Source: Candidatus Abyssobacteria bacterium SURF_5 (GTDB lineage Bacteria > Abyssobacteria > SURF-5). Taken from it: 64,000 nucleotides of DNA. Of the stretch, positions 1-64,000 are shown in pieces; positions within the stretch are counted from its first letter, which is position 1, and each line of letters opens with the position of its first letter. The notes under the pieces were generated by a model. That model was given only the letters and a program-made list of their open reading frames with translations, was not told the origin of the DNA and made no database searches. The DNA lies in the NCBI GenBank assembly GCA_003598085.1, contig QZKU01000144.1, positions 1 to 64,000 of the forward strand, given 5' to 3'. Both the position numbers and the translations under genes were made by a program.

Positions 1-217
1 AGAGAGAGCCAGAGAAAATGTAGTGCCTAGAGCTTTTTCTGTCTCTGTAAGTTCTTGATACAAAATAGCTTAATTTTTCAAACTGTCGAAAATGAGTTAA
101 ATCTATCAATGAATTCGCTTTTCGACAAGAGGCTCAAGCTGCCGCTGTCGATCTTAAGGGAACCGCGACATTATTTTATGGGAATTTTGAACAGAAAGGA
201 TAATTGCGGGGGGATTT
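1..217. other. Left-edge noncoding segment
   Basis: A/T-richer sequence than the genes around it, with no convincing coding region. The last bases hold the ribosome binding site (GGGGGGA at about 208-213) of the following phospholipase D-like gene. I see no strong promoter hexamer pair. Confidence 0.5.
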
Positions 218-2458
218 ATGGAATCCAAAATGTCCTCTGCATTCAAAAATGGAAGCTCTCGATCGAAACCGGAAGGTTTATCACAACCTGAATATCGGCG
301 GCATCTTCCCGCTCAAAACAGGATACTGATTGAAAGCAGGAACTGCTGGAGGCTTGCTCATGCCGACCGGTTTGCGTTTCTTATTGATGCCGACGCGTAT
401 TTCGCCGCTTTGTACGAGGCGGTGACGCGAGCCCAACAATGCGTGATGATCGTCGGCTGGGACTTCGACCGCAGGATCAACCTCTTGCGAGATCGACGGA
501 ATGGCGAGTACCCGGTTATCCTTGGCGACCTCTTCATGTCCGTCCTTTCGCGGCGGCCGGAACTGAACATATACATACTCGAGTGGGACTATTCCATCGT
601 CTATATGTTTGAGCGGGAACTCTTTGCCCGCTTCCGTGCCATCCGCAGTCATCCGCGACTGCATTTCCGACTTGACGGAAACCATCCTCTGGGCGGATGC
701 CATCATCAAAAAATCGTCGTGATCGATGACGCCCTCGCCTTTTGCGGCGGAATTGATCTGGCGCAGCAAAGGTGGGATACACGCAGCCACAAACCACACG
801 ACCCGCGGCGGCTCAATCCGCAAGGACAACTGTATCCGCCTTATCATGACGTGCAAGTCGCGGTGGATGGCGCCGCGGCTGCTGCGCTCGGCGAATTGGT
901 TCGCGAGCGTTGGCTCCGCGCAACGAGCCGCCGAATTCCTCCCGCTCAGCCTGCCGCCGCAGATCCATGGCCGCCGGACGTAATTCCCGACATTCGCGAG
1001 GTCGAGGTGGGGATCGCTCGCACCGAACCGGCCTACAGAGGACGAAAAGAAGTCCGCGAAATAGAGACGCTGTACCGCGACTGCATTCTCGCGGCCCGGA
1101 AATACATCTACATAGAAAACCAGTATCTCACTTCGACGGCGGTCGGCGACGCGCTTGCCAAGCGACTCCGCGAGAAAGACGGCCCCGAGATCGTCATTGC
1201 GCTGCCTTACAGAAGAATAGGATGGAGGGAGGAATACACCATGGGCCTCCTTCGCGGCCGCATCGTCCGCGAACTGCAGCGCGAGGATGAATACCATCGG
1301 CTGCGCATATATTATCCCCATGTGGAGGGGCTCGAAAAGGGCTGTAAGAACATCCATTCAAAATTAATGGTGGCCGACGACTCCCTCGTCCGGATCGGCT
1401 CGGCAAACCTCAATAACCGCTCAATGGGCCTCGATACCGAATGCGACCTTGCAATTGAGGCATCAGGCAATCTACAAGTCGAGCGCGCAATCAGGCTGCT
1501 GCGAGATCGTCTCTTCGCGGATCATCTCGGATTAGAGGCGGAAGAAGTGCAGCAAACCATCGAGAGCGAAGGCTCTCTCATTGGCGCGGTCGAAAAGCTG
1601 CGCTTACGCGTAACCGGTTTCTCGGTAAAACCGCTTTCGCCCCACCTCCCGGAGTGGCTGGAAAAGGTGGTTCCCGTCAAACTGCTCCTGGACCCGGAGC
1701 GGGCTTTCTCTCTTGGGAATCCAGTAAGAGCCTTTCTTCCGGACGAGAGCAGGAGGGTGAGTTCGCAATTCCTCGTTGGAACTCTTATAGCGCTCCTTCT
1801 GATATTTTCGATGGCCGGCATTTCCCACTGGACGCTGTCGTCATTCGGACCGCTGAAAGCCGCCCTCGCGCAATCGATGGTTTCGCTTCTTCAGGTCCCG
1901 GCATTATCATCGCTAATCCTTGCCATTTATGTCCTCGGCAGCATGCTTCTCATTCCCATAACATTACTGGTTTTCATATCCGCCCTTTTGTTTGAACCGC
2001 TCCACGGCTTCCTTTACGCTTTTCTCGGATCGCATTTGGCGGCGATGGTCCTTTTTGTTGTGGGACGCTGGGCCGGCTATGACCTTCTCAATAGGTGTGC
2101 AGGGAACCGGCTGGGTCGGCTCAGAGGTCGAATGCAAAGGGGGGACATCAAGGCGGTCTTAGGAGTGCGCTTCTTTCCCGTTGCTCCTTTCACCCTTGTG
2201 AGCCTTGTCGCTGGCGCGTCACGAATCCACTCCCGCGATTTCCTTCTTGGGACCCTCGCGGGAATGACCCCGGGAATCGCCGCCACCGTTTTTTTGGTTC
2301 ATTGGATGAAAATCATATTTCGCGAGCCCGGTTTCGCCAAATACATGCTCATTTTCAATTTGGCGGCGCTGGTTGTGCCGGTTCTCTTGCTGATCATTCA
2401 TTTCCGTATCCATCGCGTGCATGCCGGCAGAAAGACGGATCAAACAAGTCAGGAATGA
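218..2458 (+). CDS. Phospholipase D-like protein fused to a C-terminal VTT (TVP38/TMEM64-type) membrane domain
   Basis: This is a 746-residue protein in two parts. The N-terminal two thirds is a PLD-superfamily enzyme with two HKD motifs: HHQKIVVIDD near residues 160-175 and HSKLMVADD followed by GSANLNNRSM near 378-405. Two motifs make one complete catalytic site for phosphodiester transfer or hydrolysis on phospholipids (cardiolipin-synthase/PLD-type chemistry). From about residue 515 the sequence becomes hydrophobic and contains a VTT (SNARE-associated) domain, recognisable by GVRFFPVAPF and an SRIHSRDFLLGTLAG-like segment. The ATG at 218 is preceded by GGGGGGA. The architecture suggests a membrane-anchored phospholipid-remodelling enzyme; the exact substrate is unknown. 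PLD-VTT fusions are a known arrangement in bacteria. Confidence 0.9.
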   Translation: MESKMSSAFKNGSSRSKPEGLSQPEYRRHLPAQNRILIESRNCWRLAHADRFAFLIDADAYFAALYEAVTRAQQCVMIVGWDFDRRINLLRDRRNGEYPVILGDLFMSVLSRRPELNIYILEWDYSIVYMFERELFARFRAIRSHPRLHFRLDGNHPLGGCHHQKIVVIDDALAFCGGIDLAQQRWDTRSHKPHDPRRLNPQGQLYPPYHDVQVAVDGAAAAALGELVRERWLRATSRRIPPAQPAAADPWPPDVIPDIREVEVGIARTEPAYRGRKEVREIETLYRDCILAARKYIYIENQYLTSTAVGDALAKRLREKDGPEIVIALPYRRIGWREEYTMGLLRGRIVRELQREDEYHRLRIYYPHVEGLEKGCKNIHSKLMVADDSLVRIGSANLNNRSMGLDTECDLAIEASGNLQVERAIRLLRDRLFADHLGLEAEEVQQTIESEGSLIGAVEKLRLRVTGFSVKPLSPHLPEWLEKVVPVKLLLDPERAFSLGNPVRAFLPDESRRVSSQFLVGTLIALLLIFSMAGISHWTLSSFGPLKAALAQSMVSLLQVPALSSLILAIYVLGSMLLIPITLLVFISALLFEPLHGFLYAFLGSHLAAMVLFVVGRWAGYDLLNRCAGNRLGRLRGRMQRGDIKAVLGVRFFPVAPFTLVSLVAGASRIHSRDFLLGTLAGMTPGIAATVFLVHWMKIIFREPGFAKYMLIFNLAALVVPVLLLIIHFRIHRVHAGRKTDQTSQE

Positions 2459-2783
2459 CAAATTTCCGCATCAGTCCCCCGATCAAATTCCCCTTCTTCC
2501 CGAGAAAGCCCTTCGCAAACAAAACCCACCATGATCAGCCTTTTTTGGCTCCCCCTTTTGCCGCACATCAGGCTCCGGATACACCGTGGAACACTTAGGC
2601 GCGCCAGGCTTCCTTATACGACATTCTTCCACAAGTGTCGCGGCTCCGAGCGATGGATAAACCCATTTTAACACCTTCATAGCACAGGAGATGCCTCACT
2701 CGTTCCAAATAAAATTCAATAGAATTTCCGTAAAAAAATGTGCAAACTTTAAATGGACATCGCAACGAAGAGAGGTGTTATCG
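2459..2783. other. Intergenic stretch with no recognised feature
   Basis: About 325 bases between the PLD-VTT gene and the tyrosine-rich protein gene. I find no coding region with a credible start, no clear terminator with a T-tract and no confident promoter. The final bases contain the AGAGAGGTG ribosome binding site of the next gene. Confidence 0.5.
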
Positions 2784-3230
2784 ATGAGAAAAAACTCCCG
2801 GTTTTTCTTTGCAGGGCTGTTAATCGCCGGCTTCCTGTTCGGGGCGGAACTTCCCGCTTTCGCTCAGCCGCATGAACGAGCAGCCACAAGGCTCCACGAA
2901 AAGAAATCCGTCGGCCAGCTTGAATACGAGAGAATGAGAAATATTATTTATGACCGTGATCCCTTTCGCTACGACAGGCCGTATCGAAGATATCCGTATT
3001 ATCATTTTCAACGAAGATTTTATTACGGCCACCCTTACTACGGCTATAGGTATCCCTATGGTTACAAATATCCCTATGCCTATCGGTATCCCTACGGCTA
3101 CCGCTGGCCTTACACCGATCCCTACGACTACTTCGCCGCTCCCGATTATCTTCGGCCGCGGGACTACGGCTATTTTGGGTATCCGCCTCACTACTATCGC
3201 AACTACCGGTATCGGGCATATTGGGATTGA
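2784..3230 (+). CDS. Exported tyrosine/proline/glycine-rich repeat protein
   Basis: The product has 148 residues. The ATG at 2784 follows AGAGAGGTG and opens directly into a signal peptide (basic MRKNSR, hydrophobic core, AFAQ-type cleavage region around residue 28), so longer upstream starts are unlikely. The mature part begins with a charged segment and then turns into imperfect Y-P-Y-G-Y/R repeats (GYRYPYGYKYPYAYRYPYGY) running to the C-terminus. There are no cysteines and no catalytic motif. Such Tyr-rich exported proteins are usually of unknown function; adhesive, surface-coat or cross-linkable matrix roles are possible but are inference. The gene ends within or just before the following membrane-protein gene. 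Confidence 0.7.
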   Translation: MRKNSRFFFAGLLIAGFLFGAELPAFAQPHERAATRLHEKKSVGQLEYERMRNIIYDRDPFRYDRPYRRYPYYHFQRRFYYGHPYYGYRYPYGYKYPYAYRYPYGYRWPYTDPYDYFAAPDYLRPRDYGYFGYPPHYYRNYRYRAYWD

Positions 3231-3295
3231 AAGCTAATGACAAGACGAATAGGTGGTATTTTGAGGACTCATTTGCGAAAGGAAAGGATTCGGCA

Positions 3296-3865
3296 ATGAA
3301 AGGTAAAGAGGCGCTTTCGAATGTCGGGATCGGACTGGTGGGCGGCCTGATCGGCAAAATGCTGATGCAGCCGGTCTCGAACAAACTTTATCGGTGGGAG
3401 CCCGAAGCGGTGCGCCAGCGCGAGATCGACGTCCGCCCCGGACTTCCAGCCGATATTGCAGCCGAAAAGATTCGGCAAAGACTCAATCTCGACCTCTCGC
3501 AGGCGCAGACGCAAAAACTGGGGCGAGTGCTTTTTTATGGCGCCGGCATGGCGTGGGGACCCATTTACACGCTGCTGCGAAATGCGAATTTTCACCCGCT
3601 GGCCGCGGGACTGGTTACCGGAGCCGCAATGTCGGCCGTGGTCGACGAGATAATGACGCCCGGGTTGGACCTGAGCGCGCCTAACCGCGCATATCCCCTG
3701 CTTACACACCTGAGAGGATTTGCCGCCCACCTGGTCTACGGGTTGGCGGTGATGGCGACGGTTGAGATGATAGCAGGATTGGGCAGGACTATCGCCCGAA
3801 GGGCTGAACCCGCTGAGTTCACTTCCCTTATGGGGCGTGAGGAAGCGGCCGTTTCCGCGACCTGA
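3296..3865 (+). CDS. Small membrane protein, DUF1440/YagU-like
   Basis: The chosen ATG at 3296 gives about 189 residues and sits just downstream of a GAAAGGAAAGG-rich ribosome binding site. An in-frame TTG at 3221, overlapping the previous stop, would add 25 residues but lacks a good site. The protein has glycine-rich hydrophobic segments (NVGIGLVGGLIGKMLMQPV near the start; FYGAGMAWGPIYTLL; GLVTGAAMSAVVDEIMTPGL; LVYGLAVMATVEMIAGLG), which suggests three to four membrane spans. The pattern resembles the DUF1440/YagU inner-membrane family. Function is unknown; the family call is tentative. Confidence 0.6.
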   Translation: MKGKEALSNVGIGLVGGLIGKMLMQPVSNKLYRWEPEAVRQREIDVRPGLPADIAAEKIRQRLNLDLSQAQTQKLGRVLFYGAGMAWGPIYTLLRNANFHPLAAGLVTGAAMSAVVDEIMTPGLDLSAPNRAYPLLTHLRGFAAHLVYGLAVMATVEMIAGLGRTIARRAEPAEFTSLMGREEAAVSAT

Positions 3866-4162
3866 GGCAGCCGTTTCCCGCCGTCTCGTAAACGAAGTCC
3901 GGCCGCTCGACAGAATCTACCGGAGCAAGCGTACGCGCCTGCTCAGCAAGTGAATGCCGCCCTTTAATCCCGCTGAAGAAACACTCCATCAATGTGGCTC
4001 TTTCGCCGCACAATGCATCTGGATGCGAACGCCGGCCCAATGGATGTATAATGGCGCTCATGGTGCACGTCTTCGCTTGCCCGTCTATCTCGCTTGAGAG
4101 TTCCCATTGCAAGGAGAAGCGGCGCGCGCTTGTCAATAGTCATTACCCCCGGGAGGGGCCCT

Positions 4163-4972
4163 TTGGACGTTGAACTCTCCCAACGAAGCATACTGGAGTA
4201 CCGCCGTCGCGCCTGGCCGCAGGGGAGCCTGCACACGCTCGATGAGATCGCCGCATTCGTGAAGAGAGCGGGGCTGGTCCTGATTTTCGGTTCCCGTGAA
4301 ATTCCGCTGCCGAAATTGTATGACTGCGCCGATTACAACTCCGACTGGTGGGAATCAAAGGACCTGTTGCAGACAAAGAAGGTGGCATATACCGGACGTG
4401 TGGTGCGGCATAAAGCCACCCTGATCTCGATGGATTTGCTCGCTGCTTTTCTTTCCGTATATCTTCACGGCGGCGGTTATCTCATTTATGAAGAAGAATA
4501 TTACTGGGGGAAATTGAGCGAGCTTGCAAACCGGATTGCAGCATATCTGGATTCACACGGTCCCACACCTGTCGACCAGTTGCGCCAGTCGCTTATGACG
4601 CCCGGCAAGGAAAATACGCGCAAATTCCATGTGGCCCTCTATGAGCTGCAGACAAAATTCAAGACCGTCTCCGTCGGCCTCAAACAAAAGGGATGGGGCG
4701 TGCGCGTGCTTGGATTGTTTATCGATTGGGTTCCGCCCAAGGTCGAGCGCGAGGCCGAGCGCATGCCAAGAGAGAAAGCGCTGCAACTCATCATTGCGCG
4801 AGCGGTCGAGACAGCAGGCGCCGTTCCAGCCTCCCTGCTGCCGCGCCTGTTCGGCTGGAATCCGGAGGAGGCGTCGCAGGCGGTTGAAAACCTGGTGAAA
4901 AATCGAAAAGTACATCGCGCGCGCATGCCAAAGAGGCGAGATGAATGGGTGGTCTTTCCAGACTTGCGTTAA
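4163..4972 (+). CDS. AlkZ-related winged-helix protein
   Basis: The product is about 269 residues from the TTG at 4163, which has a GGGAGGGG site at 4151-4158; a TTG at 4094 would add 23 residues but has no visible site. The N-terminal half (LDEIAAFVKRAGLVLIFG, LPKLYDCA, then a W-rich and K-rich stretch and a Tyr-Gly-Arg segment before HKATLISMDLLAAFLSVY) follows the layout of the AlkZ-related family, distant relatives of the YcaQ/AlkZ DNA glycosylases built from winged helices. The C-terminal half contains two helix-rich segments consistent with further winged-helix domains. The QxQ/QxD catalytic motif of true AlkZ is not seen, so glycosylase activity should not be assumed. Confidence 0.6.
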   Translation: MDVELSQRSILEYRRRAWPQGSLHTLDEIAAFVKRAGLVLIFGSREIPLPKLYDCADYNSDWWESKDLLQTKKVAYTGRVVRHKATLISMDLLAAFLSVYLHGGGYLIYEEEYYWGKLSELANRIAAYLDSHGPTPVDQLRQSLMTPGKENTRKFHVALYELQTKFKTVSVGLKQKGWGVRVLGLFIDWVPPKVEREAERMPREKALQLIIARAVETAGAVPASLLPRLFGWNPEEASQAVENLVKNRKVHRARMPKRRDEWVVFPDLR

Positions 4973-5085
4973 TTCCTTTGAACAGACGGGCATAGTCGCA
5001 CCTGCGATGAAGATCCTAATGAGAATGTGTATTTCCCGAAGGCGCACTTCCATCTCCATTTATCAAGATGCAGTGGAGGCAGAGA

Positions 5086-6222
5086 ATGAGCGGCGTTCAA
5101 GTAAGACGCTACGACATAGATTGGCTTAGGGTGCTGGCCGTGTTACTGCTCATTCCTTTCCACACAGCAATAATCTTCGCTCCCGCAGATTCGCTATCAT
5201 ACATCAAAGACCAAGAGAATCGGGTTCTGAACCAATTCTCGTGGTTTGTGCACCAGTGGCACATGCCGTTGCTTTTCCTCGTTTCGGGAGCAGCCACATG
5301 GTTCTCCCTGAATTCTCGGACGGGCCGACAGTACCTTGGAGAAAGGGTTCAGCGACTCGTCATCCCCCTTGTCTTCGGTACGCTTGCGATTGTTCCGCCG
5401 GCAGTGTACTTTCAGCGCCTGCAGTTCCAGCAATTTCAGGGCTCTTACATTGCTTTCTATCCGCACTTCTTCAACGGCATCTATCCCGAGGGGAATTTTA
5501 TGTGGGGAAGCCTGTGGTTTCTCGCATACCTTTTCGTTTTCTCTTTGATTGTATTGCCGTTGCTTCTCTTTTTCAGGAGAGAGTTCGGAAAACGTCTTAT
5601 ATCAACGGTTGCCTCCCTTTGTGAAAGGCGCGGTGAGATATTTCTCTTCGCCGTTCCACTTGCCGTCATTCAGGCAGCCCTGCGAGCGAGATGGCCCGGC
5701 TTTCAAAATCTTATCGGTGATTGGGCAAACTTCTTCTTCTATATCACCTTCTTTATCTATGGCTATCTCCTGTGCTCCGAACGAAGATTTGAGGAAGCAA
5801 TAGCAAGAAATGGGACCCTTGCCCTTGGGATGGGGGTAGTCTCGTGGCTGTTTATTGGCGGGATATCTTGGATCGGCAAAGAGCCGGTCCCGGGTTACTC
5901 GCCCGAATGGATTCTTTACATGATTCTCTTTGGTTTCAACTCTTGGTTCTGGATAATCGCCATTCTGAGTTTTGGTCAGAGACACCTTGGTTTCACCAAT
6001 AAGGTACTTCAATATGGAACCGAAGCTGCTTTACCCTTCTATATTATCCATCATACTATTATTGTGGTGATCGGATATTATGTGGTGCAATGGAACCTGC
6101 GGGGTATGAGCAAGTTCTTTGTTATCACGACTGCTTCGCTGATCGTGACCATTCTGTTATACGACATATTTGTGAAGCGGGCAAATGTAACGCGATTTCT
6201 CTTCGGGATGAGAGTTGGGTAA
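5086..6222 (+). CDS. Acyltransferase family 3 membrane protein
   Basis: The product is an integral membrane protein of about 378 residues. The ATG at 5086 has GGAGG at 5075-5079. It opens with RRYDIDWLRVLAVLLLIPFHTA, the typical first helix of acyltransferase-3 proteins with the catalytic-type histidine (FH) at its end, followed by WHMPLLFLVSGAA, the second hallmark. About ten hydrophobic segments follow, ending in LPFYIIHHTIIVVIGYYVVQW. Members transfer acyl groups (acetyl, succinyl and others) to carbohydrates or other extracytoplasmic acceptors. The acceptor here cannot be inferred; the gene stands alone ahead of the acyl-CoA operon. Confidence 0.85.
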   Translation: MSGVQVRRYDIDWLRVLAVLLLIPFHTAIIFAPADSLSYIKDQENRVLNQFSWFVHQWHMPLLFLVSGAATWFSLNSRTGRQYLGERVQRLVIPLVFGTLAIVPPAVYFQRLQFQQFQGSYIAFYPHFFNGIYPEGNFMWGSLWFLAYLFVFSLIVLPLLLFFRREFGKRLISTVASLCERRGEIFLFAVPLAVIQAALRARWPGFQNLIGDWANFFFYITFFIYGYLLCSERRFEEAIARNGTLALGMGVVSWLFIGGISWIGKEPVPGYSPEWILYMILFGFNSWFWIIAILSFGQRHLGFTNKVLQYGTEAALPFYIIHHTIIVVIGYYVVQWNLRGMSKFFVITTASLIVTILLYDIFVKRANVTRFLFGMRVG

Positions 6223-6447
6223 AGACAGAGCATGGACATGTGCGCTTTCCCTTATCCAACCTGCATTTTCTGCCGGTCGCAGGTCGGGTCTTGGCCCAAA
6301 TAAAGTCCGATTCTGACAGGCAGACGCCAGTCCTGCGCAGATTGACATTCCTTTCTTTCCTTTGATAATATTGGGCCACGAAGAATTTTCTTTCATTTTC
6401 CATCCCTTGCCCTCGTCGTCTCAGCGAAAGAATCGGGAGTGTGTCAT

Positions 6448-8061
6448 ATGGCAATCGAACTGAATATGATGATCCTCGGCCACGTGATCCAGATGAAGGC
6501 GGAATCGGCGCCCGACAAGAAGTGCCTCATTTTCGAGCGCGGCGAAAAACCGGATGTCCACCTCACCTACGCCGACCTGTGGAAAAACACCAACAAAGTT
6601 GCCGCGCTGCTCCAGGAGCACGGACTCAAAAAGGGCGATAAGTTCGCCGTCATGATGCGCAATCATCCGGAATTTCTTTACGCCATGACGGCGGGCACAT
6701 TAACCGGCGCGATCTCCGTCCCCATCGACCCGCGCACCAAGGGAGAAAAACTCAAGTATTATCTGAATAATTCCGAGGCGAAGCTGGTTCTCATTACCGC
6801 CGACCTCGTGGAGAATCTGAAGCAAATCCTGCCCGATGTGCCTTCCGTCAAAGCTGTGTATGTGAATTACATGCCGTGGGAAAAACTCCCTGCCGATTCG
6901 CCCTACCCCATCCTCAACCAGGTGATGGACGGGCCGGAGAAAATGGTCGGGAATCATATCGAGGACCCCATGCACCCGATGGAGATCATCTACACATCCG
7001 GCACCACCGGCGACCCGAAAGGCGTCGTCTGCGCGAACAACCGCATCGCGCAGTACGCGCTCATGGCCCAAATGGTGTGGAAATATCAGGAGGATGATGT
7101 CCTCTATACCGGGCTCTCGCTTACTCACGGCAACGCGCAGGCGGTAACCCTCATGCCCGGCCTCGTGCTCGAGCGGCTCGTCGTTTTGAGCGAACGCTTC
7201 ACCAAATCGCGCCTGTGGGATATCTGCCGCAAGTTCGGGTGCACCACGTTCTCGCTGCTCGGCGGCATGGCGACTGCGATCTACAGCGAGCCCGCAAAAC
7301 CGAATGACGCCGATAATCCGGTGAAAGTGGTCATCAGCGCGGGCACGCCACGCGCCATCTGGGAAGCGTTCGAGAAGCGCTTCAACGTCCAGATACTCGA
7401 ATGGTATGCGGCCGTCGAAGGCGGATTCGCCTATAAGCCAGTCGGCGAAGGACCGGTCGGCTCATTTGGGAAACCGGTGCCCGGTCTGCTCGAGATGAAG
7501 ATCGTGGACGAAAACGACAACGAGTGCCCGCCTAATGTCATCGGCGAACTCGTTTCGCGTCCCGCCAGCGGCGAGCCGGCCCACGTCGAATATTATAAGA
7601 ATCCGGAAGCCTCGAAAAAGAAGGTGCGCGGCGGCTGGCTGCGCAGCGGCGACATGGCGCACACCGACGAGAACGGCTATTTCTTCTTCGACTACCGCAA
7701 AGGCGGCGGCATCCGCCACAACGGCGATTTCGTGCATCCGGATTATGTGGAGAAAGTCATCGCCGAGCATCCCGACGTGACCGAGGTCGCCGTCTACGGC
7801 GTGCCATCCGCGGGCGGGGCGCCGGGCGAACTGGACGTCGTCGCCGCTATCGTTCCGGTTGACCGGGCGAAATTGAATCTGGGGTCCATTTACGCCAAGT
7901 GTCGGAAAGAACTTGAGACTAATTTCGTGCCCTCGTACCTGCAGGTGCTCGAAGAGATCCCCAAAACGATTTCCGAAAAGCCGCAGGAGCGGTTCCTCAT
8001 AGACCTGTTCGAGAAGCGAAAGGAAGACGTCTATACGGAAGAACGCGCGAAGCGGGGATAG
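6448..8061 (+). CDS. AMP-forming acyl-CoA synthetase, crotonobetaine/carnitine-CoA ligase-like
   Basis: The product is about 537 residues, with its ATG at 6448 behind GGGAG at 6433-6437. It shows the ANL-superfamily landmarks in order: the phosphate loop YTSGTTGDPKGV near residue 180, an adenine-binding region around WYAAVEGG, the hinge segment WLRSGDMAHTDENGYFFF near 396, and a C-terminal lysine region (SEKPQERF) in place of the usual GKxxR. The protein activates a carboxylic acid to its acyl-CoA through an acyl-AMP intermediate. Overall similarity is to CaiC-type ligases. It heads a plus-strand run with a dehydratase-type protein, an amidohydrolase and a second ligase, so it probably activates the substrate of that pathway. 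Confidence 0.87.
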   Translation: MAIELNMMILGHVIQMKAESAPDKKCLIFERGEKPDVHLTYADLWKNTNKVAALLQEHGLKKGDKFAVMMRNHPEFLYAMTAGTLTGAISVPIDPRTKGEKLKYYLNNSEAKLVLITADLVENLKQILPDVPSVKAVYVNYMPWEKLPADSPYPILNQVMDGPEKMVGNHIEDPMHPMEIIYTSGTTGDPKGVVCANNRIAQYALMAQMVWKYQEDDVLYTGLSLTHGNAQAVTLMPGLVLERLVVLSERFTKSRLWDICRKFGCTTFSLLGGMATAIYSEPAKPNDADNPVKVVISAGTPRAIWEAFEKRFNVQILEWYAAVEGGFAYKPVGEGPVGSFGKPVPGLLEMKIVDENDNECPPNVIGELVSRPASGEPAHVEYYKNPEASKKKVRGGWLRSGDMAHTDENGYFFFDYRKGGGIRHNGDFVHPDYVEKVIAEHPDVTEVAVYGVPSAGGAPGELDVVAAIVPVDRAKLNLGSIYAKCRKELETNFVPSYLQVLEEIPKTISEKPQERFLIDLFEKRKEDVYTEERAKRG

Positions 8062-8175
8062 AAACAGATTATGAAAACCGGCATCAGGCCCGGCGCCGGC
8101 CTCTGTCATGGATAGCATATTATGAAGTAAGGTGAACATCATTTCAAAAGAGCAAGAGTCATTTTGCATTAATAG

Positions 8176-8541
8176 ATGGAACTAGACATGTCAATTACCG
8201 TTCAACAAACCGGGGAACTGATCTCGGAAGAAATCATTAGGGCTGTCGTTCAGAAAATTGCCGAAAATTTCTTTCCGGATAAAATCATAATCTTTGGCTC
8301 CTACGCCTCTGGCAACCCGACTCCCGATAGCGACCTGGACTTGATGGTAATCATGCAGACAGACCTTCCACGCCATAAACGAGCTGTCCCTCTTCGTCTT
8401 CTTTTCCGCCCCACTCCATGTGCCATGGATATCCTTGTCTTCACACCGGAAGAAGTATCGTACTGGAACGGCGTGACCAATCATATCATCACAGAAGTGT
8501 TTGCTTCCGGAAAGGTCGTCTATGAACGACAAAAAGCGTGA
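8176..8541 (+). CDS. MNT-type nucleotidyltransferase domain protein
   Basis: The product is 121 residues if started at the ATG at 8176; an ATG at 8188 is equally possible and neither has a strong ribosome binding site. The protein carries the minimal nucleotidyltransferase signature FGSYASGNPTPDSDLDLMV, with GS plus two metal-binding aspartates. Its last 20 bases overlap the following HEPN-domain gene, the usual arrangement of HEPN/MNT pairs. In characterised pairs the MNT protein is the antitoxin that AMPylates the HEPN toxin. Whether this pair works as toxin-antitoxin is inference. Confidence 0.88.
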   Translation: MELDMSITVQQTGELISEEIIRAVVQKIAENFFPDKIIIFGSYASGNPTPDSDLDLMVIMQTDLPRHKRAVPLRLLFRPTPCAMDILVFTPEEVSYWNGVTNHIITEVFASGKVVYERQKA

Positions 8542-8914
8542 CTTAGCAAAAGCCTGGCTCAAAAAGGCCCAAAATGATCTCGTTACGGCCAGCCAAACGC
8601 TCTTGCTTCCCGATGGGCCTACCGATACCGTCTGTTTCCATGCTCAGCAGGCCGTCGAGAAGGCACTCAAGGCGATGCTGGTTTACCAGAATGTAGCCTT
8701 TCCCAAAATACATGACTCGCTCAAGTTGCTCGATTTGGTTCTTCCTTCTGCGCCGGATTTGGAAAAGTATCGCCAACGCTTTGCCGAGGTCTCCGGCTAT
8801 GCGATTGAAGTGAGATATCCGAGCGACCTGGTCGAGCCGACCCGGGAAGAAGCGCTTCAAGCCTTCAAGTTTGCTGAAGAAGTGGTTCAGAAAATAGCCG
8901 CGCGCCTGATCTGA
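8522..8914 (+). CDS. HEPN domain protein
   Basis: The product is about 130 residues from the ATG at 8522, inside the end of the MNT gene. It contains the HEPN (PF05168-type) pattern: AKAWLKKAQNDL at the N-terminus, CFHAQQAVEKALKAML near residue 40, HDSLKLLDL, and a C-terminal ARYP-like segment (EVRYPSDL). I do not see the R-x4-6-H ribonuclease motif of toxin HEPNs, so nuclease activity is doubtful. It pairs with the MNT protein by gene overlap. The pair sits inside a metabolic gene run and may have been inserted there. Confidence 0.87.
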   Translation: MNDKKRDLAKAWLKKAQNDLVTASQTLLLPDGPTDTVCFHAQQAVEKALKAMLVYQNVAFPKIHDSLKLLDLVLPSAPDLEKYRQRFAEVSGYAIEVRYPSDLVEPTREEALQAFKFAEEVVQKIAARLI

Positions 8915-8948
8915 AAACCCACGGCTCCTGCCGTTGGAAGGATAATCC

Positions 8949-10193
8949 GTGAAAGCTGAAAGCTCGAAGAAACGCCTCAAAATCTCGAAGGAACTCTGGC
9001 GGCTGGTGCCACAGTACTTCGCCGACGCGCATGCCGCAAAGGCCGAGGGCAAACTCATCGCGTGGCTGCCTCCGATGAACGGCGCCATCGAGGTATTTCG
9101 CGCGCTCGATATCGTGCCCGTCATGCCGGAGAACTGGTCGCCCATCTGCGCGGCCACGGGACTCGCGGTCGATTGTATCGAGGCCGCCGAGCGAATGGGC
9201 TACTCGCGAGACCTGTGCGGCTACCTGCGCAACGCCATCGGCTATATCGAAGAAGGCATGAAGAAGCCCGATCAGCCGCTCGGAGGGCTGCCGTCACCCG
9301 ATCTGATCGTCGCGTTCGGCGGCGGCTGCATCCCTGCAATGAAGATTTTCCAGGCGTTCGCCGAACATTTCAATGTGCCCACGTATCTTGCCGACGGCCC
9401 ACAAATCATGCCCGACCGCATAAACGAAAAGACCGTTTCCTTCGCCTCCGAACGTTTTCTGGATTTCATCCGGTGGACCGAGCAGCAGACCGGCAGAAAG
9501 CTCGATATGGACCGCCTCAAGGAGGTCGTCCGCCTCTCCGATCGTGCCTGCGAGCTGTGGGATCAGATCATGGATTACCGCCGCTGCGTGCCCACTCCGT
9601 TCAGCGCCGCCGAGATCGGCGTGATGTTCGTCATGGTCGTTCTGCCCGGCACGCAGCAAGCGGTCGATTTCCTCGAAAAATTCAAGGAGGAGGTCGAGGA
9701 ACGGATCCGCGCCGGCATCGGCTGTATTCCTCAGGAGCGATTCCGCCTGTTCTGGGACAATATCCCGCTGTGGTACAACATGGGAATCTTTAATTACTTC
9801 GAGAAATTCGGCGCCGTCGTTGTCGCCGAAACATATTCCGCCGCCTGGTCGATCCGGCTCGACCCCGAAAAACCGATCGAGAGCCTCGCCCTCAAAAGCA
9901 TGCTCTCGTTCCCGCTCGTCTCGAACGTGTCGCTCAAGAAACGGATCGATATGGTGCTCGATTCCTGCCGAAAATACAGGATCGACGGCGCGATCCTGCA
10001 CTCCAACAAAAGCTGCAAGCCGATCTCGCTCGGCCAGATGGACATCCGCAAGGCGCTCATGGACGAACTCGAGATCCCCTGCGTCATGTTCGAGGCCGAC
10101 CACATGGACGTGCGCAACTGGAGCGACGCGCAGGTGAAAAACCGCCTCGACGCCTTCATGGACATGCTCGAACAGCGCAAATTCGGAAGATAA
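8949..10193 (+). CDS. 2-hydroxyacyl-CoA dehydratase / benzoyl-CoA reductase family subunit
   Basis: The product is 414 residues from a GTG at 8949 with a GGAAGGA site. The N-terminal part holds the family pattern GYSRDLCGYLRNAIGY, with nearby cysteines at PICAATG and DCIEA. The C-terminal part has HSNKSCKPIS and IPCVMFEADHMDVRNW, the regions that supply [4Fe-4S] ligands and bind CoA substrates in HgdB/BadE/BcrB-type proteins. Family members carry out ATP-driven radical dehydration of 2-hydroxyacyl-CoA or reduction of aryl-CoA. Normally two different subunits and an activator ATPase are needed; only one subunit is present here. It is directly followed by an amidohydrolase gene (TAAATG junction), which implies translational coupling. 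Confidence 0.85.
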   Translation: MKAESSKKRLKISKELWRLVPQYFADAHAAKAEGKLIAWLPPMNGAIEVFRALDIVPVMPENWSPICAATGLAVDCIEAAERMGYSRDLCGYLRNAIGYIEEGMKKPDQPLGGLPSPDLIVAFGGGCIPAMKIFQAFAEHFNVPTYLADGPQIMPDRINEKTVSFASERFLDFIRWTEQQTGRKLDMDRLKEVVRLSDRACELWDQIMDYRRCVPTPFSAAEIGVMFVMVVLPGTQQAVDFLEKFKEEVEERIRAGIGCIPQERFRLFWDNIPLWYNMGIFNYFEKFGAVVVAETYSAAWSIRLDPEKPIESLALKSMLSFPLVSNVSLKKRIDMVLDSCRKYRIDGAILHSNKSCKPISLGQMDIRKALMDELEIPCVMFEADHMDVRNWSDAQVKNRLDAFMDMLEQRKFGR

Positions 10194-11015
10194 ATGCAGA
10201 ACCTCCTGCCGTTTCCCATCATCGACTTTCATGTGCATCTTTTTCCCGACCGGCTGTTCGATGCCATCTGGCGCACATTCCGGGAAGACTACAACTGGCA
10301 GGTACGCTACCCGCTTTACACGCCGCAGATCATTGATTTTCTCAAAAACCGCGGCGTCGAGAAAATCGTGTACAGCAATTACGCGCATAGGACCGGCATC
10401 GCGGAAGGCCTCAATCGCTGGAACATCGAACTGCTCGAGCGGGAGCCGAATCTCTTCTGCTTCGCGGCCGCACACCCGGACGATCCGGCAGGCGAAACCC
10501 TTCAAGTCCTGGAGCATCCGCGCGTCATCGGCTTCAAGCTGCAGCTTCTTGTCCAGCGTTTTTATCCGGACGACGAGCGCCTGTTTCCGCTTTACGAAAG
10601 GGTCATCGAGACGGGCAAGCGCATCCTCATGCATGTCGGCACCGGCCCGGTCGGTAACGAGTTCGTCGGCATCAAGCATTTCCGCCGCCTCATGAGGCGG
10701 TATCCGCAGCTCAAGGTGAACGTCCCCCATATGGGCGAGTTCGAGGTGGATGCTTTTTTCGACATGCTCGACGAATATCCGGGCCTGTATCTCGATACCG
10801 CCTTCGCATTTTTCCCGAATGAACTGAATACCTACGTGTTCACCGCCGAAAAGCTGCTGCGCCATCAGGACCGCATCGTCTACGGCTCCGATTTCCCCAA
10901 TCTCATTTTCGACTGGGAAACGGAGATTGAGATTCTAATGGGCCTCGGGCTTGGCGAGAACGCCTGCCGGAAAATCTTCCGGACTAATGCCCTCGATCTC
11001 CTCTCTCAGCACTGA
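10194..11015 (+). CDS. Amidohydrolase family 2 (metal-dependent TIM-barrel) protein
   Basis: The product is 273 residues. The ATG directly abuts the stop of the dehydratase gene. Amidohydrolase-2 signatures are visible: DFHVHLFP (HxH metal ligands, near residues 10-14), LMHVGTG (His near 146), VPHMGE (His near 176) and VYGSDFPN (Asp near 231). This family includes hydrolases but also non-oxidative decarboxylases such as gamma-resorcylate and ACMS decarboxylase. In this context a decarboxylase or ring/lactone hydrolase acting on the CoA pathway's substrate is plausible, but the reaction is not determined. Confidence 0.85.
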   Translation: MQNLLPFPIIDFHVHLFPDRLFDAIWRTFREDYNWQVRYPLYTPQIIDFLKNRGVEKIVYSNYAHRTGIAEGLNRWNIELLEREPNLFCFAAAHPDDPAGETLQVLEHPRVIGFKLQLLVQRFYPDDERLFPLYERVIETGKRILMHVGTGPVGNEFVGIKHFRRLMRRYPQLKVNVPHMGEFEVDAFFDMLDEYPGLYLDTAFAFFPNELNTYVFTAEKLLRHQDRIVYGSDFPNLIFDWETEIEILMGLGLGENACRKIFRTNALDLLSQH

Positions 11016-11156
11016 CAATCTTTATTTTACTCAGGACGCAATGACACTAAAGTCGCCGAGCGCCAAGACGTTTGACAGAATAAGGGAATTATCGGTATAA
11101 TTCGTCGCATTCTCGAAACGCCGCAGTACGTGACCCGAAATTCCCGGAGGTATCGC

Positions 11157-12737
11157 ATGAGCACCCAGCCGCAGCAAGCGCCCGCTTCCCCACCGGCCCC
11201 CTTCACCCTTGCGTGGTACGCGCAGGAAATGCCCAACAAGCAGGCGGTCAGCGATGGAGGGAGACATTATACCTTTCTCCAGTTCTACCTCTTCGTGAAT
11301 CGGCTGGCGAACGTGCTCGGCTCCCTCGGCATCGGCCGCGGCGACCGTGTAGGCGTGTTGATGCATAACAGTATCGAGGCGATGGCGATGCCGTACGCGG
11401 TCGGAAAATTGAAGGCGAACGCAGTCCCCATCGGCTACCGGCTCAAGAGTAAGGAAGTCGAATACATCCTGAACAATTCTCAGGCCAAGGCGCTGCTGAT
11501 GGGAAAAGAATTCGACGACGTGGTGCGGCCGATCCTGAACAACCTTGAAAACGTCACGCCTGAGCGAGTTCTCGTCAGCGGCGGGAATCTGCCCTGGTGC
11601 AAACGGCTGGAAGCCCTGACCGCCTCCGCGCCCGAAACCGATCTGGAGGCCGATCCGGAGGAATCAAGCTCATCCATCATCTACACATCCGGAACGACCG
11701 GCCTTCCGAAAGGCGCATTCCGCGAGAACCGCCCACGCGATCTGCAGCTCATTATGAGCATCATCTCGAATTTCCGCATCACGAGCGACGACCACCACGT
11801 CGTCACGTGCCCGCTTTACCACAGCGCGCCGCCCGTATTCGCCGGATTGCACGTGATTCTCGGCGGTTCTGTTCACATCATGCCGAAGTTCGACCCGGAA
11901 CGGTTCCTCCAGGTGGTCGAGCGTGAGAAGATCACCAGCACCTTCATGGTGCCGACCATGCTGAACATGGTGGCTACGCTGCCGGCCGAGGTGAAGAAGA
12001 AGTACGACGTCAGCTCGATGCGCAACATCGTCGTCGGCGGCGCTCCGTTCCACATCAGCACGAAACGCGCCATCATCGAATATTTCGGCGAGGGCCGCCT
12101 GTTCGAGTTCTACGGCTCGACCGAGACCGGCATCAACACGATCCTCAGGCCGGAGGAACAGTTGAAGAAACCGGGCTCGTGCGGCGTCGCTTTTGACGGC
12201 AACGAAATTCTCCTGCTCGATGACGATCGCAAACAAGTCTCGCAGGGGGCGGTCGGCGAGATGTTCATGAAGAACAACATGCTGGTAGACGGCTATTTCC
12301 GAAACAAACGCGCGACCGAGGAGTCCTTCCATGACGGCTACCTCTCAGTCGGAGATATGGCTTACATGGACGAAGAAGGCTACTACTACATCGTCGACCG
12401 CAAGAAGGACATGGTCATCAGCGGCGGCGTGAACATCTATCCCGCTGAGATCGAGATAGCCCTGAACCATCACCCGAAAGTTTTCGACTGCGCGATCATC
12501 GGAGTTCCCGATGAGCAATGGGGTGAAAGCCTGAAGGCGTTCGTGGTGCTCAAGCCAGGCTGCACCGCAACGCCGGACGAAATGATTGAATTCTGCAGAC
12601 AGAACCTCGCACCTTACAAGAAGCCGAAATGGGTCGAGTTCGTTCCCGACCTTCCTCGGAATCCAAGCGGCAAGGTCATGAAAAAATCCCTGCGAGAGCA
12701 GTATCGTACGCCCGCTCCGGACGGCCGGCCGTCTTGA
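11157..12737 (+). CDS. AMP-forming acyl-CoA synthetase (FadD-like)
   Basis: The product is about 526 residues; the ATG at 11157 has GGAGG at about 11146-11150. ANL landmarks are the phosphate loop YTSGTTGLPKGA near 175, FYGSTETG, the segment YLSVGDMAYMDEEGYYYIVD near 394 with DRKKDMVISGGVNIYPAEIE, and the catalytic-lysine region NPSGKVMKKSLR near 507. It activates a fatty or aryl acid to acyl-CoA. It differs clearly in sequence from the ligase at 6448 and is separated from the amidohydrolase by about 140 bases, so the two ligases probably handle different acids of one pathway. Substrate unknown. Confidence 0.88.
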   Translation: MSTQPQQAPASPPAPFTLAWYAQEMPNKQAVSDGGRHYTFLQFYLFVNRLANVLGSLGIGRGDRVGVLMHNSIEAMAMPYAVGKLKANAVPIGYRLKSKEVEYILNNSQAKALLMGKEFDDVVRPILNNLENVTPERVLVSGGNLPWCKRLEALTASAPETDLEADPEESSSSIIYTSGTTGLPKGAFRENRPRDLQLIMSIISNFRITSDDHHVVTCPLYHSAPPVFAGLHVILGGSVHIMPKFDPERFLQVVEREKITSTFMVPTMLNMVATLPAEVKKKYDVSSMRNIVVGGAPFHISTKRAIIEYFGEGRLFEFYGSTETGINTILRPEEQLKKPGSCGVAFDGNEILLLDDDRKQVSQGAVGEMFMKNNMLVDGYFRNKRATEESFHDGYLSVGDMAYMDEEGYYYIVDRKKDMVISGGVNIYPAEIEIALNHHPKVFDCAIIGVPDEQWGESLKAFVVLKPGCTATPDEMIEFCRQNLAPYKKPKWVEFVPDLPRNPSGKVMKKSLREQYRTPAPDGRPS

Positions 12738-12796
12738 TGGCCGTACTCGATACCCTCTCTTTTCCATGCCGCACCGAATCAGTCTGAACAAGGACT

Positions 12797-13414
12797 ATGG
12801 ACGATTTTTTCTTCTTCAAAGGACTGCTCATAGGATTTTCGATTGCCGCACCCGTCGGCCCGATAGGAGTTATCTGTATTCAAAGGACCCTCGCCAACGG
12901 CCGCTGGTCCGGCCTGATCTCCGGGCTGGGGGCGGCAACAGCCGATGGTTGTTACGGTATAATTGCAGCATTCGGTCTGACCGCGATCTCAAACCTTCTT
13001 GTCGGCCAACAGCTATGGGTGCGTTTTGCGGGAGGGCTCTTCCTACTCTATTTGGGCTTGAGGACATTCCTGGCCAAACCGTCAGAGGCTGTCTCACGCG
13101 CGGATGAACGAGCCGGCTTGATAAATGATTATCTATCCACCTACCTTTTGACTATCACGAATCCGGTTACCATCCTCTCGTTTGCGGCGGTTTTTGCCGG
13201 CATGGGTCTGGGCACTGCAAACGAAAGTGCACTTTCCGGAATCATGCTGATTGCGGGCGTCTTTACCGGTTCGAGTTTGTGGTGGGTTATCTTGAGCAGC
13301 GGCGTCAATCGTCTGAAATCCAGGTTGAACGCTTTCCTCTTGAAGTCTGTAAATTGGATTTCAGGTCTGATTATTACCGGATTCGGAGTTTTTGCATTGG
13401 CAAGTATTTTTTAG
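12797..13414 (+). CDS. LysE/RhtB-family exporter
   Basis: The product is 205 residues with about six hydrophobic segments. It starts FFFKGLLIGFSIAAPVGPIGVICIQ, which carries the LysE-family pattern (GxxxAAPVGP), and has the TITNPVTILSFAAVFAG segment that is also typical of the family. Members export amino acids or related small metabolites across the inner membrane. The gene follows the second CoA ligase by 59 bases and may be co-transcribed with it. It converges on the amidohydrolase gene on the other strand. Confidence 0.86.
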   Translation: MDDFFFFKGLLIGFSIAAPVGPIGVICIQRTLANGRWSGLISGLGAATADGCYGIIAAFGLTAISNLLVGQQLWVRFAGGLFLLYLGLRTFLAKPSEAVSRADERAGLINDYLSTYLLTITNPVTILSFAAVFAGMGLGTANESALSGIMLIAGVFTGSSLWWVILSSGVNRLKSRLNAFLLKSVNWISGLIITGFGVFALASIF

Positions 13415-13467
13415 CAGAACATCGGCCAGTGCTCCGATATGCTCGTACCTGGAGGCCGGACCGGCCC

Positions 13468-15072
13468 CTAGACATTCTTGAATACCACCCGTCCTCCCAA
13501 CACGGTCATCAGCACCTGCGCGTCCGGAATCTGTTCGGGCGGAATCCGCGTGATGTCCCGATCGAGCACTACCAGGTCGGCATATTTTCCTTCTTCGAGT
13601 GTGCCGAGATGCGCCTCATCAAATGAGAAGTGTGCGGCCTCGGAAGTGTACAGGCTTATCGCGTCCTCGACCCCCAGCTTTTCTTCCGGACCGAAATCCG
13701 CGCCGGAGCCGGTCTTCCTGAGGATCGCGTCGCGAATCCCCACAAGCGGCAGAGCGGGCGCAACCGGACAATCGGACGCGCCGGCTACTCGGACACCGTT
13801 GTTTTTCAGCGACCGATACGGGTAGAGCCGGTGGCCGCGGTCGCGCCCAAAGGCTTCGAGGAAACCGTCCCCGAGGTACGAGAAGAACATCGGCTGGCTC
13901 GATACGTAAATGTTCATGTTGGCCGCGCGCTTGATCTGTTCATCGGTAATATTCCCGCAGTGCTCGATCCGGTGGCGCAGCGGGTTATCGCTCCTCTTGC
14001 CGAGCACGCGCTCATACGCATCGAGCAATGTACCGATTGCGGCATCGCCCTGCGCATGAACGGCTATCTGATAGCCGGCATTGTGAAAACGCTCAACCTT
14101 CTCAAACATGTCCTCGCGAGATGACAGGTAGATTCCGGTCTCCGAACCGCCCTCGTACGGCTGAGAGACAGCCGCCGTCCGGTTACTCATGCCACCGTCC
14201 ATGAACATCTTGATCGGGCCAACCTTCACCATCGGCGTGCCGTACCCGAAAACAATGCCGGCATCGAGCAGCGCCGAAGCCATGAAATCGATGTTCATCG
14301 TGTAGATGCGCAGGTTCAGCCGGCCTCGACGCTCCATCTCCTGATACAGTTGCAGCGTTTGCGGCGTCACATAGGCCTCATGAAGAGAGGTAATTCCGGC
14401 GCGATTATAATGCTCAACCGCCGTCTCGATCATTTTCATGCGGCCCTCGAGCGGTCGCATGAGGAACTCCTGCATGAATAGTCCGTTCACCTGATTCATC
14501 AAGGCCGACTCCTCGAGGATGCCGTTCGGCTCGCCGGTCGAAGCGTCGCGCCGGAGCGCGCCGCCGGGCGGATCCGGCGTATCCTTCGAATAGCCGAATC
14601 GTTCGAGGGCAAGCGAGTTGCAGACGCCTGCATGGCCGGAAACCTGGATGAGCAGGATTGGATGCTCTGTGCTGACCGCATCGAGATCAACCCGGGTGAG
14701 CGGGCGGTTTTCCTTCAACTGATAATGGGCGTATCCCCATCCCTTCACCCAATCTCCCGCCGGTGTCTTACCGGCCTCGGCGCGGAGCCGATCGATGATA
14801 TCGGCGATCTTTGTGATGCCGGACGCGGCCCGGCAATCGACCGAGCTGACCAGGTAGCCGTAAAAGGAAAGATGATTATGCGTGTCGATGAAGCCGGGGA
14901 GCAGCGTTTTGCCGGCAAGATCGATGACCCGAGTACTGCTTCCGCCGAGCGCAAGAACATCCTCATTCTGGCCCACTCGAAATATTCTGCCCCATTTGAC
15001 GGCGAGCGCGGAGGCCATTTTTTCCTGCGGATCGAGTGTTAAGATATTGCCGTTCTTGAAAATCAGGTCCAT
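13468..15072 (-). CDS. Amidohydrolase family 3 (YtcJ-like) protein
   Basis: The product is about 534 residues. The ATG at 15072 follows GGAGAGGAG; a GTG one codon upstream is also possible. The layout is that of YtcJ-like metal-dependent hydrolases: an N-terminal beta-sandwich strand (NGNILTLDPQ), GFIDTHNHLSFYG with the HxH ligands near residue 65, GHAGVCNSLAL, an HAQGDAAI segment, RIEHCGNI, and GASDCPVAP near the end. These enzymes hydrolyse amide or formamide-type bonds and most are uncharacterised. The gene is single, 150 bases downstream of the CoA-disulfide-reductase gene, with an inverted repeat in the gap. Confidence 0.87.
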   Translation of the reverse strand: MDLIFKNGNILTLDPQEKMASALAVKWGRIFRVGQNEDVLALGGSSTRVIDLAGKTLLPGFIDTHNHLSFYGYLVSSVDCRAASGITKIADIIDRLRAEAGKTPAGDWVKGWGYAHYQLKENRPLTRVDLDAVSTEHPILLIQVSGHAGVCNSLALERFGYSKDTPDPPGGALRRDASTGEPNGILEESALMNQVNGLFMQEFLMRPLEGRMKMIETAVEHYNRAGITSLHEAYVTPQTLQLYQEMERRGRLNLRIYTMNIDFMASALLDAGIVFGYGTPMVKVGPIKMFMDGGMSNRTAAVSQPYEGGSETGIYLSSREDMFEKVERFHNAGYQIAVHAQGDAAIGTLLDAYERVLGKRSDNPLRHRIEHCGNITDEQIKRAANMNIYVSSQPMFFSYLGDGFLEAFGRDRGHRLYPYRSLKNNGVRVAGASDCPVAPALPLVGIRDAILRKTGSGADFGPEEKLGVEDAISLYTSEAAHFSFDEAHLGTLEEGKYADLVVLDRDITRIPPEQIPDAQVLMTVLGGRVVFKNV

Positions 15073-15149
15073 CACGCCGCTCCTCTCCTAGTGTGCGCCA
15101 ACATCCGAGCTAAGGCGGGGAAAATATCGAAAATGTACCCCATTAAAAC

Positions 15150-15163
15150 ATGTTTGGAAACAT
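15150..15163. repeat. Perfect inverted repeat ATGTTTGGAAACAT in intergenic gap
   Basis: A 14-bp palindrome (6-bp arms, GG centre) followed on the plus strand by five T residues. It lies between the oxidoreductase stop and the YtcJ-like amidohydrolase start, both on the minus strand. The tight centre makes it more likely a protein-binding site than a terminator; either role is inference. Confidence 0.4.
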
Positions 15164-15222
15164 TTTTCAATGCATGTTAGAGTTGCGGCGGCGGATTCCA
15201 TGCAGGTCTTGCATTTCTTTCT

Positions 15223-16920
15223 TTATGACGCGCCGTTGCCTGTTGCAAGCTCAAAAGGCCACGTCACCACGCCGCCGTCCATGAACTTTGTGTCCTTGAA
15301 GCCGGCTGCATCGAGTATCTTGCACGCTTCGTATCCGCGCAGGCTGATCTTGCAAAACGGGATGATTTCCTTTTCCTTCGGCAGTTCGCCCAGGCGTTCT
15401 TTCAGTTGGCCGAGCGGGATCAATTTCGCTCCCGGTATGCGCACTTCATCATATTCGTTCTGATTCCGCACGTCGAGGAAGACAAAATCCTCTCGCTGGT
15501 CGAGCTTTTTCTTCACGGCCAAGGGCGAGATGCCGCGAGCGTCGCCGGAGAGTTTGTTGCGCATCACATTGATGGCGGTGAGCGCGGGGCCGATCGGAGA
15601 TGAATATGGTGGAGCATAACACAGGTCGAGATTCCCAAGCGATTGTGCGGTCGCACCGCCGCTGATGAGCGCTGCGAATACATCGATTCGTTTATCGACG
15701 TCTCCCATGCCGACCACCTGCGCGCCCAGTAATCGTCCCGTTGGCCGCTCGGCAACGAGTTTGATGGCGATCAGTTTCGCGGTCGGATAATAGTGGGCAC
15801 GATCGGGACCGGGCGCTATAACCGTCTCGACGTCATATCCCATCGCCCGCGCCTCTCGCTCGATCAGGCCGGTTTTGCCGACGTTCAAGTCGAAAGTCTT
15901 GAAAACTAAAGTCCCAAGCACCCCCGGAAATTCATCGCGCCCGCCGGTGACGTTGATGCCGACGACGCGACCCTGCTTGTTTGCGGTCGAGCCAAGCGGC
16001 ATAAAGACCGGCTTGCCGCTCACCAGGTTGATAACCTCAACGCAGTCGCCGGCGGCATAAATGTCGCGGTCGCTGGTCTCCATGTGTTTGTTCACAGTGA
16101 TGGCGCCGGTCTTTCCGATTTCCAATCCGGCCGTTCGCGCCAGTTCGACATTGGGTTTCACTCCCATCCCAAGCACAACGAAATCGGCTTCGATAACACC
16201 TTTTTCCGTAACCACCTGCCTAACGTTTCCCGATGCGTCCCCCCGAAATTCCGTAATGCCCTCCGACGTCCTTACCTCGACTCCCTTGGAAAGGAGATGG
16301 CGCTTCACCATAATCGACATCTCGTAGTCCAGCGCAGTCATCACCTGTTCCATCTTCTCGATGAGGATTGTCTTAATGCCGCGATGCACGAGCGATTCGG
16401 CAGCCTCCAGACCGATAAAGCCTCCGCCAACGATCACAACTCTCCGGCCGGGAAGGATCAATCCTCGCAACGCCTCGGCGTCTTCAATGGTCTGCATCGT
16501 GTGGATATTTTTCACGTCCTTCCCCGGTATCGGCGGTACAAATGCGCGCGCTCCAATCGCGAGAAGCAGCTTGTCGTAATCCAGGCTCAGCTCGCGGCCG
16601 GTGTCCACCATCTTGCCGGTGACCTTCTTGTTTTTCCGGTCGATCCCGGTAATCTCGCAGCCGGTGATGATGTCCAGCTCCTTCATCTTCTTGAAGAACT
16701 GCGGCGTGCGGGGCACGCCGAGCAGATTCGAATACAATGATTCCTGTTTCGGAATGATTCCGCTCACGTAATAGGGCAATCCGCAGGCGGCATAAGAAAT
16801 GAATTTCCCCTTATGGACAACGGTTATCTTCAGGTTTGGGTCGCGACGGCGCGCCTTTGAGGCGGCCTTCAGACCGGCGGCATTCGCGCCGATAACTACG
16901 AATTTTCTTGTTTCACCCAT
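15223..16920 (-). CDS. CoA-disulfide reductase-like FAD/NAD(P) oxidoreductase with C-terminal rhodanese domain
   Basis: The product is 565 residues; the ATG is preceded by AGGAGG. The N-terminal FAD fold (FVVIGANAAGLKAA) leads to YAACGLPYYVSG, whose single redox cysteine (residue 46) is the signature of CoA-disulfide reductases and NADH oxidases/persulfide reductases. The NAD(P) motif VVIVGGGFIGLEAAE is near residue 160. A dimerisation domain is followed from about residue 460 by a rhodanese domain (FVFLDVRNQNEYDEVRIPGA), with its active cysteine in PFCKISLRGYE. CoADR-rhodanese fusions reduce CoA disulfide or CoA-persulfide/polysulfide. The ArsR gene 22 bases upstream forms an operon with it, suggesting thiol- or sulfur-responsive control. 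Confidence 0.9.
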   Translation of the reverse strand: MGETRKFVVIGANAAGLKAASKARRRDPNLKITVVHKGKFISYAACGLPYYVSGIIPKQESLYSNLLGVPRTPQFFKKMKELDIITGCEITGIDRKNKKVTGKMVDTGRELSLDYDKLLLAIGARAFVPPIPGKDVKNIHTMQTIEDAEALRGLILPGRRVVIVGGGFIGLEAAESLVHRGIKTILIEKMEQVMTALDYEMSIMVKRHLLSKGVEVRTSEGITEFRGDASGNVRQVVTEKGVIEADFVVLGMGVKPNVELARTAGLEIGKTGAITVNKHMETSDRDIYAAGDCVEVINLVSGKPVFMPLGSTANKQGRVVGINVTGGRDEFPGVLGTLVFKTFDLNVGKTGLIEREARAMGYDVETVIAPGPDRAHYYPTAKLIAIKLVAERPTGRLLGAQVVGMGDVDKRIDVFAALISGGATAQSLGNLDLCYAPPYSSPIGPALTAINVMRNKLSGDARGISPLAVKKKLDQREDFVFLDVRNQNEYDEVRIPGAKLIPLGQLKERLGELPKEKEIIPFCKISLRGYEACKILDAAGFKDTKFMDGGVVTWPFELATGNGAS

Positions 16921-16942
16921 TCTCGTTCCTCCTCATGCTCTC

Positions 16943-17221
16943 TCATTTTAAATCTCGCCGTCTGCGTATGCATTCAAGCAGTCCAAGCGCAGACTCGTCG
17001 GCCACCCGGTAAAAAACCTGGTTTCCCTCGCGGCGCGCGCGCACGGCGCCATGGGCTCTCAAGATTCCAAGCTGATGGCTGATGAGCGCCTGTGTCTTTC
17101 CGGTCGCCTCGACAATTTTAGAAACGGGCTTCTCGCCGTCTTTCAGGAAATCGATGATCCGAAGCCTGACCGGGTGCGCAATAGCCCTCAGCGTGGGCGC
17201 GAATTGCTCAAGCAGCTCCAT
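16943..17221 (-). CDS. ArsR-family transcriptional regulator
   Basis: The product is about 92 residues from the ATG at 17221. Upstream in-frame starts at or beyond 17302 are excluded because they lie ahead of the promoter at 17262-17290; a GTG at 17254 would be nearly leaderless. The winged helix is clear: LRAIAHPVRLRIIDFLKDGE, then SKIVEATGKTQALISHQLGI as recognition region, then ARREGNQVFYRVAD as wing. It lacks the CxC metal site of ArsR/SmtB and has a single cysteine near the C-terminus (LLECIRRR). With the CoADR-rhodanese gene next to it, a sulfur- or redox-sensing repressor is the best inference. Confidence 0.88.
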   Translation of the reverse strand: MELLEQFAPTLRAIAHPVRLRIIDFLKDGEKPVSKIVEATGKTQALISHQLGILRAHGAVRARREGNQVFYRVADESALGLLECIRRRRDLK

Positions 17222-17261
17222 CTCGATCAGATCGTGTTTTACCCCGGTGTTCACGAAAGCA

Positions 17262-17290
17262 AATATATCACGATATTGCGATATTGTCAA
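17262..17290 (-). promoter_or_regulatory. Promoter with embedded operator for the arsR-oxidoreductase operon
   Basis: On the minus strand TTGACA (17285-17290) is separated by exactly 17 bases from TATATT (17262-17267). The spacer is filled by an imperfect palindrome at 17265-17284, plus-strand reading ATATCACGATATTGCGATAT, whose halves match at 8 of 10 positions. An operator between -35 and -10 fits autorepression by the ArsR protein encoded just downstream. Confidence 0.75.
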
Positions 17291-17309
17291 CTGAAAGCAC
17301 ATGGTTGGG

Positions 17310-17600
17310 TGGCCCGGCCTGTGCAACTTGTCCGACCCGTCCGACCTGTCTGACCTGTCCGCCCTCGCCCAACCCGCCCGATCCCCCTCTGTGACCTGTC
17401 GGACTCGTTCGACTTGTTCGACCAGACCCACTCTTCAATCACGTCCTCCTTGTCCGATCACTCCTTTCCGTCCACCCAGTCTGACCTGTCCGACTTGTCT
17501 GACCTGTCTGAACCGTCCTATCGCTCTTTTCCTTTCCGTCCACTCAGTCCACTGTGTCCACCTCGTCCACCCCGTCCGACTCCCCACCGAACTTGTCCCC
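17310..17600. repeat. Low-complexity tract with 9-nt periodic GTCYGAC-type repeats
   Basis: Plus-strand sequence dominated by imperfect 9-mers of the form YNGTCYRAC: TTGTCCGAC, CCGTCCGAC, CTGTCTGAC, CTGTCCGAC, later drifting to GTCCACTCA, GTCCACCTC and similar. The tract is pyrimidine-rich on the plus strand, has no credible gene, and fills the space between two divergent promoters (arsR to the left, amidase to the right). It is absent elsewhere in the window. Function unknown. Confidence 0.6.
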
Positions 17601-17635
17601 AACACACTATCCGTAGTGGTTCTCTATCCTAAAAG

Positions 17636-17663
17636 TTGAAAAAAATCAAACTTATGGTATAAT
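17636..17663 (+). promoter_or_regulatory. Sigma-70-type promoter for the cell-wall amidase gene
   Basis: TTGAAA at 17636-17641, a 16-base spacer, and TATAAT at 17658-17663 with an upstream TG (extended -10). It lies 44 bases ahead of the amidase ATG. Confidence 0.7.
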
Positions 17664-17706
17664 ACCCAAAATCTCTTTTCCGCGTAGCAGACTGATCACG
17701 TGGGGC

Positions 17707-19461
17707 ATGTACAGAAAAGATATCCATCCATATCTTCTTTGCCATATCGGCTGGCTCATGCTGTTCTCACTTATCCTGATCGCGCCGACGACACAGGTGT
17801 ATGCGGCAGTTGAGACGTCTCTTGAGCCGGGGTTGACTGTATCGCTGGGAAATGATAATGAAATCGCAGTAAAAGCTTGTCCCACAGGAGATTACGATTT
17901 ACAGGAATGGGTCGACAGGTTGCTTGCAAACCCCGAGACGTGCCAGAAGCTGATTAAGGGCGACTGCCTGCATGTACCCCTTGAGGATTTGACGCCCGAG
18001 TATCAGTTGGAAGCGGTCAAGGCTCTTTTTCCGAATGACAGCCATACCGAAGAGCATTGGATTCACAAGGTGACGTATGTCTCGACACGAGCGATCGGCG
18101 GCGAGACTCTATGGAGCATGAGCAAGTGGTTCACGGGAAACGCCCAGAACCACACCAAGATCAGCGCGTACAACAAAATGTCGCCCCGTAAAAAACTATA
18201 CAAGAATTCGATCGTTAAAATCCCCGTCCATCTGCTGTCGCCCGCCTTCAGGGACATGATCACTTTTGAAATCGCGGCCAGGCGTACCGCCGAGGGGGGG
18301 GCGGCTAAGCTGAAGCAGTTGAATGGAGAGTTGGTTTTAAAGATGGATTCGCAGGGACCGTATGCTTCCTACCGGATGAAGAGGGGCGACACGATCTATT
18401 CGAAGGTTGTTATGCAGTTTACCGATCGTGTGACCGCTGAGGACGTGATGGAGGCGACGAAGCTCATCTGCGAGCGGAGCGGGATAAGAGATCCGCGCAG
18501 ATTGAAAAAAGGCGACGAGATAAAGATTCCGCTCGACCTGCTCTCCGTGATGTACTTGCCGCCTGACGACCCCCGAAGGGTTGAATACGAGCGGCTCCAG
18601 AAAGAAGCCGACCGGTATTCAAATCCCATTCAGACGGAAGATCTGAAAGGCATAATCGTCATTCTTGATCCCGGCCACGGCGGCAACGATCCCGGCACGA
18701 TAGGGCGAATCGGACATAATCGCGTATATGAAGACGAGATCGTGTACGACATCACGTGCCGGGTCAAGCACATCCTTGAGACGACGACTCTGGCAAAGGT
18801 GGAAATGACGCTTCAGGACAAGAGTGAGAATTATGGTTTCAAGGATGTCTCCTATTTTCAGAACGATCATGATGAATATGTTCTGACGAATCCTGTTTAC
18901 CGCAATCATGATGCCAAGGTGTCCGCAAACCTGCGGTGGTACCTGGCGAATTCGATCTTTCGAAAAGTGACCAAGGCGGGAGCCGACCCTGATAAAGTCG
19001 TTTTTGTCAGTTTTCACGCCGATTCGTTGCATCCGGATGCCCGCGGAACGATGATCTATATCCCCAGCACTTACTTATGCAGCGGAAACGGCGGAAAGAC
19101 CGGAATCGAGTATACCTCACGCGCAGAGGTGAGAGAGAGCCAGTACGTGCAGATATCGTACAAGAACAGGGTTAGATCGGAAGGCCTATCGGGAGACCTG
19201 GCAAAGCAGATCATCCGTTCTCTGCATGACGAGGGAATCGGCATCCATCCCGCGAAACCGATCCGCAATCAGGTAATCAAACGCAGGCACGCCTATGTTC
19301 CTGCCGTTATCAGGCACAACATCGTGCCGGTAAAGATTCTGGTGGAAGTCGTAAACTTGAATAACTCCGACGACTGCAAACTTGTGAACGATCCGAAATT
19401 CCGGGACAAGTTTGCGCACGCGTTCGTGCAGGCGCTGAAGCATTATTACGGCGATAAATAA
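17707..19461 (+). CDS. N-acetylmuramoyl-L-alanine amidase with LysM-like N-terminal domains
   Basis: The product is 584 residues. It has an N-terminal signal peptide or anchor (GWLMLFSLILIAPTTQVYAA). Two LysM-like segments follow, near residues 115-175 (GGETLWSMSKWF ... YKNSIVKIPVHLL) and 215-285 (KRGDTIYSKVVMQF ... LKKGDEIKIPLDLL). The Amidase_3 catalytic domain starts near residue 315: ILDPGHGGNDPG (Zn-binding His), YEDEIVYD (Zn-binding Glu), VSFHADS (Zn-binding His) and a C-terminal VEVVNLNN region supplying the catalytic Glu. It cleaves the bond between MurNAc and the stem peptide in the periplasm, acting in septum splitting or wall turnover. The domain is longer than in AmiA/C because of an insert after the Zn-binding Glu. 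It has its own promoter and stands alone. Confidence 0.9.
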   Translation: MYRKDIHPYLLCHIGWLMLFSLILIAPTTQVYAAVETSLEPGLTVSLGNDNEIAVKACPTGDYDLQEWVDRLLANPETCQKLIKGDCLHVPLEDLTPEYQLEAVKALFPNDSHTEEHWIHKVTYVSTRAIGGETLWSMSKWFTGNAQNHTKISAYNKMSPRKKLYKNSIVKIPVHLLSPAFRDMITFEIAARRTAEGGAAKLKQLNGELVLKMDSQGPYASYRMKRGDTIYSKVVMQFTDRVTAEDVMEATKLICERSGIRDPRRLKKGDEIKIPLDLLSVMYLPPDDPRRVEYERLQKEADRYSNPIQTEDLKGIIVILDPGHGGNDPGTIGRIGHNRVYEDEIVYDITCRVKHILETTTLAKVEMTLQDKSENYGFKDVSYFQNDHDEYVLTNPVYRNHDAKVSANLRWYLANSIFRKVTKAGADPDKVVFVSFHADSLHPDARGTMIYIPSTYLCSGNGGKTGIEYTSRAEVRESQYVQISYKNRVRSEGLSGDLAKQIIRSLHDEGIGIHPAKPIRNQVIKRRHAYVPAVIRHNIVPVKILVEVVNLNNSDDCKLVNDPKFRDKFAHAFVQALKHYYGDK

Positions 19462-19474
19462 TCGCGGCGGGAGC

Positions 19475-20089
19475 TTATTCGGTGAGGCCGGGTTCCGTCT
19501 GCCGGAGCGTCTGAGCGACTGACGAAAGGATAGAAGTAATCGTTGCTTCGGCCGCCCGGGAGATGGCCTGAACGGTTGCCTGCGCGCCTTCGCCCTGCAC
19601 CGGTTCTGTTTTCTCCAACGTGCCACTCCACCGTACGGCGCCACTCTGATCCAGCAACTCGACATCCGCGGCAACTTTTCCGAACTTGCCCTCCGCAGTC
19701 GTGGTCTCTTCAAAAGTCAGAATTTTTCCTCGGATCGAAAAATCGGCGTTATTGGAAATCGCCCCCAGTTTCACTCGCTCGAAAAGGCCTGAGCCCGCGG
19801 CGCGGCGATACAGCCGGTGAGCGAATAATCTGCCCGGCAGTTCCGCCCATCTTTCATTCGTGTAGAAACCGATTGTATTGTTTTCGCGCCAAACGATATT
19901 GCGTCGCAAAAGCGGAGAGTCGGCCTCAAAGCTCGCTACAGCAAGCGAAACAGGGAAAACAGGCTCGCCGGGTGGCGGAGCGGCAACGGGTAGCCCGAGC
20001 ACATAGTAATTTGTAGGCGTCAACTGCGTCGCGCAGGCAAATAAGCAGAGCGCGAGCGCCATCGTAACAACGGCGTACCTGCGATGCAT
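19475..20089 (-). CDS. ABC-type transport auxiliary lipoprotein (PqiC-like)
   Basis: The product is about 204 residues from the ATG at 20089, four bases after the MlaD-like stop and with an AGAGGGAA site. The signal peptide ends in the lipobox LFAC (lipidated Cys19). The body matches the PqiC/DUF330-type family: YYVLGLP near the start, SLAVASFEADSPLLRRNIVWR, then ERWAELPGRLFAHRLYRR. Such lipoproteins sit in the outer membrane or periplasm and work with MCE-domain transporters. Being the last gene of the mla-like operon supports that role. Confidence 0.85.
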   Translation of the reverse strand: MHRRYAVVTMALALCLFACATQLTPTNYYVLGLPVAAPPPGEPVFPVSLAVASFEADSPLLRRNIVWRENNTIGFYTNERWAELPGRLFAHRLYRRAAGSGLFERVKLGAISNNADFSIRGKILTFEETTTAEGKFGKVAADVELLDQSGAVRWSGTLEKTEPVQGEGAQATVQAISRAAEATITSILSSVAQTLRQTEPGLTE

Positions 20090-20093
20090 TGAA

Positions 20094-21065
20094 TTATTCC
20101 CTCTCGATGACCTGTCGTTCGGGCGGCTCGGTCCGCCAGAACAGGCGCCACGGCCGTCCGACAAGGTCTTCGGACATGTCCCTGAAATTGACGGAGGTCG
20201 ATTCCAGATTCTCGATCACGGTATTCATGTCATCGACGTTCTCCGTCACGAGCGCATCCAGTTTTTCGGCGGCGTCGCGCGCCTCGGCGGCCGCCGTGCG
20301 AATCTCATCTATTGTAGTATCCAAATCATCCCGGTTTTCCGCTACTACGGAAGAAAGCATGTCGGCAAGTATATCGAGTTTTCTTGAGGCCTCCCGGAAA
20401 TTCTCAATGGTGGTGTTGATCTCCTGCCGGTTCTCCTCCACTATGCCGGCGACTTCCTTGATCACGCGGCTGATGTTTTGCCTGTTCTCGATAAGAATGG
20501 CATCCAGGTCGTTCAGAAGCCGGTCGAGGTTTTCAGCGGTCACTTCCAGTCGCTTGCGCAGTTCGGGAACCTCCTCCATCAGAATGTTATCGTTAATGAT
20601 GCCGAGCGACGTATCGAGCCTGTCAACAACGGTGCGGGCTTGCGCTATCAGCTCGTTGAAGGTCGGGACTTCGGTCGCTTGTATTTCGCTGCCGGGCGGG
20701 AGCAGAGGCGCCTCCGCCGAGCCGGTGCTGATCTCGATATAGAAATCGCCGACAAACCCGATGTTGTTTATGAAGGCGACCGAATCGGTTTTGATGGGTA
20801 CTTCTTTCTTGATACTCATGACGACGCTGATCAAGCTGGTGTCTTCCCTGGAGACGTGAACGTCTGAGACGTTGCCGACCTCCATCCCGCCGAACCGGAC
20901 GACTCGCCCCGGATCGATGCCGGCCACGAATTTCAGCGAGGTTGAATACTCGACCATCTCCTGGCCGAGACGCAGACCGAGAATGGCAATAATGAATCCG
21001 GCCAGGATCAAAATGCTGAGGACCAGCACGAAACCGACTTTCACCTCGTCAGCCCTGTATCCCAT
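20094..21065 (-). CDS. MlaD-like MCE-domain protein
   Basis: The product is 323 residues. One transmembrane helix (VLVLSILILAGFIIAILGL, about 11-29) is followed by an MCE domain near 35-115 (FVAGIDPGRVVRFGGMEVGNV, then NIGFVGDFYIEIS). From about residue 130 the rest is a long helical region with recurrent ENRQ/ENRD-type units (IENRQNISRVIKEV, EENRQEINTTIENF, AENRDDLDTTIDEI), which fits a coiled coil. MCE proteins form hexameric lipid-binding rings anchored in the inner membrane. The start abuts the ATPase gene. It is the substrate-binding part of the Mla-type lipid transporter encoded here. Confidence 0.92.
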   Translation of the reverse strand: MGYRADEVKVGFVLVLSILILAGFIIAILGLRLGQEMVEYSTSLKFVAGIDPGRVVRFGGMEVGNVSDVHVSREDTSLISVVMSIKKEVPIKTDSVAFINNIGFVGDFYIEISTGSAEAPLLPPGSEIQATEVPTFNELIAQARTVVDRLDTSLGIINDNILMEEVPELRKRLEVTAENLDRLLNDLDAILIENRQNISRVIKEVAGIVEENRQEINTTIENFREASRKLDILADMLSSVVAENRDDLDTTIDEIRTAAAEARDAAEKLDALVTENVDDMNTVIENLESTSVNFRDMSEDLVGRPWRLFWRTEPPERQVIERE

Positions 21066-21893
21066 CTACTCCCCTCTTTCCCGCAGGATGTCCTGGAGAT
21101 AATCGCCCCGGCCTTCGCCTTCCGGATGCGGAGCCCCCTCAAGAAATTGCCGCACGATTTGATTGTCGCTGCGGCGCATTTCGTCGGGAGTCCCCAAGAA
21201 AAGGATGTCCCCGCCGTGGATCAATGCAACTCGGTCGGCAATCGCAAAAGCGCTCTCGATCCGGTGGGTCACCACCACCATGGTCAAATGAAACGCGCGC
21301 TCCAACTTCAATATCAAAGAGTCGATATCAGCGGCCAGGCGCGGGTCAAGTCCCGCAGACGGCTCATCGAAAAAAAGTATCTCGGGGTCCATCGCCATTG
21401 CCCGGGCCAAGCCGGCCCTCTTCCGCATGCCGCCGCTCAATTGAGACGGCAACAGGCGTTCTGCCCCCGTAAGCCCCACCAGTTCGAGCTTGATCTTCAC
21501 CATGATGTCGATGACCGATTCGTCCAGCCGGGTGTGCTCCCGCAGCGGGAGCGCAACGTTGTCAGCCACCGTCATCGAGTTGAACAAAGCCGCGCTTTGG
21601 AAAAGAACGCCAAACTTCTTCTTGATGTTCGCGAATTCCTCCGGGGAAACCTTCGTGATGTCCTGGCCGTAAATCAGAATCTTGCCGGATGACGGTTTTT
21701 TTAATCCTATCAGGCATTTCAGAAATGTGCTCTTCCCGCCGCCGCTTTCGCCGAGAATCACCATCGTCTCGCCGGCCATGACGTCCAGCGATATCTTGTT
21801 CAGAACCACTCGGTCGCCGTACTTCACAACAAGGTCGCGCACCGAGATTCTCGCCTCGGGACCGCCTGATTCGAATGCTGAACGGCCTGTCAT
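21066..21893 (-). CDS. MlaF-like ABC transporter ATPase
   Basis: The product is 275 residues and a complete ABC ATPase: Walker A GESGGGKST (48-56), Q-loop region LFQSAALFNSMTVADNVALP, signature LSGGMRKRAGLARAMAMDPE, Walker B ILFFDEPSAGLDP and H-loop VVVTHRIES. The LSGGMRKR signature is the form found in the Mla/Ttg2A group. It powers phospholipid transfer with the MlaE permease encoded upstream and the MCE protein downstream. Confidence 0.93.
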   Translation of the reverse strand: MTGRSAFESGGPEARISVRDLVVKYGDRVVLNKISLDVMAGETMVILGESGGGKSTFLKCLIGLKKPSSGKILIYGQDITKVSPEEFANIKKKFGVLFQSAALFNSMTVADNVALPLREHTRLDESVIDIMVKIKLELVGLTGAERLLPSQLSGGMRKRAGLARAMAMDPEILFFDEPSAGLDPRLAADIDSLILKLERAFHLTMVVVTHRIESAFAIADRVALIHGGDILFLGTPDEMRRSDNQIVRQFLEGAPHPEGEGRGDYLQDILRERGE

Positions 21894-21913
21894 AACTCAA
21901 CCCATTGTTCGGG

Positions 21914-22750
21914 TCAGATCACATAGTAAAAGAGAGCGGTGAAAATCAAATCGGCAACGATGATCAAGAAAATCGAGGTGACGACAGAAGAGGTTGTGGC
22001 GCGACCCACACCTTCGGCGCCTCCCCTGACGGAAAAACCGTAGTAGCAGCCGACCATGGCGATTATCATCCCAAAGGCCACGCTCTTGATCAAACCGGTG
22101 ATGATATCCCGCATGACAAGATAATCGACCGTATACGAATAATAGAGATTGTAATTCATCTCGAGGCTGTAAACGCCGATGAGCATGCCGCCGGCAATGC
22201 CCACAAGGTCAGCGATCATCGTGAGGCAGGGTTGCATGCAGATCATGGCGAGGAGCTTGGGCGCCACCAGGAATTTGATCGGATGGAGCGCCATCGATTC
22301 CAGCGCATCGACTTCTTCCGAGACCACCATGGTGCCGATTTCCGCCGCAAAAGCGGACCCGCTCCTGCCCGCCATGATGACGGCCGCGATCAGCGGGCCG
22401 AGTTCCCGGGTCATCACCACGCCGACAATCGGGGGAACATACAGCAGCGCGCCGAACTGCTCGAGTTGATAAGCCGACTGCATCGCCATGATCGCGCCGA
22501 CGAGCGCGCAGATGAAACTGACGATCGGGATCGAATCGAAGCCGACAATAACCATGTGGCGGAGCACGCTCTTCCAGCGCATTCCCCGCGACGTGAAGGG
22601 GGCGATGAAGCTCCATTCCAGCGCCTGAAGAGTCAAGCGCAAAAGGCGCCGAGCGGCCCGAATAACTGAAAACAACCTGTTTCCGAAGTAGCCAAAGAAA
22701 GCATTTAGCGCTTCGGCCGGATCTGGAGAGCTTCGGATTCGGTTTGGCAT
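21914..22750 (-). CDS. MlaE-like ABC transporter permease
   Basis: The product is 278 residues with five to six hydrophobic segments. The family-typical region GRSGSAFAAEIGTMVVSEEV, followed by DALESMALHPIKFLVAPK, is clear, as is GGMLIGVYSLEMNY. It forms the inner-membrane channel of the Mla-type lipid transporter with the adjacent ATPase. Its ATG at 22750 lies 46 bases inside the end of the STAS gene, so the two are translationally coupled. Confidence 0.92.
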   Translation of the reverse strand: MPNRIRSSPDPAEALNAFFGYFGNRLFSVIRAARRLLRLTLQALEWSFIAPFTSRGMRWKSVLRHMVIVGFDSIPIVSFICALVGAIMAMQSAYQLEQFGALLYVPPIVGVVMTRELGPLIAAVIMAGRSGSAFAAEIGTMVVSEEVDALESMALHPIKFLVAPKLLAMICMQPCLTMIADLVGIAGGMLIGVYSLEMNYNLYYSYTVDYLVMRDIITGLIKSVAFGMIIAMVGCYYGFSVRGGAEGVGRATTSSVVTSIFLIIVADLIFTALFYYVI

Positions 22751-23046
22751 ATCTGGAATACCTGGTGAAGGCGGGCCAGCTTGAAGACTTCGGAAACCCG
22801 CTCGTTGAGGCCGACAAGACGGACGATGCCGGAATATCGTTTCGCCAGTTGGAACCCTTCTACCAGTGTGGCGACTCCCGAACTGTCTATATATGTCACC
22901 TCAGAGAGATTGACGACAATCGGCGAAAGCTCTTTTTTGACGGAATCCAATATCGCCTCGCGCAAGGACGGCGACGAGTACAGGTCCACTTCGCCTTCGG
23001 CCCGTATGATGACGGCCCGTCCCGCACGTTCAGTCTTAACCACCAT
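22705..23046 (-). CDS. STAS-domain protein (anti-sigma-factor-antagonist type, MlaB-like position)
   Basis: The product is 113 residues and a single STAS domain: VIIRAEGEVDLYSSPSLREAI at the start and VTYIDSSGVATLVEG carrying the phosphoacceptor serine (residue 55 or 56). Two readings are possible. As the gene just before mlaE it could be MlaB, the STAS subunit that binds MlaF. As a gene overlapping an RsbW-type kinase it also looks like an RsbV/SpoIIAA antagonist. The intact serine supports phosphorylation control. The combination suggests that lipid transport is regulated by partner switching, an inference. Confidence 0.88.
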   Translation of the reverse strand: MVVKTERAGRAVIIRAEGEVDLYSSPSLREAILDSVKKELSPIVVNLSEVTYIDSSGVATLVEGFQLAKRYSGIVRLVGLNERVSEVFKLARLHQVFQICQTESEALQIRPKR

Positions 23047-23491
23047 TGTCGTGCTCCGCGGAGGAGAGAAGCTTTGTCATGTGGATTTCATTGCCGACCT
23101 CATGTGTGGTCTCGTACTCGACTTCGTCCATCATGCATCTGATCATGTGAACGCCAAGACCGCCCGGCTGGACTGAGGCCGCGTCCGGCGGCCGAATGCG
23201 CGAAAGGTCGATCTTCTCACCGAAATCCCTGATGCTGATCTTGATCCTGTCCTCGTGCAACTCGCATTTGATCACAATGATCTCGTCGGGCTTGCCTTTA
23301 TAACTATGGCGTATGATGTTTGAACAGGCTTCACCGACCGCCAGGCAGATCCTGTCGCGGTCCTTGAGGGAAAACCCGTTCAATTCCGCAAGTTCTGCGA
23401 TAAGGCTGCGTACGATGCGCAAGAACCGAGGAATGGATGGGATAGAGAGACTGACGGTTTGAATGGGATGTTCCGGATCTCGCTGGTTCAC
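23036..23491 (-). CDS. RsbW-like anti-sigma factor/serine kinase (HATPase_c)
   Basis: The product is 151 residues from a GTG that overlaps the rpe stop by four bases. It has the GHKL ATPase boxes: N-box GEACSNIIRHSYKG, G1 box IRDFGEKID and G2 box PGGLGVHMIRCMMDEVEYE. Homologues (RsbW/SpoIIAB/BtrW) bind ATP and phosphorylate a STAS partner; the partner here is encoded immediately downstream with an 11-base overlap. No sigma factor gene lies nearby, so the output is unclear. Confidence 0.88.
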   Translation of the reverse strand: MNQRDPEHPIQTVSLSIPSIPRFLRIVRSLIAELAELNGFSLKDRDRICLAVGEACSNIIRHSYKGKPDEIIVIKCELHEDRIKISIRDFGEKIDLSRIRPPDAASVQPGGLGVHMIRCMMDEVEYETTHEVGNEIHMTKLLSSAEHDNGG

Positions 23492-24135
23492 GCTTGGGTA
23501 CCGCGCAGGCCTCTGATAGCCAGCGCATAGTCCGACGTCGAGAAAACGGAAGAGCCCGCTACCAGAATGTCGGCGCCGGCCTTGACAACGGCCGCGGCAT
23601 TTTCCGTAGTGATGCCGCCGTCGACCTGGAGATTCACCCGGTTTCCAATAAGCTCTTTTGCGTGCGCGATTTTCTTTAATATCTGTGGAATGAATTTTTG
23701 GCCGCTGAACCCGGGGTTTACCGACATGATCAGCACCATATCGAGATCGTCAACCATGTATCTGACGTTATCGATCGGCGTGGACGGATTCAATGAAGCG
23801 CCGGCCCTGACACCCAGATCCTTGATCTGATGGATTACCCGATGAAGATGAGGGCACGATTCGACGTGAACTGTGATGATGTCCGCCCCCACACTCGCAA
23901 ATTCTTCTATATAGTCGGCCGGATTCTCAATCATCAGGTGGACATCGAGCGGGACGGTGGCAACCGATTTAATTGCCCGTATAACAGCCGGCCCGAACGT
24001 GATATTCGGGACGAAATGACCGTCCATGACGTCCAGATGGAGCAAGTCGGCGCCGGCCTGCTCGACGGCAGTCACTTCTTCGGCCAACCGGCGAAAATCA
24101 GCGGATAGAATTGATGGGGCGATTTGGACTCTCAC
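23488..24135 (-). CDS. rpe: Ribulose-phosphate 3-epimerase
   Basis: The product is 215 residues, full length for the family. Rpe motifs are IAPSILSADFRRLAEEV, LHLDVMDGHFVPNITFGP with metal-binding His and catalytic Asp, PLDVHLMIENP, MSVNPGFSGQKFIP, and QVDGGITTENA with the second catalytic Asp. It interconverts ribulose-5-phosphate and xylulose-5-phosphate in the pentose phosphate pathway. The ATG overlaps the stop of the PASTA-protein gene by four bases. Confidence 0.96.
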   Translation of the reverse strand: MRVQIAPSILSADFRRLAEEVTAVEQAGADLLHLDVMDGHFVPNITFGPAVIRAIKSVATVPLDVHLMIENPADYIEEFASVGADIITVHVESCPHLHRVIHQIKDLGVRAGASLNPSTPIDNVRYMVDDLDMVLIMSVNPGFSGQKFIPQILKKIAHAKELIGNRVNLQVDGGITTENAAAVVKAGADILVAGSSVFSTSDYALAIRGLRGTQA

Positions 24136-25127
24136 CGCATGATCCTTTCTGTTTCAAGCACGTCGTCAAGGTAAACCTTTACCGTACACTGAGCCGAATA
24201 TCCGAAAGCCGCCCGGATACCGGCGCCCGGTTCTTCGATCTCATTATATATGGTTCTAATTCCTTCCGGATCGGTGACTTCAATGCGCACCGATTTCGAC
24301 CAGAACCCGTAGGGCACCTGGTAAATGAAAACAGCCTGTTTGCGCTCAAGCTCATTCACTTCCCCCTTCAGACTGCTCACCACCAGCGAGATCGTATCTC
24401 CCTGGCGCACCAGCAGGCCCGGCCGCGGATTCTGGTCAAGTACTGTCCCCTGCGGGCGGCTAAAATCTATTCTCGGCATTATTTCCCCGATCTGGATTCC
24501 CATTGCCTCCAGAATACGGCCCGCCAGCTCTACCGAGGCTCCCGCGAAATCAGGTAATCGGTATTTTCGAGGATATTGGCCGAGACTCACCAACACGTTT
24601 ACCGGCGTGTCACGCTCAACCTGTTGCCCGGCCGCCGGCATTTGCGCAATCACCGTATCTGCCACCTTTTGATGATGAACTCTCGAAATCCGCCCCGCTT
24701 TCAGACCGGCCCGGTTCAGTTCGACCTGGGCTTCCCGCACCGGTTTGCCTGAGACATCAGGCACCTGCGAGATCTGGCTCCCCAGGCTGATCACCACCGA
24801 GATCGACGCCCCCTCCTTTATTACCGACCCCGGAAGCGGATCTTGCGATACAATGAAGTTCTCCGGAATCAACGAGCTGTTTCTGGCGCCGGCTTTCTTT
24901 AATTCGAGCCGGCGCTCACTCACCAGATCGAGCGCCTCCACTACGCTCTTGTTCACCAGGTTCGGAACAACCACTTTCTCACCATGCTTGATGATGAGGT
25001 TCAGCGCCAGCAGCCCAAAAACAACGGCCGAAGCCAGGAAAACAACGGCCCCGATCGCGATTTTCACAAACGGCGTCGTTACCAGCTTCTTGACGGAATT
25101 CTGATCCTGTTTTACTTCGTTTTGCAC
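24132..25127 (-). CDS. Membrane-anchored protein with three PASTA domains
   Basis: The product is 331 residues from a GTG at 25127, 12 bases after the rsmB stop. A short cytoplasmic tail is followed by one transmembrane segment (IAIGAVVFLASAVVFGLLAL, about 23-42). Three PASTA repeats follow near 52-120, 121-188 and 190-260 (VVPNLVNKSVVEALDLV; VPDVSGKPVREAQVELN; LPDFAGASVELAGRIL). There is no kinase domain, unlike PknB-type PASTA proteins. The fixed position between rsmB and rpe is where PknB-type genes often lie, so this may be a kinase-less peptidoglycan- or muropeptide-binding derivative; function is inferred. Confidence 0.9.
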   Translation of the reverse strand: MQNEVKQDQNSVKKLVTTPFVKIAIGAVVFLASAVVFGLLALNLIIKHGEKVVVPNLVNKSVVEALDLVSERRLELKKAGARNSSLIPENFIVSQDPLPGSVIKEGASISVVISLGSQISQVPDVSGKPVREAQVELNRAGLKAGRISRVHHQKVADTVIAQMPAAGQQVERDTPVNVLVSLGQYPRKYRLPDFAGASVELAGRILEAMGIQIGEIMPRIDFSRPQGTVLDQNPRPGLLVRQGDTISLVVSSLKGEVNELERKQAVFIYQVPYGFWSKSVRIEVTDPEGIRTIYNEIEEPGAGIRAAFGYSAQCTVKVYLDDVLETERIMR

Positions 25128-25139
25128 AAACTTATTATA

Positions 25140-26486
25140 TTATAATCGCCTGAGACGGGCAATGAAAAACCCGTCCATGTTCTCATCGCCCGGTAAAATC
25201 TGCACAAACCCCTTGCTTGTCAGATATTTCTCCAGGGGTTTGGGTACGTGCGGATCGACCTCAAACCGGCTGTGCCGACTCAAGAACCCCTCAACCAATC
25301 GCTCATTCTCTCTTTTTGCAATCGTACACGTTGAATATACCAACAGCCCGCCCGGCTTCAGACATTCCGAAGCGCGTTCGAGGATCTTTGCTTGCAACTC
25401 GACCAAAGCCGGGATCTGCTCGGGTCGCAGCCGCCATTTCAAATCCACGCGCCTTCGTATCACTCCGAGCCCCGAACACGGAACGTCGGCCAGAACCCGG
25501 TCGGCGCCGGAAAAAAGAGGCGTGAGGTCTTCCGTCGCGTCCTGTTCTTTCGTCTCGACGATAGCGGCGCCCAGACGCGCCGCATTTTCTCTGATGAGAC
25601 CAAGACGATGCTCATGCACGTCGAGCGCATTTATCTTTCCCTGATTCCGCATTAACGCCGCCAGATGTGTCGCTTTTCCCCCCGGACCCGCACACGCGTC
25701 GAGTACCGTGTGACCCGGGCGGACGTCGAGACAATAAGACGCAAACATCGAGCTCACGTCCTGCAGATAGAAAAGTCCTTTCTCATGAGCCGGCAGTTTC
25801 CACGGGGTCGCGCCAGCGGCAAATTCGACGGCTTCTTCGAGCAGTGGGACGGGCGACGCTTGAACGCCCTCGCGCTCGAGTTGCTCCAGAAGTTTTCGCC
25901 GGTCCGTTCGAAGCGCGTTCACGCGCGCGCTGAGAGGAGGCATCTTGTTGTTGTTCTTCAGGATCGTGATCGTCCGCTCCGATCCCCAATCCTGAATGAA
26001 CTGCTCCACCATCCACTGAGGGTGCGAGTACTTTACCGAAAGATCGGCGGCATTATCTTCAGGAAGCGCGTCAACCGCCCGGAGCAGTTCTTCCCGGTGC
26101 GAATTTCGGAGCACCGCGTTCACGAGTCCCGCAGTGCCGGCATGCCCGTATTTCTTTGCCAGCTTGACGGATTCGTCGACCGCAGCCGATTTGGGTACCC
26201 GATCAAGATACAGAATCTGGTACAGCCCCAGGCGGAGAATATTCCGTATCCAGGAAGATAATTCCTCGAGCGGTGTCGTGCTTTGGCGGCTCAGCGCCCA
26301 GTCGAGCGTTCCTCTCGTGCGGAGAGCGCCCATCACGAGCTGATGAATGAAGGCGCGCGCCAGATCGGACGCAGCCGCTTCCTCTTGCGATGCGAGCAGC
26401 AGTTTCGTGAACGAAAGAGCGGCCTCCGTTTTCCGGAGAATTTTCAGCGCCTGTTCCCGCGCCGGATCAACCAGTTGTTTCGGCAT
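25140..26486 (-). CDS. rsmB: 16S rRNA (cytosine-967-C5)-methyltransferase
   Basis: The product is 448 residues. It has a NusB-like N-terminal RNA-binding domain (to about residue 150) and a Rossmann methyltransferase domain: VLDACAGPGGKATHLA for SAM binding, VLADVPCSGLGVIRRR with one conserved cysteine, and LVYSTCTIAKREN with the catalytic cysteine. It methylates C967 of 16S rRNA. It follows fmt closely, the classical fmt-rsmB arrangement. Confidence 0.95.
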   Translation of the reverse strand: MPKQLVDPAREQALKILRKTEAALSFTKLLLASQEEAAASDLARAFIHQLVMGALRTRGTLDWALSRQSTTPLEELSSWIRNILRLGLYQILYLDRVPKSAAVDESVKLAKKYGHAGTAGLVNAVLRNSHREELLRAVDALPEDNAADLSVKYSHPQWMVEQFIQDWGSERTITILKNNNKMPPLSARVNALRTDRRKLLEQLEREGVQASPVPLLEEAVEFAAGATPWKLPAHEKGLFYLQDVSSMFASYCLDVRPGHTVLDACAGPGGKATHLAALMRNQGKINALDVHEHRLGLIRENAARLGAAIVETKEQDATEDLTPLFSGADRVLADVPCSGLGVIRRRVDLKWRLRPEQIPALVELQAKILERASECLKPGGLLVYSTCTIAKRENERLVEGFLSRHSRFEVDPHVPKPLEKYLTSKGFVQILPGDENMDGFFIARLRRL

Positions 26487-26513
26487 AACGTCAGAATATC
26501 GGCCGGAAGATAA

Positions 26514-27449
26514 TCACGAGCCCAAGATGACGCCCGGTTTGACCGGGTGCCCTCGCAAAAATTCAGCTGTCCTCAGGCGCTTGCCGCCGGCCAATTGAAG
26601 TTCCAGCACACGCATTGTTCCGCCCGAGGCCTGAATCACAAGATCGTTGCCCTCTGCGGCAAGAACCTCGCCCGGCTCGCCGGTATCTTCGCGCGTTCCG
26701 GCGGGAACGGTCCTCCAGATTTTCAGGGGCTTGCCTTCCAGCAAGGTTTCGGAGCCGGGCCAGGGATTGAACGCTCTCACGCGGTTATGGATTTCTTCCG
26801 GCGCCCGATTCCAATCTATCCGGGTCTCTTCTTTCGTTATCTTTTTGGTTATGGTCGCCTGGGTCGCATCCTGCGGTTGGAGAGTTATCGTTTCTTCCTC
26901 CATCCCGTCGAGGGTTTCGACCATCAAAGAGGCTCCGATTTGCGACAGTCTATCATGAAGCGTTCCTGCCGTGTCATCGTCCGCTATGCTGACTTTCCGC
27001 TGCAGGAGAATGTCGCCTGTGTCCATTCCTTCGTTCAGCAGCATGGTGCTCACTCCGGTTTCGCGGTCGCCGGCCAAGAGGGCGGCTTGTATCGGTGACG
27101 GTCCTCGGTACTTCGGGAGGAGCGAGGCGTGCAGGTTGATGCAGCCGAGGCGAGGGGCTGAAAGAAATTCTCGCTTGAGGATTTGACCGTAAGCAACAAC
27201 AATGGCGGCGTCCGGTGCAAGCAGGCGCACCTGCTGCACAACTTCGGGCGATGACGCTTTCTCCGGCTGAAGAACAGGAATGCCGAAAGCGGAAGCCGTT
27301 TGCTTTACCGGGGTCGGCGTCACACGCAGCCCGCGGCTGCGCGCCCGGTCCGGCTGGCTGATAACGGCGGCAATTCGGTGGTGACTTTGCTGGATGCGTT
27401 CGAGGGTGGGGACAGCAAACGCAGGGGTGCCGAGAAAGATTATTTTCAC
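26514..27449 (-). CDS. fmt: Methionyl-tRNA formyltransferase
   Basis: The product is 311 residues, usual length. Motifs are IIFLGTPAFAVPTL at the start, GCINLHASLLPKYRGPSPIQ with the catalytic Asn and His, and NEGMDTGDILL with the catalytic Asp. The C-terminal domain (from about 205) binds tRNA. It formylates Met-tRNAfMet for initiation. The neighbour on the 5' side is ybaB; no def gene is present. Confidence 0.95.
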   Translation of the reverse strand: MKIIFLGTPAFAVPTLERIQQSHHRIAAVISQPDRARSRGLRVTPTPVKQTASAFGIPVLQPEKASSPEVVQQVRLLAPDAAIVVAYGQILKREFLSAPRLGCINLHASLLPKYRGPSPIQAALLAGDRETGVSTMLLNEGMDTGDILLQRKVSIADDDTAGTLHDRLSQIGASLMVETLDGMEEETITLQPQDATQATITKKITKEETRIDWNRAPEEIHNRVRAFNPWPGSETLLEGKPLKIWRTVPAGTREDTGEPGEVLAAEGNDLVIQASGGTMRVLELQLAGGKRLRTAEFLRGHPVKPGVILGS

Positions 27450-27459
27450 GCTTTTCTTC

Positions 27460-27774
27460 TTACATGAGCCCCGGAAGCTTCAGGTTCATTCCGCCGGCTA
27501 TTTTGGACATCTCCGCCGTGGCCAGTTCTTCCGCCTTGCGAAGAGCCTCATTAACCGCCGCAAGCGTCAAATCCTGCAGCATCTCAATATCATTCGGGTC
27601 AACCACCTCGGGCGAAATCTGGATGGATTGGATTTCCCGCCTGCCGTTGGCGACTACTTTAACCATCCCGCCCCCTGTGGTGGCCTCGACCGTCTTCGTA
27701 CCAAGCTCATCCTGCAGCTTGCTCATTTTTTCCTGAAGCTGCCGCGCCTGCTTCATGATCTTTCCCATATCCAT
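27460..27774 (-). CDS. ybaB: YbaB/EbfC-family nucleoid-associated protein
   Basis: The product is 104 residues. It starts [20 protein letters not shown] and contains [20 protein letters not shown] and a [17 protein letters not shown] helix, the standard YbaB pattern. It is a small DNA-binding dimer. It follows dnaX as in many bacteria, but the recR gene that commonly comes next is absent; fmt follows instead. Confidence 0.93.
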
Positions 27775-27800
27775 ATCGAACGCTCCTTCCTGAGGTGAAG

Positions 27801-29525
27801 CTAATCACTTACGTATACAATTTTGCCATTAAAGAGTTCCAGAACCTTTTTCACTATCGGGTTTTTCAGCGCCCGCTCGACAAGTTGTTCCTTTTCTGCC
27901 TCCGGAGGAGGCGTCCTCGACGGCGGCTCTTTTGCTCGGTGGGATACGGGATGAGCTTCCGCAGTAATCATCTTTATCTTGATGGCTCTCCCGCTGACAG
28001 TTCGCAGCGTCTGCTCCAGGAGCATCGTCATTTCCTTCTGCTCCAAATGTCGCCTATTGTAGCTGTGCTCCGGCGCAAAACTGATGATCATCTGATCGTT
28101 ATCCAGTCCGCAGAAGCTGCCGCGCTGCAAGAAAGAGTAAATCGACATCCGGTGTTTCTGGATTTCCCCCAGGAATTGGTTCCATAAGTCAAGCTGGGAC
28201 TGAGGCTCCTCTTCCCCGGGGTCTTCCGCCGGGCGGTGTTCGATGGGCTCTTCAATCCTTTCGGGCTCGTCCCCGATTTCATTTGCGCCGTCATATGAAT
28301 AAGTCGATTCGGAAACGCCGCTTTTCTCCGACACGGGCGTTCCCCCATCCGTCGGCGAAGCACCCGAATCCCCGCGGGTTTTCTGCAATCGTCTCTCGAG
28401 AGAAGTCAGCTTCGAGAGAATGCTTTCAACCGACACCTCGCCGCCGAGATGAGCAAGCCTGATAATCACCATTTCGAGCGCCACCCTCGGCGAGGGCAAT
28501 TGACGGAAGCGGCTCTCGAGTTCCGACAAGTCCTGGACTATCTTGACGATGTTCGTTTGTTCATACTTTTTGCAGATTTTTTTCAGATCGGCTATCTCTT
28601 CCTCCGGCAGATCAATAAGGGCCTCATTCTTTGGGTAGGTGGCCAGAAGAAGGTTCCGAAAATAGAGGGTCAACTCCTTGAGGAACTGACCCAAGTCCTT
28701 TCCCCGCTCCACGACGTCGTCGATGATTTGCAGGATAGAAATGGAATCTCCGGCCGAGATCGAGATCGCCAGTTGGCGGTAAAGCTCCTGACCCACCGTT
28801 CCAAGCATCGCGTGCACGTCATCAAGCAATATCTCGCCGTCGCTGAACGAGACCAGTTGATCAAGAATACTGAGAGCATCGCGCATGCTGCCTTCAGATG
28901 AACGGGCGATGGCGAATAGTGCGCGATCCGCTATCTGCAAATGCTCCGTTTCCGCAACTTCTTTCAGGCGACCGTGTATCTGGCGCGATGTCAAGCGGCG
29001 AAAGTCGAAGCGCTGGCAGCGCGAGAGAACGGTTGTTGGAATTTTATGAGCCTCGGTGGTGGCCAGGATGAATTTGACGTGGGCGGGCGGCTCCTCCAGC
29101 GTTTTCAGAAACGCGTTGAATGCGGCGGTCGAAAGCATGTGGACTTCGTCGATGATGTACACTTTATACCGCAAGTTTGCAGGCGCTATCTTTACATTTT
29201 CGCGCAGGGCACGGATATCATCGACGCTGTTGTTGGAGGCGCCGTCTATTTCAATAACGTCGATCGAGCGACCCAGCCCGATCTCAGTGCACGCTTCGCA
29301 CTCGCCGCACGGCTCGCCGTCGGCCGCGACTGGGCAGTTAAGCGCTTTCGCGAAGATCCGGGCTGTCGTCGTCTTTCCAATGCCGCGCGGGCCGACGAAG
29401 AGATAGGCATGCGCGGTGCGGCCGGACCGGATCGAGTTGAGCAGCGTTGTGGTGATATGTTCCTGCCCCACGACATCGCGGAACTGCTTCGGGCGCCATT
29501 TTCTCGCTAATACGACGTAGGACAC
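27801..29525 (-). CDS. dnaX: DNA polymerase III subunit gamma/tau
   Basis: The product is 574 residues. AAA+ clamp-loader features are [15 protein letters not shown], Walker [13 protein letters not shown] (near 45), a zinc site ([16 protein letters not shown]), Walker [11 protein letters not shown], and sensor 1/SRC region [14 protein letters not shown]. Domain III (about 220-370) is followed by an acidic, proline-rich linker and a tau-like C-terminal domain. I could not establish whether a programmed frameshift makes a shorter gamma form. Confidence 0.95.
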
Positions 29526-29639
29526 TGCTTCTCCTTCTATTTAATCGAGCCCCGGGAGCCGGCAACAGGACCCCTTAGATTTTGATGCATCAAAAAAATT
29601 TGGCTCGTGCACCCGCCCTCGATTCACTTCACAGGCCGC

Positions 29640-29745
29640 TTTCCGGACCGCCAACTCAGACCAGGTTACCTCCGGCACACCGGACAGTCGCTTACCGCTG
29701 CTCCCTTCCGGGCCTGGCGGGGTTGGGCAATATCCGATTGCGAAG
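29640..29745 (-). ncRNA. ffs: Signal recognition particle RNA (4.5S-type)
   Basis: Read on the minus strand, the sequence has the universal SRP core: GGCCCGGAAGGGAGCAGC (GGAA tetraloop region) followed by GTGTGCCGGAGGTAACC. Flanking segments pair as expected for helix 8/5: CCAGG with CCTGG, CCAAC with GTTGG, GCC with GGC and CGGA with TCCG. That brackets a hairpin of about 100 nt. The ends are approximate. It is encoded between tRNA-Ser and dnaX in the same orientation. Confidence 0.9.
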
Positions 29746-29941
29746 GACCCGCTCCTCATCGCCGGCGTATCCGGCGCAGACACCTGATCCATCAAACCTC
29801 AGACGGGAATTCGATCTCGCTAAAGCGGGTTGCGAGTACAGGGCACCGCTAACTCCCCATCTAGCACGAGCCGAAACATGACCGATCTTTAGACGCGCCG
29901 CCTAAAATTTGCGCTTTCAGTCGCTCTGATTATCTCAAGAA

Positions 29942-30037
29942 TGGCGGAGAGGGAGGGATTTGAACCCCCGAGGCGAGTTTTAGCCCGCCTAGCCGATTTC
30001 GAGTCGGCCGCTTTCAACCGAGCTCAGCCACCTCTCC
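29942..30037 (-). tRNA. tRNA-Ser (anticodon CGA)
   Basis: A class II tRNA of 96 bases. The acceptor stem GGAGAGG pairs with CCTCTCC, and the discriminator G is followed by an encoded CCA. The anticodon arm GCCGA-CTCGAAA-TCGGC places CGA in the loop, and a long variable arm (GGCGGGC/..CTCGCC) identifies tRNA-Ser. It reads UCG codons. Confidence 0.96.
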
Positions 30038-30046
30038 AATACGAAT

Positions 30047-30067
30047 GGCGGGCACAGATGTCCCGCC
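30047..30067 (-). other. Hairpin between promoter and tRNA-Ser
   Basis: GGCGGG and CCCGCC arms enclose a 9-base loop. It lies just after the -10 box of the tRNA promoter, so it would form the extreme 5' leader of the precursor. It could also end transcription coming from ccsB, but no T-tract follows. Confidence 0.5.
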
Positions 30068-30072
30068 TTTCA

Positions 30073-30100
30073 ATTATAGCATGTTTCGACAAAGTTTCAA
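30073..30100 (-). promoter_or_regulatory. Sigma-70-type promoter ahead of tRNA-Ser
   Basis: On the minus strand TTGAAA (30095-30100), a 16-base spacer and TATAAT (30073-30078) lie about 35 bases upstream of the tRNA. Transcription could continue into the SRP RNA and dnaX. Confidence 0.7.
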
Positions 30101-30151
30101 CCCTAAAGCAGAGGCTGGGGCCGCATGCTTCGAGGGGGGCCAAACGCTTTT

Positions 30152-30997
30152 TTACGCGTACGAATGCAGGCCCGAGAGGATGAAATTGACGCCGAAATAC
30201 GTGAAGATCACGGCCAGAAAGCCCACGATCGAGCCGACCGCCGTAAACATGTTCAGGTCCTTGATGCCGAACCGGCCCGATACATACTTGAAGTGGATGA
30301 TGATCGCATAAATGATCCACGTGATCAGCGACCAGGTTTCCTTCGGGTCCCAGCTCCAGTAAGTGCCCCAGGCTTCGTTCGCCCAGACGGCCCCCGTGAT
30401 GATGCCGATCCCGAGGAAGAGGAACCCGAAACGAATCGATTCATAATTGAAAGATTGGAGCACCTTTTTCAGCTCCGCCTCTTTGCCGGTCCCGCCTTTT
30501 ACGGGAGAACGCTCCCCCTTCAGCTTCAGAACCACATATACAGCGCTCACACCCGCCGAAATGGCAAAAGCGGCGTATCCGATGAAGCAGGTGATGACGT
30601 GATACGTCAACCAATTGCTTTGCAGCGCGGGAACAAGCGGTTCAATCGCATCATTAAAAAATGAAGCCGCCGCAAGGGCGGTGACCGCCAGGATCGCCGC
30701 GAGCGCGCCGACCACGCGTATCTTGTAGACATATTCCAAGACAAGATAGATGAGGATAATCGACCAAGAGAACAGCATGAGCGACTCGTACATATTGCTG
30801 AACGGCGGCCTCTGAGCCTCCTGCCAGCGCAGGAGGATCGCGACGGTCATGAGAACGAGGCCCAGAAGCAGGCTCATCGTGCCGGTATATCCGAAAACTT
30901 TGCCCAGGCTCTCTCTGCGCGTGAAATTATTGACTGCGTAGACGAACGAAGCCAATATCATTGTTAAAAATGAGATATTTACCAGAGAATTACTCAT
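30152..30997 (-). CDS. ccsB: Cytochrome c biogenesis protein CcsB/ResC (CcsA-type haem handling protein)
   Basis: The product is 281 residues with eight or so transmembrane segments and the tryptophan-rich WWD motif WGTYWSWDPKETWSLITW near residues 215-232. Conserved histidines flank it (LTYHVITCF; IIHFKYVSG). System II proteins of this type carry haem across the membrane and attach it to apocytochrome c together with ResB. The start overlaps the resB end by eight bases. Naming differs between databases (CcsA, CcsB, ResC). Confidence 0.93.
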   Translation of the reverse strand: MSNSLVNISFLTMILASFVYAVNNFTRRESLGKVFGYTGTMSLLLGLVLMTVAILLRWQEAQRPPFSNMYESLMLFSWSIILIYLVLEYVYKIRVVGALAAILAVTALAAASFFNDAIEPLVPALQSNWLTYHVITCFIGYAAFAISAGVSAVYVVLKLKGERSPVKGGTGKEAELKKVLQSFNYESIRFGFLFLGIGIITGAVWANEAWGTYWSWDPKETWSLITWIIYAIIIHFKYVSGRFGIKDLNMFTAVGSIVGFLAVIFTYFGVNFILSGLHSYA

Positions 30998-32831
30998 ATT
31001 TTGCTGCTCCTATCGCTTCTCGACCGTCCGCAGAAAGTTGTTCGGCCCTTGCGGCCCTTGATTTCCTGACGAGGGGATTGACGTAGAAGATGACAATCAT
31101 CCCCAACGTCATAACAATGAAACCGATATACACCAGCGTGACGCCGGGGTCTTTTTTCACCTGTAGTCCGCTCCAACTCGAACGCTCGGAGTCGTAAGAC
31201 GACTGGTAGAACGTGTAGCCGCCGTATCTCAGCGGGTCGTTCACCTCGATCTTCTTCTCGGCCACCACCTTGCCGTCATTTATTACCTGCAGGATGCTGA
31301 AGTAGTCTTTTACCATATCTTCCTGCTGAAACACCATTTTATAACCGGGAACATCGATCGGATTACCTTCCCACAGATAAACGGGGTCAGCCAAGCTTGA
31401 CAGCGACAGCTTTATCGCCGGTTGATTCGGCATGTCCGGCCGGTTCTCGATCGTTCGGTTGATGTTCGCATTCGCAATAAATCTTTTGGCGGCAAACGTA
31501 TACGCGATATCCGACACGGTTACCGGCTCGTCGATGTTGATCTCTCTCTTTTCCACCAGTTTTCCATCACGCAGGACCGCCAGAACGGGAGCGCTGCCCT
31601 GCGGATTCAGCACGAGCAGCAATCGAGAGGCATCAGCCTGATGCGGGTCCATCCGGTATTTCATCTCAAATGGCGCATCGGCGCTCGCATGCATCGAGGG
31701 AAACTTCGCGAAGAGCCACTGCTCCTGGCTGAATTCGTTCGGACCGGTGACTCTGACCTGGAGCGCCGGATTGTTCGGCTGATCGGAGCGGGAAACTACC
31801 TCTCGCCCCGGATTGATGACAAAATCCGGCACGTACCGAAGAACTTCGAGGGTGTATCCGGTATCGCCGATCTTGTGTTTCGCGCCTACTTCGGTGGAGT
31901 ATGTTCTCTTTTCGGATTCGCCCGGAAACGTGATCTCTATTTGGCTGCCGCTCTTAGGACGCGCCGTCAGCAGCTTGATCTTCTCTTCAATGTCATTTTC
32001 ACTCTCAACAACGAGGTAGAGTACCCCGAGGCCCGAACGCCCAAAGGTATACGGTCGCTCGATTTGCGATATCACGTACGCCTGTCTCTCAGTTCCGTCT
32101 CCAGACAACGTGAATTCCATGGCAGCCATGCCGGTTTCCTGAGGTCCTTCAGTTATGGAGGTGACCATCGAAGCATGGGGAAGGAATTCTTCCACCACGA
32201 TTGTCTCGGCATTTGCGGATTTGACGCCGGCTCGCGAGAGCAGGCCCGACCACGCCGATTGCGGAAGGGCGACAGTCTTCCCCTCGTCGAGCGAAAAGCT
32301 CTTTTGTTTTCCGGATTTCACGTCCAAAACGAACAGGCGGTTTGCCGGCTCCTCGCGCAGGTCCAGGATGAAATCGGCCAGTTTTAGCTGGAACGGCAAA
32401 GTCTCCATTTTCTGGGTGGCCCGCCCGATGCTGATCTGGTCGGTGGTCTCGCCCTCGTGTATCACCATGAATCCCTTGATTCCGAAGATCGCGCCGGCGA
32501 GTGCGCCCAACAAAATGAACAGCAGCCCGAAGTGAGTCATCATCGCGCCGGCCCGGTTCCACCGCAGCTTGAAGCGGCTGACCGTGCACGCCAGCGTGTT
32601 CAATCCCAGGAGAACCAGCAGAATGACGAATCGCGGGTCATGATACACATCATAAAACCCGAGAAACCGGAAAATGCGGTCCCATGTCGGCCCGTATACC
32701 TCTGCATATTGATTCGGGTCCTGCGCGTTCTGCAATACGATCGTACCCACAACCGATGGGATCAGGATCAAGACGAACAATACAATGGTTAGCTTGACTG
32801 AACAGAAAAACTTCCAAACTTTGCCTAGCAT
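30990..32831 (-). CDS. resB: Cytochrome c biogenesis protein ResB
   Basis: The product is 613 residues. Three N-terminal transmembrane segments appear (LTIVLFVLILIPSVVGTIVL; RFVILLVLLGLNTLACTVSRF; THFGLLFILLGALAGAIFG). A large periplasmic domain follows, and a last membrane segment lies near the C-terminus after DPLRYGGYTFYQSSYD (GVTLVYIGFIVMTLGMIVIF). This is the Ccs1/ResB layout. It partners CcsB in System II cytochrome c maturation, which implies c-type cytochromes and membrane electron transport. Confidence 0.94.
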   Translation of the reverse strand: MLGKVWKFFCSVKLTIVLFVLILIPSVVGTIVLQNAQDPNQYAEVYGPTWDRIFRFLGFYDVYHDPRFVILLVLLGLNTLACTVSRFKLRWNRAGAMMTHFGLLFILLGALAGAIFGIKGFMVIHEGETTDQISIGRATQKMETLPFQLKLADFILDLREEPANRLFVLDVKSGKQKSFSLDEGKTVALPQSAWSGLLSRAGVKSANAETIVVEEFLPHASMVTSITEGPQETGMAAMEFTLSGDGTERQAYVISQIERPYTFGRSGLGVLYLVVESENDIEEKIKLLTARPKSGSQIEITFPGESEKRTYSTEVGAKHKIGDTGYTLEVLRYVPDFVINPGREVVSRSDQPNNPALQVRVTGPNEFSQEQWLFAKFPSMHASADAPFEMKYRMDPHQADASRLLLVLNPQGSAPVLAVLRDGKLVEKREINIDEPVTVSDIAYTFAAKRFIANANINRTIENRPDMPNQPAIKLSLSSLADPVYLWEGNPIDVPGYKMVFQQEDMVKDYFSILQVINDGKVVAEKKIEVNDPLRYGGYTFYQSSYDSERSSWSGLQVKKDPGVTLVYIGFIVMTLGMIVIFYVNPLVRKSRAARAEQLSADGREAIGAAKYE

Positions 32832-32854
32832 TTTTTCTCCTGGTTAACTTTTAT

Positions 32855-32863
32855 ATTATACCA
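32855..32863 (-). promoter_or_regulatory. Extended -10 promoter element ahead of resB
   Basis: Minus-strand TGGTATAAT (TATAAT at 32855-32860 with TG one base upstream) lies about 25 bases before the resB start and its AGGAG site. There is no good -35 hexamer, consistent with extended -10 promoters. Confidence 0.5.
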
Positions 32864-33263
32864 TGCCATGCATGAGTATCTGAAGCTCGCGATCTGGCTG
32901 GAGGATTTCAAGCGGGATTAACCTTGACATCCTTCTCCCTTCACATGCAAATATGACCTGAAGAAAACAAGTGAGCAAGTGCTTTGCCAACACCTGTTTC
33001 TCTCCCCCGCTTCACGGCGGCCCAATCCTTCATTCACGCCTTTGCCCGATCAACAGATGCGTTACCCGCTGTAATCAGCGAACATACACGATACAGCCGG
33101 GAGCCTCGTCCAGGGAAAAAGGCAACCGCCGGCCTTGACGGCAAATCCTCCCAAAAAGACACGTGTTTGTTTTCCACTACGACAGCATGCGCCCGCGCTG
33201 AAAACATACAGCGCGAACAGCGAGAGATGAGCAGGAGGGGGAACCTTTTGAGCGGGAACGAAT
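32864..33263. other. Intergenic region without a recognised gene
   Basis: Four hundred bases between resB and the polyprenyl synthase gene. Short reading frames here lack family features and credible start sites. The only clear structure is the hairpin at 33194-33215. Confidence 0.5.
33194..33215 (-). terminator. Hairpin downstream of polyprenyl synthase gene
   Basis: Perfect 7-bp arms, CGCGCTG and CAGCGCG, around an 8-base A-rich loop, about 50 bases past the stop codon. There is no T-tract on either side, so terminator function is uncertain. Confidence 0.35.
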
Positions 33264-34259
33264 CTACCTTTCTCGCGCCACGATATAATCGCAGAGGTCG
33301 ACCATCGATTTCTTGTATTCGGAATCCGGAAAAACGTCAAGGGCGCGCTTGGCCTGTGCGGTGAAATCGCGCGCCACCTCGATGCAATATTCGTCCGCGG
33401 CGCAGGTGCGGACGATTTCGCACAGCCAATTCTTATCTTTTTCCTCGAGTCGGCGCTCGTGCAGGATTTTCTTTATTCTGTCGCCGTCACGCTTGTCGAG
33501 CCGGCTCAGCAGGCAAATGGTCGGCAAGGTTGCCTTGCCTTCTCGGATATCGCAGAGTATCGGTTTACCCAATTTTTCCTCGCCGGCCACAAAATCGAGC
33601 AGGTCGTCAACGATTTGAAATGCCATGCCGAAGTTGTAACCGAAAGCGTGCATTGCATCCACCGTCTCGGCCGGTTCTCCGATGAGCTGAACCGGCATCT
33701 TGCAGACAGCCCCCATGAGCGAACTGGTTTTATGCTCGATGATGCTGAAATAATCCCGTTCGCTGATGATGCCTTCGGAGCGGGCGGTGATCTGATGGAG
33801 TTCTCCTTCAGACATGTGTTTGATCGCCGTCATCATCGTGCGCATGATGCCGGAATTATGATTGTCGCTGAGAACGTACAGCGCCTGTGAAATGATGTAA
33901 TCTCCGAGGAGAACCGCAACCTTATCGTGCCAACGGGCGTTAACCGACTCCGAGCCGCGCCGCATTTTGGCGCCGTCAACAACGTCATCATGGATCAGGC
34001 TCGCGAAATGCGTCATCTCGCTGGCCACCGCGATATCAATCAAGAAGGCGTCGTTTTTGCCTCCCGCCGCCATTCCGGTCAGCAGCGCCAAAGCCGGACG
34101 TATCTGCTTTCCCTCGACAACTGTCTTCTCGAACCCGATTCCACTGATTAAACTAAAAGCATCCCGCAGATGCCCGAGCAGGTTCTTCCTGACCGCCTCC
34201 AGTTCTCTTGAAATCGGCTGATAAATCGTAGATAAACTCACGTCCTGTGAAAGCTGCAT
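33264..34259 (-). CDS. Polyprenyl diphosphate synthase (trans-isoprenyl, all-E)
   Basis: The product is 331 residues. The first aspartate-rich motif is LIHDDVVDGAKMRRG near residue 88 and the second is FQIVDDLLDF near 211; GKQIRPALALL precedes the first. It makes a long-chain isoprenyl diphosphate, probably the side chain for the quinone pathway whose ubiA/ubiX/ubiE genes lie at the right end of the window. The residues before DDxxD that set chain length are ambiguous, so the product length is not assigned. Confidence 0.9.
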   Translation of the reverse strand: MQLSQDVSLSTIYQPISRELEAVRKNLLGHLRDAFSLISGIGFEKTVVEGKQIRPALALLTGMAAGGKNDAFLIDIAVASEMTHFASLIHDDVVDGAKMRRGSESVNARWHDKVAVLLGDYIISQALYVLSDNHNSGIMRTMMTAIKHMSEGELHQITARSEGIISERDYFSIIEHKTSSLMGAVCKMPVQLIGEPAETVDAMHAFGYNFGMAFQIVDDLLDFVAGEEKLGKPILCDIREGKATLPTICLLSRLDKRDGDRIKKILHERRLEEKDKNWLCEIVRTCAADEYCIEVARDFTAQAKRALDVFPDSEYKKSMVDLCDYIVARER

Positions 34260-34530
34260 GGACAGTCTCCGCTTCTACTCGAAATCCGATTTTTTGGGTA
34301 CTGAGAATCTCTCCGACGATTGCGCCGGGCCCAAGGCAAAAAATGCGATAAATCAATCGCCGGACAGATCGACCGACCCTGGAGGTAACTCTTGGGCAAC
34401 AGACGAATTCGCATTATTTTAGCACATTATCGAGGAGCGCGTCAAACAGGTTTTTCCGGAACACCCGCACCTGTTCGGCTGCGGAAAAAACCCCTGTAAG
34501 GAAGCGATCTCGATCGCCCAGACCGGAAAT

Positions 34531-35919
34531 TTACCGGCTTATCATGTGAATCGCCTGTTTGCGAACGGCTTCGTCGGCCTCATGAATGCTCTCGGAGAGG
34601 GTGGGATGCGCGTGAATCATTTCCGCGAGCTGTTCGACCGTGATTCCAGCGTGTACGGCGAGCACCAGCTCATGAATGATGTCGGTCACATTCGGGCCGA
34701 TCATGCTGGCGCCAAGCACCTTCTCGGTCTTCTTGTCCGCGACAACCTTCACAAAACCGGTGGTATCCTCGATAATCATCGCCTTGCCCAGCGCAGTGAA
34801 TCGGAATTTGCCGGTTTCCACCTCAAAACCGGCCTCCTTCGCATCATTTTCCTTCAGGCCGACACTGGCGATCTCCGGCCGGGTATACACGCAGTACGGG
34901 ATGGCATCATATGAAAATGTCCGGTCCCCGCCAAGAGCGTTGGCGACCGCCACTGTTCCCTGCATGCTCGCGACGTGCGCGAGCATCACTTTTCCCAGAA
35001 CGTCGCCGACAGCGTAAATGCCGGGCGCGCTCGTCTCCATCTTGTCGTTGACCAGGATAGCGCCGCGTTCGTCATGGTCCACGCCGGCATCGTCGAGCCC
35101 GATCCCTTCGGATACGACCGACCTGCCGACTGCGACCAGCGCCTTCTCGGCCTCGATGACTTCGCCGCCCTCTGTCGCGGCCTTCACCTTGCCGTCGGAC
35201 ACGTCCATATTCGTGATTTTGGCGCCCGTCAGAATCTTGATGCCGCGTTTCTTGAACTCGCTTTTCAGTGTCTGCGAGACCTCGCGTTCTTCGGTGGGAA
35301 TAAGCTGCGGAAGCAGTTCGATAATAGTCACTTCCGAACCGAAATCGCGAAACATGCTTGCGAACTCGCAGCCGACGTAGGCGCCGCCAATGATCATGAT
35401 CGACTTGGGAACCTCTTTCAGGTCGAGCGCCTCGGTGCTCGTTATCACATTGACGCCATCCACCTTGAACATCGCCGGCCGCATTGCCTGCGAGCCGGTC
35501 GCAACGATAATCTTGCCGCTCTCGCCCTTCGCCTGTCCCTGCGGCAGTGTGACGCCGACGCGGCCGTCGCCAAGTAATCTCCCCTCGCCCTGCACGTACT
35601 CGACTTTGTGAGCCTTCAATAGGCTATGGATTCCGCCGACGAGTTTCTGGACAATCGCGTTCTTGCGTTCGAGCGCCTTCGGGTAAGCGAGCCTGACGTC
35701 GGATACCTCCACGCCGAATTTTTCCGCCTCCTTCGTCCTGGCCAATACATCGGCGGTCGCCAAAAAAGCTTTTGTTGGAATGCACCCCCTGAGCAGGCAG
35801 GTGCCGCCGACTTCATCTCGCTCGATAAGCGCTACATGTGCGCCGAGTTGGGCCGCCCTGATCGCGGAAACGTAACCGCCGGTGCCGCCTCCAATAATCG
35901 TGATATCGAATTTCGCCAT
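34531..35919 (-). CDS. lpdA: Dihydrolipoyl dehydrogenase
   Basis: The product is 462 residues. FAD motif ITIIGGGTGGYVSAIRAAQLG, redox-active disulfide GGTCLLRGCIPTK, NAD motif IMIIGGAYVGCEFA, second FAD-binding motif GIYAVGDV, and C-terminal HAHPTLSE with the catalytic His-Glu pair are all present. It reoxidises dihydrolipoamide in 2-oxoacid dehydrogenase or glycine cleavage complexes. None of those partner genes is adjacent, so the complex it serves is unknown. Confidence 0.94.
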   Translation of the reverse strand: MAKFDITIIGGGTGGYVSAIRAAQLGAHVALIERDEVGGTCLLRGCIPTKAFLATADVLARTKEAEKFGVEVSDVRLAYPKALERKNAIVQKLVGGIHSLLKAHKVEYVQGEGRLLGDGRVGVTLPQGQAKGESGKIIVATGSQAMRPAMFKVDGVNVITSTEALDLKEVPKSIMIIGGAYVGCEFASMFRDFGSEVTIIELLPQLIPTEEREVSQTLKSEFKKRGIKILTGAKITNMDVSDGKVKAATEGGEVIEAEKALVAVGRSVVSEGIGLDDAGVDHDERGAILVNDKMETSAPGIYAVGDVLGKVMLAHVASMQGTVAVANALGGDRTFSYDAIPYCVYTRPEIASVGLKENDAKEAGFEVETGKFRFTALGKAMIIEDTTGFVKVVADKKTEKVLGASMIGPNVTDIIHELVLAVHAGITVEQLAEMIHAHPTLSESIHEADEAVRKQAIHMISR

Positions 35920-36022
35920 TGACTTTTCTCCAGTGCAGGGTGTCTCTCGTGCGGCAAGAATAAAAAACTATAACATTTAATTTTCGTGCAATCTAGCACA
36001 TGCAGGGAGCGATGTCAATGTA

Positions 36023-37456
36023 TCAGTCGCCGCCGCGCAGCCACTTCTGTATTTCTCTCTCCGATGGTTCTATGGGATCGGGAGTGAGGCCGGGGATATA
36101 CCGGCAGGCCTCATACAGAGCGGCGGCATGATTGCCATGGACGCCGGCAACGTGATGAACGTACGGCCCCCGAATGATGCGCTCTTCCCAGAGCGGCCAA
36201 TCGCCCGTCTCAAACCAGACATACGTGCCTCGGCTCAAGGGGCCGGCGACCGTTTTGCCCTCGCCGATCAGGAGCGAGTACTCGCCGTGGTCGCCGTCGA
36301 ATCGGGCGACCGTGACCGGGCCTTCTTTCAACCTGAATTCGCCGCAGCCGGGATAGTTGCCTTCCATGATGTAGTGGCCGCTGCACGCAAGAGTCGGGCT
36401 CTTCTTGTCCTTGAGAGCGAGCGGGAAGTTGCCGCAATGCCAGAGCAGTTCCGCATTGTCGTTCTCGGGGTGGCGAACGGTGAGATCGGCAAAGAAAACG
36501 GATTGCTCCATTCTCGCCGCCGCCTGAAGCAACAAAGCCGTCACCGCACCGTGCACGTCGGTTTCGCAGGTTACCGGCAAGCCCTCCGCCGTCAAGAGGC
36601 CATTGATGAAACAGGGAACGATCCCGAGCGCCGGCTGCATCGCGTTCCAACATTGGAGCGCGATCGCGTTTAGTTCGCGCTCCTTTGCCCATTCCTTCAG
36701 CACCCTCTTGAGACCGACCATCGCCTGGAGCGCTTCTTCCGAGCAATCGGTTGTATCGACGGCCGCCTTGATCGATTTGACCTCGTTGACAACCGCTTTC
36801 CGATGATCTTTCACGATAGCGCGAGCGCGATCAGCCATCTCGGAAAGCGCCACGGGCGCCACCTCGATGCCGAACCGCTCGAGAAGCTCGCCCTCGTTAT
36901 ACATCATCGTCCAGAAAGCGCCCGGCCGGGGCGCAACCTGCCCGATGCGCATGCGCCGGAATGCGTTCGCGGCGGAGGCGGCGGAAACGAAGGTGCGAAA
37001 CCCCCTCTCGAAGACCGGCTCATCGAGACGACTGTTTACGATATAGGTGAAGGGGACGTTCATTCGGCGCAGCACCTTGCTCGTGGCGAACAAGCCGCAC
37101 TGAGTATCGCGCAGGCGCAGGCCGTCGGGGCTGGGCGCATCATCTCGCGGTCCCCATAACAGCAGCGGAACCCCGAGCATCTTGCCCAATTTCGCGACGG
37201 CATCCTCGGAACCGAAATTGCAGTGCGGCACGAAAACGGCATCCACGTATTCATGCCGGAACTTCTTGAAAACATCGTTCACCTGATCAAGATTGAAAAG
37301 GAGCCCCTCGTCGTTCAACCAGTCGATATCCACAACATCGATGCCGAATGACTTGAGCTTCTTCAGAATCAATTTCCGATATTTGCCGGCTTCTTCCTTG
37401 CTGAAAGTGACCCGGCGCGTCGGCGCATACCCGAGCCTGAATCTCTTGCCGTTCAT
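36023..37456 (-). CDS. L-fucose/L-arabinose isomerase-like protein
   Basis: The product is about 477 residues from the ATG at 37456, which follows GGAAAGGAG; an upstream extension would run into the MITE and is rejected. Fucose/arabinose-isomerase-type features are an N-terminal Rossmann-like half (VPHCNFGSEDAVAKLGKML, VPLLLWGPRDD), a central GLLTAEGLPVTCETDVHGAV segment with metal-ligand-type Glu and Asp, and C-terminal histidines (HHVAGVHGNHAAALYE). Family enzymes interconvert aldoses and ketoses. The real substrate is not predictable and no sugar kinase or aldolase is adjacent. Confidence 0.8.
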   Translation of the reverse strand: MNGKRFRLGYAPTRRVTFSKEEAGKYRKLILKKLKSFGIDVVDIDWLNDEGLLFNLDQVNDVFKKFRHEYVDAVFVPHCNFGSEDAVAKLGKMLGVPLLLWGPRDDAPSPDGLRLRDTQCGLFATSKVLRRMNVPFTYIVNSRLDEPVFERGFRTFVSAASAANAFRRMRIGQVAPRPGAFWTMMYNEGELLERFGIEVAPVALSEMADRARAIVKDHRKAVVNEVKSIKAAVDTTDCSEEALQAMVGLKRVLKEWAKERELNAIALQCWNAMQPALGIVPCFINGLLTAEGLPVTCETDVHGAVTALLLQAAARMEQSVFFADLTVRHPENDNAELLWHCGNFPLALKDKKSPTLACSGHYIMEGNYPGCGEFRLKEGPVTVARFDGDHGEYSLLIGEGKTVAGPLSRGTYVWFETGDWPLWEERIIRGPYVHHVAGVHGNHAAALYEACRYIPGLTPDPIEPSEREIQKWLRGGD

Positions 37457-37491
37457 AAAGCTCCTTTCCAATGGGGTCAGTCTTACATTAT

Positions 37492-37614
37492 GATTCTGCT
37501 GCAAAACCCTCACTCTCGGGTTCAACCGCGCTATGGTAGGTGCGAATTTATTCGCACATTCAAGACTGGCCGAATGAATTCGGCCCTACCAAAGGGGGGC
37601 TCTGCAGTGGAATC
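37492..37614 (+). mobile_element. MITE copy 1 (123 bp, no coding capacity)
   Basis: The ends are imperfect inverted repeats: GATTCTGCTGCAAAACCC on the left, and on the right GGCTCTGCAGTGGAATC (reverse complement GATTCCACTGCAGAGCC). Inside are two palindromes, GTGCGAATTTATTCGCAC and GGCCGAATGAATTCGGCC, enclosed by GGTAGG...CCTACC. The element is flanked by a perfect 7-bp direct repeat, ACATTAT, a target-site duplication. Nearly identical copies lie at 38524-38651 and, inverted, at 41363-41485. Confidence 0.85.
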
Positions 37615-37696
37615 ACATTATTACGTTTTGCTAACGGAAGAAGCTGTTTGCCCCTGAAACGACACGTTTCGCTTTTATCTTGGAATCCAGTGCCTG

Positions 37697-38395
37697 TTAC
37701 GGCACCCAGAACGGCCCGGTTTTTCCGATCTCCCGCAGCGTGTTGAAGAATTCGGGCATGAATTCCTGCATGCGCGAAATGTAATCCGGCTCCATTCGCT
37801 TGCGGAAAAAATCGATCGAGAACAGTTTTACCAGGTCCGCCACCGGTATGATGCCCGCCTCGGTCGCGGGATCAAACTGCTTCCAGTTTCTCAGATGTTC
37901 TTCCGACCGGAAGAAGTTCATCGTGCTTCAGGCAAAGCCCGGATCTTGCATCCACGAGAAGAACGGAACGGAGACATGCCCGATGATCTCTTCAGGCTGT
38001 TTCTTGAGGATTTGACCGTCCTTGACCTCGACGTGGATCGGCTCGCCGCAATCGAGACAGGGAGAATCAATATTAATGATCTTGCCCGGAAAAAGCCAGC
38101 AGACTGCCAGCGACTCGAATGCTCACTGGCCAAACCATTTCTGAAGGCCGTCAATCGTGATTCGGTACTGGTTCTGCAGGTTGTGAAACGGGGCCATCGA
38201 AACCAGCAGGTCGGTCTTGGGGTAGAGCCAGCCGGGCACGCCCGAATTGATCAGGTTGTGCAGCGCCTGGCGCCCCTCCTCCATCGAAACCCCCAACTCC
38301 TTCGCGATTTGGGTGTAATGCGGCGCCTGTCCCGTTTCGACCATCCCTCTCATGATGATGTTGAACGTTCTGTCCAATTGCGTGGGTTCGGCCAT
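37697..38395 (-). CDS. Candidate double-selenocysteine alkylmercury-lyase (MerB)-like protein; two in-frame TGA codons
   Basis: One frame of 232 codons runs from the ATG at 38395 (AGGAGG just upstream) to the final stop, interrupted only by TGA at codon 91 (38123-38125) and codon 156 (37928-37930). The translated parts match the alkylmercury lyase fold: an N-terminal winged helix (HYTQIAKELGVSMEEGRQAL), then FGQ-[TGA]-AFESLAVCWLFPG, SPCLDCGEPIHVEV, and GFA-[TGA]-STMNFFRSEEHLRNW. By my by-eye alignment to MerB from memory (WCALD and FCCHVHFFAS), the TGAs fall on catalytic C96 and C159, and Glu94 falls on D99. Spacing is 65 residues against 63. Each TGA is followed by a SECIS-like hairpin. No ribosome binding site precedes an internal ATG after the second TGA, which argues against separate genes. 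The alternative is a pseudogene with two nonsense mutations. TGA is an ordinary stop elsewhere in the window. Whether the substrate is organomercury is unknown. Confidence 0.8.
37898..37915 (-). promoter_or_regulatory. SECIS-like hairpin after the second in-frame TGA
   Basis: Minus-strand TTCTTCC-GGTC-GGAAGAA: a perfect 7-bp stem with loop GGUC, the loop starting 19 bases after the TGA. In the E. coli fdhF SECIS, recalled from the literature, a GGUC loop starts 18 bases after UGA and its G and U contact SelB. Confidence 0.7.
38095..38111 (-). promoter_or_regulatory. SECIS-like hairpin after the first in-frame TGA
   Basis: Minus-strand GCTGGCA-GTC-TGCTGGC: a 7-bp stem with two G-U pairs and a GUC loop that begins 18 bases after the TGA. 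The apex GCAGUCUGC is one base short of the fdhF apex GCAGGUCUGC. Confidence 0.65.
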
Positions 38396-38440
38396 ATGCT
38401 CATCCTCCTGTCCTTTGCCGCGACCTTTAAAGCCGCCGAA

Positions 38441-38469
38441 ATTATATGAGGTTTCGCTAACTATTTCAA
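38441..38469 (-). promoter_or_regulatory. Sigma-70-type promoter for the MerB-like gene
   Basis: On the minus strand TTGAAA (38464-38469), a 17-base spacer and TATAAT (38441-38446) lie 46 bases before the ATG. An intact promoter and ribosome binding site argue against a decaying gene. MITE copy 2 lies further upstream and leaves it intact. Confidence 0.75.
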
Positions 38470-38523
38470 ATCAAACCCGTTTGTGCAACTGAAACAAAGG
38501 ACAGCCGCCAAAAGTTCATGATA

Positions 38524-38651
38524 GATTCTGCTGCAAAACCCTCACTCTCCGGTTCAACCGCGCTATGGTAGGTGCGAATTTATTCGCACATTCAAGTCAA
38601 GACTGGCCGAATGAATTCGGCCCTACCAAAGGGGGGTTCTGCAGCGGAATC
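38524..38651 (+). mobile_element. MITE copy 2 (128 bp)
   Basis: Same orientation as copy 1, with a 5-bp internal duplication (TCAAG) that accounts for its extra length. It is flanked by CATGATA and CATGAAA, a 7-bp target duplication with one mismatch. It lies in the divergent intergenic region between the MerB-like gene and the lipoprotein gene and adds a spurious upstream reading frame to the latter. Confidence 0.85.
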
Positions 38652-38724
38652 CATGAAAAACTCCTTTTGGTTTATAATATGCAAAATCCGAATAATCCCG
38701 GGTCCATCGAATAGGAGGAGAATA

Positions 38725-39813
38725 ATGTCTGGCAGAGGTTCTATTGCGTCCACATCACCCCGACCCCATACAAGCCCGCTCTTTCTTGCCGCGGTTCTGT
38801 TCATCTTTTTCACGGTTTTCTATTCAGGATGCGGAAGACGTGCCGAAGTCATTACCGCACAACATTCCGGCCGAAGAGTCGGCCCCTATGACGCCGACGG
38901 CCGATATATCGCATACGTCTGGTCTCCGGCGCAACTGATGAGCACCCAGGGACACCTGGTGCTTCTCGATACGTTCTCCTCCGAGGAAATCGAGCTCGAA
39001 CCCGATCTCAACGGGCCGATAACCTTGTCCAACGGCCGCGTGATCTGGTGGAACTCCCGGCTGAGAGATGTTGAGGGGATGAGCGACGTTCTCGTGTACG
39101 ATATCGAGAAGCGCGAAAAATCCGCGGTCGCCCGCGCGAAAGTGGCGGGGCTGGATGCCGATGGCGCCCATATCGTTTGGGAACAGCAACATCCTGATCA
39201 CGGCAGCGAAATCGTTTTGTTCAACCAGGATACGGGGCAACAAAAGGTAATCAATACACCCGCAGAGACCCTCGCGATTAACCGGAACGCTCAGATTGCA
39301 GGCGGGATGATCGCATGGGAGACCTATATTCCGAAAACCAATCAATCGGCAATCGTGCTTTACAATCTTGCGGACCAAAAGCTTTCGGAAATCAGGAGCT
39401 CACACGGACATATCCGGTACAGCCTCTCAGGCGAATACCTCGTTTACTGCCAAAACAAGGACATCCATCTCTACGCCATTGCCTCGGGCGATGACCGAAC
39501 AATTGCGTCCCTTGAACGCCTGAAAGGGACGCCGCGCATCGAGGGAAACAGGATCGTTTGGTGCGAGCATATCAGAAAGGAAGAATTTAAGGGAATTCCG
39601 GGCCAACCGCTTATGGACGAAAAAGATATCTGTAATGTTCTTGAATATGACATCAGTTCCGGCAAGAAGCGGACCATTGCCGCCAACCTGCTCTCCAATG
39701 CCGGCGTAAACATTCTCGGCGGACGCATCTATCTGCCGGTTTATCGTGAATATCCGCCGCCCGGCGCGAGCAACCTGGTCGTTTCGGTGGACTTGATGGC
39801 GTGGCAAACGTGA
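38725..39813 (+). CDS. Lipoprotein with TolB-like beta-propeller repeats
   Basis: The product is 362 residues from the ATG at 38725 behind AGGAGGAG; the open frame extends upstream only through the MITE. The signal sequence is LFLAAVLFIFFTVFYSGC, with a lipobox cysteine. The body is a series of propeller-type blades with DADGRYIAYVW-like strands (GAHIVWEQQ, GGMIAWETY, GEYLVYCQNKDIHLYAI, GNRIVWCEH), resembling TolB/WD40-like extracytoplasmic proteins. It probably acts as a membrane-anchored binding scaffold; no partner is evident. Confidence 0.8.
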   Translation: MSGRGSIASTSPRPHTSPLFLAAVLFIFFTVFYSGCGRRAEVITAQHSGRRVGPYDADGRYIAYVWSPAQLMSTQGHLVLLDTFSSEEIELEPDLNGPITLSNGRVIWWNSRLRDVEGMSDVLVYDIEKREKSAVARAKVAGLDADGAHIVWEQQHPDHGSEIVLFNQDTGQQKVINTPAETLAINRNAQIAGGMIAWETYIPKTNQSAIVLYNLADQKLSEIRSSHGHIRYSLSGEYLVYCQNKDIHLYAIASGDDRTIASLERLKGTPRIEGNRIVWCEHIRKEEFKGIPGQPLMDEKDICNVLEYDISSGKKRTIAANLLSNAGVNILGGRIYLPVYREYPPPGASNLVVSVDLMAWQT

Positions 39814-39948
39814 CAGCGCGGGGCGGCCTCTCACAGCTTGACTCCCGCCTCTTTTCCGAATATCCTTAAGAGGCTCTCCCGATGCGTTGGTTCTCCCCTC
39901 GACCTCTAATGCGCTCTGATATTCGGACGATGCACAGGAGTTTTCTGT

Positions 39949-41364
39949 ATGGCCCAAAGAGATGATATGCGCCGCTTCTTCTCGCCCCAATCGGTTGCCA
40001 TTGTCGGGGTCCCGCGCAAGCCCGACCGCTTCGGCGGCGGAAGCTTTCTGGCAAAACTGCTGGAATGCGGTTTTCCCGGAAAACTGTTCCCGATCAATCC
40101 GGGTGCGGACGAAATCCTCGGACTCAAGGCATATCCTTCTCTCTCATCGCTTCCTGTCGCGCCTGATCTCGTGATCGTTAGCGTGGCGGCCGCCCATGTT
40201 CCGGCAGTCCTCGAAGAATGCGCCCGCCTCGGCGTGCGGCACATTCATATCCTTTCATCAGGCTTCAAAGAGATCGGTACGGAAGAGGGCGGGCGCCTTG
40301 AGGAGCGGGTACGAAAGATTGCAGGCGAGATGAACTTGCTCATCATCGGCCCCAACTGCATGGGGCCATATTGCCCGTCCTCACGATTGACCGCCTGGGG
40401 CGCCATTCCCGGCATGAGCGGACCGGTCGGCGTCATCTCACAGAGCGGCGGTATCACGCAACGGCTGACGGAATACCTCTTTTCAATGGGAATCGGGACA
40501 GACAAGGCCGTCAGCATCGGGAATGCCGCCGTCCTGGATACTCCCGATTATCTTGAATTCATGGCTCATGATGAGAACGTCCGCGTAATCGCGATGTACC
40601 TGGAGAGTGTGGGCGACGGCAGGAGATTTTTTCAGTTGGCGCGCAGGATCACGAAAAGCAAGCCGATCGTGGTCTGGAAAGGCGGTGAGACAGGCGTCGG
40701 CGCCCGCACGGCGGCGTCCCACACCGGCACGCTCGCGGGTAATCATGCCCTATGCGAAGCCATGTTCCGCCAGAGCGGAATCACGCACGTGCGTTCTTTA
40801 CATGAATGGGCCGACGCCATCATAGCCTTTGCCTTGCTGCCGAAACCGCAGGGCAGACGGGTGTTCCTCATTGGCGGCGGTGGAGGCAACAGCGTCGGCA
40901 ACAGCGACACATGCATCAGGGAAGGCCTCGACGTGCCAAGGCTATCGGAAGCTAGTATGAACAGGCTTCGCGAAACTGTGCCGGTCGCGGGTTCCATCGC
41001 GGGCAATCCTCTTGATATGTGGCGCATATTCGACGACCCGGATTACCTGCTGGAAATCCTTGAACTGGCATATGACGAGCCGAACGCAGACATGCTTATT
41101 GTGGATCGTTTGATCCCCCGGAAGGCGTTCCACATGGAAGAACGGGCCGATGCGACGGCGCAGATCGCGAAGCTGATGAGAAAACACCTGCTCGAAAAAC
41201 CGACCGTTGTCACCGCCGACTCCGACGGCGGCGACCCGGAATTGGCGGCAAAGGGGGCGGCTCTGCGCGCCAAATTCACCAGCGCCGGCATACCAGCTTA
41301 TCCCTCGCTCCAGCGTGCCGCCCGCGCCCTCGCTCATCTATATCGATCCGGACGTCATCTTTGA
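39949..41364 (+). CDS. NDP-forming acyl-CoA synthetase, alpha-type (CoA-binding and ligase-CoA domains only)
   Basis: The product is 471 residues. The N-terminal CoA-binding Rossmann domain (FFSPQSVAIVGVPRKPDRFGG) is followed by succinyl-CoA-ligase-like flavodoxin domains with IIGPNCMGPYCP, GVISQSGGITQRLTEY, and the phosphohistidine motif SHTGTLAGN near residue 265. The ATP-grasp domain of full-length enzymes is missing, so a separate beta subunit would be needed to make acyl-CoA from acid and ATP or GTP. No beta gene is adjacent. The stop codon TGA is formed at the junction with MITE copy 3. Confidence 0.85.
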   Translation: MAQRDDMRRFFSPQSVAIVGVPRKPDRFGGGSFLAKLLECGFPGKLFPINPGADEILGLKAYPSLSSLPVAPDLVIVSVAAAHVPAVLEECARLGVRHIHILSSGFKEIGTEEGGRLEERVRKIAGEMNLLIIGPNCMGPYCPSSRLTAWGAIPGMSGPVGVISQSGGITQRLTEYLFSMGIGTDKAVSIGNAAVLDTPDYLEFMAHDENVRVIAMYLESVGDGRRFFQLARRITKSKPIVVWKGGETGVGARTAASHTGTLAGNHALCEAMFRQSGITHVRSLHEWADAIIAFALLPKPQGRRVFLIGGGGGNSVGNSDTCIREGLDVPRLSEASMNRLRETVPVAGSIAGNPLDMWRIFDDPDYLLEILELAYDEPNADMLIVDRLIPRKAFHMEERADATAQIAKLMRKHLLEKPTVVTADSDGGDPELAAKGAALRAKFTSAGIPAYPSLQRAARALAHLYRSGRHL

Positions 41365-41485
41365 TTCCGCCGCAGAACCCCCCTTTGGTAGGGCCGAATT
41401 CATTCGGCCAGTCTTGAATGTGCGAATAAATTCGCACCTACCATACCGCGGTTAAACCCGAGAGTGAGGGTTTTGCAGCAGAATC
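41363..41485 (-). mobile_element. MITE copy 3 (123 bp, inverted)
   Basis: Reverse orientation relative to copies 1 and 2, the same length as copy 1 and almost identical in sequence. It is flanked by ATCTTT on both sides (6-bp target duplication). The insertion point lies within the stop codon of the NDP-forming ligase gene. Without the element the reading would be CAT CTT TAG; with it, CAT CTT TGA. The protein is therefore unchanged. Confidence 0.85.
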
Positions 41486-41518
41486 ATCTTTAGGAGATGA
41501 CCCCGGCTCCGAATGCTC

Positions 41519-42391
41519 TCACTTCGCCGGGTATTCATACCAGCCTTTACCGGTTTTCTCGCCGTAGTTGCCTTTGACGTACTTGTCGACTACGCTCGGA
41601 TACGGCAGTTGAGCCGGGTCGCCCGTCCGCTTGAAGCGCTCGATGTCCATTGTGTATTGCAGGTCGATCCCGATCAGGTCCATCAACCGGAACGGCCCCA
41701 TCGGATGGCCGGCGCCGTATACGCAGGCCTTGTCGATGTCCTCGGCGGAGGCGACGCCCATCTCGAGCATCCATAATGATTCTCTCGTGATCGCGCCGAG
41801 AATCCGGTTGACGACAAACCCGTCGACTTCCTTCTTAATGAGAATGCCGACCTTTTCGAGTTTGGCGCACAGGTCCATCGAAATCTGCGCGGTCTCATCC
41901 GATACGTGCGGCCCCTTCACAACCTCGACCAGTTTCATCACCAACGCCGGATTAAAGAAATGCAGGTTCACCACCTTGTCAGGGCGCTTCGTTGCGTCGG
42001 CGATTTTGGAGCTCACAATGGCCGAGCTGTTGGTTGCCAAGATTGCATGCGCCGGCGCCAGCTTATCGAGATCGGCAAACACTTTGCGCTTTACGGTCAG
42101 GACCTCGACGGCGGCCTCAATCACGTAATCCGCGTCTTTGACGGCATCCTTCAGGTTCGGGGTAAAAGAGATATTGGCGCGCGCCTGCTTCGCCTGCTCT
42201 TCGGTCATCTTCCCCTTCTTCACCCGCCCGGGCAGATACGTATCCGCAAATTTTTCCGCCTTCTTCAGGACTTCCTCATAAATGTCCGTGCACGTGGTCT
42301 TATAGCCATGGATCGCGCACAGGAGCGAAATCTGATGTCCCATGTTGCCCGCGCCGATCACAGAGATATTCTTGATGTCCTCAATCTTCAT
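41519..42391 (-). CDS. 3-hydroxyacyl-CoA (3-hydroxybutyryl-CoA) dehydrogenase
   Basis: The product is 290 residues; the start has a GGAGGAG site. NAD motif ISVIGAGNMGHQISLLCA, then ATNSSAIVSSKIADATKRPD with the catalytic-region Ser, VNLHFFNPALVMKLVEVV with the catalytic His-Asn region, and the C-terminal dimer domain with GPFRLMDLIGID are all present. It oxidises 3-hydroxyacyl-CoA in beta-oxidation or reduces acetoacetyl-CoA in the reverse direction. It fits with the nearby acyl-CoA dehydrogenase and ligases. Confidence 0.93.
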   Translation of the reverse strand: MKIEDIKNISVIGAGNMGHQISLLCAIHGYKTTCTDIYEEVLKKAEKFADTYLPGRVKKGKMTEEQAKQARANISFTPNLKDAVKDADYVIEAAVEVLTVKRKVFADLDKLAPAHAILATNSSAIVSSKIADATKRPDKVVNLHFFNPALVMKLVEVVKGPHVSDETAQISMDLCAKLEKVGILIKKEVDGFVVNRILGAITRESLWMLEMGVASAEDIDKACVYGAGHPMGPFRLMDLIGIDLQYTMDIERFKRTGDPAQLPYPSVVDKYVKGNYGEKTGKGWYEYPAK

Positions 42392-42622
42392 CTGCTCTCC
42401 TCCTTCTCTTCGCTATTGCCGTCGAGACCGAAGCCCGCCGCTGTCGTCTTTCCTGCCGGATATCTCCAAGAATGATGGAGCGCTACGGGGGGAATTATAG
42501 CAGATTGCGTGCTAACATCCAAAAGGAGCCCGCTCAAATAGCGTCGGGACAACGGTTTCTTTTACGAGGTCCATTCGGCGCTTCCGGAAGCGGGGCGCGC
42601 GAAGACAATGGAAATAAAGGGA

Positions 42623-43288
42623 TCACGCAGCCGCGATTTTGCCCGCAAGATATCTTTTGAACCAGCCCGCGGCTGCTCGCGAGACCTCCTCGAGCGTTCC
42701 AGCCTCCTCAAAGAGATGGCTTGCGCCGGTGATCACCGCGAGTTCCTTCGTGCATTTCAGCCGTGCGAGCGCCTGCATGTTCAATTCAATGACGGTCCGA
42801 TCTCTCTCGCCGACAATCAGCAATGTCGGCGCCTCCACGCGCGGAAGATACTCCATCGCCAGATCGGGCCTGCCGCCGCGCGAGACCACCGCCATAATCT
42901 CCGATCTCAGTGCTGCAGCCGCCTGCAACGCCGCGGCCGCGCCCGTACTCGCGCCGAAGTATCCTTTCACTAAATCCCGCAATTCGCCTTGCTCGTTCAA
43001 CCATTGCGTCGTCTTGATCAACCGGTCGGCGATCAAGTCGATATTGAATCGGTTCTCATAGACCAGGTCTTCCTCCTCCGTCAGCAGGTCGAACAGGAGC
43101 GTTCCGATGCCGCTCTCCTGCAGCTCGTGCGCAACGAACGAGTTGCGCGGGCTGAAGCGGCTGCTCCCGCTGCCATGAGCGAAAATCACCAGACTCTCGG
43201 TCTCCTTCGGCAAATCCAGAATGCCTGGAAGCGTTATCTTGGGACTGATTTTGACATCGACCGTCTGTTTGATTTTTTCCTTTACCAT
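42623..43288 (-). CDS. Alpha/beta hydrolase (dienelactone-hydrolase-like)
   Basis: The product is about 221 residues from the ATG at 43288, which follows GAGGAGGGG; an upstream start at 43342 is less likely. Hydrolase features are LVIFAHGSGSSRFSPRN (oxyanion region), GYFGASTGAAAAL with the nucleophile serine, LLIVGERDRTV with the acid and ITGASHLFEE with the histidine. This subgroup is often annotated as dienelactone hydrolase family or phosphoribosyltransferase-linked hydrolase. The substrate is unknown. Confidence 0.85.
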   Translation of the reverse strand: MVKEKIKQTVDVKISPKITLPGILDLPKETESLVIFAHGSGSSRFSPRNSFVAHELQESGIGTLLFDLLTEEEDLVYENRFNIDLIADRLIKTTQWLNEQGELRDLVKGYFGASTGAAAALQAAAALRSEIMAVVSRGGRPDLAMEYLPRVEAPTLLIVGERDRTVIELNMQALARLKCTKELAVITGASHLFEEAGTLEEVSRAAAGWFKRYLAGKIAAA

Positions 43289-43368
43289 CGGTTTCCCCTC
43301 CTCATCCCGGGCACGTGCGGGCCGGGCATCCGTGAAAGCCAATGTGCCTCTGAATTGTCAGTTTCCTT

Positions 43369-43410
43369 TAGTATGTCTTAGTATGTCTTCTCCAAGTAAA
43401 ATGTTATAAT
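43369..43410 (+). promoter_or_regulatory. Tandem 10-mer and -10 box upstream of acyl-CoA dehydrogenase
   Basis: Two perfect tandem copies of TAGTATGTCT (43369-43388) are followed by TATAAT at 43405-43410, 58 bases before the dehydrogenase start. There is no good -35 box, so the repeats may be an activator or repressor site overlapping the promoter. Confidence 0.5.
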
Positions 43411-43467
43411 GTCAAAAATCTGGGGACGTCGCTAGACCGCTGAATAAAAGCTTAGGGAGAGACGAAA

Positions 43468-44601
43468 GTGGAGGATCGACTCGAAGATTTGAAGTGCAAA
43501 ACCCGCGATTTTGTCGAGACGGAGATCGAGCCTTTCTCGGCTGAGATAGAGGAGACCGACGCAATCCCTCAGGCGCTTGCCCAAAAAATCGCCGCCTCAG
43601 GCTTGCACGGGATGGCGGTCCCGAAAGAATACGGCGGCATGGGCCTCAACGTCCTCGAGGCATGCGTGGTGATGGAGGAGCTTTCGCGCGTCAACCAGGC
43701 GGTCGTGCGCTTTATCGGCGGCTCGATCACCGGGCTGGCGCAATTCGGGTCGGAACACCTCAAAAACAAATATTTTCCCCGCATCGCGCGCGGCGAGGCC
43801 AGAGCCGATTTCGCGCTCAGCGAGCCCGAGGCCGGCAGCGATGCCGCCGCAATCAAGACACGGGCCGAACGGAGAGGAGATTTATATTACCTGAACGGCG
43901 TCAAACATATGATCTCCAACGGCAGCGTGAACAATCTGCATCTGGTTTTTGCGGTTACAGACCCGCAGAAAGGCGCGCGCGGCGGCATCAGCGCCTTCGT
44001 CGTGGAAAGAACGTTCCCCGGATTCTCGGTGGCCGCGGTCCAGCCGAAAATGGGGTTACGAGGAATGCCGATAGCACGCCTTCATTTCGACGAGTGCCAG
44101 GTGCCGCAAGAAAACCTCGTCGGCGAGGAGGGGCAGGGGTTTCTTGTCGCGATGGGCGGTCTCGACGCCGGACGGCTCCAATTCATCGGGGCGGTCGCCG
44201 TCGGCGCCTCACAGAAACTGCTCGAGCTTTCAATCGAGCGCGCTCGCTCGCGCCAACAGTTCGGCAAACCGATCGGCGAATTTCAGGCGATTCAGTGGAT
44301 GTTAGCGGACATGGCGACCGAAGTCCACGCCGCCCGCCTGATGGTGCACGATGCCGCCCGGAGGCTTGACCGCGGCGAGACGATCACGCTGCAGTCGTCG
44401 ATGGTGAAAGTGTTTGCTTCGGAAACGGCCTGGCGGGTGGCCGATAAGGCCCTTCAGATTCACGGGGCGGAAGGCCTGCTGAAAGGCTCGCCCATCGAGC
44501 GGTTCTATCGCGACGCGCGGCTCGGCCGCATCTGGGACGGCACGTGCGAAATCCAGCGCCACATCATCTCGCGCACGCTGCTGAGAAATTCAGGGACATG
44601 A
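43468..44601 (+). CDS. Acyl-CoA dehydrogenase
   Basis: The product is 377 residues from a GTG with an AGGGAGAG site. Signatures are FALSEPEAGSDAAAIKT and YYLNGVKHMISNG in the beta domain, and RQQFGKPIGEFQAIQWMLADM in the C-terminal helical domain. The C-terminal box reads RIWDGTCEIQRHIISR. In short- and medium-chain enzymes the catalytic base is the Glu of a YEGT motif here; this protein has Asp (WDGT). It introduces a double bond into acyl-CoA using FAD and electron-transfer flavoprotein. The Asp may shift substrate or regiochemistry. Confidence 0.92.
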   Translation: MEDRLEDLKCKTRDFVETEIEPFSAEIEETDAIPQALAQKIAASGLHGMAVPKEYGGMGLNVLEACVVMEELSRVNQAVVRFIGGSITGLAQFGSEHLKNKYFPRIARGEARADFALSEPEAGSDAAAIKTRAERRGDLYYLNGVKHMISNGSVNNLHLVFAVTDPQKGARGGISAFVVERTFPGFSVAAVQPKMGLRGMPIARLHFDECQVPQENLVGEEGQGFLVAMGGLDAGRLQFIGAVAVGASQKLLELSIERARSRQQFGKPIGEFQAIQWMLADMATEVHAARLMVHDAARRLDRGETITLQSSMVKVFASETAWRVADKALQIHGAEGLLKGSPIERFYRDARLGRIWDGTCEIQRHIISRTLLRNSGT

Positions 44602-44617
44602 TTTCCGTTTCTCTCGC

Positions 44618-44968
44618 TCATCCCTTGATGATGTGCTCGGTCGCCAGAAAGATGCAGGAGCGATCGAAGTCGATGAAGTTGGCCTCGTCGCGGACTGCCG
44701 CAAGCGCGCCCTCCGTACCCCCGAGCTTGAGCAGATCCTCCTCTTCGAACCAGAGTTCGGCCACGCCGTCATACGGCTCGTTTCTCCCGGCTGGATGCCC
44801 CGCAGCCAGCATTTGCTGCAGTTCTCCCCCGATCGCGTGCACCTGAATGTAGCGCTTGACGCCCGGAATGTTCTTTCCGAAGCGGGCATGCGTCTCCAGC
44901 CAATATTTCCGGAATTCTTCGATGGATAATTCGGGCCTGCGGCGAATGCAATAGACTATCTTAATCAT
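44618..44968 (-). CDS. EthD-type dimeric alpha-beta barrel protein
   Basis: The product is 116 residues from the ATG at 44968 behind GGGAGG. It opens MIKIVYCIRRRPELSIEEFR and continues YWLETHARFGKNIPGVKRY, the EthD-domain pattern with the conserved histidine, and has ELWFEEEDLLKL near residue 75. Small EthD proteins act as auxiliary or detoxifying proteins beside oxidative pathways. It faces the acyl-CoA dehydrogenase gene tail to tail. Confidence 0.82.
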   Translation of the reverse strand: MIKIVYCIRRRPELSIEEFRKYWLETHARFGKNIPGVKRYIQVHAIGGELQQMLAAGHPAGRNEPYDGVAELWFEEEDLLKLGGTEGALAAVRDEANFIDFDRSCIFLATEHIIKG

Positions 44969-45058
44969 GGTTCCCTCCCGCCTCAAATCTCAGACTTCGG
45001 CGATATACTACAAGCGATTACTAACGGAATCCTGTCTCGTGAATGACTCTTGCCGTCA

Positions 45059-45832
45059 TCACCCGAGGCTGGTTCGGCTTTCGTATCCTTTCAGCACGAG
45101 GCCGGCAGTATCTACGCGCGGGTCGAGCACCATCGACAATGACTTCTGCGGGCAGATGGAAATGCACCGGCCGCAGCCTTTGCACTCGTCGCTGATGAAT
45201 GTCCGGCCGGCTTTCGTCTTGATTGCCCCCGCAAGACACGCTTCAACGCAAAGCCCGCAGCCGTCGCATCGCTCGTCCACGATTACCGTTAGACCCGGCA
45301 GGCGGTGAATGTTTTCAAAAAAGCCGGGCGTTTTCCGCCGAACCCCGCGCCGCACATTACAGCAGCAATCGCAGCAGAAGCAGATGTTCATCATCTGCCG
45401 GAAGTCGAGCCCCCATATCCACGCATCGACTGCATCGTGGACGACCAGCGGAACCAATCCGATCTCGACAGCCCGCTCGGCATGTGCGATCGCGCGGTCA
45501 CCGGTTACGGGCCGGCCCAAATAAGATGGCAGATTGCTCACGGCGCCGCCAAGGAGCAGGCACCCAAAATCATGCGGAAACGAGCGGCAGTTCTCGCCGC
45601 GCCGGCAAATGCATTCATGCATGATTGCGACGGCGCTCGCGCGCTCGATGATCGGCCGCAGCACGAGCAACGGCAGAACCGCATTCTCGCCGCCGCTTAC
45701 GACCTGATTGACCGGAATGATATGGCCGGACGTGGTCTTCTCGGATGATTTTGTTCCGAGCCCGGGCAGCTTCACATGCCCGAGCTTCCACAGCTTCATG
45801 ATCAGGTTATAACTGAATCTTGATCTTACCAT
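45059..45832 (-). CDS. 4Fe-4S ferredoxin-type protein with extra cysteine clusters
   Basis: The product is about 257 residues using the ATG at 45832; the start is uncertain because no strong site is seen and an ATG at 45799 is possible. It has three cysteine groups: HECICRRGENC with a following cysteine in the middle, NICFCCDCCCNV near residue 170, and two classical [4Fe-4S] motifs, CDGCGLCVEAC and CKGCGRCISIC, near the C-terminus. The protein should carry at least two, perhaps three, iron-sulfur clusters. It lies directly after an acyl-CoA ligase gene (37 bases) and may pass electrons in acyl-CoA redox steps. Confidence 0.8.
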   Translation of the reverse strand: MVRSRFSYNLIMKLWKLGHVKLPGLGTKSSEKTTSGHIIPVNQVVSGGENAVLPLLVLRPIIERASAVAIMHECICRRGENCRSFPHDFGCLLLGGAVSNLPSYLGRPVTGDRAIAHAERAVEIGLVPLVVHDAVDAWIWGLDFRQMMNICFCCDCCCNVRRGVRRKTPGFFENIHRLPGLTVIVDERCDGCGLCVEACLAGAIKTKAGRTFISDECKGCGRCISICPQKSLSMVLDPRVDTAGLVLKGYESRTSLG

Positions 45833-45869
45833 CCGAAAGTCCGGCGACGCAACGCCATTTTTCCCAGCA

Positions 45870-47603
45870 TTATGTCCCCTTATATGATTTCTTTGCTGAC
45901 GCGAGGAATTCGGAGAGACGATTCTTGATGGTCCGCTTGTCGAATTTACCGACGCTGGTCTTCGGAATATTGTCGGTGATAAGAATATAATCGGGCAGCA
46001 TCCACTTGGTGATTTTACCCTTCTCGACCCCCTCGACCTCAAGAAAAGCGATGATATCCCGCTCGGTCTTTTGCGCGCCGGGAACAAGCTTGATGATGGC
46101 CATCGGACGCTCGCCCCAGACCGGATCGGGAACCCCCACATATACCGCTTCGAGCACGAAATCGGCGGTGGCGGTCAGGTTCTCAAGCAGCACGGTCGGC
46201 ACCATCTCCGCGCCGCTGCGGATCATGTCGGACAGCCTGTCGGCGATGGTGATGTATCCATCGGGGTCCACCTTGGCGACGTCGCCGGTATGAAACCAGC
46301 CTCCGCGCCAGACGTCGGCCGTTTTCTGCGGATCCTTGTAATACTGTTCCATCACCCACGGCCCCCGCATCACGATCTCGCCGATCGTTTCATTATCGTG
46401 CGGAACAGGCGCTCCTTTTTCATTAACCACCTCTACCTCAAGACCGGGAAGCGCCACTCCCGTCTTTACCCTGATCTGATCGAGTTCCTCGCTCGAGAGG
46501 TTCGCATGTATTTTCTTGACAAACGCGGTGATCGTCGTAGGCGCTGTCTCCGTCATGCCGTAGCCGGAGGCCGCATTGAAACCCGGAATCGTTTTTTCCG
46601 CCTTCTTCTTCAATCCCAGCGGCAACGCCGCTCCGCCGACGCTCACGTTTTTCAGGCTGCTCAGATCGTACTTCGAGATTTCCGGGTACTCCACCAGCAT
46701 CGCCAGCATCGTCGGCACGACGCCGGTCGTTGTCACCTTCTCCGACTCGACCAGCTTGCAGAACCCGTCGACGGTAAATTTTCCCGGCAACACCATCTTA
46801 TGCGAGCCGAACGCGCACATGAACGGAGCGCCCCACCCATGGATATGAAACAGCGGCGTGTTCAGCATCGTTACGGCACACTCTCCGAGGTGCGTGCTCC
46901 TTGGGTCGGAGTTCCAACTGCGGCCAAGCATCGTGTGCAGCGACTGGAGATACAACTGCCGGTGCGTAAACAGCACACCCTTCGGCAAGCCCGTCGTGGC
47001 GGTCGTATAGCAGAGCGTGGCGAAAGTATCCTCATGGAGATACGGCCAATCGAAAGCTTCCGGCTGGGCTGCAATCATTTCCTCATACTCATACAGCGGC
47101 TCGATTTTGGTTGAAGGCTTTCCCGTTTTGTCCGACATATAAACGAACGCGCGCACGACGTCCTTGATGCGGTCGTAGATGCGTTCAAGCGGCGACAGCA
47201 TGAAATCGTCGAAAAAAATGATCTGGTCTTCGGAATGCCTGATGGTGTGAATGATGTGTTCGAGCGAAAGGCGGATATTGATCGGGTGAAGCACAGCGCC
47301 GGTGCATGGCACGGCATAATATAATTCGAGGTGGCGGTGATGGTTGAAGGCCATCGTGGCGACGCGCTGGCCCGGACGTCCCGGCTCTCCTCCCTCAATT
47401 CGCAAAATGTTCCGCAGGGCATGAGCCAGTTTGCAGGTGCGCTCGTACCATTCTCTCCAGGTGAAACGGAAAATTTGGCCCGTATCGGCATTGCGGTAGA
47501 CCACGCCGACTTCATCCGGATACATGCGGACCGGCCTCTTCATGAATGTCGTCAGCAGCAGCGGATAATTCTTGCTGAATTCCGGATACGTGCGCATTTC
47601 CAA
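45870..47603 (-). CDS. AMP-forming long/medium-chain acyl-CoA synthetase
   Basis: The product is 577 residues from a TTG at 47603 preceded by GGGGAGGG; an ATG two codons later is the alternative. ANL landmarks are the phosphate loop CYTTATTGLPKGVLF, GYGMTETAP, the hinge region GWFHTGDVAKVDPDGYI, and KTSVGKFDKRTIKN with the catalytic lysine. The sequence is closest in style to AlkK/medium-chain ligases. It forms acyl-CoA for the neighbouring oxidation enzymes and is followed by the ferredoxin-type gene. Confidence 0.9.
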   Translation of the reverse strand: MEMRTYPEFSKNYPLLLTTFMKRPVRMYPDEVGVVYRNADTGQIFRFTWREWYERTCKLAHALRNILRIEGGEPGRPGQRVATMAFNHHRHLELYYAVPCTGAVLHPINIRLSLEHIIHTIRHSEDQIIFFDDFMLSPLERIYDRIKDVVRAFVYMSDKTGKPSTKIEPLYEYEEMIAAQPEAFDWPYLHEDTFATLCYTTATTGLPKGVLFTHRQLYLQSLHTMLGRSWNSDPRSTHLGECAVTMLNTPLFHIHGWGAPFMCAFGSHKMVLPGKFTVDGFCKLVESEKVTTTGVVPTMLAMLVEYPEISKYDLSSLKNVSVGGAALPLGLKKKAEKTIPGFNAASGYGMTETAPTTITAFVKKIHANLSSEELDQIRVKTGVALPGLEVEVVNEKGAPVPHDNETIGEIVMRGPWVMEQYYKDPQKTADVWRGGWFHTGDVAKVDPDGYITIADRLSDMIRSGAEMVPTVLLENLTATADFVLEAVYVGVPDPVWGERPMAIIKLVPGAQKTERDIIAFLEVEGVEKGKITKWMLPDYILITDNIPKTSVGKFDKRTIKNRLSEFLASAKKSYKGT

Positions 47604-47733
47604 GTCTGGCCCTCCCCTTTCGCTCTTGAAGCCCGAAAAAGTCCCTCATGCGGCATGAGTATATCGCATCCGAGCCGGCGGTATCAATAAGGATTTTGCA
47701 GGCATTCCAGGTTCGCGCTAAGCCACTTCTTCC

Positions 47734-48852
47734 TCATTGATCACGTTCGCCCGAGACCTGATATCTCCTCATGAATCCTCTATCCAGCCGTTCTTTCAGG
47801 AGAAAGGGCAGCCTGCCGTTGATCGCATAATTTTTTCTCCACAAAAGTCCCTTGCCGTCGCCGAGATTGAAAATCAACAGGTAATTATGTTGCGGCCGGA
47901 AAGCCAAAAGCTCGCGTCCTTCGAGTGCGGCCAGCAGGTTGCGGCACAGGACAGGCGCCTCGCGGACCGCATATACGCCGACCTTATCAAGCGGGCGCGG
48001 TTGAAAGTAGATGCAGTCACCGGCCCCAAACATGTTCGAGTACCGCGTGCTCTGAAGAAACCGGTTGACCATCAAGCCGCCGTCCGGCCCGGTCTCGAGT
48101 CCCGATTGCCGGAACAAGTCGGATGGTTTTATTCCTATGGCCAAAAATACGACGTCGTGCTTCATTACTTCCCCTGTGTCCAGATGCGCCTCTTCCCGCT
48201 CGAGTCGCCGGACCAGCGGCCCCTCGCGCAGCTCGATGCCGCGCTCGGCCAAGATGCGCCTCGCGAGGCGGCGCCCCCTTGGAGGTATGCGCGGCAGAAG
48301 CATTTCGCCCGCTGCCAATACGATCTGAGCGGAGCGGCGCTCCACTCGGAAAAGCATCGCAAGATTGCATGCAATCTCAAAGCCGGCAGGTCCGCCACCC
48401 GCGACCAGGATTCGGGGTTCTTTCTGAGGCAACTCCAGCAACCGGCGCCGAGCCTGAAAAAGGTTCTCTACCGGCTTCACGGAAAAAACATTCGGATGGG
48501 GCTCAGCAAGCGTTGTCTGAGGCACAAAGCTTCCGACATTGAAGGAAACAACATCATATTCTACTCGAGAGCCCGATGCGCAAATGATCAGATTCCGGTT
48601 AGCATCAATCTGAACGACCGAATCAATGAGGACCGCTATCTTCCGATCCTCGGCCATCTTCTTTACGTGAAAACGCACCTCAGGCGGCGAGTATCTTCCG
48701 GAGAGCATCCCCGGTCCCATGCCGGAATAATAGAAATAGGGCGCGGGAGTTATGAGCGTTACGCGGTGGCCCCTCGCGGCAAATTCGGCCCCGGCCTTGA
48801 GCACTGCCAGATGCGCATGACCGGCGCCGACCAGAACGAGATGTCTTGCCAT
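47734..48852 (-). CDS. FAD-dependent pyridine nucleotide-disulfide oxidoreductase (NDH-2/SelD-N-terminal-like)
   Basis: The product is 372 residues. It has the FAD motif HLVLVGAGHAHLAVLKAG, then YYSGMGPGMLSGRY, a second dinucleotide motif ILVAGGGPAGFEIA near residue 150, and NMFGAGDCIYF near 265. No redox-active CxxxxC is present. The N-terminal pattern (GxGHAH, YSGMxPG) matches the oxidoreductase family also found fused in front of selenophosphate synthetase (SelD) in some bacteria, and is related to NDH-2 and sulfide:quinone reductases. Here it stands alone. Electron donor and acceptor are unknown. Confidence 0.82.
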   Translation of the reverse strand: MARHLVLVGAGHAHLAVLKAGAEFAARGHRVTLITPAPYFYYSGMGPGMLSGRYSPPEVRFHVKKMAEDRKIAVLIDSVVQIDANRNLIICASGSRVEYDVVSFNVGSFVPQTTLAEPHPNVFSVKPVENLFQARRRLLELPQKEPRILVAGGGPAGFEIACNLAMLFRVERRSAQIVLAAGEMLLPRIPPRGRRLARRILAERGIELREGPLVRRLEREEAHLDTGEVMKHDVVFLAIGIKPSDLFRQSGLETGPDGGLMVNRFLQSTRYSNMFGAGDCIYFQPRPLDKVGVYAVREAPVLCRNLLAALEGRELLAFRPQHNYLLIFNLGDGKGLLWRKNYAINGRLPFLLKERLDRGFMRRYQVSGERDQ

Positions 48853-48886
48853 GGTGGAGGAAAGTCTGCTTGGAAGAATTGCGCGT

Positions 48887-49855
48887 CTAATGCGCGGCGG
48901 CCTGCTCTTGCCTGCTTAACGGTGCGACACCGAGCATGCCCGCTGCTTTCATCTTTCTGTAATAGCGACGCCCATGGAGATTTTGATAGAACCAGGCAAA
49001 GCGGATTTGCAGCGGCAGATCCGGAATCCAGAAGCGATCGGGGATTTCCTCGGTCGCTGACACTTTGCCCGGCTGGATCTCGGCAGTGATTACCCCTTCG
49101 CCCTCCTCGCGAGTGCGGCGAGCCAGAACATTGCCGGTCGCATCCACTATCTGGGTCTCTCCGAGGTACATCGAATCATATTTCAGTGGAAGATATGGAG
49201 TATCCCCCACAAAATCGCCCGCGTGTGAGGCGTGAACAACCGGCGCGCCGACCATCCGGGCCATGCGTTGCGGGGTCTCGAAGAGGATGCGCCGGTTCTT
49301 CAGCGTGAGCGACTCGGGGAGCTTCTGGCCGCGCGGGAAATCCCACCAGCACGTGCCGCCGATTATCATTTCCACCTTTCCCTTCAGCCGCCGCGCCGTT
49401 TGCGTGCGCACATACTCCCAGCACAGCGCCGCGCCGACTTTCCCGATGGGCGTGTCAAGGACGCCGTCATCATTGCCGCCGATGTAGTAGCAGTTCTCCC
49501 ACATGGTCGGCATATCCTTGTCATGCGTCACGTATGAGCCGTCGGGGAACACAAGCACGAAGGTGTTGTAGTTGTCATCTCCGCGCCTGCAGATGAACGA
49601 GCCGCCGACATATGCGTGATGCCTCTGCGCCGCTTTTTTCATAAGCGCATGGGCGGGGCCTTCCAGTGGCAGCGCCGCGTTTAACAAACTCGGATGAAAA
49701 CCCACGGCCGACGTGAAAAACTCAGGTAAAATCGCCCATTGCGCGCCCTTCTCAAGGGCTTCCTCCAATAAGCGTTCGGCTTTCCGCAGGTTCGCCGGCA
49801 CGTCCCCGAATCTCGCGCACAACTGAATCGCGGCGACTCTTATTTTATCCGCCAT
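48887..49855 (-). CDS. Carbon-nitrogen hydrolase (nitrilase superfamily)
   Basis: The product is about 322 residues from the ATG at 49855 (a GTG one codon earlier is possible) behind GGAGGAG. The catalytic triad is visible: Glu in WAILPEFFTS, Lys in THDKDMPTMW and Cys in VGAALCWEYVR. Members hydrolyse amides, carbamoyl compounds or nitriles. It follows the methyltransferase gene of the glycan operon by about 100 bases and may or may not belong to it. Confidence 0.88.
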   Translation of the reverse strand: MADKIRVAAIQLCARFGDVPANLRKAERLLEEALEKGAQWAILPEFFTSAVGFHPSLLNAALPLEGPAHALMKKAAQRHHAYVGGSFICRRGDDNYNTFVLVFPDGSYVTHDKDMPTMWENCYYIGGNDDGVLDTPIGKVGAALCWEYVRTQTARRLKGKVEMIIGGTCWWDFPRGQKLPESLTLKNRRILFETPQRMARMVGAPVVHASHAGDFVGDTPYLPLKYDSMYLGETQIVDATGNVLARRTREEGEGVITAEIQPGKVSATEEIPDRFWIPDLPLQIRFAWFYQNLHGRRYYRKMKAAGMLGVAPLSRQEQAAAH

Positions 49856-49956
49856 CACGCAAGGTTCTCCTCCAACTGTGGTTACACCCATGTTTTCCAA
49901 AGCTTATACTTCGCCTGGTAAGAAAGTCAAGGTATGCAACTGATCTTCGAAAACGT

Positions 49957-50787
49957 TCAAGTCGAGGCTGATGGTTTGACGCCGAGGGCGGAACGCATTT
50001 CTTCTGCAATGAAATTCTCAGAGCGCGAAGGACCGCCCTTTCCCGGCCGGCAGATATAGGTTTCATGAGCGGGCCGATGAAGGATCTCGAGGCCGCAGGA
50101 ACGCAAAATCGCCTCCACCGCCGCCCTATTGGGCGCCCACCAGTTCGTGGGGTCGCCGTTAAGTTGAAACTCAATGAAAGCCATCTTCGGCCAGCCGGGC
50201 TGCAGCATCAGCTCTCGCTGATGAATGCCGATATCCGGCGGAGGCGTATAAACTTCTTCCTCCGGCATTGTCAGCGTCTGGAACACCAGCATCTTCTTTG
50301 TCTTCCGGGAAAGGATATCCAGCGCCAGCAGGGGGTAGCGGAGATGATAAAAAACGCCCATGAACCACACGACGTCGAAATCCTCTTTGAGCCGCGCTAT
50401 CTCGTAGACCTGCATGTATTCAAAAGAAACCTGCCTCTGAAGCTCGAATTTTTCAGCCGCCCACTGCGCCTGCCGGAGATAGTGATGGTCGATGTCAATC
50501 CCAAGCACTGTCGCACCACGCCGTGCGAGCTGAAACGAATAGAAGCCGGCGTTGCAGCCGACATCAAGTGCATGGCAGCCCGAGAGATCGTCTGGCAGGT
50601 ACGGCGCCAGCGGCTGCCACTTATAGGCAGGAAAATCACCCAGGGGATGCTGCGGAGCCGTCTGGATGCCGCCGGGCAGGTGAAGGTTATGGAACCACGG
50701 CCCGAGCGCGGCGATCTCATGCTCGATCGGGGTGCGCGGGTTCTGGTAATATGCTTCAAGCGTGGGCATCGTTCTTCTTATTTCCAA
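49957..50787 (-). CDS. SAM-dependent methyltransferase (Rta_06860/CmoB-like)
   Basis: The product is 276 residues. SAM-binding motif ALDVGCNAGFYSFQLARRG is near residue 85, followed by VLGIDIDHHYLRQAQWA and FDVVWFMGVFYHLRYPLLAL. The N-terminal WFHNLHLPGGIQTAP and the overall layout match a methyltransferase family (TIGR04290-type, Rta_06860) related to CmoB/DUF1698 proteins and usually found beside glycosyltransferases. Here it is the last gene of a glycosyltransferase run, so it probably methylates a sugar or lipid-linked intermediate. Confidence 0.82.
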   Translation of the reverse strand: MEIRRTMPTLEAYYQNPRTPIEHEIAALGPWFHNLHLPGGIQTAPQHPLGDFPAYKWQPLAPYLPDDLSGCHALDVGCNAGFYSFQLARRGATVLGIDIDHHYLRQAQWAAEKFELQRQVSFEYMQVYEIARLKEDFDVVWFMGVFYHLRYPLLALDILSRKTKKMLVFQTLTMPEEEVYTPPPDIGIHQRELMLQPGWPKMAFIEFQLNGDPTNWWAPNRAAVEAILRSCGLEILHRPAHETYICRPGKGGPSRSENFIAEEMRSALGVKPSAST

Positions 50788-50820
50788 TGAGGTGACGTTC
50801 GTTCATGAAAAAGATGCGCC

Positions 50821-51957
50821 TCAGGGCCTTCGATCAGCCTTTCCCGATACGGCGTGCCGCTTGCCCCTTTTTGTCGCCTTCCATTGGAGCGCTTCGCGCG
50901 CGCACTGCTCGAATTCCTCCGCACGATGCATCGCGGTGTGCTGCGTCAACACCCTCATGCGCGCCCGCTCGCCCACGAGGCGGCGCTCCTCGTCGGGCAG
51001 TTTCTTGAGGAAATTAAGAGTGTCTTCCGGCTTCTGACTGAGAAGGATTTCAACGCCCGGAATGAAGAAGCTCTCGAGGCCCTCCCAATAATCGCTGATG
51101 ATCGGTGTCGCGCATGCGGCGGCCTCGAACAGGCGCACGCTGGGCGAGTAGCCGGCCTTGACCATGTCGGCGCGCGTCACGTTCAAGGTGAACCGCTGCG
51201 CGTTGTAGAAGGAGCAATGCCGATCAGGCGGGAGGTGCTCGACGCGCTCCACGTTTTTCGGCCACCGGACCCCGGTCGGATACTGCGGGCCGGCCACAAT
51301 GAAACGGCCTTTGCGCCACCGGATCGCCGGCTGCAGCATCAAACGGCTGAGAACCGGCTGGCGGTCGGAGCTATACGTCCCCATGTAACCGAGATCGTAG
51401 GAGCAGTGACCGCAGCAGGGGTAATAGGCATCCGGGTCGACGGCGCAGTACAGCGCCCGCGCCATCGGCGAGCCATAGTCGCGTTCAAGCCTCGCAAGGA
51501 TCGGCCCTCCGGTGAACGAGAAATACAGGTCGTATTGCGGTATGAGGTCCGGAGCTAGATATTCAAAATCCGCATTCTGCAGCTTGGCCATGGTCAGCGG
51601 CGTGTCAATATCATAAAAGGCCGATACTTTTTTCACCGTTTCCGTTACCCACCTTCCCACTTCGACTCCGTCAGGGACAAACGAACCGACAACGACGATA
51701 TCCGCCAGGCGCACCTCCTCGGCAAAGCGCTCCTTGAGTTCCTCGATTCCGCTATACAGTTCCGTCCGGCCATGCGGAGGGACCGGCAGATCGCGGTTGG
51801 AGGCATACCACGGCATATCCCGCTCGAGAAAAAGGATCCTGTGTCCACGCTGGGATAACGCCTTGATCAAACTGCGGTAGGTCGTCGCATGGCCGTTGCC
51901 CCAGGAGGAAGTTATGGTAAGACCGATAAAGACGATATCCAGTTGCTGTCCTCGCAT
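50821..51957 (-). CDS. CgeB-like glycosyltransferase
   Basis: The product is about 378 residues from the ATG at 51957 behind GGAGG. A GT-B type fold is indicated: DIVFIGLTITSSWGNGHATT at the start, then YNAQRFTLNVTRADMVKAGY and PSVRLFEAAACATPIISDYW, the CgeB/DUF3880-type nucleotide-sugar-binding region. A basic tail follows. It is one of three related GT-B genes in tandem. Donor and acceptor are unknown. Confidence 0.83.
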   Translation of the reverse strand: MRGQQLDIVFIGLTITSSWGNGHATTYRSLIKALSQRGHRILFLERDMPWYASNRDLPVPPHGRTELYSGIEELKERFAEEVRLADIVVVGSFVPDGVEVGRWVTETVKKVSAFYDIDTPLTMAKLQNADFEYLAPDLIPQYDLYFSFTGGPILARLERDYGSPMARALYCAVDPDAYYPCCGHCSYDLGYMGTYSSDRQPVLSRLMLQPAIRWRKGRFIVAGPQYPTGVRWPKNVERVEHLPPDRHCSFYNAQRFTLNVTRADMVKAGYSPSVRLFEAAACATPIISDYWEGLESFFIPGVEILLSQKPEDTLNFLKKLPDEERRLVGERARMRVLTQHTAMHRAEEFEQCAREALQWKATKRGKRHAVSGKADRRP

Positions 51958-51973
51958 CAGGGATTCCTCCAGG

Positions 51974-53059
51974 CTACAGCACATTTTGCAAGATGGACTC
52001 CACCTGTTCGCTCCGCCGCGCGTATGTATGCTCGCTCAGCACTCGCTCGAGCGCCGAACGTCCAATCCCGCGTGCGCGGTCCGGCGAGACTGTTGCAAGA
52101 TGCTCAACGACATCGGCCCCCCTTTCGGCCAGCAGGCACTCCTTGTTCGGTTCAAGGAACAATTCGATTCCCTCCCACGCATCCGTCACGAGACAAGCGC
52201 CTGCGCCCGCCGCCTCGAATACGCGCGTCGGTGGGGAATAGCCGTAGTTGGCCATACTCTCTCTGTTAATGTTGAGGATCATACGCGGAGTGCAATTGAA
52301 CGCGTTATGATCGCGCGTGTACACGTGCCCGAGATACTTTACATTTGGGAGATCCGGCACGTCATGGTCCCATCCGTTTCCGCCGAGCAGGAAAAGTTCC
52401 TTCGGGACCCCGCGAGCCGGAGCGAAAAAGAACTCGAAGACACGTTGCTCGCGATCAGGCAGCCGATTGCCCAGAAACCCGACGGCCGCCCTGAACCGGT
52501 CATCGGGCGGAACGGGATGATGCGTTGTCGGATCGAGCGCGTTATACACGGGCACGCACATGCGCGCCCCGAGAGCGGTATACCCGCTCACAACCGGATC
52601 ACCGCCGCCATACGTGAGCACAAGATCGTAAAGCGGAATGAGCGGGCGGAAAGGATCGGCCGGATTCGACCGAATTCTCTCCAGCGTTGCCGGCGCATCG
52701 ACGTCCCAATAGACTACGAGGTTGTTCGGCCGCTTGAACTGCAGGACAGCCTCTTCGAGCACGTCGTCGAACCTGCCGACGCCGCTCGCCTTTACAACGA
52801 TGTCCGCATCGCGCACCCCGGACAGCGCGACCAGCACATCCCCCTCATTTTCCGCGCGATAAACGACGCTGCGCGCATACGGCGGCTCCGGAATATCTCG
52901 GTGCTTTTGTCTCTCGTAAATGTCGGGCTCGTAGAACGTGATGCGATGCCCGCGCTCGTGCAGATTCCTGATGATGCCGCGGTAATACGTTGCGGCTCCA
53001 TTCCAATAGGCGGACACCAAGCTCGAACCAAAGAAGGCAATCGAGTATGTTCTCTTCAT
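51974..53059 (-). CDS. CgeB-like glycosyltransferase
   Basis: The product is 361 residues. It begins SIAFFGSSLVSAYWNGAATYYRG and has MILNINRESMANYGYSPP followed by TRVFEAAGAGACLVTDAWEG, the same CgeB-like acceptor/donor layout as the gene downstream, to which it is clearly related (likely ancient tandem duplication). Its start overlaps the upstream glycosyltransferase stop by four bases. Confidence 0.83.
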   Translation of the reverse strand: MKRTYSIAFFGSSLVSAYWNGAATYYRGIIRNLHERGHRITFYEPDIYERQKHRDIPEPPYARSVVYRAENEGDVLVALSGVRDADIVVKASGVGRFDDVLEEAVLQFKRPNNLVVYWDVDAPATLERIRSNPADPFRPLIPLYDLVLTYGGGDPVVSGYTALGARMCVPVYNALDPTTHHPVPPDDRFRAAVGFLGNRLPDREQRVFEFFFAPARGVPKELFLLGGNGWDHDVPDLPNVKYLGHVYTRDHNAFNCTPRMILNINRESMANYGYSPPTRVFEAAGAGACLVTDAWEGIELFLEPNKECLLAERGADVVEHLATVSPDRARGIGRSALERVLSEHTYARRSEQVESILQNVL

Positions 53060-54363
53060 GACCCTCCTTTAAGAAGTTCTGGAAAGACGCGGCGGCGCGG
53101 CGAATGCATCCGGCGTCTCGATCTTCTCTTTGCCGTTTTCGGATAGGGTTTTTGGCTCGAACGTATTCTCATCATCCGCCTCGGCTGCGCCTCCGCTGCT
53201 TGCGGACTGATCAATTCGATCGGAATGATCCTGCCATTCAATTTCCCATTCATGGAAACCGGCGCAAGAATCTCACTGCGCATGCCAAGCTCTGCGCATA
53301 TCTGAAGCAGCTCATCCACCCGATGAATACACGTGTGGCGCTCCCATACCGTCTTCAAACCATGCTGCGCCAGCGCCTCCGCAAATTCGGGCTCATTCAG
53401 AAGCCGCCGGATATGCGCTTTCATTTCCGGTCCGCTCCCGGCCACGAGGTAATCTTCTCCGGCGGTAAACAGATGTTCGGCATCTCTCCAGGGAGAGCAG
53501 ATCAAGGGAATGCCGCACGCGAGCGCCTCGAATGGCCTGATCGTGGGGATTCCCGGCAACGCCTTGACATACGGGCGCCGCGGGATGTGCGCTGTTATCT
53601 TGAACTGCGCGAAAACACGAGGGACCATGTAATTCGGCAGCCATCCTTTGTAGCGGATACCTGCGCCTCTGAGCAGCCTGACGGCGCGCCTTGGATAGCG
53701 CACTCCATATGCGTGCGCCCGCAGGCCGAGAGCTTTCACCGGTCTGAGCAGAAACTTCTGAAGCTCGGCGGTGCGCTCGCCGTCGCCCCAATTCCCGATC
53801 CATACCAGATCCCCGGTCTTCCGCTCGGCCGGCAGCGGGCGGAACACGCGCGTATCGGCAGCTTCGTGCCACGTCCAGGCGCGCCTGATCCACCTCTTCG
53901 AAAGATAAATGTTTCTGATCTTGTTCCCGAAGGCAAGCACGCCGTCATAGTGAGACAGCTCATATTTTTTCATTGCCTTGATGTCGGTAATAGACCGATG
54001 ATGGGTATCGTGGAAAAGCAGCTTGAAAGACTTCTGTTGTTTCCGGTGTCTGCCGATCTGAGAGACCAGCTTGTGGTCGTTCCATTCATGAACGAGCACC
54101 AGATCGAGTCCATCGAGTTGCTGCTCAAGCGTCTTGAGCGTGCAGATCGTGCTGGAGAGGTTCGGATACATCATGTGGAACTCGCGAAGCGGCCCGCGCC
54201 CATGCTGCAGGATCAGGTTGCGGCGGCTCCACGATTTCCACGGCTCGAACACGCGCACCTCATGTCCCCGCGCCTGCAGCTCGGTCACAATCCCGCGGAG
54301 GAAATGCGCGTTGCCATGGTTCCAGTCCGACACAAGTGAATGATAAAAAAAGCCGATTCGCAT
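53056..54363 (-). CDS. GT-B glycosyltransferase (CgeB-related)
   Basis: The product is 435 residues. It starts MRIGFFYHSLVSDWNHGNAH and contains HEWNDHKLVSQIGRHR, LVWIGNWGDGERTAEL and TIRPFEALACGIPLICSPW, a glycosyltransferase donor-binding region. It is the third related GT-B protein of the run, with an additional Arg-rich C-terminal tail of about 50 residues (RRSRRRMHSPRRR) that may bind membrane or polyanion. Four-base overlap with the next gene. Confidence 0.82.
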   Translation of the reverse strand: MRIGFFYHSLVSDWNHGNAHFLRGIVTELQARGHEVRVFEPWKSWSRRNLILQHGRGPLREFHMMYPNLSSTICTLKTLEQQLDGLDLVLVHEWNDHKLVSQIGRHRKQQKSFKLLFHDTHHRSITDIKAMKKYELSHYDGVLAFGNKIRNIYLSKRWIRRAWTWHEAADTRVFRPLPAERKTGDLVWIGNWGDGERTAELQKFLLRPVKALGLRAHAYGVRYPRRAVRLLRGAGIRYKGWLPNYMVPRVFAQFKITAHIPRRPYVKALPGIPTIRPFEALACGIPLICSPWRDAEHLFTAGEDYLVAGSGPEMKAHIRRLLNEPEFAEALAQHGLKTVWERHTCIHRVDELLQICAELGMRSEILAPVSMNGKLNGRIIPIELISPQAAEAQPRRMMRIRSSQKPYPKTAKRRSRRRMHSPRRRVFPELLKGGS

Positions 54364-54391
54364 GTGGCTCTATCTGCTCCGGAAAAAGCAA

Positions 54392-55561
54392 CTACTGAAG
54401 GCGCAGTATCCGCAATCGACCCGTCGGATCAGGAGTCGATCTGGCTGAGTGATCGCGCATGAGGGGCCCCTGTTTTCCTTTTTCGCTTGCCATGCGTCGG
54501 TATAAAGACAAATATTCCCGTGCCATATGCTCCGGCGAGAATTGCAGCGCCCGTGCTCGCGCTCTTCGCGCGAACTTGTTTCGGAAAGGGGTATTGGACG
54601 TAAGGCAATCAAGCGCCTCCTGCAATGTCGCATCATCATCTGGTGGGACAAACAAGGCAGCCTCGTCCCACAGCTCGCGAAGGCTGGGAATATCTCCCAG
54701 AACCAGCGCACAGCCTGCAAGCGCGGCCTCGAGCACGGAAAGGCCAAACGGCTCATACCGCGCCGGCAGAGCGTAAATGGCCGCCCTCCCCATCCACCGT
54801 GCCAGTTCCCTCCCATCCAGATTGCCGAGCAGTTTCAACTTCACAAAACTCGCCGTCCCGCCATCGGGATGCGCGGCCGGGCCGGCGGCGAAAACAGGCC
54901 ACTGTATATGCTGCGCCACTCGCTCGAGAGCCGCGATATTTTTTGCCTCATCCCACAGGCGGCCGGCGGTTAACACAAATGATTCCTTTTCTGCGGGACT
55001 GTGCGCTTCCGCGTTTCTCCCATTAAAAATTCTGCCTGCGCTCTGAAAGGAGCCATAGAAATTCTCCAGGACCGCAAGCATCGAGGCGGTCGGAGCGGTA
55101 ACCGCATCGGCACGACGCAGTCCTTCCGAAACGCTCTTCCGGTAGCGTTCCCAGGAGGGGGGCGGCTCGTGACCCTGCACGGCCGCAAACCAGGAGTACA
55201 CGCAGGAATGTGCGACAATCAGCTTCGGCGCCTGCCACGGAAGCGCGGCATGAACATATGAATTCAAATGAATGATATCCGGCTGCACGATCGATTCGAG
55301 GCCAAGAAGCCATCTTCCCGCCATCTCGACGTCCGCCCATGGCTCCTCCATCCACTCGAGTTTATAGCTGCTCTCGGAGATGACCAGATTCGGCACGCGC
55401 CGGATCACCGTCCGCTGCCGGGAGGAAAGCGGCGCCCCCATCGTGGCGAGCACCACCTCGACGCCATGGGCGCCGAGCGCCTCCGCCAACTCGAGTGAGT
55501 ACTGCCACACGCCGCCGACCGTATCCGCCGTCATCAAAATTTTACGTATATCTTTCTTCAC
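54392..55561 (-). CDS. Family 4 glycosyltransferase (GT-B)
   Basis: The product is 389 residues. It has MTADTVGGVWQYSLELAEAL at the start (glycine-rich acceptor loop), AHSCVYSWF, LTAGRLWDEAKNIAAL at the domain junction, and the retaining GT4 signature ARYEPFGLSVLEAALAGCAL with the two glutamates. It transfers a sugar from an activated donor with retention. It is transcribed with the CgeB-like genes, 28 bases ahead of them. Confidence 0.9.
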   Translation of the reverse strand: MKKDIRKILMTADTVGGVWQYSLELAEALGAHGVEVVLATMGAPLSSRQRTVIRRVPNLVISESSYKLEWMEEPWADVEMAGRWLLGLESIVQPDIIHLNSYVHAALPWQAPKLIVAHSCVYSWFAAVQGHEPPPSWERYRKSVSEGLRRADAVTAPTASMLAVLENFYGSFQSAGRIFNGRNAEAHSPAEKESFVLTAGRLWDEAKNIAALERVAQHIQWPVFAAGPAAHPDGGTASFVKLKLLGNLDGRELARWMGRAAIYALPARYEPFGLSVLEAALAGCALVLGDIPSLRELWDEAALFVPPDDDATLQEALDCLTSNTPFRNKFARRARARALQFSPEHMAREYLSLYRRMASEKGKQGPLMRDHSARSTPDPTGRLRILRLQ

Positions 55562-55794
55562 GAGTTCCGCCGGGAAAATTCAAATGACCAGATTGCCACA
55601 GTCCTGAACGTTTCGCGGCATCTTTGAACAACAGAATTTCTGAAGTGGTTTCTCAAGAAACGGTACCATTTGATCAAGCCGCTAAACTTGAACTATGTAA
55701 AATCGCATCCCGTTCGGCAAGAGTGAATTTTCCTTTCGACGGCCTCTTCCTCCTCAATTTTCTTGGTCATAGCCAAAAACATTCTGTCCCTGCA

Positions 55795-56082
55795 TCACTC
55801 ACTGTCGCGGCTGACGAATTTGGAGAATCTGCTTTCTTTCCCGTTGGCCGTCTCTTCCTGATAAAGGAAAGCTAATTTCGATTCCTCGAATTTCTGGAAG
55901 AAGGTTTCCCAATCGATCTCTTCCAGTTGTTCCTTTCCGCCGTAACCGGGGAAATCGATTCGCAAGATGCCCGCGCCCGTTGTATCTTTACTTTCTTTCA
56001 CGGTTGCGGGACGCCCGCCCCTCTTCTCCACCCACTTCCGGATCACGTCATGATTGGTGGTTTTCCTGGATTCCCCTGCCAT
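55795..56082 (-). CDS. Small conserved protein of unknown function
   Basis: The product is 95 residues, charged and soluble, with no membrane segment. I recognise the layout (TNHDVIRKWVEKRGGRPATV, then ILRIDFPGYG, EEIDWETFFQKFEESKLAFL, YQEETANGKESRFSKFV) as that of a widespread bacterial family without assigned function. Its first 40 bases overlap the end of the Gfo/Idh/MocA gene. In other genomes the family is not restricted to glycan loci, so membership in this operon may be incidental. Confidence 0.75.
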   Translation of the reverse strand: MAGESRKTTNHDVIRKWVEKRGGRPATVKESKDTTGAGILRIDFPGYGGKEQLEEIDWETFFQKFEESKLAFLYQEETANGKESRFSKFVSRDSE

Positions 56083-57125
56083 ACATGTTCTCCTTCGAAA
56101 ATGGATAGCGCCGAATGTTCATAAATTTCATCAAGAACGGCGGCAACCGCGGCCACCTGTTCAACAGCGGGATCAAAGCGGCTGTTTTCAGCAAGCTGCC
56201 ACGCCCACTCAAGAGCGGCCCGACCGCCCCATTCGTCCGGCGGCTTCGCTATCACTTGTCGGGAAGTCCCGCGAAACAATTCAGCCTGAAAATCATAGAA
56301 CGAGCCGTTCACATTCATGAGCGATAACGTTCCCGCCGTGCCGTAAAAAGACGCTTCGATCACTGCGTCGCAGCCGGCCGAAAGATGCCACGAGCACGCG
56401 AGGGTGACCACCGCGCCGCTCTCGAGCGTCAGTTGAGCCGCCGCGTAATCTTCGACGGACTCGAGCCGGTCTGCAAGCGGCTTGCCCTTGGCAAAGAGCC
56501 TGCTCGAAACTCGTCTGACTCGCGGGAAGTCGAGCGTCCAGAGCGCGAGATCGACGAGATGAATGCCCAGATCGATGACGCACCCGCCGCCGGACTTCTC
56601 CGGCTCATAAAACCACGGCTTGTCCGGCCCGTATGCATTGTGGAAAACGAGATTGACCGAAAATACTTCGCCAATTTCGCCGCTTCGAATCAGCCCGCGG
56701 ATCGATTGTATTCCTCGCAGATGGCGGTAGGAAAGGTCGACCGCCAGCAACCGATCAGCTTTCCGGGCGGCGTCAATGACCGATGCAGCCTCGGCAAATG
56801 AGCGGCCGAGCGGTTTCTGGCAGAAGACAGCCAGGCCGCATTGAAGCGCCGAGATCGACTGCTGCGCATGCAGAGCGCTCGGCGTGGCGATGACGACCGC
56901 ATCAAGCCCGCACTGAAGCAATTCATCCAGTGAGCCGCACAACTCGGCGTGGGGCGCGCATTCGGCAGCCTTTCTTGCCGCCTCCGGTAGCGGGTCGGCG
57001 ATCGCGGCCACCTCCAGCATTTCGCCCTTCGCCAGCGATTCGAGTCGATGGCGGCCGATCCAGCCGACGCCAAGGAAACCTATCCGTTTGCGGGCAACGC
57101 GCACGCTGTTATCGAGCTTGCTCAT
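56043..57125 (-). CDS. Gfo/Idh/MocA-family oxidoreductase
   Basis: The product is 360 residues. NAD(P) motif IGFLGVGWIGRHRLESL, then VVIATPSALHAQQSISAL and CQKPLGRSFAEAASVI with the conserved lysine of the (E)KP motif, and GGGCVIDLGIHLVDLALW with the catalytic-region His. It oxidises or reduces a hydroxyl of a sugar or sugar nucleotide. It overlaps the MDR gene upstream by four bases. Confidence 0.9.
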   Translation of the reverse strand: MSKLDNSVRVARKRIGFLGVGWIGRHRLESLAKGEMLEVAAIADPLPEAARKAAECAPHAELCGSLDELLQCGLDAVVIATPSALHAQQSISALQCGLAVFCQKPLGRSFAEAASVIDAARKADRLLAVDLSYRHLRGIQSIRGLIRSGEIGEVFSVNLVFHNAYGPDKPWFYEPEKSGGGCVIDLGIHLVDLALWTLDFPRVRRVSSRLFAKGKPLADRLESVEDYAAAQLTLESGAVVTLACSWHLSAGCDAVIEASFYGTAGTLSLMNVNGSFYDFQAELFRGTSRQVIAKPPDEWGGRAALEWAWQLAENSRFDPAVEQVAAVAAVLDEIYEHSALSIFEGEHVWQGNPGKPPIMT

Positions 57126-58141
57126 GGGAAGACAAGCGCTTTCACAAAACCATCCGGACGCGAACGCAGCAATTGGAAAGCCTCGGACAATTGCTCCAGC
57201 GGGAAGGTGTGCGTGCAGAGGGATTGGAAGGGCAGCTCTCCCCGGGCCGCGGCATCTACCGCTTCGCGTATCCCCTTCATATAAATTGACTGATCGCGCT
57301 CATGAGCGTTTATCACATCAAGGCCGCGCCAGTTCCACAACTGCATGTTCACCTGGCGGGGGCCGTCCTGATGATAGCCCGCAATGATCAGCCGCCCGCG
57401 AACAGATGTCAGTTCTGCGGCCAGGTCAAGAGGCCACTGCTGCCCGGTCGCCTCGATCACGCGCTCGCACCAGTTCTCGCCGGTCAGTTTCTTGACGTTC
57501 TCGATGACTCGCCAATGATCATCCATGAGGATAGCTTGTCTCGCGCCCAAAGATGAGGCGAGATCGAGCGCATGTTTTTTCCGCGCAACAGCGATGACTC
57601 GAACGCCTGCCCGAGCCGCAAGAATCGTGAGGAGCGCTCCGAGAAATCCGATACCGACGATCGCCACCGTTTGTCCGCGTTCAATGTTGCTGCGATGGAA
57701 AATGTTCATGGCGCATCCGAGCGGCTCGCCGGGGAATGGGATTCCGCTCAATGCGTCCGGCAACGGAATAACTGTGTTTGCGGGAGCAATGTCGTATTCG
57801 GCGTACGCGCGCTCGGAAAGGAAAGTCACTCGCCGGCCGGGTTGGAGGTGGTCTACTCGCGGTCCGACGGCGTCGATTCGGCCCCACGCCTCATGTCCGG
57901 GCGCGCCGGGTTGAAGAGGATAATGAAACCAGGGGCGGCCTTCCCAGACAGGGAAATCGGATGCGCACACGCCGCATCCTTCTATTTTTATTCGCACCTC
58001 GCCTTCGGCCGGGGTCGGAATCGGCGCTTCGATGAGCTCGATGCGTTCGGGTCCGGCAAAGACGGCAGACTTTCCTGTCTCACGGGCGCGTTCAAGGTGC
58101 TCTTCTCGGTGAATGCTTGTTTGCAGGACGTGTTTGTTCAT
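57122..58141 (-). CDS. MDR-family zinc-type alcohol/sugar dehydrogenase
   Basis: The product is 339 residues. It has EGCGVCASDFPVW with the catalytic-zinc Cys, APGHEAWGRIDAVGP (GHE) and the cofactor motif VAIVGIGFLGALLTILAARAG. The four-cysteine lobe for structural zinc is absent. The end of the catalytic domain (EPLGCAMNIFHRSNI) is typical of sugar-type dehydrogenases found with Gfo/Idh/MocA partners. It overlaps the fusion gene upstream by four bases. Confidence 0.9.
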   Translation of the reverse strand: MNKHVLQTSIHREEHLERARETGKSAVFAGPERIELIEAPIPTPAEGEVRIKIEGCGVCASDFPVWEGRPWFHYPLQPGAPGHEAWGRIDAVGPRVDHLQPGRRVTFLSERAYAEYDIAPANTVIPLPDALSGIPFPGEPLGCAMNIFHRSNIERGQTVAIVGIGFLGALLTILAARAGVRVIAVARKKHALDLASSLGARQAILMDDHWRVIENVKKLTGENWCERVIEATGQQWPLDLAAELTSVRGRLIIAGYHQDGPRQVNMQLWNWRGLDVINAHERDQSIYMKGIREAVDAAARGELPFQSLCTHTFPLEQLSEAFQLLRSRPDGFVKALVFP

Positions 58142-60219
58142 GAGGCGATTTCTCTTGCGGGCGATTCGACACGGAAAAGACTTTCATTCTCGAGCAGCCA
58201 GCGATGAAGAATTTCGACTCCTTCCCGGACACTTGTTTTCGGAGTCCAACCGGTGGCGGCGTTGAAGGCTCTCGTGTCCGAAACATAATAGCGCTGATCC
58301 CCTTTGCGCCAGGGGCCGAATTTGATTTCCGGCCGCTCCCCCCGCAATTCGGCAATGAGATCGAGTATTTCCCGGAGGCTGGTTGTGTTGTTCGTGCCGC
58401 CGCCGATATTGAAGGCTCTTCCGCAGACGATGTCGATGTGCTTGTGCGCCAGCAGCAGAGCGTCAATCAGGTCCTCGACGAACAAAATGTCGCGCACCTG
58501 TTTGCCGTCGCCATAAAGAATTATCGGTTCTCCCTGCAGCGAGCGGATCAGGAAATGGGCAACCCATCCCTGATCTTCGGTTCCGAATTGACGCGTGCCA
58601 TAGATGCAGCTCATGCGAAAAACGACCGCGGGCAGATTGAATGTGCGGGCGTAATCGATCACGTATTGATCGGCCGTCCCTTTCGAGCAACCGTAGGGGC
58701 TGTAGAAATCGAGCGGAAAGGATTCATCAAATCCGTGAGAGTGTATGATGGATTCCGCAGGTCGATATCTCGTGGGCGCCTCGCAGAGTCTCACGCTCTT
58801 CATCTCTCCGTACACTTTATTTGTTGAGGTGAACAGGAGCGGCGGCGGGTTTCTCAGCGTCCTGAGAGCTTCAAGAAGATTCAGGGTGCCGCGGGCGTTC
58901 ACCTCGAAATCGGTCGCGGGATCGATCAGCGCCGAGGTTACAGCCACCTGCGCGGCAAAATGAAATATGCCCTCGACGCTTCGAACCGCATCCTTGACGA
59001 CAAAAGGATCGCGAATGTCCGCAATCTGGAGTCTGACGGAATGGCCATGCAGTTCCCGCAGCCATTTCACGTTTTTTTCGACGCCCGACCGCGAGAGATT
59101 GTCCAGGAGCAGAACCGTGCGCCCTTGCGAAAGGAGCCTATGGGCGAGATTGGTCCCGATAAAGCCCGCTCCACCGGTGATGAGAACGTCGGACTTCGAA
59201 TTGTTGCCGCCGTCGCGCGGGAGCCTCATTCGAGGGAGAACGAGGTCAGCCTTTCGGCCCTCTCCATTCGAACTATACATTCGGTCGAATGCCCTGACTC
59301 CTTCGATGCCCTCGGCCGACCAGATGCGGTACAACAGTTTCTCTGTACCTTGACATTGTTTCAGTCCGAAATGATAATGCCGCTCATCCTGATGAAAACC
59401 TTCCTGGTGCGCGCATTCCGGGTGAAGATCATAACCCGCATACCAGTAGGCGCGCGGGACGGGCGCGTCAAGAAATTTCACGAATTCCTTAAGCTGGCGG
59501 AAACCGTCGTGGCGCCACGTCGAGTAGCCTGCCTCGGTTATCCATATTTCCGCGCCTATCCCGTGGCGGTCGAGCACCTCTTGAATCTGTTGAATCGATT
59601 GGGTCCAGCCGGCCCAGGCCGACTCCCACGTTTTCGGAAAGCCGTGGACGCCGACGACATCTATATATCTGGTGACACCGGCTCGGCATATGACATCGAG
59701 CCACTGATAATCCGCCGACGACATCCCTCCAAGAACCGTCTTTTTGCCTCTCTGCTTCGCCCAGTAGGCGGCGGCGCCAACCATCTCGCAAAAGATTTTC
59801 CAGCCCGGGTCCAGGTAATAATCCCATTCAATCAGGTTATTTGGTTCATTCCATAATTCCACATAGTCGAAACAGTTCCCGTAGCGGGTGATAATGACAT
59901 CGAGAAAATCGGCGTACGCCTTCGGGTCGCGAGGCGGCGAGGAAACTTTGGGAACAATGCCCAGAGAAGGCGGCGTATAATTCAGGCACGGAAGAAGATT
60001 GACCTCTTTTGCCAGACGCGGCATGAGCCAGTCGTACCATTTCATGCCGCCTTCAGCGTGCCAGTCGGCCCAGGAGACGGCCATCCGCAATTCTTTCACG
60101 TCCAGCTTCTTCAGGTCGGCGACCACTGCCTCAACGTGCTCATATTCGCCCGGTCGCAGCCATTCGACAATACCGACGACAGGAGCGGCGGAAGTATGCA
60201 ATTTTTTGGGCGTTTTCAT
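58138..60219 (-). CDS. Fusion of a clan GH-A glycosidase-like domain with an NAD-dependent sugar epimerase
   Basis: The product is 693 residues. Residues 1 to about 340 form a (beta/alpha)8 glycosidase-like domain with both GH-A glutamates: acid/base in VELWNEPNN and nucleophile in IWITEAGYS, plus VDVVGVHGFPKTW. No signal peptide is present. From about residue 347 an extended SDR domain starts: VLITGGAGFIGTNLAHRLL, FHFAAQVAVTSA, STNKVYGE, and YSPYGCSKGTADQYV with the YxxxK pair, closest in pattern to CDP-paratose/tyvelose 2-epimerase. A glycosidase fused to a sugar-nucleotide epimerase in the cytoplasm is unusual. Both joints overlap neighbouring genes by four bases. Confidence 0.88.
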   Translation of the reverse strand: MKTPKKLHTSAAPVVGIVEWLRPGEYEHVEAVVADLKKLDVKELRMAVSWADWHAEGGMKWYDWLMPRLAKEVNLLPCLNYTPPSLGIVPKVSSPPRDPKAYADFLDVIITRYGNCFDYVELWNEPNNLIEWDYYLDPGWKIFCEMVGAAAYWAKQRGKKTVLGGMSSADYQWLDVICRAGVTRYIDVVGVHGFPKTWESAWAGWTQSIQQIQEVLDRHGIGAEIWITEAGYSTWRHDGFRQLKEFVKFLDAPVPRAYWYAGYDLHPECAHQEGFHQDERHYHFGLKQCQGTEKLLYRIWSAEGIEGVRAFDRMYSSNGEGRKADLVLPRMRLPRDGGNNSKSDVLITGGAGFIGTNLAHRLLSQGRTVLLLDNLSRSGVEKNVKWLRELHGHSVRLQIADIRDPFVVKDAVRSVEGIFHFAAQVAVTSALIDPATDFEVNARGTLNLLEALRTLRNPPPLLFTSTNKVYGEMKSVRLCEAPTRYRPAESIIHSHGFDESFPLDFYSPYGCSKGTADQYVIDYARTFNLPAVVFRMSCIYGTRQFGTEDQGWVAHFLIRSLQGEPIILYGDGKQVRDILFVEDLIDALLLAHKHIDIVCGRAFNIGGGTNNTTSLREILDLIAELRGERPEIKFGPWRKGDQRYYVSDTRAFNAATGWTPKTSVREGVEILHRWLLENESLFRVESPAREIAS

Positions 60220-61457
60220 ATGGTAAGTCCCCGCTTGTCCAATTCCATTTTGGCCAGATCCACTCCGTCAAACGCTTCTTGACCCTGCAGCCAGTCGGCC
60301 AGTTCATCGAGCCCCTGCTCAAGCGTGACTCGGGGTTTGTAGCCGAGGAATTTTTCAGCGCGTTCGATATCTGCAAAACAATGTCTGATGTCGCCCATAC
60401 GATACTTCCCCGTCACTATCGGCTGAAGGTCCTCCTTTCCGACTACCTTTGCCATTGCCTTCGCCACTTCAGTGACCGAGTATGAATGTCCACTTCCTAT
60501 ATTAAAAACGGATTCATCCGTTGTGTTTTCAAGGGCCAGCCGGCAGGCGCGCACAATGTCATGGACGCTTACGAAATCACGCCGCTGGAGGCCGTCCTCG
60601 AAGATCAGAGGCGGCTTGTCGTTGAGGTAACGCGAGGCGAAAATGGCAAGAACTCCGGTATAAGGGTTTGATAATGCCTGCCGCGTTCCGTAAACATTAA
60701 AAAACCGTAGCGCGGCCACCGGAATGCCGTAGCTGCGGCCGAAGATTAGGCACATTTGCTCCTGATCATATTTCGTCAGCGCGTATATCGAAGCCAGAGA
60801 TGGCTGTTTGGTCTCGGGAGTGGGTACCGGACTAAGAGGCAAACCGTCGCCGTCAATTAATTCCCATTGGCCGCCTTTCAACTGGTCGTGCGTTCGCATG
60901 ACACCCGCCTGCACAGTCCCGTCGGAAGCACGATATAGCCCCTCTCCATAAATGCTCATACTCGAAGCAATAATCAGCTTCGCGACCGGAAACCGGATCA
61001 AATTCTGCAGGAGGACCGCGGTACCTGTTGAATTAATACTCGAATACGTGTCGATCTGGTACATGCTTTGGCCCACGCCGACGGCGGCGGCGAAATGAAA
61101 TACCGCATCTATCCCCCGAAGGCTTTTGTTTAAGAGATCTGCGTCGCGGACATCTCCGATAACAAGTTCGGCGTCCCGGTTCAGATAACACGGATACGTA
61201 CCCAGTTCCCCGTGAACCTGGGGAGAAAGATTATCGAGGACCCTCACGCGATGCCCGTGAACCATCAACTCGTCAACAAGGTGAGAACCAATGAAGCCGG
61301 CGCCGCCTATGATGAGAACATGCTTCGGGGATAGGTCGATGTTGGTCGTTCTGTTCCTGCGATCGGTGGGTCGAAATCCCCCGCGCTCCGCCGAATCGAT
61401 CTCTGAATCTTCTTTATTCCGGCCGTTTCCGCAGGGGTGTAACTCGCTGTTGCTCAC
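60216..61457 (-). CDS. NAD-dependent nucleotide-sugar epimerase (dTDP-rhamnose 4-epimerase/GalE-like)
   Basis: The product is 413 residues from a GTG with an AGGAG site; about 45 polar residues precede the fold, so a later start is possible. Motifs are HVLIIGGAGFIGSHLVDELM, VFHFAAAVGVGQSMYQ, IASSMSIYGEG, SIYALTKYDQE with the catalytic Tyr and Lys, and RFFNVYGTRQALSNPYTG. LDNLSPQVHG and the overall pattern resemble dTDP-L-rhamnose 4-epimerases (WbiB type). It is the first gene of the minus-strand glycan operon. Confidence 0.9.
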   Translation of the reverse strand: MSNSELHPCGNGRNKEDSEIDSAERGGFRPTDRRNRTTNIDLSPKHVLIIGGAGFIGSHLVDELMVHGHRVRVLDNLSPQVHGELGTYPCYLNRDAELVIGDVRDADLLNKSLRGIDAVFHFAAAVGVGQSMYQIDTYSSINSTGTAVLLQNLIRFPVAKLIIASSMSIYGEGLYRASDGTVQAGVMRTHDQLKGGQWELIDGDGLPLSPVPTPETKQPSLASIYALTKYDQEQMCLIFGRSYGIPVAALRFFNVYGTRQALSNPYTGVLAIFASRYLNDKPPLIFEDGLQRRDFVSVHDIVRACRLALENTTDESVFNIGSGHSYSVTEVAKAMAKVVGKEDLQPIVTGKYRMGDIRHCFADIERAEKFLGYKPRVTLEQGLDELADWLQGQEAFDGVDLAKMELDKRGLTI

Positions 61458-61882
61458 TCACCATCTCCTTCTTGTTATGAGGATGAGATACCGGCTTCAA
61501 TTGAGGGTTGCCCGCGGCGAAAGGTAATGAATTGCCGCCTCTTCACGGTTCAGGGCGGCGGGAATATTGCGGCTGTCTCTGGTTTTTGAACTTCTGATTA
61601 TCAGGAAAAATCGCTGCCTTGCCACCTCTCCTCTTTGATTGTGCTGTTTCAGAAAACTCATTATTTGTTAACATTATGCATTACCGAAAATTTACTCGCT
61701 AGACTGATTTTGCAGCGATTGCCAGCTTTCGGCCCCCAATGAACCGCATCGTTCACGCATGAATGATTTCAGTTGTGCGGATTGTTCTCATGCGGCGTTT
61801 TTTTGTTTTCAAAGCGGACGGAGATAGAAGACACTACAGCGGAAAACGGCGGTTTATTAGTGGAAGTCTGTAGGAGGCAAGC
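61458..61882. other. Noncoding region upstream of the glycan operon
   Basis: About 425 bases, A/T-richer than the genes, lying between ubiA and the first epimerase gene (both minus strand). It should hold the operon promoter, but I cannot assign hexamers with confidence. There is no coding region or RNA gene that I recognise. Confidence 0.5.
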
Positions 61883-62746
61883 TTAGCTCAGGTAGATGTC
61901 CAGGATCGTGAGCGACATGAGGATGACGCTTACCGTCCCGTTGACATTAAAGAAGGCGGTATTGACCCGCGAGAGGTCATTCGGCCGAACAATGAGGTGC
62001 TCGTAGACGAGCAAAGCGGCGACGAGCAGAATACCGGCGAAAAAGGCTACTCCGAGATGAGCAATCGCCGAAACGACCAGCAATATGCCCACCATCGCGG
62101 CGTGCAAGAGCGCGGAAACAAACAGGGCAGGCGCCAGCCCGATGCGGCGGGGCAGTGAATACAGGCCCACCCGCTCATCGAACTCCACATCCTGACAGGC
62201 GTAGATGATGTCAAAGCCGGCGGTCCACAGTAAGACTGCGAGACCAAGCAGCAGAGGAATTAACGAAATGGATTCGGAAATGGCGATCCACGCGCCGACG
62301 GGCGCGATCGCGAGCGACAGCCCGAGCAGAAAATGAGATGAACTGGTGAATCGTTTCGTGTAGGAATATCCGAGAATTACCGCCAGCGCGACCGGCGACA
62401 GAGCAAATGCGAGCCGGTTAAGCTGGTATGCCGAGAAAACGAACAGGCCGGCCATGACGACCAAAAAGGACGCGGTTTCCGCAATGGTCAGTTTGCCGGC
62501 GGGAATCGGGCGTTGCGCGGTGCGGGGGTTAAGCGCGTCATAGCGCGCGTCGGCGATCCGATTAAACGACATTGCGGCGCTGCGTGCGCCCACCATGCAC
62601 ATCAGAATCCAGAAAAGCTGGCTGCTGTCGGGCATGCCGCCGGCCGCGAGGAACGCGCTCATGATCGCGAATGGAAGCGCGAATACGGTATGCGAAAACT
62701 TTATCATTTCGAGGATTATTCTTACTTTTCTAAAAAACGAGTTCAC
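61883..62746 (-). CDS. ubiA: UbiA-family polyprenyltransferase
   Basis: The product is about 287 residues from a GTG at 62746 that overlaps the ubiX stop (GTGA). Both aspartate motifs are present: NRIADARYDALNPRTAQR (NxxxDxxxD) and YACQDVEFDERVGLYSLP (DxxxD). About eight membrane helices follow the UbiA layout. It attaches a polyprenyl chain to an aromatic acid. With ubiX next to it this could be the 4-hydroxybenzoate step of ubiquinone synthesis or the UbiA-like step (MqnP) of the futalosine menaquinone route. Confidence 0.9.
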   Translation of the reverse strand: MNSFFRKVRIILEMIKFSHTVFALPFAIMSAFLAAGGMPDSSQLFWILMCMVGARSAAMSFNRIADARYDALNPRTAQRPIPAGKLTIAETASFLVVMAGLFVFSAYQLNRLAFALSPVALAVILGYSYTKRFTSSSHFLLGLSLAIAPVGAWIAISESISLIPLLLGLAVLLWTAGFDIIYACQDVEFDERVGLYSLPRRIGLAPALFVSALLHAAMVGILLVVSAIAHLGVAFFAGILLVAALLVYEHLIVRPNDLSRVNTAFFNVNGTVSVILMSLTILDIYLS

Positions 62747-63357
62747 GCGCCTTTTCCCCAACCGAACCGATGATCGCCGGCCCCAAGCTGGTTCAGCACC
62801 TTGCCGACAACAAAGCCGACCATATCGTCGATATCCCGCGGATCGTGATAGAAAGCAGGCGCCGCCGGAAGGATGCACGCGCCCGCCCGCGACGCTCGCA
62901 ACATGTTTTCGATCTCGATAATGCCAAGCGGAGTCTCCCGCGGCACGAGAACGAGCGGGCGCCTCTCCTTCAGCGTCACCTCCGCCGCCCGCAGAATCAG
63001 GTTTGTGCCCAGTCCCGAAGCGACTCCCGCCAGCGTCGACATGCTGCAGGGGACAACGACCATCGCGTCGATAGGGAACGAGCCGCTCGCAATCGGGGCG
63101 CTGACATCTTCATAATGATAATAGGACACATGCGGCGCCGCCCGGCCAACCAGACGCTCGACCGAGAAATGGCTCAGGTCGACCGCAAGCTTCAGCTCGT
63201 GCTGGAGAACAAGTGAGGCGGGCTTGGAGATGGTCAGGTAAACTTTGTGCTCCCGTTCGATCAGCGCCTGCAGCAGGCGCACGGCGTAGAGCGCTCCGCT
63301 CGCTCCGCTGATCGCAACGGTAAACCTCTTCGTTTGATCCGATGGCAGGGTCGTCAT
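62743..63357 (-). CDS. ubiX: Flavin prenyltransferase UbiX
   Basis: The product is 204 residues. FTVAISGASGALYAVRLLQAL at the start, VVVPCSMSTLAGVASGLGTNL in the middle and LVLVPRETPLGIIEIENML are the UbiX/Pad1 motifs. It makes prenylated FMN, the cofactor for UbiD-type decarboxylases; no ubiD is in the window. It is coupled to ubiA by a four-base overlap. Confidence 0.95.
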   Translation of the reverse strand: MTTLPSDQTKRFTVAISGASGALYAVRLLQALIEREHKVYLTISKPASLVLQHELKLAVDLSHFSVERLVGRAAPHVSYYHYEDVSAPIASGSFPIDAMVVVPCSMSTLAGVASGLGTNLILRAAEVTLKERRPLVLVPRETPLGIIEIENMLRASRAGACILPAAPAFYHDPRDIDDMVGFVVGKVLNQLGAGDHRFGWGKGA

Positions 63358-63368
63358 TTTTGGATTCC

Positions 63369-64000
63369 TCAGCTGTCTTTTTGCGCGACGTACAGGGTAA
63401 CGATTCCCAGGCTCAGACTCCTGACACTAATGTTAACAAGTCCGCAGTCGGCCAGGCAAGCCGCCATCTCCTCTTTCGAGGCAAACTTGAGGACCGACGC
63501 GGGCAGATAGGAATAGGCATCGTTCCCCGCACGCGAAATCATGCGACCGACGAGCGGGAGCAGCCTCGTGAAATACAGCAGATAGATGCCGCCAATAAGC
63601 TTGTTCTGCGGCAGGCTGAACTCGAGGACAACGACCTTTCCGCCTCGTCTGGTCACGCGCGCCATCTCGCGAATGCCTCCCTTCAAATCGGAGACGTTTC
63701 TGATGCCGAATGCGACCGAGACGATGTCGAAGGCGCCATCGAGAAATGGAAGCTGCAACGTGTCGGCGGCGACCAGCGCAACCTTGCCCGCCGTCCCGCC
63801 GGCGCCGGAAAGCTTCCTCTTCCCGAGGCCGAGCATCTCGGGCGTGAAATCGCCCCCGACAACCAGCCCCGCACCGTTCATGTTTCGCGCGTACTCGATG
63901 GCAAGGTCGCCCGTGCCGGAACAGACATCGAGCACCAGCTTCTCACTACCCGAGGCTGTTGCCTGCACCGTTTTGCTGCGCCAGCGCTTGTCCTGGTTGA
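63369..64000 (-). CDS. ubiE: Ubiquinone/menaquinone C-methyltransferase, 5' end outside the window
   Basis: The 3' part of the gene, about 210 codons; the frame stays open to the window edge (RWRSKTVQATASG upstream of the motif). SAM motif LVLDVCSGTGDLAIEY, then GGDFTPEMLGLGKRKL and the UbiE signatures FDIVSVAFGIRNVSDLKGGI and REMARVTRRGGKVVVLEFS are clear. It methylates the quinone ring (menG or ubiE step). It heads the ubiE-ubiX-ubiA set on the minus strand. Confidence 0.94.
   Translation of the reverse strand, partial: NQDKRWRSKTVQATASGSEKLVLDVCSGTGDLAIEYARNMNGAGLVVGGDFTPEMLGLGKRKLSGAGGTAGKVALVAADTLQLPFLDGAFDIVSVAFGIRNVSDLKGGIREMARVTRRGGKVVVLEFSLPQNKLIGGIYLLYFTRLLPLVGRMISRAGNDAYSYLPASVLKFASKEEMAACLADCGLVNISVRSLSLGIVTLYVAQKDS

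Follow-up and report, generated by a model that had tools for sequence, protein, structure and literature searches.

Does a MerB-like gene in which UGA stands at both positions aligned with the catalytic cysteines of the organomercurial lyase encode an enzyme with two selenocysteines, and if so, what might such an enzyme do? The question is raised by a gene on the reverse strand (positions 37,697 to 38,395) of the window, a 64,000-nucleotide stretch of DNA from Candidatus Abyssobacteria bacterium SURF_5 (GCA_003598085.1, contig QZKU01000144.1). The gene runs from an ATG at 38,395 to a TAA at 37,697 and comprises 232 codons plus the stop. Its translation confirms the preliminary description, according to which the frame is interrupted only by TGA at codons 91 (38,123–38,125) and 156 (37,928–37,930). 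That description had also credited the gene with its own promoter and ribosome-binding site. The AGGAGG site stands (38,404–38,409, reverse strand, 8 nt 5' of the ATG), while support for the promoter is limited to an 11/12 consensus match, TTGAAA-17-TATAAT (38,441–38,469, reverse strand), in a scanned stretch of 1.3 kb where chance alone would give about one such site. The gene sits by itself between copies of a 126-nt interspersed repeat, one 3' of it (37,490–37,615) and one upstream of the promoter-like sequence (38,524–38,656), neither assigned to a strand. This repeat contains internal palindromes and is present in three copies within 4 kb, the third at 41,358–41,487. A 184-codon ORF antisense to the MerB-like gene (37,895–38,449, forward strand) is most probably a shadow frame produced by codon bias. 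Nothing about function can be read from the neighboring genes, which are a fucose isomerase-like gene, a gene for a dihydrolipoamide dehydrogenase-like flavoprotein and an ORF without assignment.

Translated through both TGAs, the gene product matches the Pfam MerB family PF03243 with an E-value of 1.7e-20 (73.7 bits, gathering cut-off 27), and MerB2 (5c17) is its only PDB match by sequence. AlphaFold2, given an alignment of the fetched homologues as input, returned a model with a pLDDT of 96 and a pTM of 0.90, for which a Foldseek search of the PDB yielded 11 matches at E<0.001, all of them MerB or MerB2 (TM-scores by query of 0.49–0.65). In an alignment that includes MerB R831b, codon 91 corresponds to C96, Glu94 (38,114–38,116, reverse strand) to the proton donor D99, Cys113 to C117 and codon 156 to C159, so that the placement of the two TGAs and Glu94 originally made by eye proved correct. 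The window protein thus shares with MerB (PF03243; PDB 3f0o, 3f2f, 5c17) the fold, the C96/D99/C159 and C117 columns and the N-terminal helical domain, but differs in its predicted selenocysteine (Sec) at both catalytic cysteines, in Glu for Asp99, in a C-terminal extension and in its location outside a mer operon. The curated MerB models are missed (NF009710, 37.1 bits against a cut-off of 193; NF033555, 34.1 against 200). The Cys96/Asp99/Cys159 set of MerB is not met literally, the window gene having UGA, Glu and UGA; it is plausible that these are functional equivalents, though different residues.

To describe the spread of the two UGAs we use C for Cys and U for TGA, in the order of columns C96 and C159. 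Among 97 homologues, 48 are C/C, 26 are C/U and 23, including the window gene, are U/U, with no U/C case and with no residue other than C or U in either column. The aligned core of these genes holds 72 TGAs among 10,240 codons, 49 at C159, 23 at C96 and none elsewhere. Four fragmentary genes were excluded from this count, including L121 (G714), which also has a TAG. Both TGAs of the window gene recur in 22 further genes and none occurs elsewhere in the core, which excludes a chance origin and bears out the earlier argument that random nonsense mutations would hardly hit exactly the two catalytic cysteines. The proton-donor column is acidic (D or E) in every aligned Sec member, with Glu in the Asp99 column of one group of sequences, subfamily A.

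The same genome contains a second MerB-like gene (G000:C38:44741-45142, L002:1468-2217) that is about 19% identical to the first and has TGA in both catalytic columns followed by a different first-site hairpin. The remaining two genomes of this small phylum have the same pair of TGAs, in members of subfamily A (G001) or of subfamilies A and B (G002), the latter alongside a classical C/C MerB. Among the U/U genes are relatives from another two genera of the family as well as from Chloroflexota, where a gene from one metagenome-assembled genome is 50% identical to the window gene and has both TGAs. Chloroflexota were surveyed twice (400 and 393 genomes), and many more homologues came from these surveys. 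A large group of Chloroflexota loci (L040, L044, L046, L049-L051, L054, L068, L071-L079, L117, L118, L122-L128) encodes MerB-like proteins with a single Sec, always in the C159 column. A separate locus, L116 (G459), has two paired MerB-like genes, both C/C and both carrying Glu where MerB has D99; they sit close to the Sec clade, at the end of a very long branch. In a tblastn search of plasmids for double-Sec copies, no match covered more than 80% of the query; those listed were 25–26% identical and several were annotated as merBA.

These distributions bear on the simplest objection, that the gene is a decayed merB with two nonsense codons or a product of sequencing or assembly error. Standard annotation would indeed give three fragments (ORFs of 90, 78 and 74 aa), as expected of such a gene. 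Yet the identical two TGAs are present in independent genomes of two phyla rather than the scattered stops of decay, there is no other lesion and the hairpins described below are conserved. Between three genera that all keep both UGAs, dN/dS is 0.05–0.23 before, between and after the UGAs wherever dS is measurable, although dS is high or saturated in several comparisons. Purifying selection persists past both UGAs. Conservation and dN/dS together rule out a pseudogene, and we give this explanation practically no weight.

The genome encodes the complete selenocysteine machinery. Adjacent selA and selB genes lie on contig C41, with SelB scoring 381 bits against a cut-off of 242 and selA recognized by its place and sequence without a model score. 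The tRNA-Sec gene (selC) is located at C101:41144-41238 (67.5 bits, cut-off 47) and selD at G000:C42:20143-21069 (388 bits, cut-off 125). This selD itself contains one in-frame TGA, which points, from within the genome itself, to UGA being decoded as Sec here. The SelD genes of the ten other Sec-MerB genomes tested have an in-frame TGA too. SelB is over the cut-off in 9/9 U/U genomes tested and in 22/23 of the Sec-clade genomes whose gene has Sec at C159; in the exception (G249) selB is partial and selD full. Conversely, four Sec-clade relatives with Cys at C159 (L080, L083, L081 and L089) come from genomes G024, G043, G086 and G366, in all of which both selB and selD over cut-off are absent. 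This association is significant (Fisher p = 2.8e-4), with the reservation that three of the four belong to one clade, leaving about two independent events.

A frame that is open once UGA is recoded does not by itself prove Sec, and UGA could instead be read as another residue such as Trp or Gly, or be passed by simple near-cognate readthrough. Against this stand the presence of SelA, SelB, tRNA-Sec and SelD, the Cys found at the aligned position in all non-UGA homologues, the limitation of UGA to two columns and the replacement of UGA by Cys in genomes lacking SelB and SelD. The last two observations rule out an alternative code or plain readthrough, for which we see only the slightest remaining chance.

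Bacterial SECIS elements of the fdhF type consist of a hairpin just after the UGA with G-U in the apical loop. Hairpins of this kind follow both UGAs of the window gene, which differs from the fdhF type in having two of them in one gene and in that the C159-site hairpin is tied to (R/W)SE after Sec. The hairpin for UGA156 (37,898–37,915, reverse strand; UUCUUCC-GGUC-GGAAGAA) places its loop 19 nt after the UGA and has a folding z-score of -2.08. A position-specific definition, requiring an [AG]GUC loop at nt 19 and 4 or more pairs, fits 44/49 Sec sites at C159 and 2/48 Cys sites (p = 2e-19, kinship ignored). Across 29 Sec sites 96.1% of the cells pair, 16 cells show two-sided changes and the covariation score was reached by 0/500 shuffles. 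The constancy of this hairpin is due in part to the encoded peptide. RSE or WSE occupies the hairpin position in 43/49 Sec proteins while Cys proteins vary there, and for this reason the hairpin appears to dictate the protein sequence at this place. When SECIS elements were scored by folding energy in general, over 57 nt, Sec and Cys sites were poorly separated because the whole region is free to fold, while the position-specific hairpin did separate them.

The hairpin for UGA91 (38,095–38,111, reverse strand; GCUGGC-AGUCU-GCUGGC) has its loop 17 nt after the UGA. A stem with this GCUGGC-NNNNN-GCUGGC-type pairing is present in 20/20 subfamily A genes, and GU at loop positions 2–3 is found in 16/16 subfamily A U/U genes and lost in 2/4 Cys96 members. 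Subfamily B possesses a different first-site hairpin (GCCCUU-CGUGC-AAGGGC, loop at nt 26, 7/7 genes). The folding energy of the UGA91 hairpin is not beyond that of shuffles, and its stem hardly varies, so that covariation gives little support. Overall, the hairpin evidence is strong at UGA156 and conserved but statistically weaker at UGA91.

Taken together, these lines of evidence support double selenocysteine as strongly as sequence data allow, and we regard Sec at both codons 91 and 156 as nearly certain, with the caveat that its insertion is itself inferred, there being no protein or 75Se data.

To follow gains and losses of Sec we built a tree with both catalytic columns masked. C/C, C/U and U/U states interchange on this tree, with five state changes at column 96 and six at column 159. 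The C/U members of subfamily A (L079, L117, L118 and L122) are mixed among its U/U members. Three other C/U genes (L077, L123 and L126) are scattered outside the main Sec clades and have their own distinct hairpins, which suggests separate Sec gains. Subfamilies A and B as one clade were not rejected (p-AU 0.557) and their first-site hairpins differ in loop position (nt 17 in A, nt 26 in B); Sec96 of the two subfamilies may or may not have arisen in a single gain.

A MerB-like selenoprotein has been named before. SaoL (NF040728; Haft and Gwadz, 2023, via PMC13188914) is a MerB-like organometallic lyase and a selenoprotein, and it is the one MerB-like family in a 2026 review of prokaryotic selenoproteins, with a CU motif and a Sec count of 1 (PMC13188914). 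The window protein shares with SaoL its character as a MerB-like selenoprotein and differs in having two predicted Sec where SaoL is listed with one. Membership in SaoL was rejected: the window protein scores 40.8 against an equivalog cut-off of 140, and the matched part ends before UGA156. Ten other Sec-MerB proteins scanned reached at most 56.7 against the same cut-off, and five scanned single-Sec MerB-like proteins of Chloroflexota were likewise far below it. The review also tabulates two double selenoproteins, MbdU (NF045648) and the UxxU metal-binding protein NF041115, that resemble the window protein in their two predicted Sec and their link to metals; they differ in belonging to unrelated models, neither of which matches the window protein. 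A double-Sec MerB was not found in the open literature on MerB, alkylmercury lyase or organomercurial lyase in combination with selenocysteine, and prior notice in two Haft papers is not excluded. Within the literature searched, the double-Sec MerB-like enzyme is a real and so far undescribed enzyme type.

In MerB, C96 or C159 complexes Hg, and D99 takes a proton from the other Cys and gives it to the leaving carbon (PMC4525700). By analogy, we propose that UGA is decoded as Sec at both catalytic positions (Sec91 = C96, Sec156 = C159), each UGA being followed by its own SECIS-like hairpin that would recruit SelB and Sec-tRNA. An organometal, in the simplest case methylmercury, would then have its metal bound by the two selenolates, and Glu94 would take the role of Asp99 and protonate the leaving carbon. 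Cellular thiols or selenols would finally receive the metal from between the two seleniums. Selenolates would be fully ionized and have a higher affinity for soft metals than thiolates, so that the likely gain of a Sec pair is binding and activation at low substrate levels and its likely cost product release. Cleavage of organomercury is a good inference, resting on fold and catalytic triad only. On that basis we consider organometal-carbon lyase activity probable, and lean only a shade less toward the statement as a whole, a double-Sec MerB-fold enzyme with MerB-like chemistry, most simply on methylmercury, in which Sec insertion, lyase reaction and mercury are all inferred. The candidate double-selenocysteine MerB-like gene proposed in the preliminary description is thus supported by columns, machinery, hairpins and relatives, with the substrate of the lyase inferred only.

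Se-Hg bonds are very strong, and two seleniums should grip Hg(II) so tightly that it is not obvious how the enzyme would turn over, and the protein may sequester the metal or act on a different one. It could then be a MerB-fold double selenoprotein without turnover, one whose seleniums capture or carry Hg(II) or some other soft metal with high affinity, or a sensor. The strength of the Se-Hg bond is consistent with such a role, as are the stand-alone gene, the replacement of Asp99 by Glu in subfamily A and the lack of a MerA, either linked to the gene or over the cut-off elsewhere in this genome. MerA is over the cut-off in 3/10 genomes tested, this one not among them. We nevertheless judge a trap or sensor unlikely, though worth keeping in mind, given that the proton-donor column remains acidic in every aligned Sec member and that U/U and C/U interchange with C/C on the tree. 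Alternatively, the enzyme could be a lyase for an organometal or organometalloid other than organomercury, as proposed for the SAO system. SaoL, named in PMC13188914 as an organometallic lyase belonging to a Sec-assisted organometallic system, gives the highest score among the curated models, albeit a weak one, and there is neither a mer operon at the window gene nor any mercury gene nearby. No SAO-like transporter was found among the immediate neighbors of the window gene, and none of the scores comes near the SaoL cut-off; we consider a different organometal a rather improbable substrate. HgcA was over the cut-off only in G001 among the genomes tested, not in this genome, and inspection of ORF lists by eye revealed no conserved neighborhood among 11 loci of U/U relatives.

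Returning to the proposed double-Sec lyase, both catalytic thiols of a metal-binding pair are exchanged for selenium in a manner conserved across two phyla (at least 23 genes). Its C/C, C/U and U/U relatives are natural comparisons that allow a direct test of the effect of selenium on Hg-C cleavage and product release. We advance only tentatively, at slightly less than even confidence, the broader view that organometal lyases built around a diselenolate active site are a widespread class, with Sec at C159 alone or in both columns but never at C96 alone, and with the SECIS element of the 159 site fixing (R/W)SE in the protein. Standard gene calling cuts every such gene at the first UGA, and surveys of merB or demethylation potential in anaerobic environments would consequently miss them. 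If this view is true, these organisms possess an enzyme that uses two seleniums to split organometals, and merB-like genes invisible to standard annotation could explain part of the methylmercury loss by anaerobes.

Follow-up and report, generated by a model that had tools for sequence, protein, structure and literature searches.

The stretch of DNA analysed here (64,000 nt, hereafter the window) carries a MerB-like gene with two in-frame TGA codons, and the question that it raises is whether the hairpin directly downstream of the first of these is the SECIS element by which that codon is read as selenocysteine (Sec). The hairpin at 38111-38095 is very probably a bacterial SECIS (bSECIS) for UGA 1 of a double-Sec MerB-like gene, to which SelB would bind so that Sec would be inserted at that codon. 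This reading is supported by the presence of the hairpin in all 16 intact type A homologues with TGA 1, by the third codon bases held in its stem, by its fit to the bSECIS model, by the Sec machinery of the genome, and by the GUC apex that recurs in other probable selenoproteins of the same genome. The features of the locus are listed in Table 1.

Table 1. Features of the MerB-like locus, with positions in the window
Feature	Position	Strand	Description
MerB-like selenoprotein gene (predicted)	37697..38395	minus	ATG 38395 to TAA 37697; 232 aa with U91 and U156 when TGA is translated as U
Shine-Dalgarno AGGAGG	38404..38409	minus	8 nt upstream of ATG 38395; read in the sequence
TGA 1 (predicted Sec91)	38123..38125	minus	by alignment with MerB Cys96
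SECIS 1 (predicted)	38095..38111	minus	stem GCUGGC 38111-38106 / GCUGGC 38100-38095, loop AGUCU 38105-38101
TGA 2 (predicted Sec156)	37928..37930	minus	by alignment with MerB Cys159
SECIS 2 (predicted)	37898..37915	minus	stem UUCUUCC 37915-37909 / GGAAGAA 37904-37898, loop GGUC 37908-37905

The hairpin in the window and its likeness to known SECIS elements

The sequence-only reading had described a 7-bp stem with two G-U pairs and a GUC loop, which is indeed found (GCUGGCA-GUC-UGCUGGC), and had placed the loop at the offset of its counterpart in Escherichia coli fdhF; 18 nt separate TGA 1 from the GUC loop, and the same 18 nt lie between the TGA and GGUC of fdhF in a stretch verified against E. 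coli genomes. Upon RNA folding, which that reading had proposed as a check, the hairpin is the centroid structure and part of the minimum-free-energy fold over the 37-50 nt that follow the TGA. Under the bSECIS model, the apical loop comprises 3-9 nt and the upper stem 4-16 bp, a G occupies loop position 1 or 2 and is usually followed by G or U, 16-37 nt separate the UGA from the apical loop, and the minimum free energy is at most -7.5 kcal/mol (PMC13188914). SECIS 1 falls within these limits with a 6-bp stem and a 5-nt loop or, in the window, with 7 bp and 3 nt if 38105 and 38101, the inner A-U pair, are counted as stem. The loop G is present, the sequence being A-GUC-U in the window and NGUNN across all 16 homologues; the spacing is 17 nt for the 5-nt loop or 18 nt for the GUC loop, and the energy limit is reached at 37 nt (-8.3 kcal/mol) and 50 nt (-9.9), the bare 17-nt hairpin folding at -6.9.

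The sequence-only reading had also argued that the occurrence of a hairpin at exactly this place, under the constraint of protein coding, is informative. From the window alone this does not hold: the energy of the region is not below that of shuffled sequences (z = +1.4, 50 nt), so folding of one sequence was dropped as proof of SECIS 1, and among synonymous recodings that follow the codon usage of the family, 34% hold some strict bSECIS-like hairpin (stem of at least 6 bp), while the exact SECIS 1 register survives in 7-23% (about 19% for the window's gene). Since a single sequence thus shows nothing beyond chance, the position becomes informative only once homologues are added. No Rfam family matched above its gathering score in 37600-38500.

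SECIS 1 and the fdhF element both lie directly 3′ of the UGA and share a small apical loop with an early G-U and a spacing of 17-18 nt (18 in fdhF). They differ in that SECIS 1 has two G-U pairs in its 6-bp stem and an NGUNN loop, has no conserved longer lower stem, and carries its G-U one base closer to the UGA. The match in offset noted earlier stands. In detail, however, part of the resemblance between the two apices is fortuitous, since conservation covers the offset, the stem and the loop GU but not GCAGUCUGC, and a shared fdhF-like apex, GCAG(G)UCUGC, was ruled out.

Conservation of the hairpin among relatives

Relatives were sought with PF03243 or a type A profile in the three genomes of the window's own small phylum, in 400 genomes from the phylum to which the Chloroflexi relative L011 belongs, and in two of that phylum's classes. 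Intact type A genes with TGA at both places number 16 (L001, which is the window's gene, L008, L009, L011, L043, L045-L047, L085-L090, L093 and L095). Four further type A genes have Cys first and TGA second (L059, L091, L092 and L094) and are nested in the tree among the Sec/Sec genes, so they are most simply explained as losses of the first Sec. Five type B paralogues are again Sec/Sec (L002, L010, L044, L048 and L049), with a different SECIS 1 (CGCCCUU-CGUGC-AAGGGCG) whose outer pair is C-G, U-G or U-A. In ordinary MerB relatives both places are occupied by Cys. A scan of genome contigs yielded one relative only, and viral contigs gave no relatives. One of the type B genes, L002, is a second, distant Sec/Sec MerB-like gene of the same genome (G000:C38, 1468-2142, minus strand), with its own SECIS pair and a 26-nt spacing after TGA 1. 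A disrupted type A relative (L096, with an in-frame TAG and a frame break) retains 5/6 SECIS 1 pairs, its outer stem pair being A-U instead of G-C and one C-U mismatch lying within the stem.

All 16 intact type A genes with TGA 1, drawn from two phyla, carry, at an identical offset, a stem of 6 bp capped by an NGUNN loop of 5 nt, where synonymous recoding gives a chance expectation of about 13% per sequence for the stem, offset and loop GU together. The inner A-U pair is open in 10/15 distinct relatives, and the conserved element is therefore the 6-bp stem with the 5-nt loop; the 7-bp stem with its GUC loop, as first described, was ruled out as the conserved unit. The hairpin is present in every intact gene with TGA 1, and it, not a more stable alternative, is also the consensus fold. 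Covariation, which had likewise been proposed as a check, carries little information for SECIS 1 in type A: pairing is kept in 16/16, and the changes in the GCUGGC/GCUGGC stem are all one-sided and pair-keeping (G-U to A-U; G-C to G-U), yet no two-sided change occurs in intact type A genes and the score does not exceed that of shuffles, because the stem barely varies.

Conservation of pairing could also follow from conservation of protein. The hairpin might be a by-product of the conserved peptide SLAVCWLF with no role as RNA, UGA 1 being decoded through some other element that was not seen; we consider this improbable. The peptide is indeed conserved, and the stem is kept in relatives with Cys at the first place, which do not need it. 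Third bases, however, behave in a manner that the peptide does not account for, since those of the stem are nearly frozen while those of Ala97 and Val98 (in the loop) and Leu101 (just outside the stem) vary. The third base is invariant in only 6/173 degenerate codon columns, namely column 95, which is the outermost base of the SECIS 1 stem, and columns 161-165, which lie within the second hairpin. On a tree built without columns 95, 96 and 99, the third bases of these three stem columns underwent 2 changes, as against about 15 for random triples, and none of 20,000 random column triples was as low. Residues 95 and 99 also switch only among codons that preserve the pairing base, residue 95 being Ser, Thr, Ala or Val but always encoded by NNG, and residue 99 being Cys, Arg or Ser but always encoded by NGY. 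Furthermore, bacterial Sec-UGA codons normally require a SECIS at about the distance of SECIS 1 (PMC13188914).

The chief weakness of the argument for SECIS 1 is that 4/4 genes with Cys at the first place retain its stem, from which it follows that the protein itself may account for some of the constraint, or that Sec was lost recently. The loop GU is lost in 2/4 of these genes (Val to Ile or Met), versus 0/16 of those with Sec at the first place. In sum, pairing is conserved in the Sec homologues beyond what the protein demands, with two-sided changes absent from intact type A genes, and a bSECIS serving UGA 1 is the preferred reading.

Sec machinery of the genome and the probable second SECIS

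The genome encodes SelA (588 bits), SelB (381 bits, with winged-helix domains), SelD and a tRNA-Sec with anticodon UCA, selA and selB adjoining each other on contig 41. In-frame TGA codons are also found in the genes for SelD (L125, G000:C42) and the formate dehydrogenase alpha subunit FdhA (L129, G000:C113), which are thus probable selenoproteins. The hairpins that follow these codons have the apices G-GUC-U (FdhA) and G-GUC-C (SelD), and those of the MerB-like gene A-GUC-U and C-GGUC-G.

SECIS 2 begins its loop 19 nt after TGA 2, in a stretch that encodes FFRSEE. In an alignment of 35 distinct sequences, from which L057, L076, L077, L099 and L101 were excluded because their downstream stretch is unrelated, 96% of cells are paired, and three pairs show two-sided changes (17 such cells); none of 500 shuffles attained the covariation score of this alignment. 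The motif F(F/L)RSEEH, which results from the SECIS 2 codons, is common in Sec forms and was seen in no Cys form; the RNA signal appears to have shaped the protein sequence here.

A large Chloroflexota group of MerB-like genes combines Cys at the position of Cys96 with TGA at that of Cys159 (L028, L032, L034, L037-L039, L042, L050-L056, L058 and L098-L101), and most of its members carry the GGUC hairpin, L099 and L101 being without GGUC. Three other MerB-like genes (L057, L076 and L077) have TGA at the Cys159 place followed by unrelated sequence, apparently as separate gains; L076 and L077 share a hairpin, UCCGGC/GCCGGA, in place of the GGUC one.

Two further explanations concern the TGA codons themselves. 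That the gene is broken, TGA 1 being a true stop, an error of sequencing or the mutation of a pseudogene, agrees with the translation under table 11, in which the frame ends at residue 90, but is scarcely credible given that both TGA codons recur in two phyla, among 16 type A and 5 type B homologues with conserved protein downstream, and that ordinary MerB relatives carry two Cys there. Genome-wide reassignment of TGA to Trp or Gly (codes 4 or 25) would likewise yield in-frame TGA, but its likelihood is negligible, as the families searched in this genome contain TGA only in the MerB-like genes (two), FdhA and SelD, with none in the other 18 molybdopterin matches, SelA or SelB, and the Sec system is complete.

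A MerB-like protein with two predicted selenocysteines

The encoded protein matches PF03243 with 73.7 bits (cut-off 27), and its AlphaFold model (pLDDT 91) adopts the MerB fold, with structural matches scoring Z 17.4 against MerB2 and 15-16 against crystal structures of MerB; every unrelated chain scored lower. MerB has Cys96, Asp99 and Cys159 as its catalytic residues (PMC4525700, PMC8261052), and in the alignment their places are taken by U91, E94 and U156. The protein therefore shares with MerB (PF03243; PDB 3f0o, 5c17) the fold and three aligned active-site positions, but its Sec/Glu/Sec in place of Cys/Asp/Cys makes it MerB-like and not a canonical MerB; both NCBIfam MerB models score below their cut-offs (37.1 bits against 193, and 34.1 against 200). 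SaoL of the SAO system (NF040728) is also a MerB-related selenoprotein, but it is listed with a single Sec, located in a CU motif (PMC13188914), unlike the two of the present protein, which scores 40.8 bits against the SaoL cut-off of 140; five further type A or B relatives score 35-49 bits. No MerA match above cut-off was found in the genome. Ten homologous loci share no conserved neighbours within a few kb of the gene, which ruled out an SAO or mer operon context.

SECIS 1 supports TGA 1 as a Sec codon and thereby the replacement of the two catalytic cysteines in a lyase of the MerB type. In the proposed scheme, SECIS 1 would fold in the mRNA just 3′ of the UGA at 38125-38123, SelB with GTP and Sec-tRNA-Sec would bind its G-U apical loop, and selenocysteine would be delivered at UGA 1 in place of termination, the UGA at 37930-37928 being served by the second SECIS. 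The product would be a stand-alone protein of MerB fold in which Sec91 and Sec156 replace the catalytic Cys96 and Cys159, and Glu94 replaces Asp99; in a MerB-like reaction, its two selenolates may bind and protonolytically cleave an organometal such as an organomercurial. More broadly, we tentatively suggest, as a possibility that falls somewhat short of probable, a separate family of MerB-fold enzymes in which two selenolates, situated where MerB has Cys96 and Cys159 and accompanied by Glu instead of Asp99, cleave organometals without MerA or an operon, and whose two SECIS elements shape the protein through their pairing (at the RSEE motif that follows the second Sec, and at residue 99 with its NGY codons).

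The SECIS elements are of a known kind, and the double-Sec MerB-like family, which also occurs in Chloroflexota, appears to be undescribed: a 2026 review lists only the one-Sec SaoL as a MerB-like selenoprotein (PMC13188914), an earlier description of a double-Sec form elsewhere being possible. Standard annotation truncates such genes. The family supplies the same active site in natural Sec/Sec, Cys/Sec and Cys/Cys forms, so that the question of why selenium serves metal-carbon chemistry becomes directly testable. Copies of a dispersed repeat, about 126 nt long, lie on either side of the gene in the window (37490-37615 and 38524-38656), with a third, inverted copy at 41358-41487; the repeat is possibly a REP-like or small mobile element.

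Follow-up and report, generated by a model that had tools for sequence, protein, structure and literature searches.

The organomercurial lyase MerB, the textbook enzyme of methylmercury breakdown, cleaves carbon–mercury bonds via two cysteines (Cys96 and Cys159) and an aspartate (Asp99). A MerB-related selenoprotein has also been described, i.e. SaoL (NF040728), which is entered as a MerB-like organometallic lyase in the tables of PMC9312934 and PMC13188914; the SaoL row in the 2026 review gives 'CU' and '1', taken as the motif and the number of selenocysteine (Sec) residues, apparently one. In the literature searched, which did not extend to the primary SaoL papers, no report was found of Sec at both MerB catalytic positions.

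Within the window, i.e. the whole stretch of 64,000 nucleotides that was analysed, translation and a Pfam MerB match identify a MerB-like gene of 232 amino acids with two in-frame TGA codons (37697..38395, minus strand), which runs from an ATG at 38395 to a TAA at 37699–37697 and is preceded, 8 nt upstream of the ATG, by AGGAGG, on sequence reading a likely ribosome-binding site (38404..38409, minus strand). A near-identical intergenic repeat of ~125 bp lies on both flanks of the gene (37492–37614 and 38524–38651), with 99% identity over a 73-nt part and 96% over a 55-nt part. The read-through product matches Pfam MerB (PF03243) with 73.7 bits (E=1.7e-20), above the gathering cut-off of 27, and sequence alignment gives E 1.3e-9 with MerB2 (5c17) and a weak match, E 0.35, with MerB (3f2g). 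Alignment to MerB places codon 91 (38123..38125, minus strand) on catalytic Cys96 and codon 156 (37928..37930, minus strand) on catalytic Cys159, and Glu94 sits at Asp99, the catalytic trio of this gene being U91, E94 and U156. The fold and catalytic positions are common to this protein, MerB (PDB 1s6l, 3f0o) and MerB2 (5c17), but where MerB has a catalytic Cys at both sites this gene has TGA at both; both catalytic cysteines of this MerB relative appear to have been replaced by Sec.

The predicted structure (mean pLDDT 71, built from 4 sequences) points in the same direction, in that a VIA structure match aligns the model with 3f0o_B over 120 residues (Z 13.2, rmsd 3.2 Å) and MerB or MerB2 accounts for each of the top 11 Foldseek matches of the model (E ≤ 2.5e-5), with TM-scores to MerB of only 0.43–0.54. 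The N-terminal region of the model resembles LexA and other winged-helix structures at Z 4.7–6.3, too weak to rely on. The product would be a protein of MerB fold with a winged-helix-like N-terminus, in which both catalytic residues are Sec, beside the acidic Glu94. It resembles SaoL in being a MerB-related selenoprotein; membership of SaoL was, however, rejected, the score of 40.8 bits falling short of the cut-off of 140 and the alignment spanning residues 14–137 only, with TGA156 outside. SaoL itself was found over its cut-off in none of 386 genomes, with weaker matches in 9. Membership of the MerB equivalogs NF009710 and NF033555 was likewise rejected, the scores (37.1 of 193 and 34.1 of 200) lying far below the curated cut-offs.

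A double-TGA MerB-like gene is present in each of the three genomes of the phylum that were examined, the source genome included. More widely, MerB matches were found in 10/386 genomes spread over the domain, in 28/396 genomes of the phylum of G084 (26 over the cut-off) and in 1/12 genomes of the phylum of G245. A scan of contigs with two short peptide patterns, by which relatives can be missed, gave three subfamily-A loci; two of these, L023 and L024, duplicate L012 (labelled Candidatus Poribacteria) and L013 (Candidatus Abyssobacteria SURF_17) and were counted once, and the third, L025, is on a 5.57-Mb chromosome record labelled Deltaproteobacteria bin85, with a tree placement in Myxococcota. 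The genes with TGA at site 159 (TGA159 genes) number 26, one further copy included, and fall into three subfamilies, of which A (4 genes) and B (8 genes) have TGA at both catalytic sites and C (14 genes) has Cys at site 96 and TGA at site 159; the catalytic trio is U, D, U in B and C, D, U in C. In the tree, which is midpoint-rooted and has several open forks, the groupings of A and of B are both fully supported, A lying among C and a Cys group, and B beside canonical Cys MerB. The rows removed were L059 and L060, which score below the family cut-off and are spurious or partial; L033, whose MerB-like domain lacks the catalytic Cys; L064, where the MerB match in G418 is split in two; and L067, a broken Rubrobacter copy of MerB. 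The last of these lies on the Rubrobacter radiotolerans plasmid NZ_CP007515.1, resembles subfamily C and has TGA at site 159; public annotation carries a short N-terminal piece of it alone, as organomercurial lyase.

Sec insertion, lyase activity and substrate are matters that we infer from these comparisons. The product most likely works as MerB does, and would use a selenolate pair where MerB has a thiolate pair to cleave the carbon–metal bond in an organomercurial or a compound of that kind; such selenolate-based carbon–metal lyase chemistry is on balance favoured. An alternative, which is possible but rather unlikely, is that Sec is inserted into a metal-binding or redox protein that reuses the MerB fold and is no carbon–metal lyase. 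The gene neighbourhoods fit with this alternative, no mer gene being found when 30 neighbouring ORFs from the window and 12 loci were scanned (10 of these ORFs gave no family match), as does the occurrence of MerA, which among 22 Sec-MerB genomes is over the cut-off in G418 alone, a genome that also has Cys MerB genes; in addition, Asp99 is replaced by Glu in subfamily A. Against it, the three catalytic positions are kept, with U or C at the first, D or E at the second and U at the third, and the Asp itself is kept in subfamilies B and C.

MerA over the cut-off was found in 3/3 Cys-MerB-only genomes searched, out of 12 available; G002 also carries a Cys MerB and has no MerA over the cut-off. 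The neighbourhoods of the loci examined hold no consistent gene partner. The window encodes, two ORFs downstream of the MerB-like gene and on the same strand, a MerA-related flavoprotein disulfide reductase (34558–35910, minus strand), which scores 390 bits against the MerA cut-off of 454. Because a profile search found no MerA over the cut-off in the source genome, the genomic context lends no support to a mercury substrate.

The hairpin downstream of TGA codon 156 (37898..37915, minus strand) has the sequence TTCTTCC-GGTC-GGAAGAA, its arms lying at 37915–37909 and 37904–37898 and its loop at 37908–37905. The earlier note had described it as a perfect 7-bp stem with a GGUC loop, which proved exact on re-reading of the minus strand, and had placed the loop 19 bases past the in-frame TGA, which agrees with the 19 nt counted from the TGA at 37930–37928. 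In the fdhF-type SECIS, too, a GGUC apical loop lies at a similar distance from the UGA, and it is in these two features that the likeness lies; the stem here is simple and perfect. The window contains 528 GGTC loops on its two strands, of which this alone has a perfect stem of at least 7 bp; 60 shuffled windows (single-base shuffles inside 500-base blocks) gave 0.033 such hairpins per window. An Rfam scan of the window returned no match at the hairpin and, over threshold, just a bacterial large SRP RNA (29605–29869) and one tRNA, a tRNA-Ser (29942–30037), both on the minus strand.

The bacterial SECIS model outlined in PMC13188914 has an apical loop of 3–9 nt, an upper stem of 4–16 bp, a G within the first two loop positions, a UGA-to-loop distance of 16–37 nt and an MFE limit of ≤ −7.5 kcal/mol. 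The hairpin, with its 4-nt loop and 7-bp stem, is within the loop and stem limits, and the 19-nt distance, like the 18–19 nt at which a SECIS-like hairpin is present in 26/26 TGA159 genes, is within the spacing range. A G stands within the first two loop positions here (GGUC) and in 26/26 TGA159 genes, although the hairpin search over these genes itself demands it; every gene still gave a hairpin. Folding of the 42 nt past UGA156 gives an MFE of −11.5 kcal/mol, well within the limit (the bare 18-nt hairpin has −7.4 kcal/mol), and when the 45 nt past TGA159 are folded, 25 of the 26 genes reach −7.5 kcal/mol, with L058 failing at −6.8.

Protein constraint might also produce such a hairpin: F-F-[RW]-S-E-E would happen to be written in self-complementary codons, TTC/TTC being complementary to GAA/GAA, and the hairpin would be a by-product that does nothing as RNA. 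When synonymous codons for FFRSEE were sampled at pooled usage, GGTC with at least 6 Watson–Crick pairs arose in ~1.9% of draws for this gene, so the single copy of the hairpin is, alone, only moderately significant evidence against codon constraint. Draws for GGTC with 6 Watson–Crick pairs gave 0.08–2.8% per gene (probability 0.0008–0.028) in 25 of the 26 genes; in the remaining one, L045, the protein cannot encode GGTC there and the probability is zero. The strength of the SECIS case comes from conservation. A GGTC loop in exact register, closed by 6 or more pairs, is present in 24/26 TGA159 genes when G-U is allowed, and in 22/26 when Watson–Crick pairs only are counted, despite strong synonymous divergence; in the other two genes, L043 and L045, the stem has 8 bp and the loop 6 nt (AGGTCG and AGTTCC). 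The three genomes of the phylum share all 18 nt despite differing at 51–80% of synonymous sites, and the L025 hairpin differs from those three by one compensated pair.

Covariation was assessed on 25 of the 26 rows (alignment A4), L040 being excluded with 42 nt identical to L038. In the true register 97.1% of cells are paired, versus 50–63% in slid registers, and 5/7 pairs are changed on both sides, which argues against protein constraint; four of five measures beat all 500 shuffles and the fifth was equalled by 17/500. The closing pair is U-A in subfamily B versus C-G in most of A and C, a change that turns Arg into Trp and keeps the loop.

Comparison with homologues lacking TGA at site 159, the check that the earlier note had set, is likewise at odds with protein constraint. 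The GGTC loop with at least 6 pairs in register was found in 0/19 such homologues (18 Cys, 1 Trp) versus 24/26 TGA159 genes, even though 11 of the 19 keep FF. The Trp homologue, L050, has Ser at site 96, TGG at site 159 and FFRSDDH, is without the hairpin, and may have descended from a Sec form and lost activity. The near part of this comparison is small, with 4/19 (L047, L052, L065 and L066) in the closer Cys group; the 19 include the Cys rows L031, L048, L051 and L054. Plasmid-collection matches to a subfamily-C protein amounted to 17 records, 4 of which were examined for further Cys comparators, and matches to subfamily B and A proteins amounted to 55 and 24 records; with these 4 records examined in all, the Cys comparison set is small. 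In favour of protein constraint, the Cys homologue L052 retains a 10-bp stem in register, partly G-U, with the loop GGGA; in L065, also Cys, CGGTC is kept and pairs just in a shifted 5-bp stem. In the tree the Cys group of L052 and L065 is placed, at weak support, with the TGA gene L053, and the hairpins of L052 and L065 may be remnants after Sec loss. Protein constraint is, overall, highly improbable as the source of the hairpin, and the reading that it is a SECIS element through which UGA156 is read as Sec is very probably correct. The SECIS and selenoprotein interpretation of the earlier note is upheld by the Cys comparison, with L052 and L065 as partial exceptions, and is further supported by the Sec machinery, the location of the TGAs on catalytic Cys positions and purifying selection past both.

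The first, weaker SECIS-like hairpin, downstream of UGA91, was found by folding and hairpin search as GCTGGC-AGTCT-GCTGGC (38095..38111, minus strand) and forms 6 bp with the loop AGUCU, or 7 bp with the loop GUC, G-U included. In relatives its loop is GGTCT (L012 and L013) or AGTTT (L025), subfamily A having at site 96 a 6-bp stem with the loop GGTCT, AGTCT or AGTTT ~17 nt past the TGA, whereas subfamily B has a 6–9-bp stem with the loop CGTGC or CGTCG at 26 nt. In the synonymous-codon test the element is above codon constraint in B (P 0.005–0.035 per gene), but not in A (P 0.16–0.18; ~0.18 for this gene). Thus, of the proposal that two elements in one gene strengthen the case, it stands that a first element exists, but in subfamily A that element is weak. 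Many Cys relatives have at site 96 chance hairpins that obey the model, some as strong as −8 kcal/mol, and because of these, agreement with the loop and spacing model alone proves little. Since the first elements of A and B differ in place and sequence, the comparison suggests that Sec96 was gained separately in each, i.e. by two gains; a common origin of Sec159 is possible because the site-159 hairpins are alike in A, B and C.

That two nonsense mutations have made the gene a pseudogene, or that its TGAs are assembly errors, is very improbable, even though the standard reading of the gene yields fragments and the source genome, at 5.1 Mb and 98% completeness, is a draft in 145 contigs. The same two TGAs are present in four subfamily-A genomes, including the L025 chromosome, and in a second subfamily, and, by sequence comparison, the frame is held under purifying selection beyond both. 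Between and past the TGAs, pN is 0.10–0.24 versus a pS of 0.5–0.9 in six subfamily-A pairs; past U156, dN/dS is 0.09, 0.13 and 0.21 in the three pairs for which it could be computed, and in the other three, where synonymous change is saturated, pN is 0.18–0.24.

The source genome has selA (588 bits) adjoining selB (381 bits), selD (388 bits) and a tRNA-Sec (67.5 bits), and tRNA-Sec is over threshold in G000–G003. The selD gene (L070, C42:20143-21069) itself carries one in-frame TGA, followed by the GGUC-containing hairpin GGCGCA-GGUCC-UGCGCC. Genome-wide reassignment of TGA, as opposed to recoding at the site, would also explain read-through in this gene, but has a negligible probability given that 22 of the 44 mechanically called ORFs of at least 200 aa in the window end in TGA and that the genome has full Sec machinery. 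Across relatives, selB is over the cut-off in 19/19 TGA-MerB genomes examined; its presence is consistent with the Sec reading but does not discriminate, because it is over the cut-off in 7/8 non-TGA MerB genomes examined too, the one without being G744, which has Cys. Several of these selB matches span just the first 340–350 of 581 positions. G595 has two selB genes over the cut-off (contigs C3 and C19), the second ~4 kb from its double-TGA MerB-like gene.

The proposed mechanism is one in which the hairpin acts as the bacterial SECIS for the later of the gene's two in-frame UGA codons; SelB with Sec-tRNA-Sec would bind the GGUC-loop hairpin, so that UGA156 is decoded as Sec, and the element downstream of UGA91 would lead to the same decoding there. 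There is about an even chance that these genes represent an unannotated class of diselenocysteine organometallic lyases, which use two selenolates, were reached at least twice independently, are uncoupled from MerA and serve a demethylation or demetallation route other than mer. For such a class the gains would be those in A, among Cys96/Sec159 relatives, and in B, with unrelated first-site SECIS elements. With like elements at site 159 in three subfamilies and different elements at site 96, the family would provide a case for the study of SECIS evolution. A natural MerB with Sec at both sites would, if true, test the effect of selenium on carbon–metal bond cleavage, and may point to an ability of uncultured bacteria to demethylate, one that can escape gene surveys because the in-frame TGAs break up the gene.
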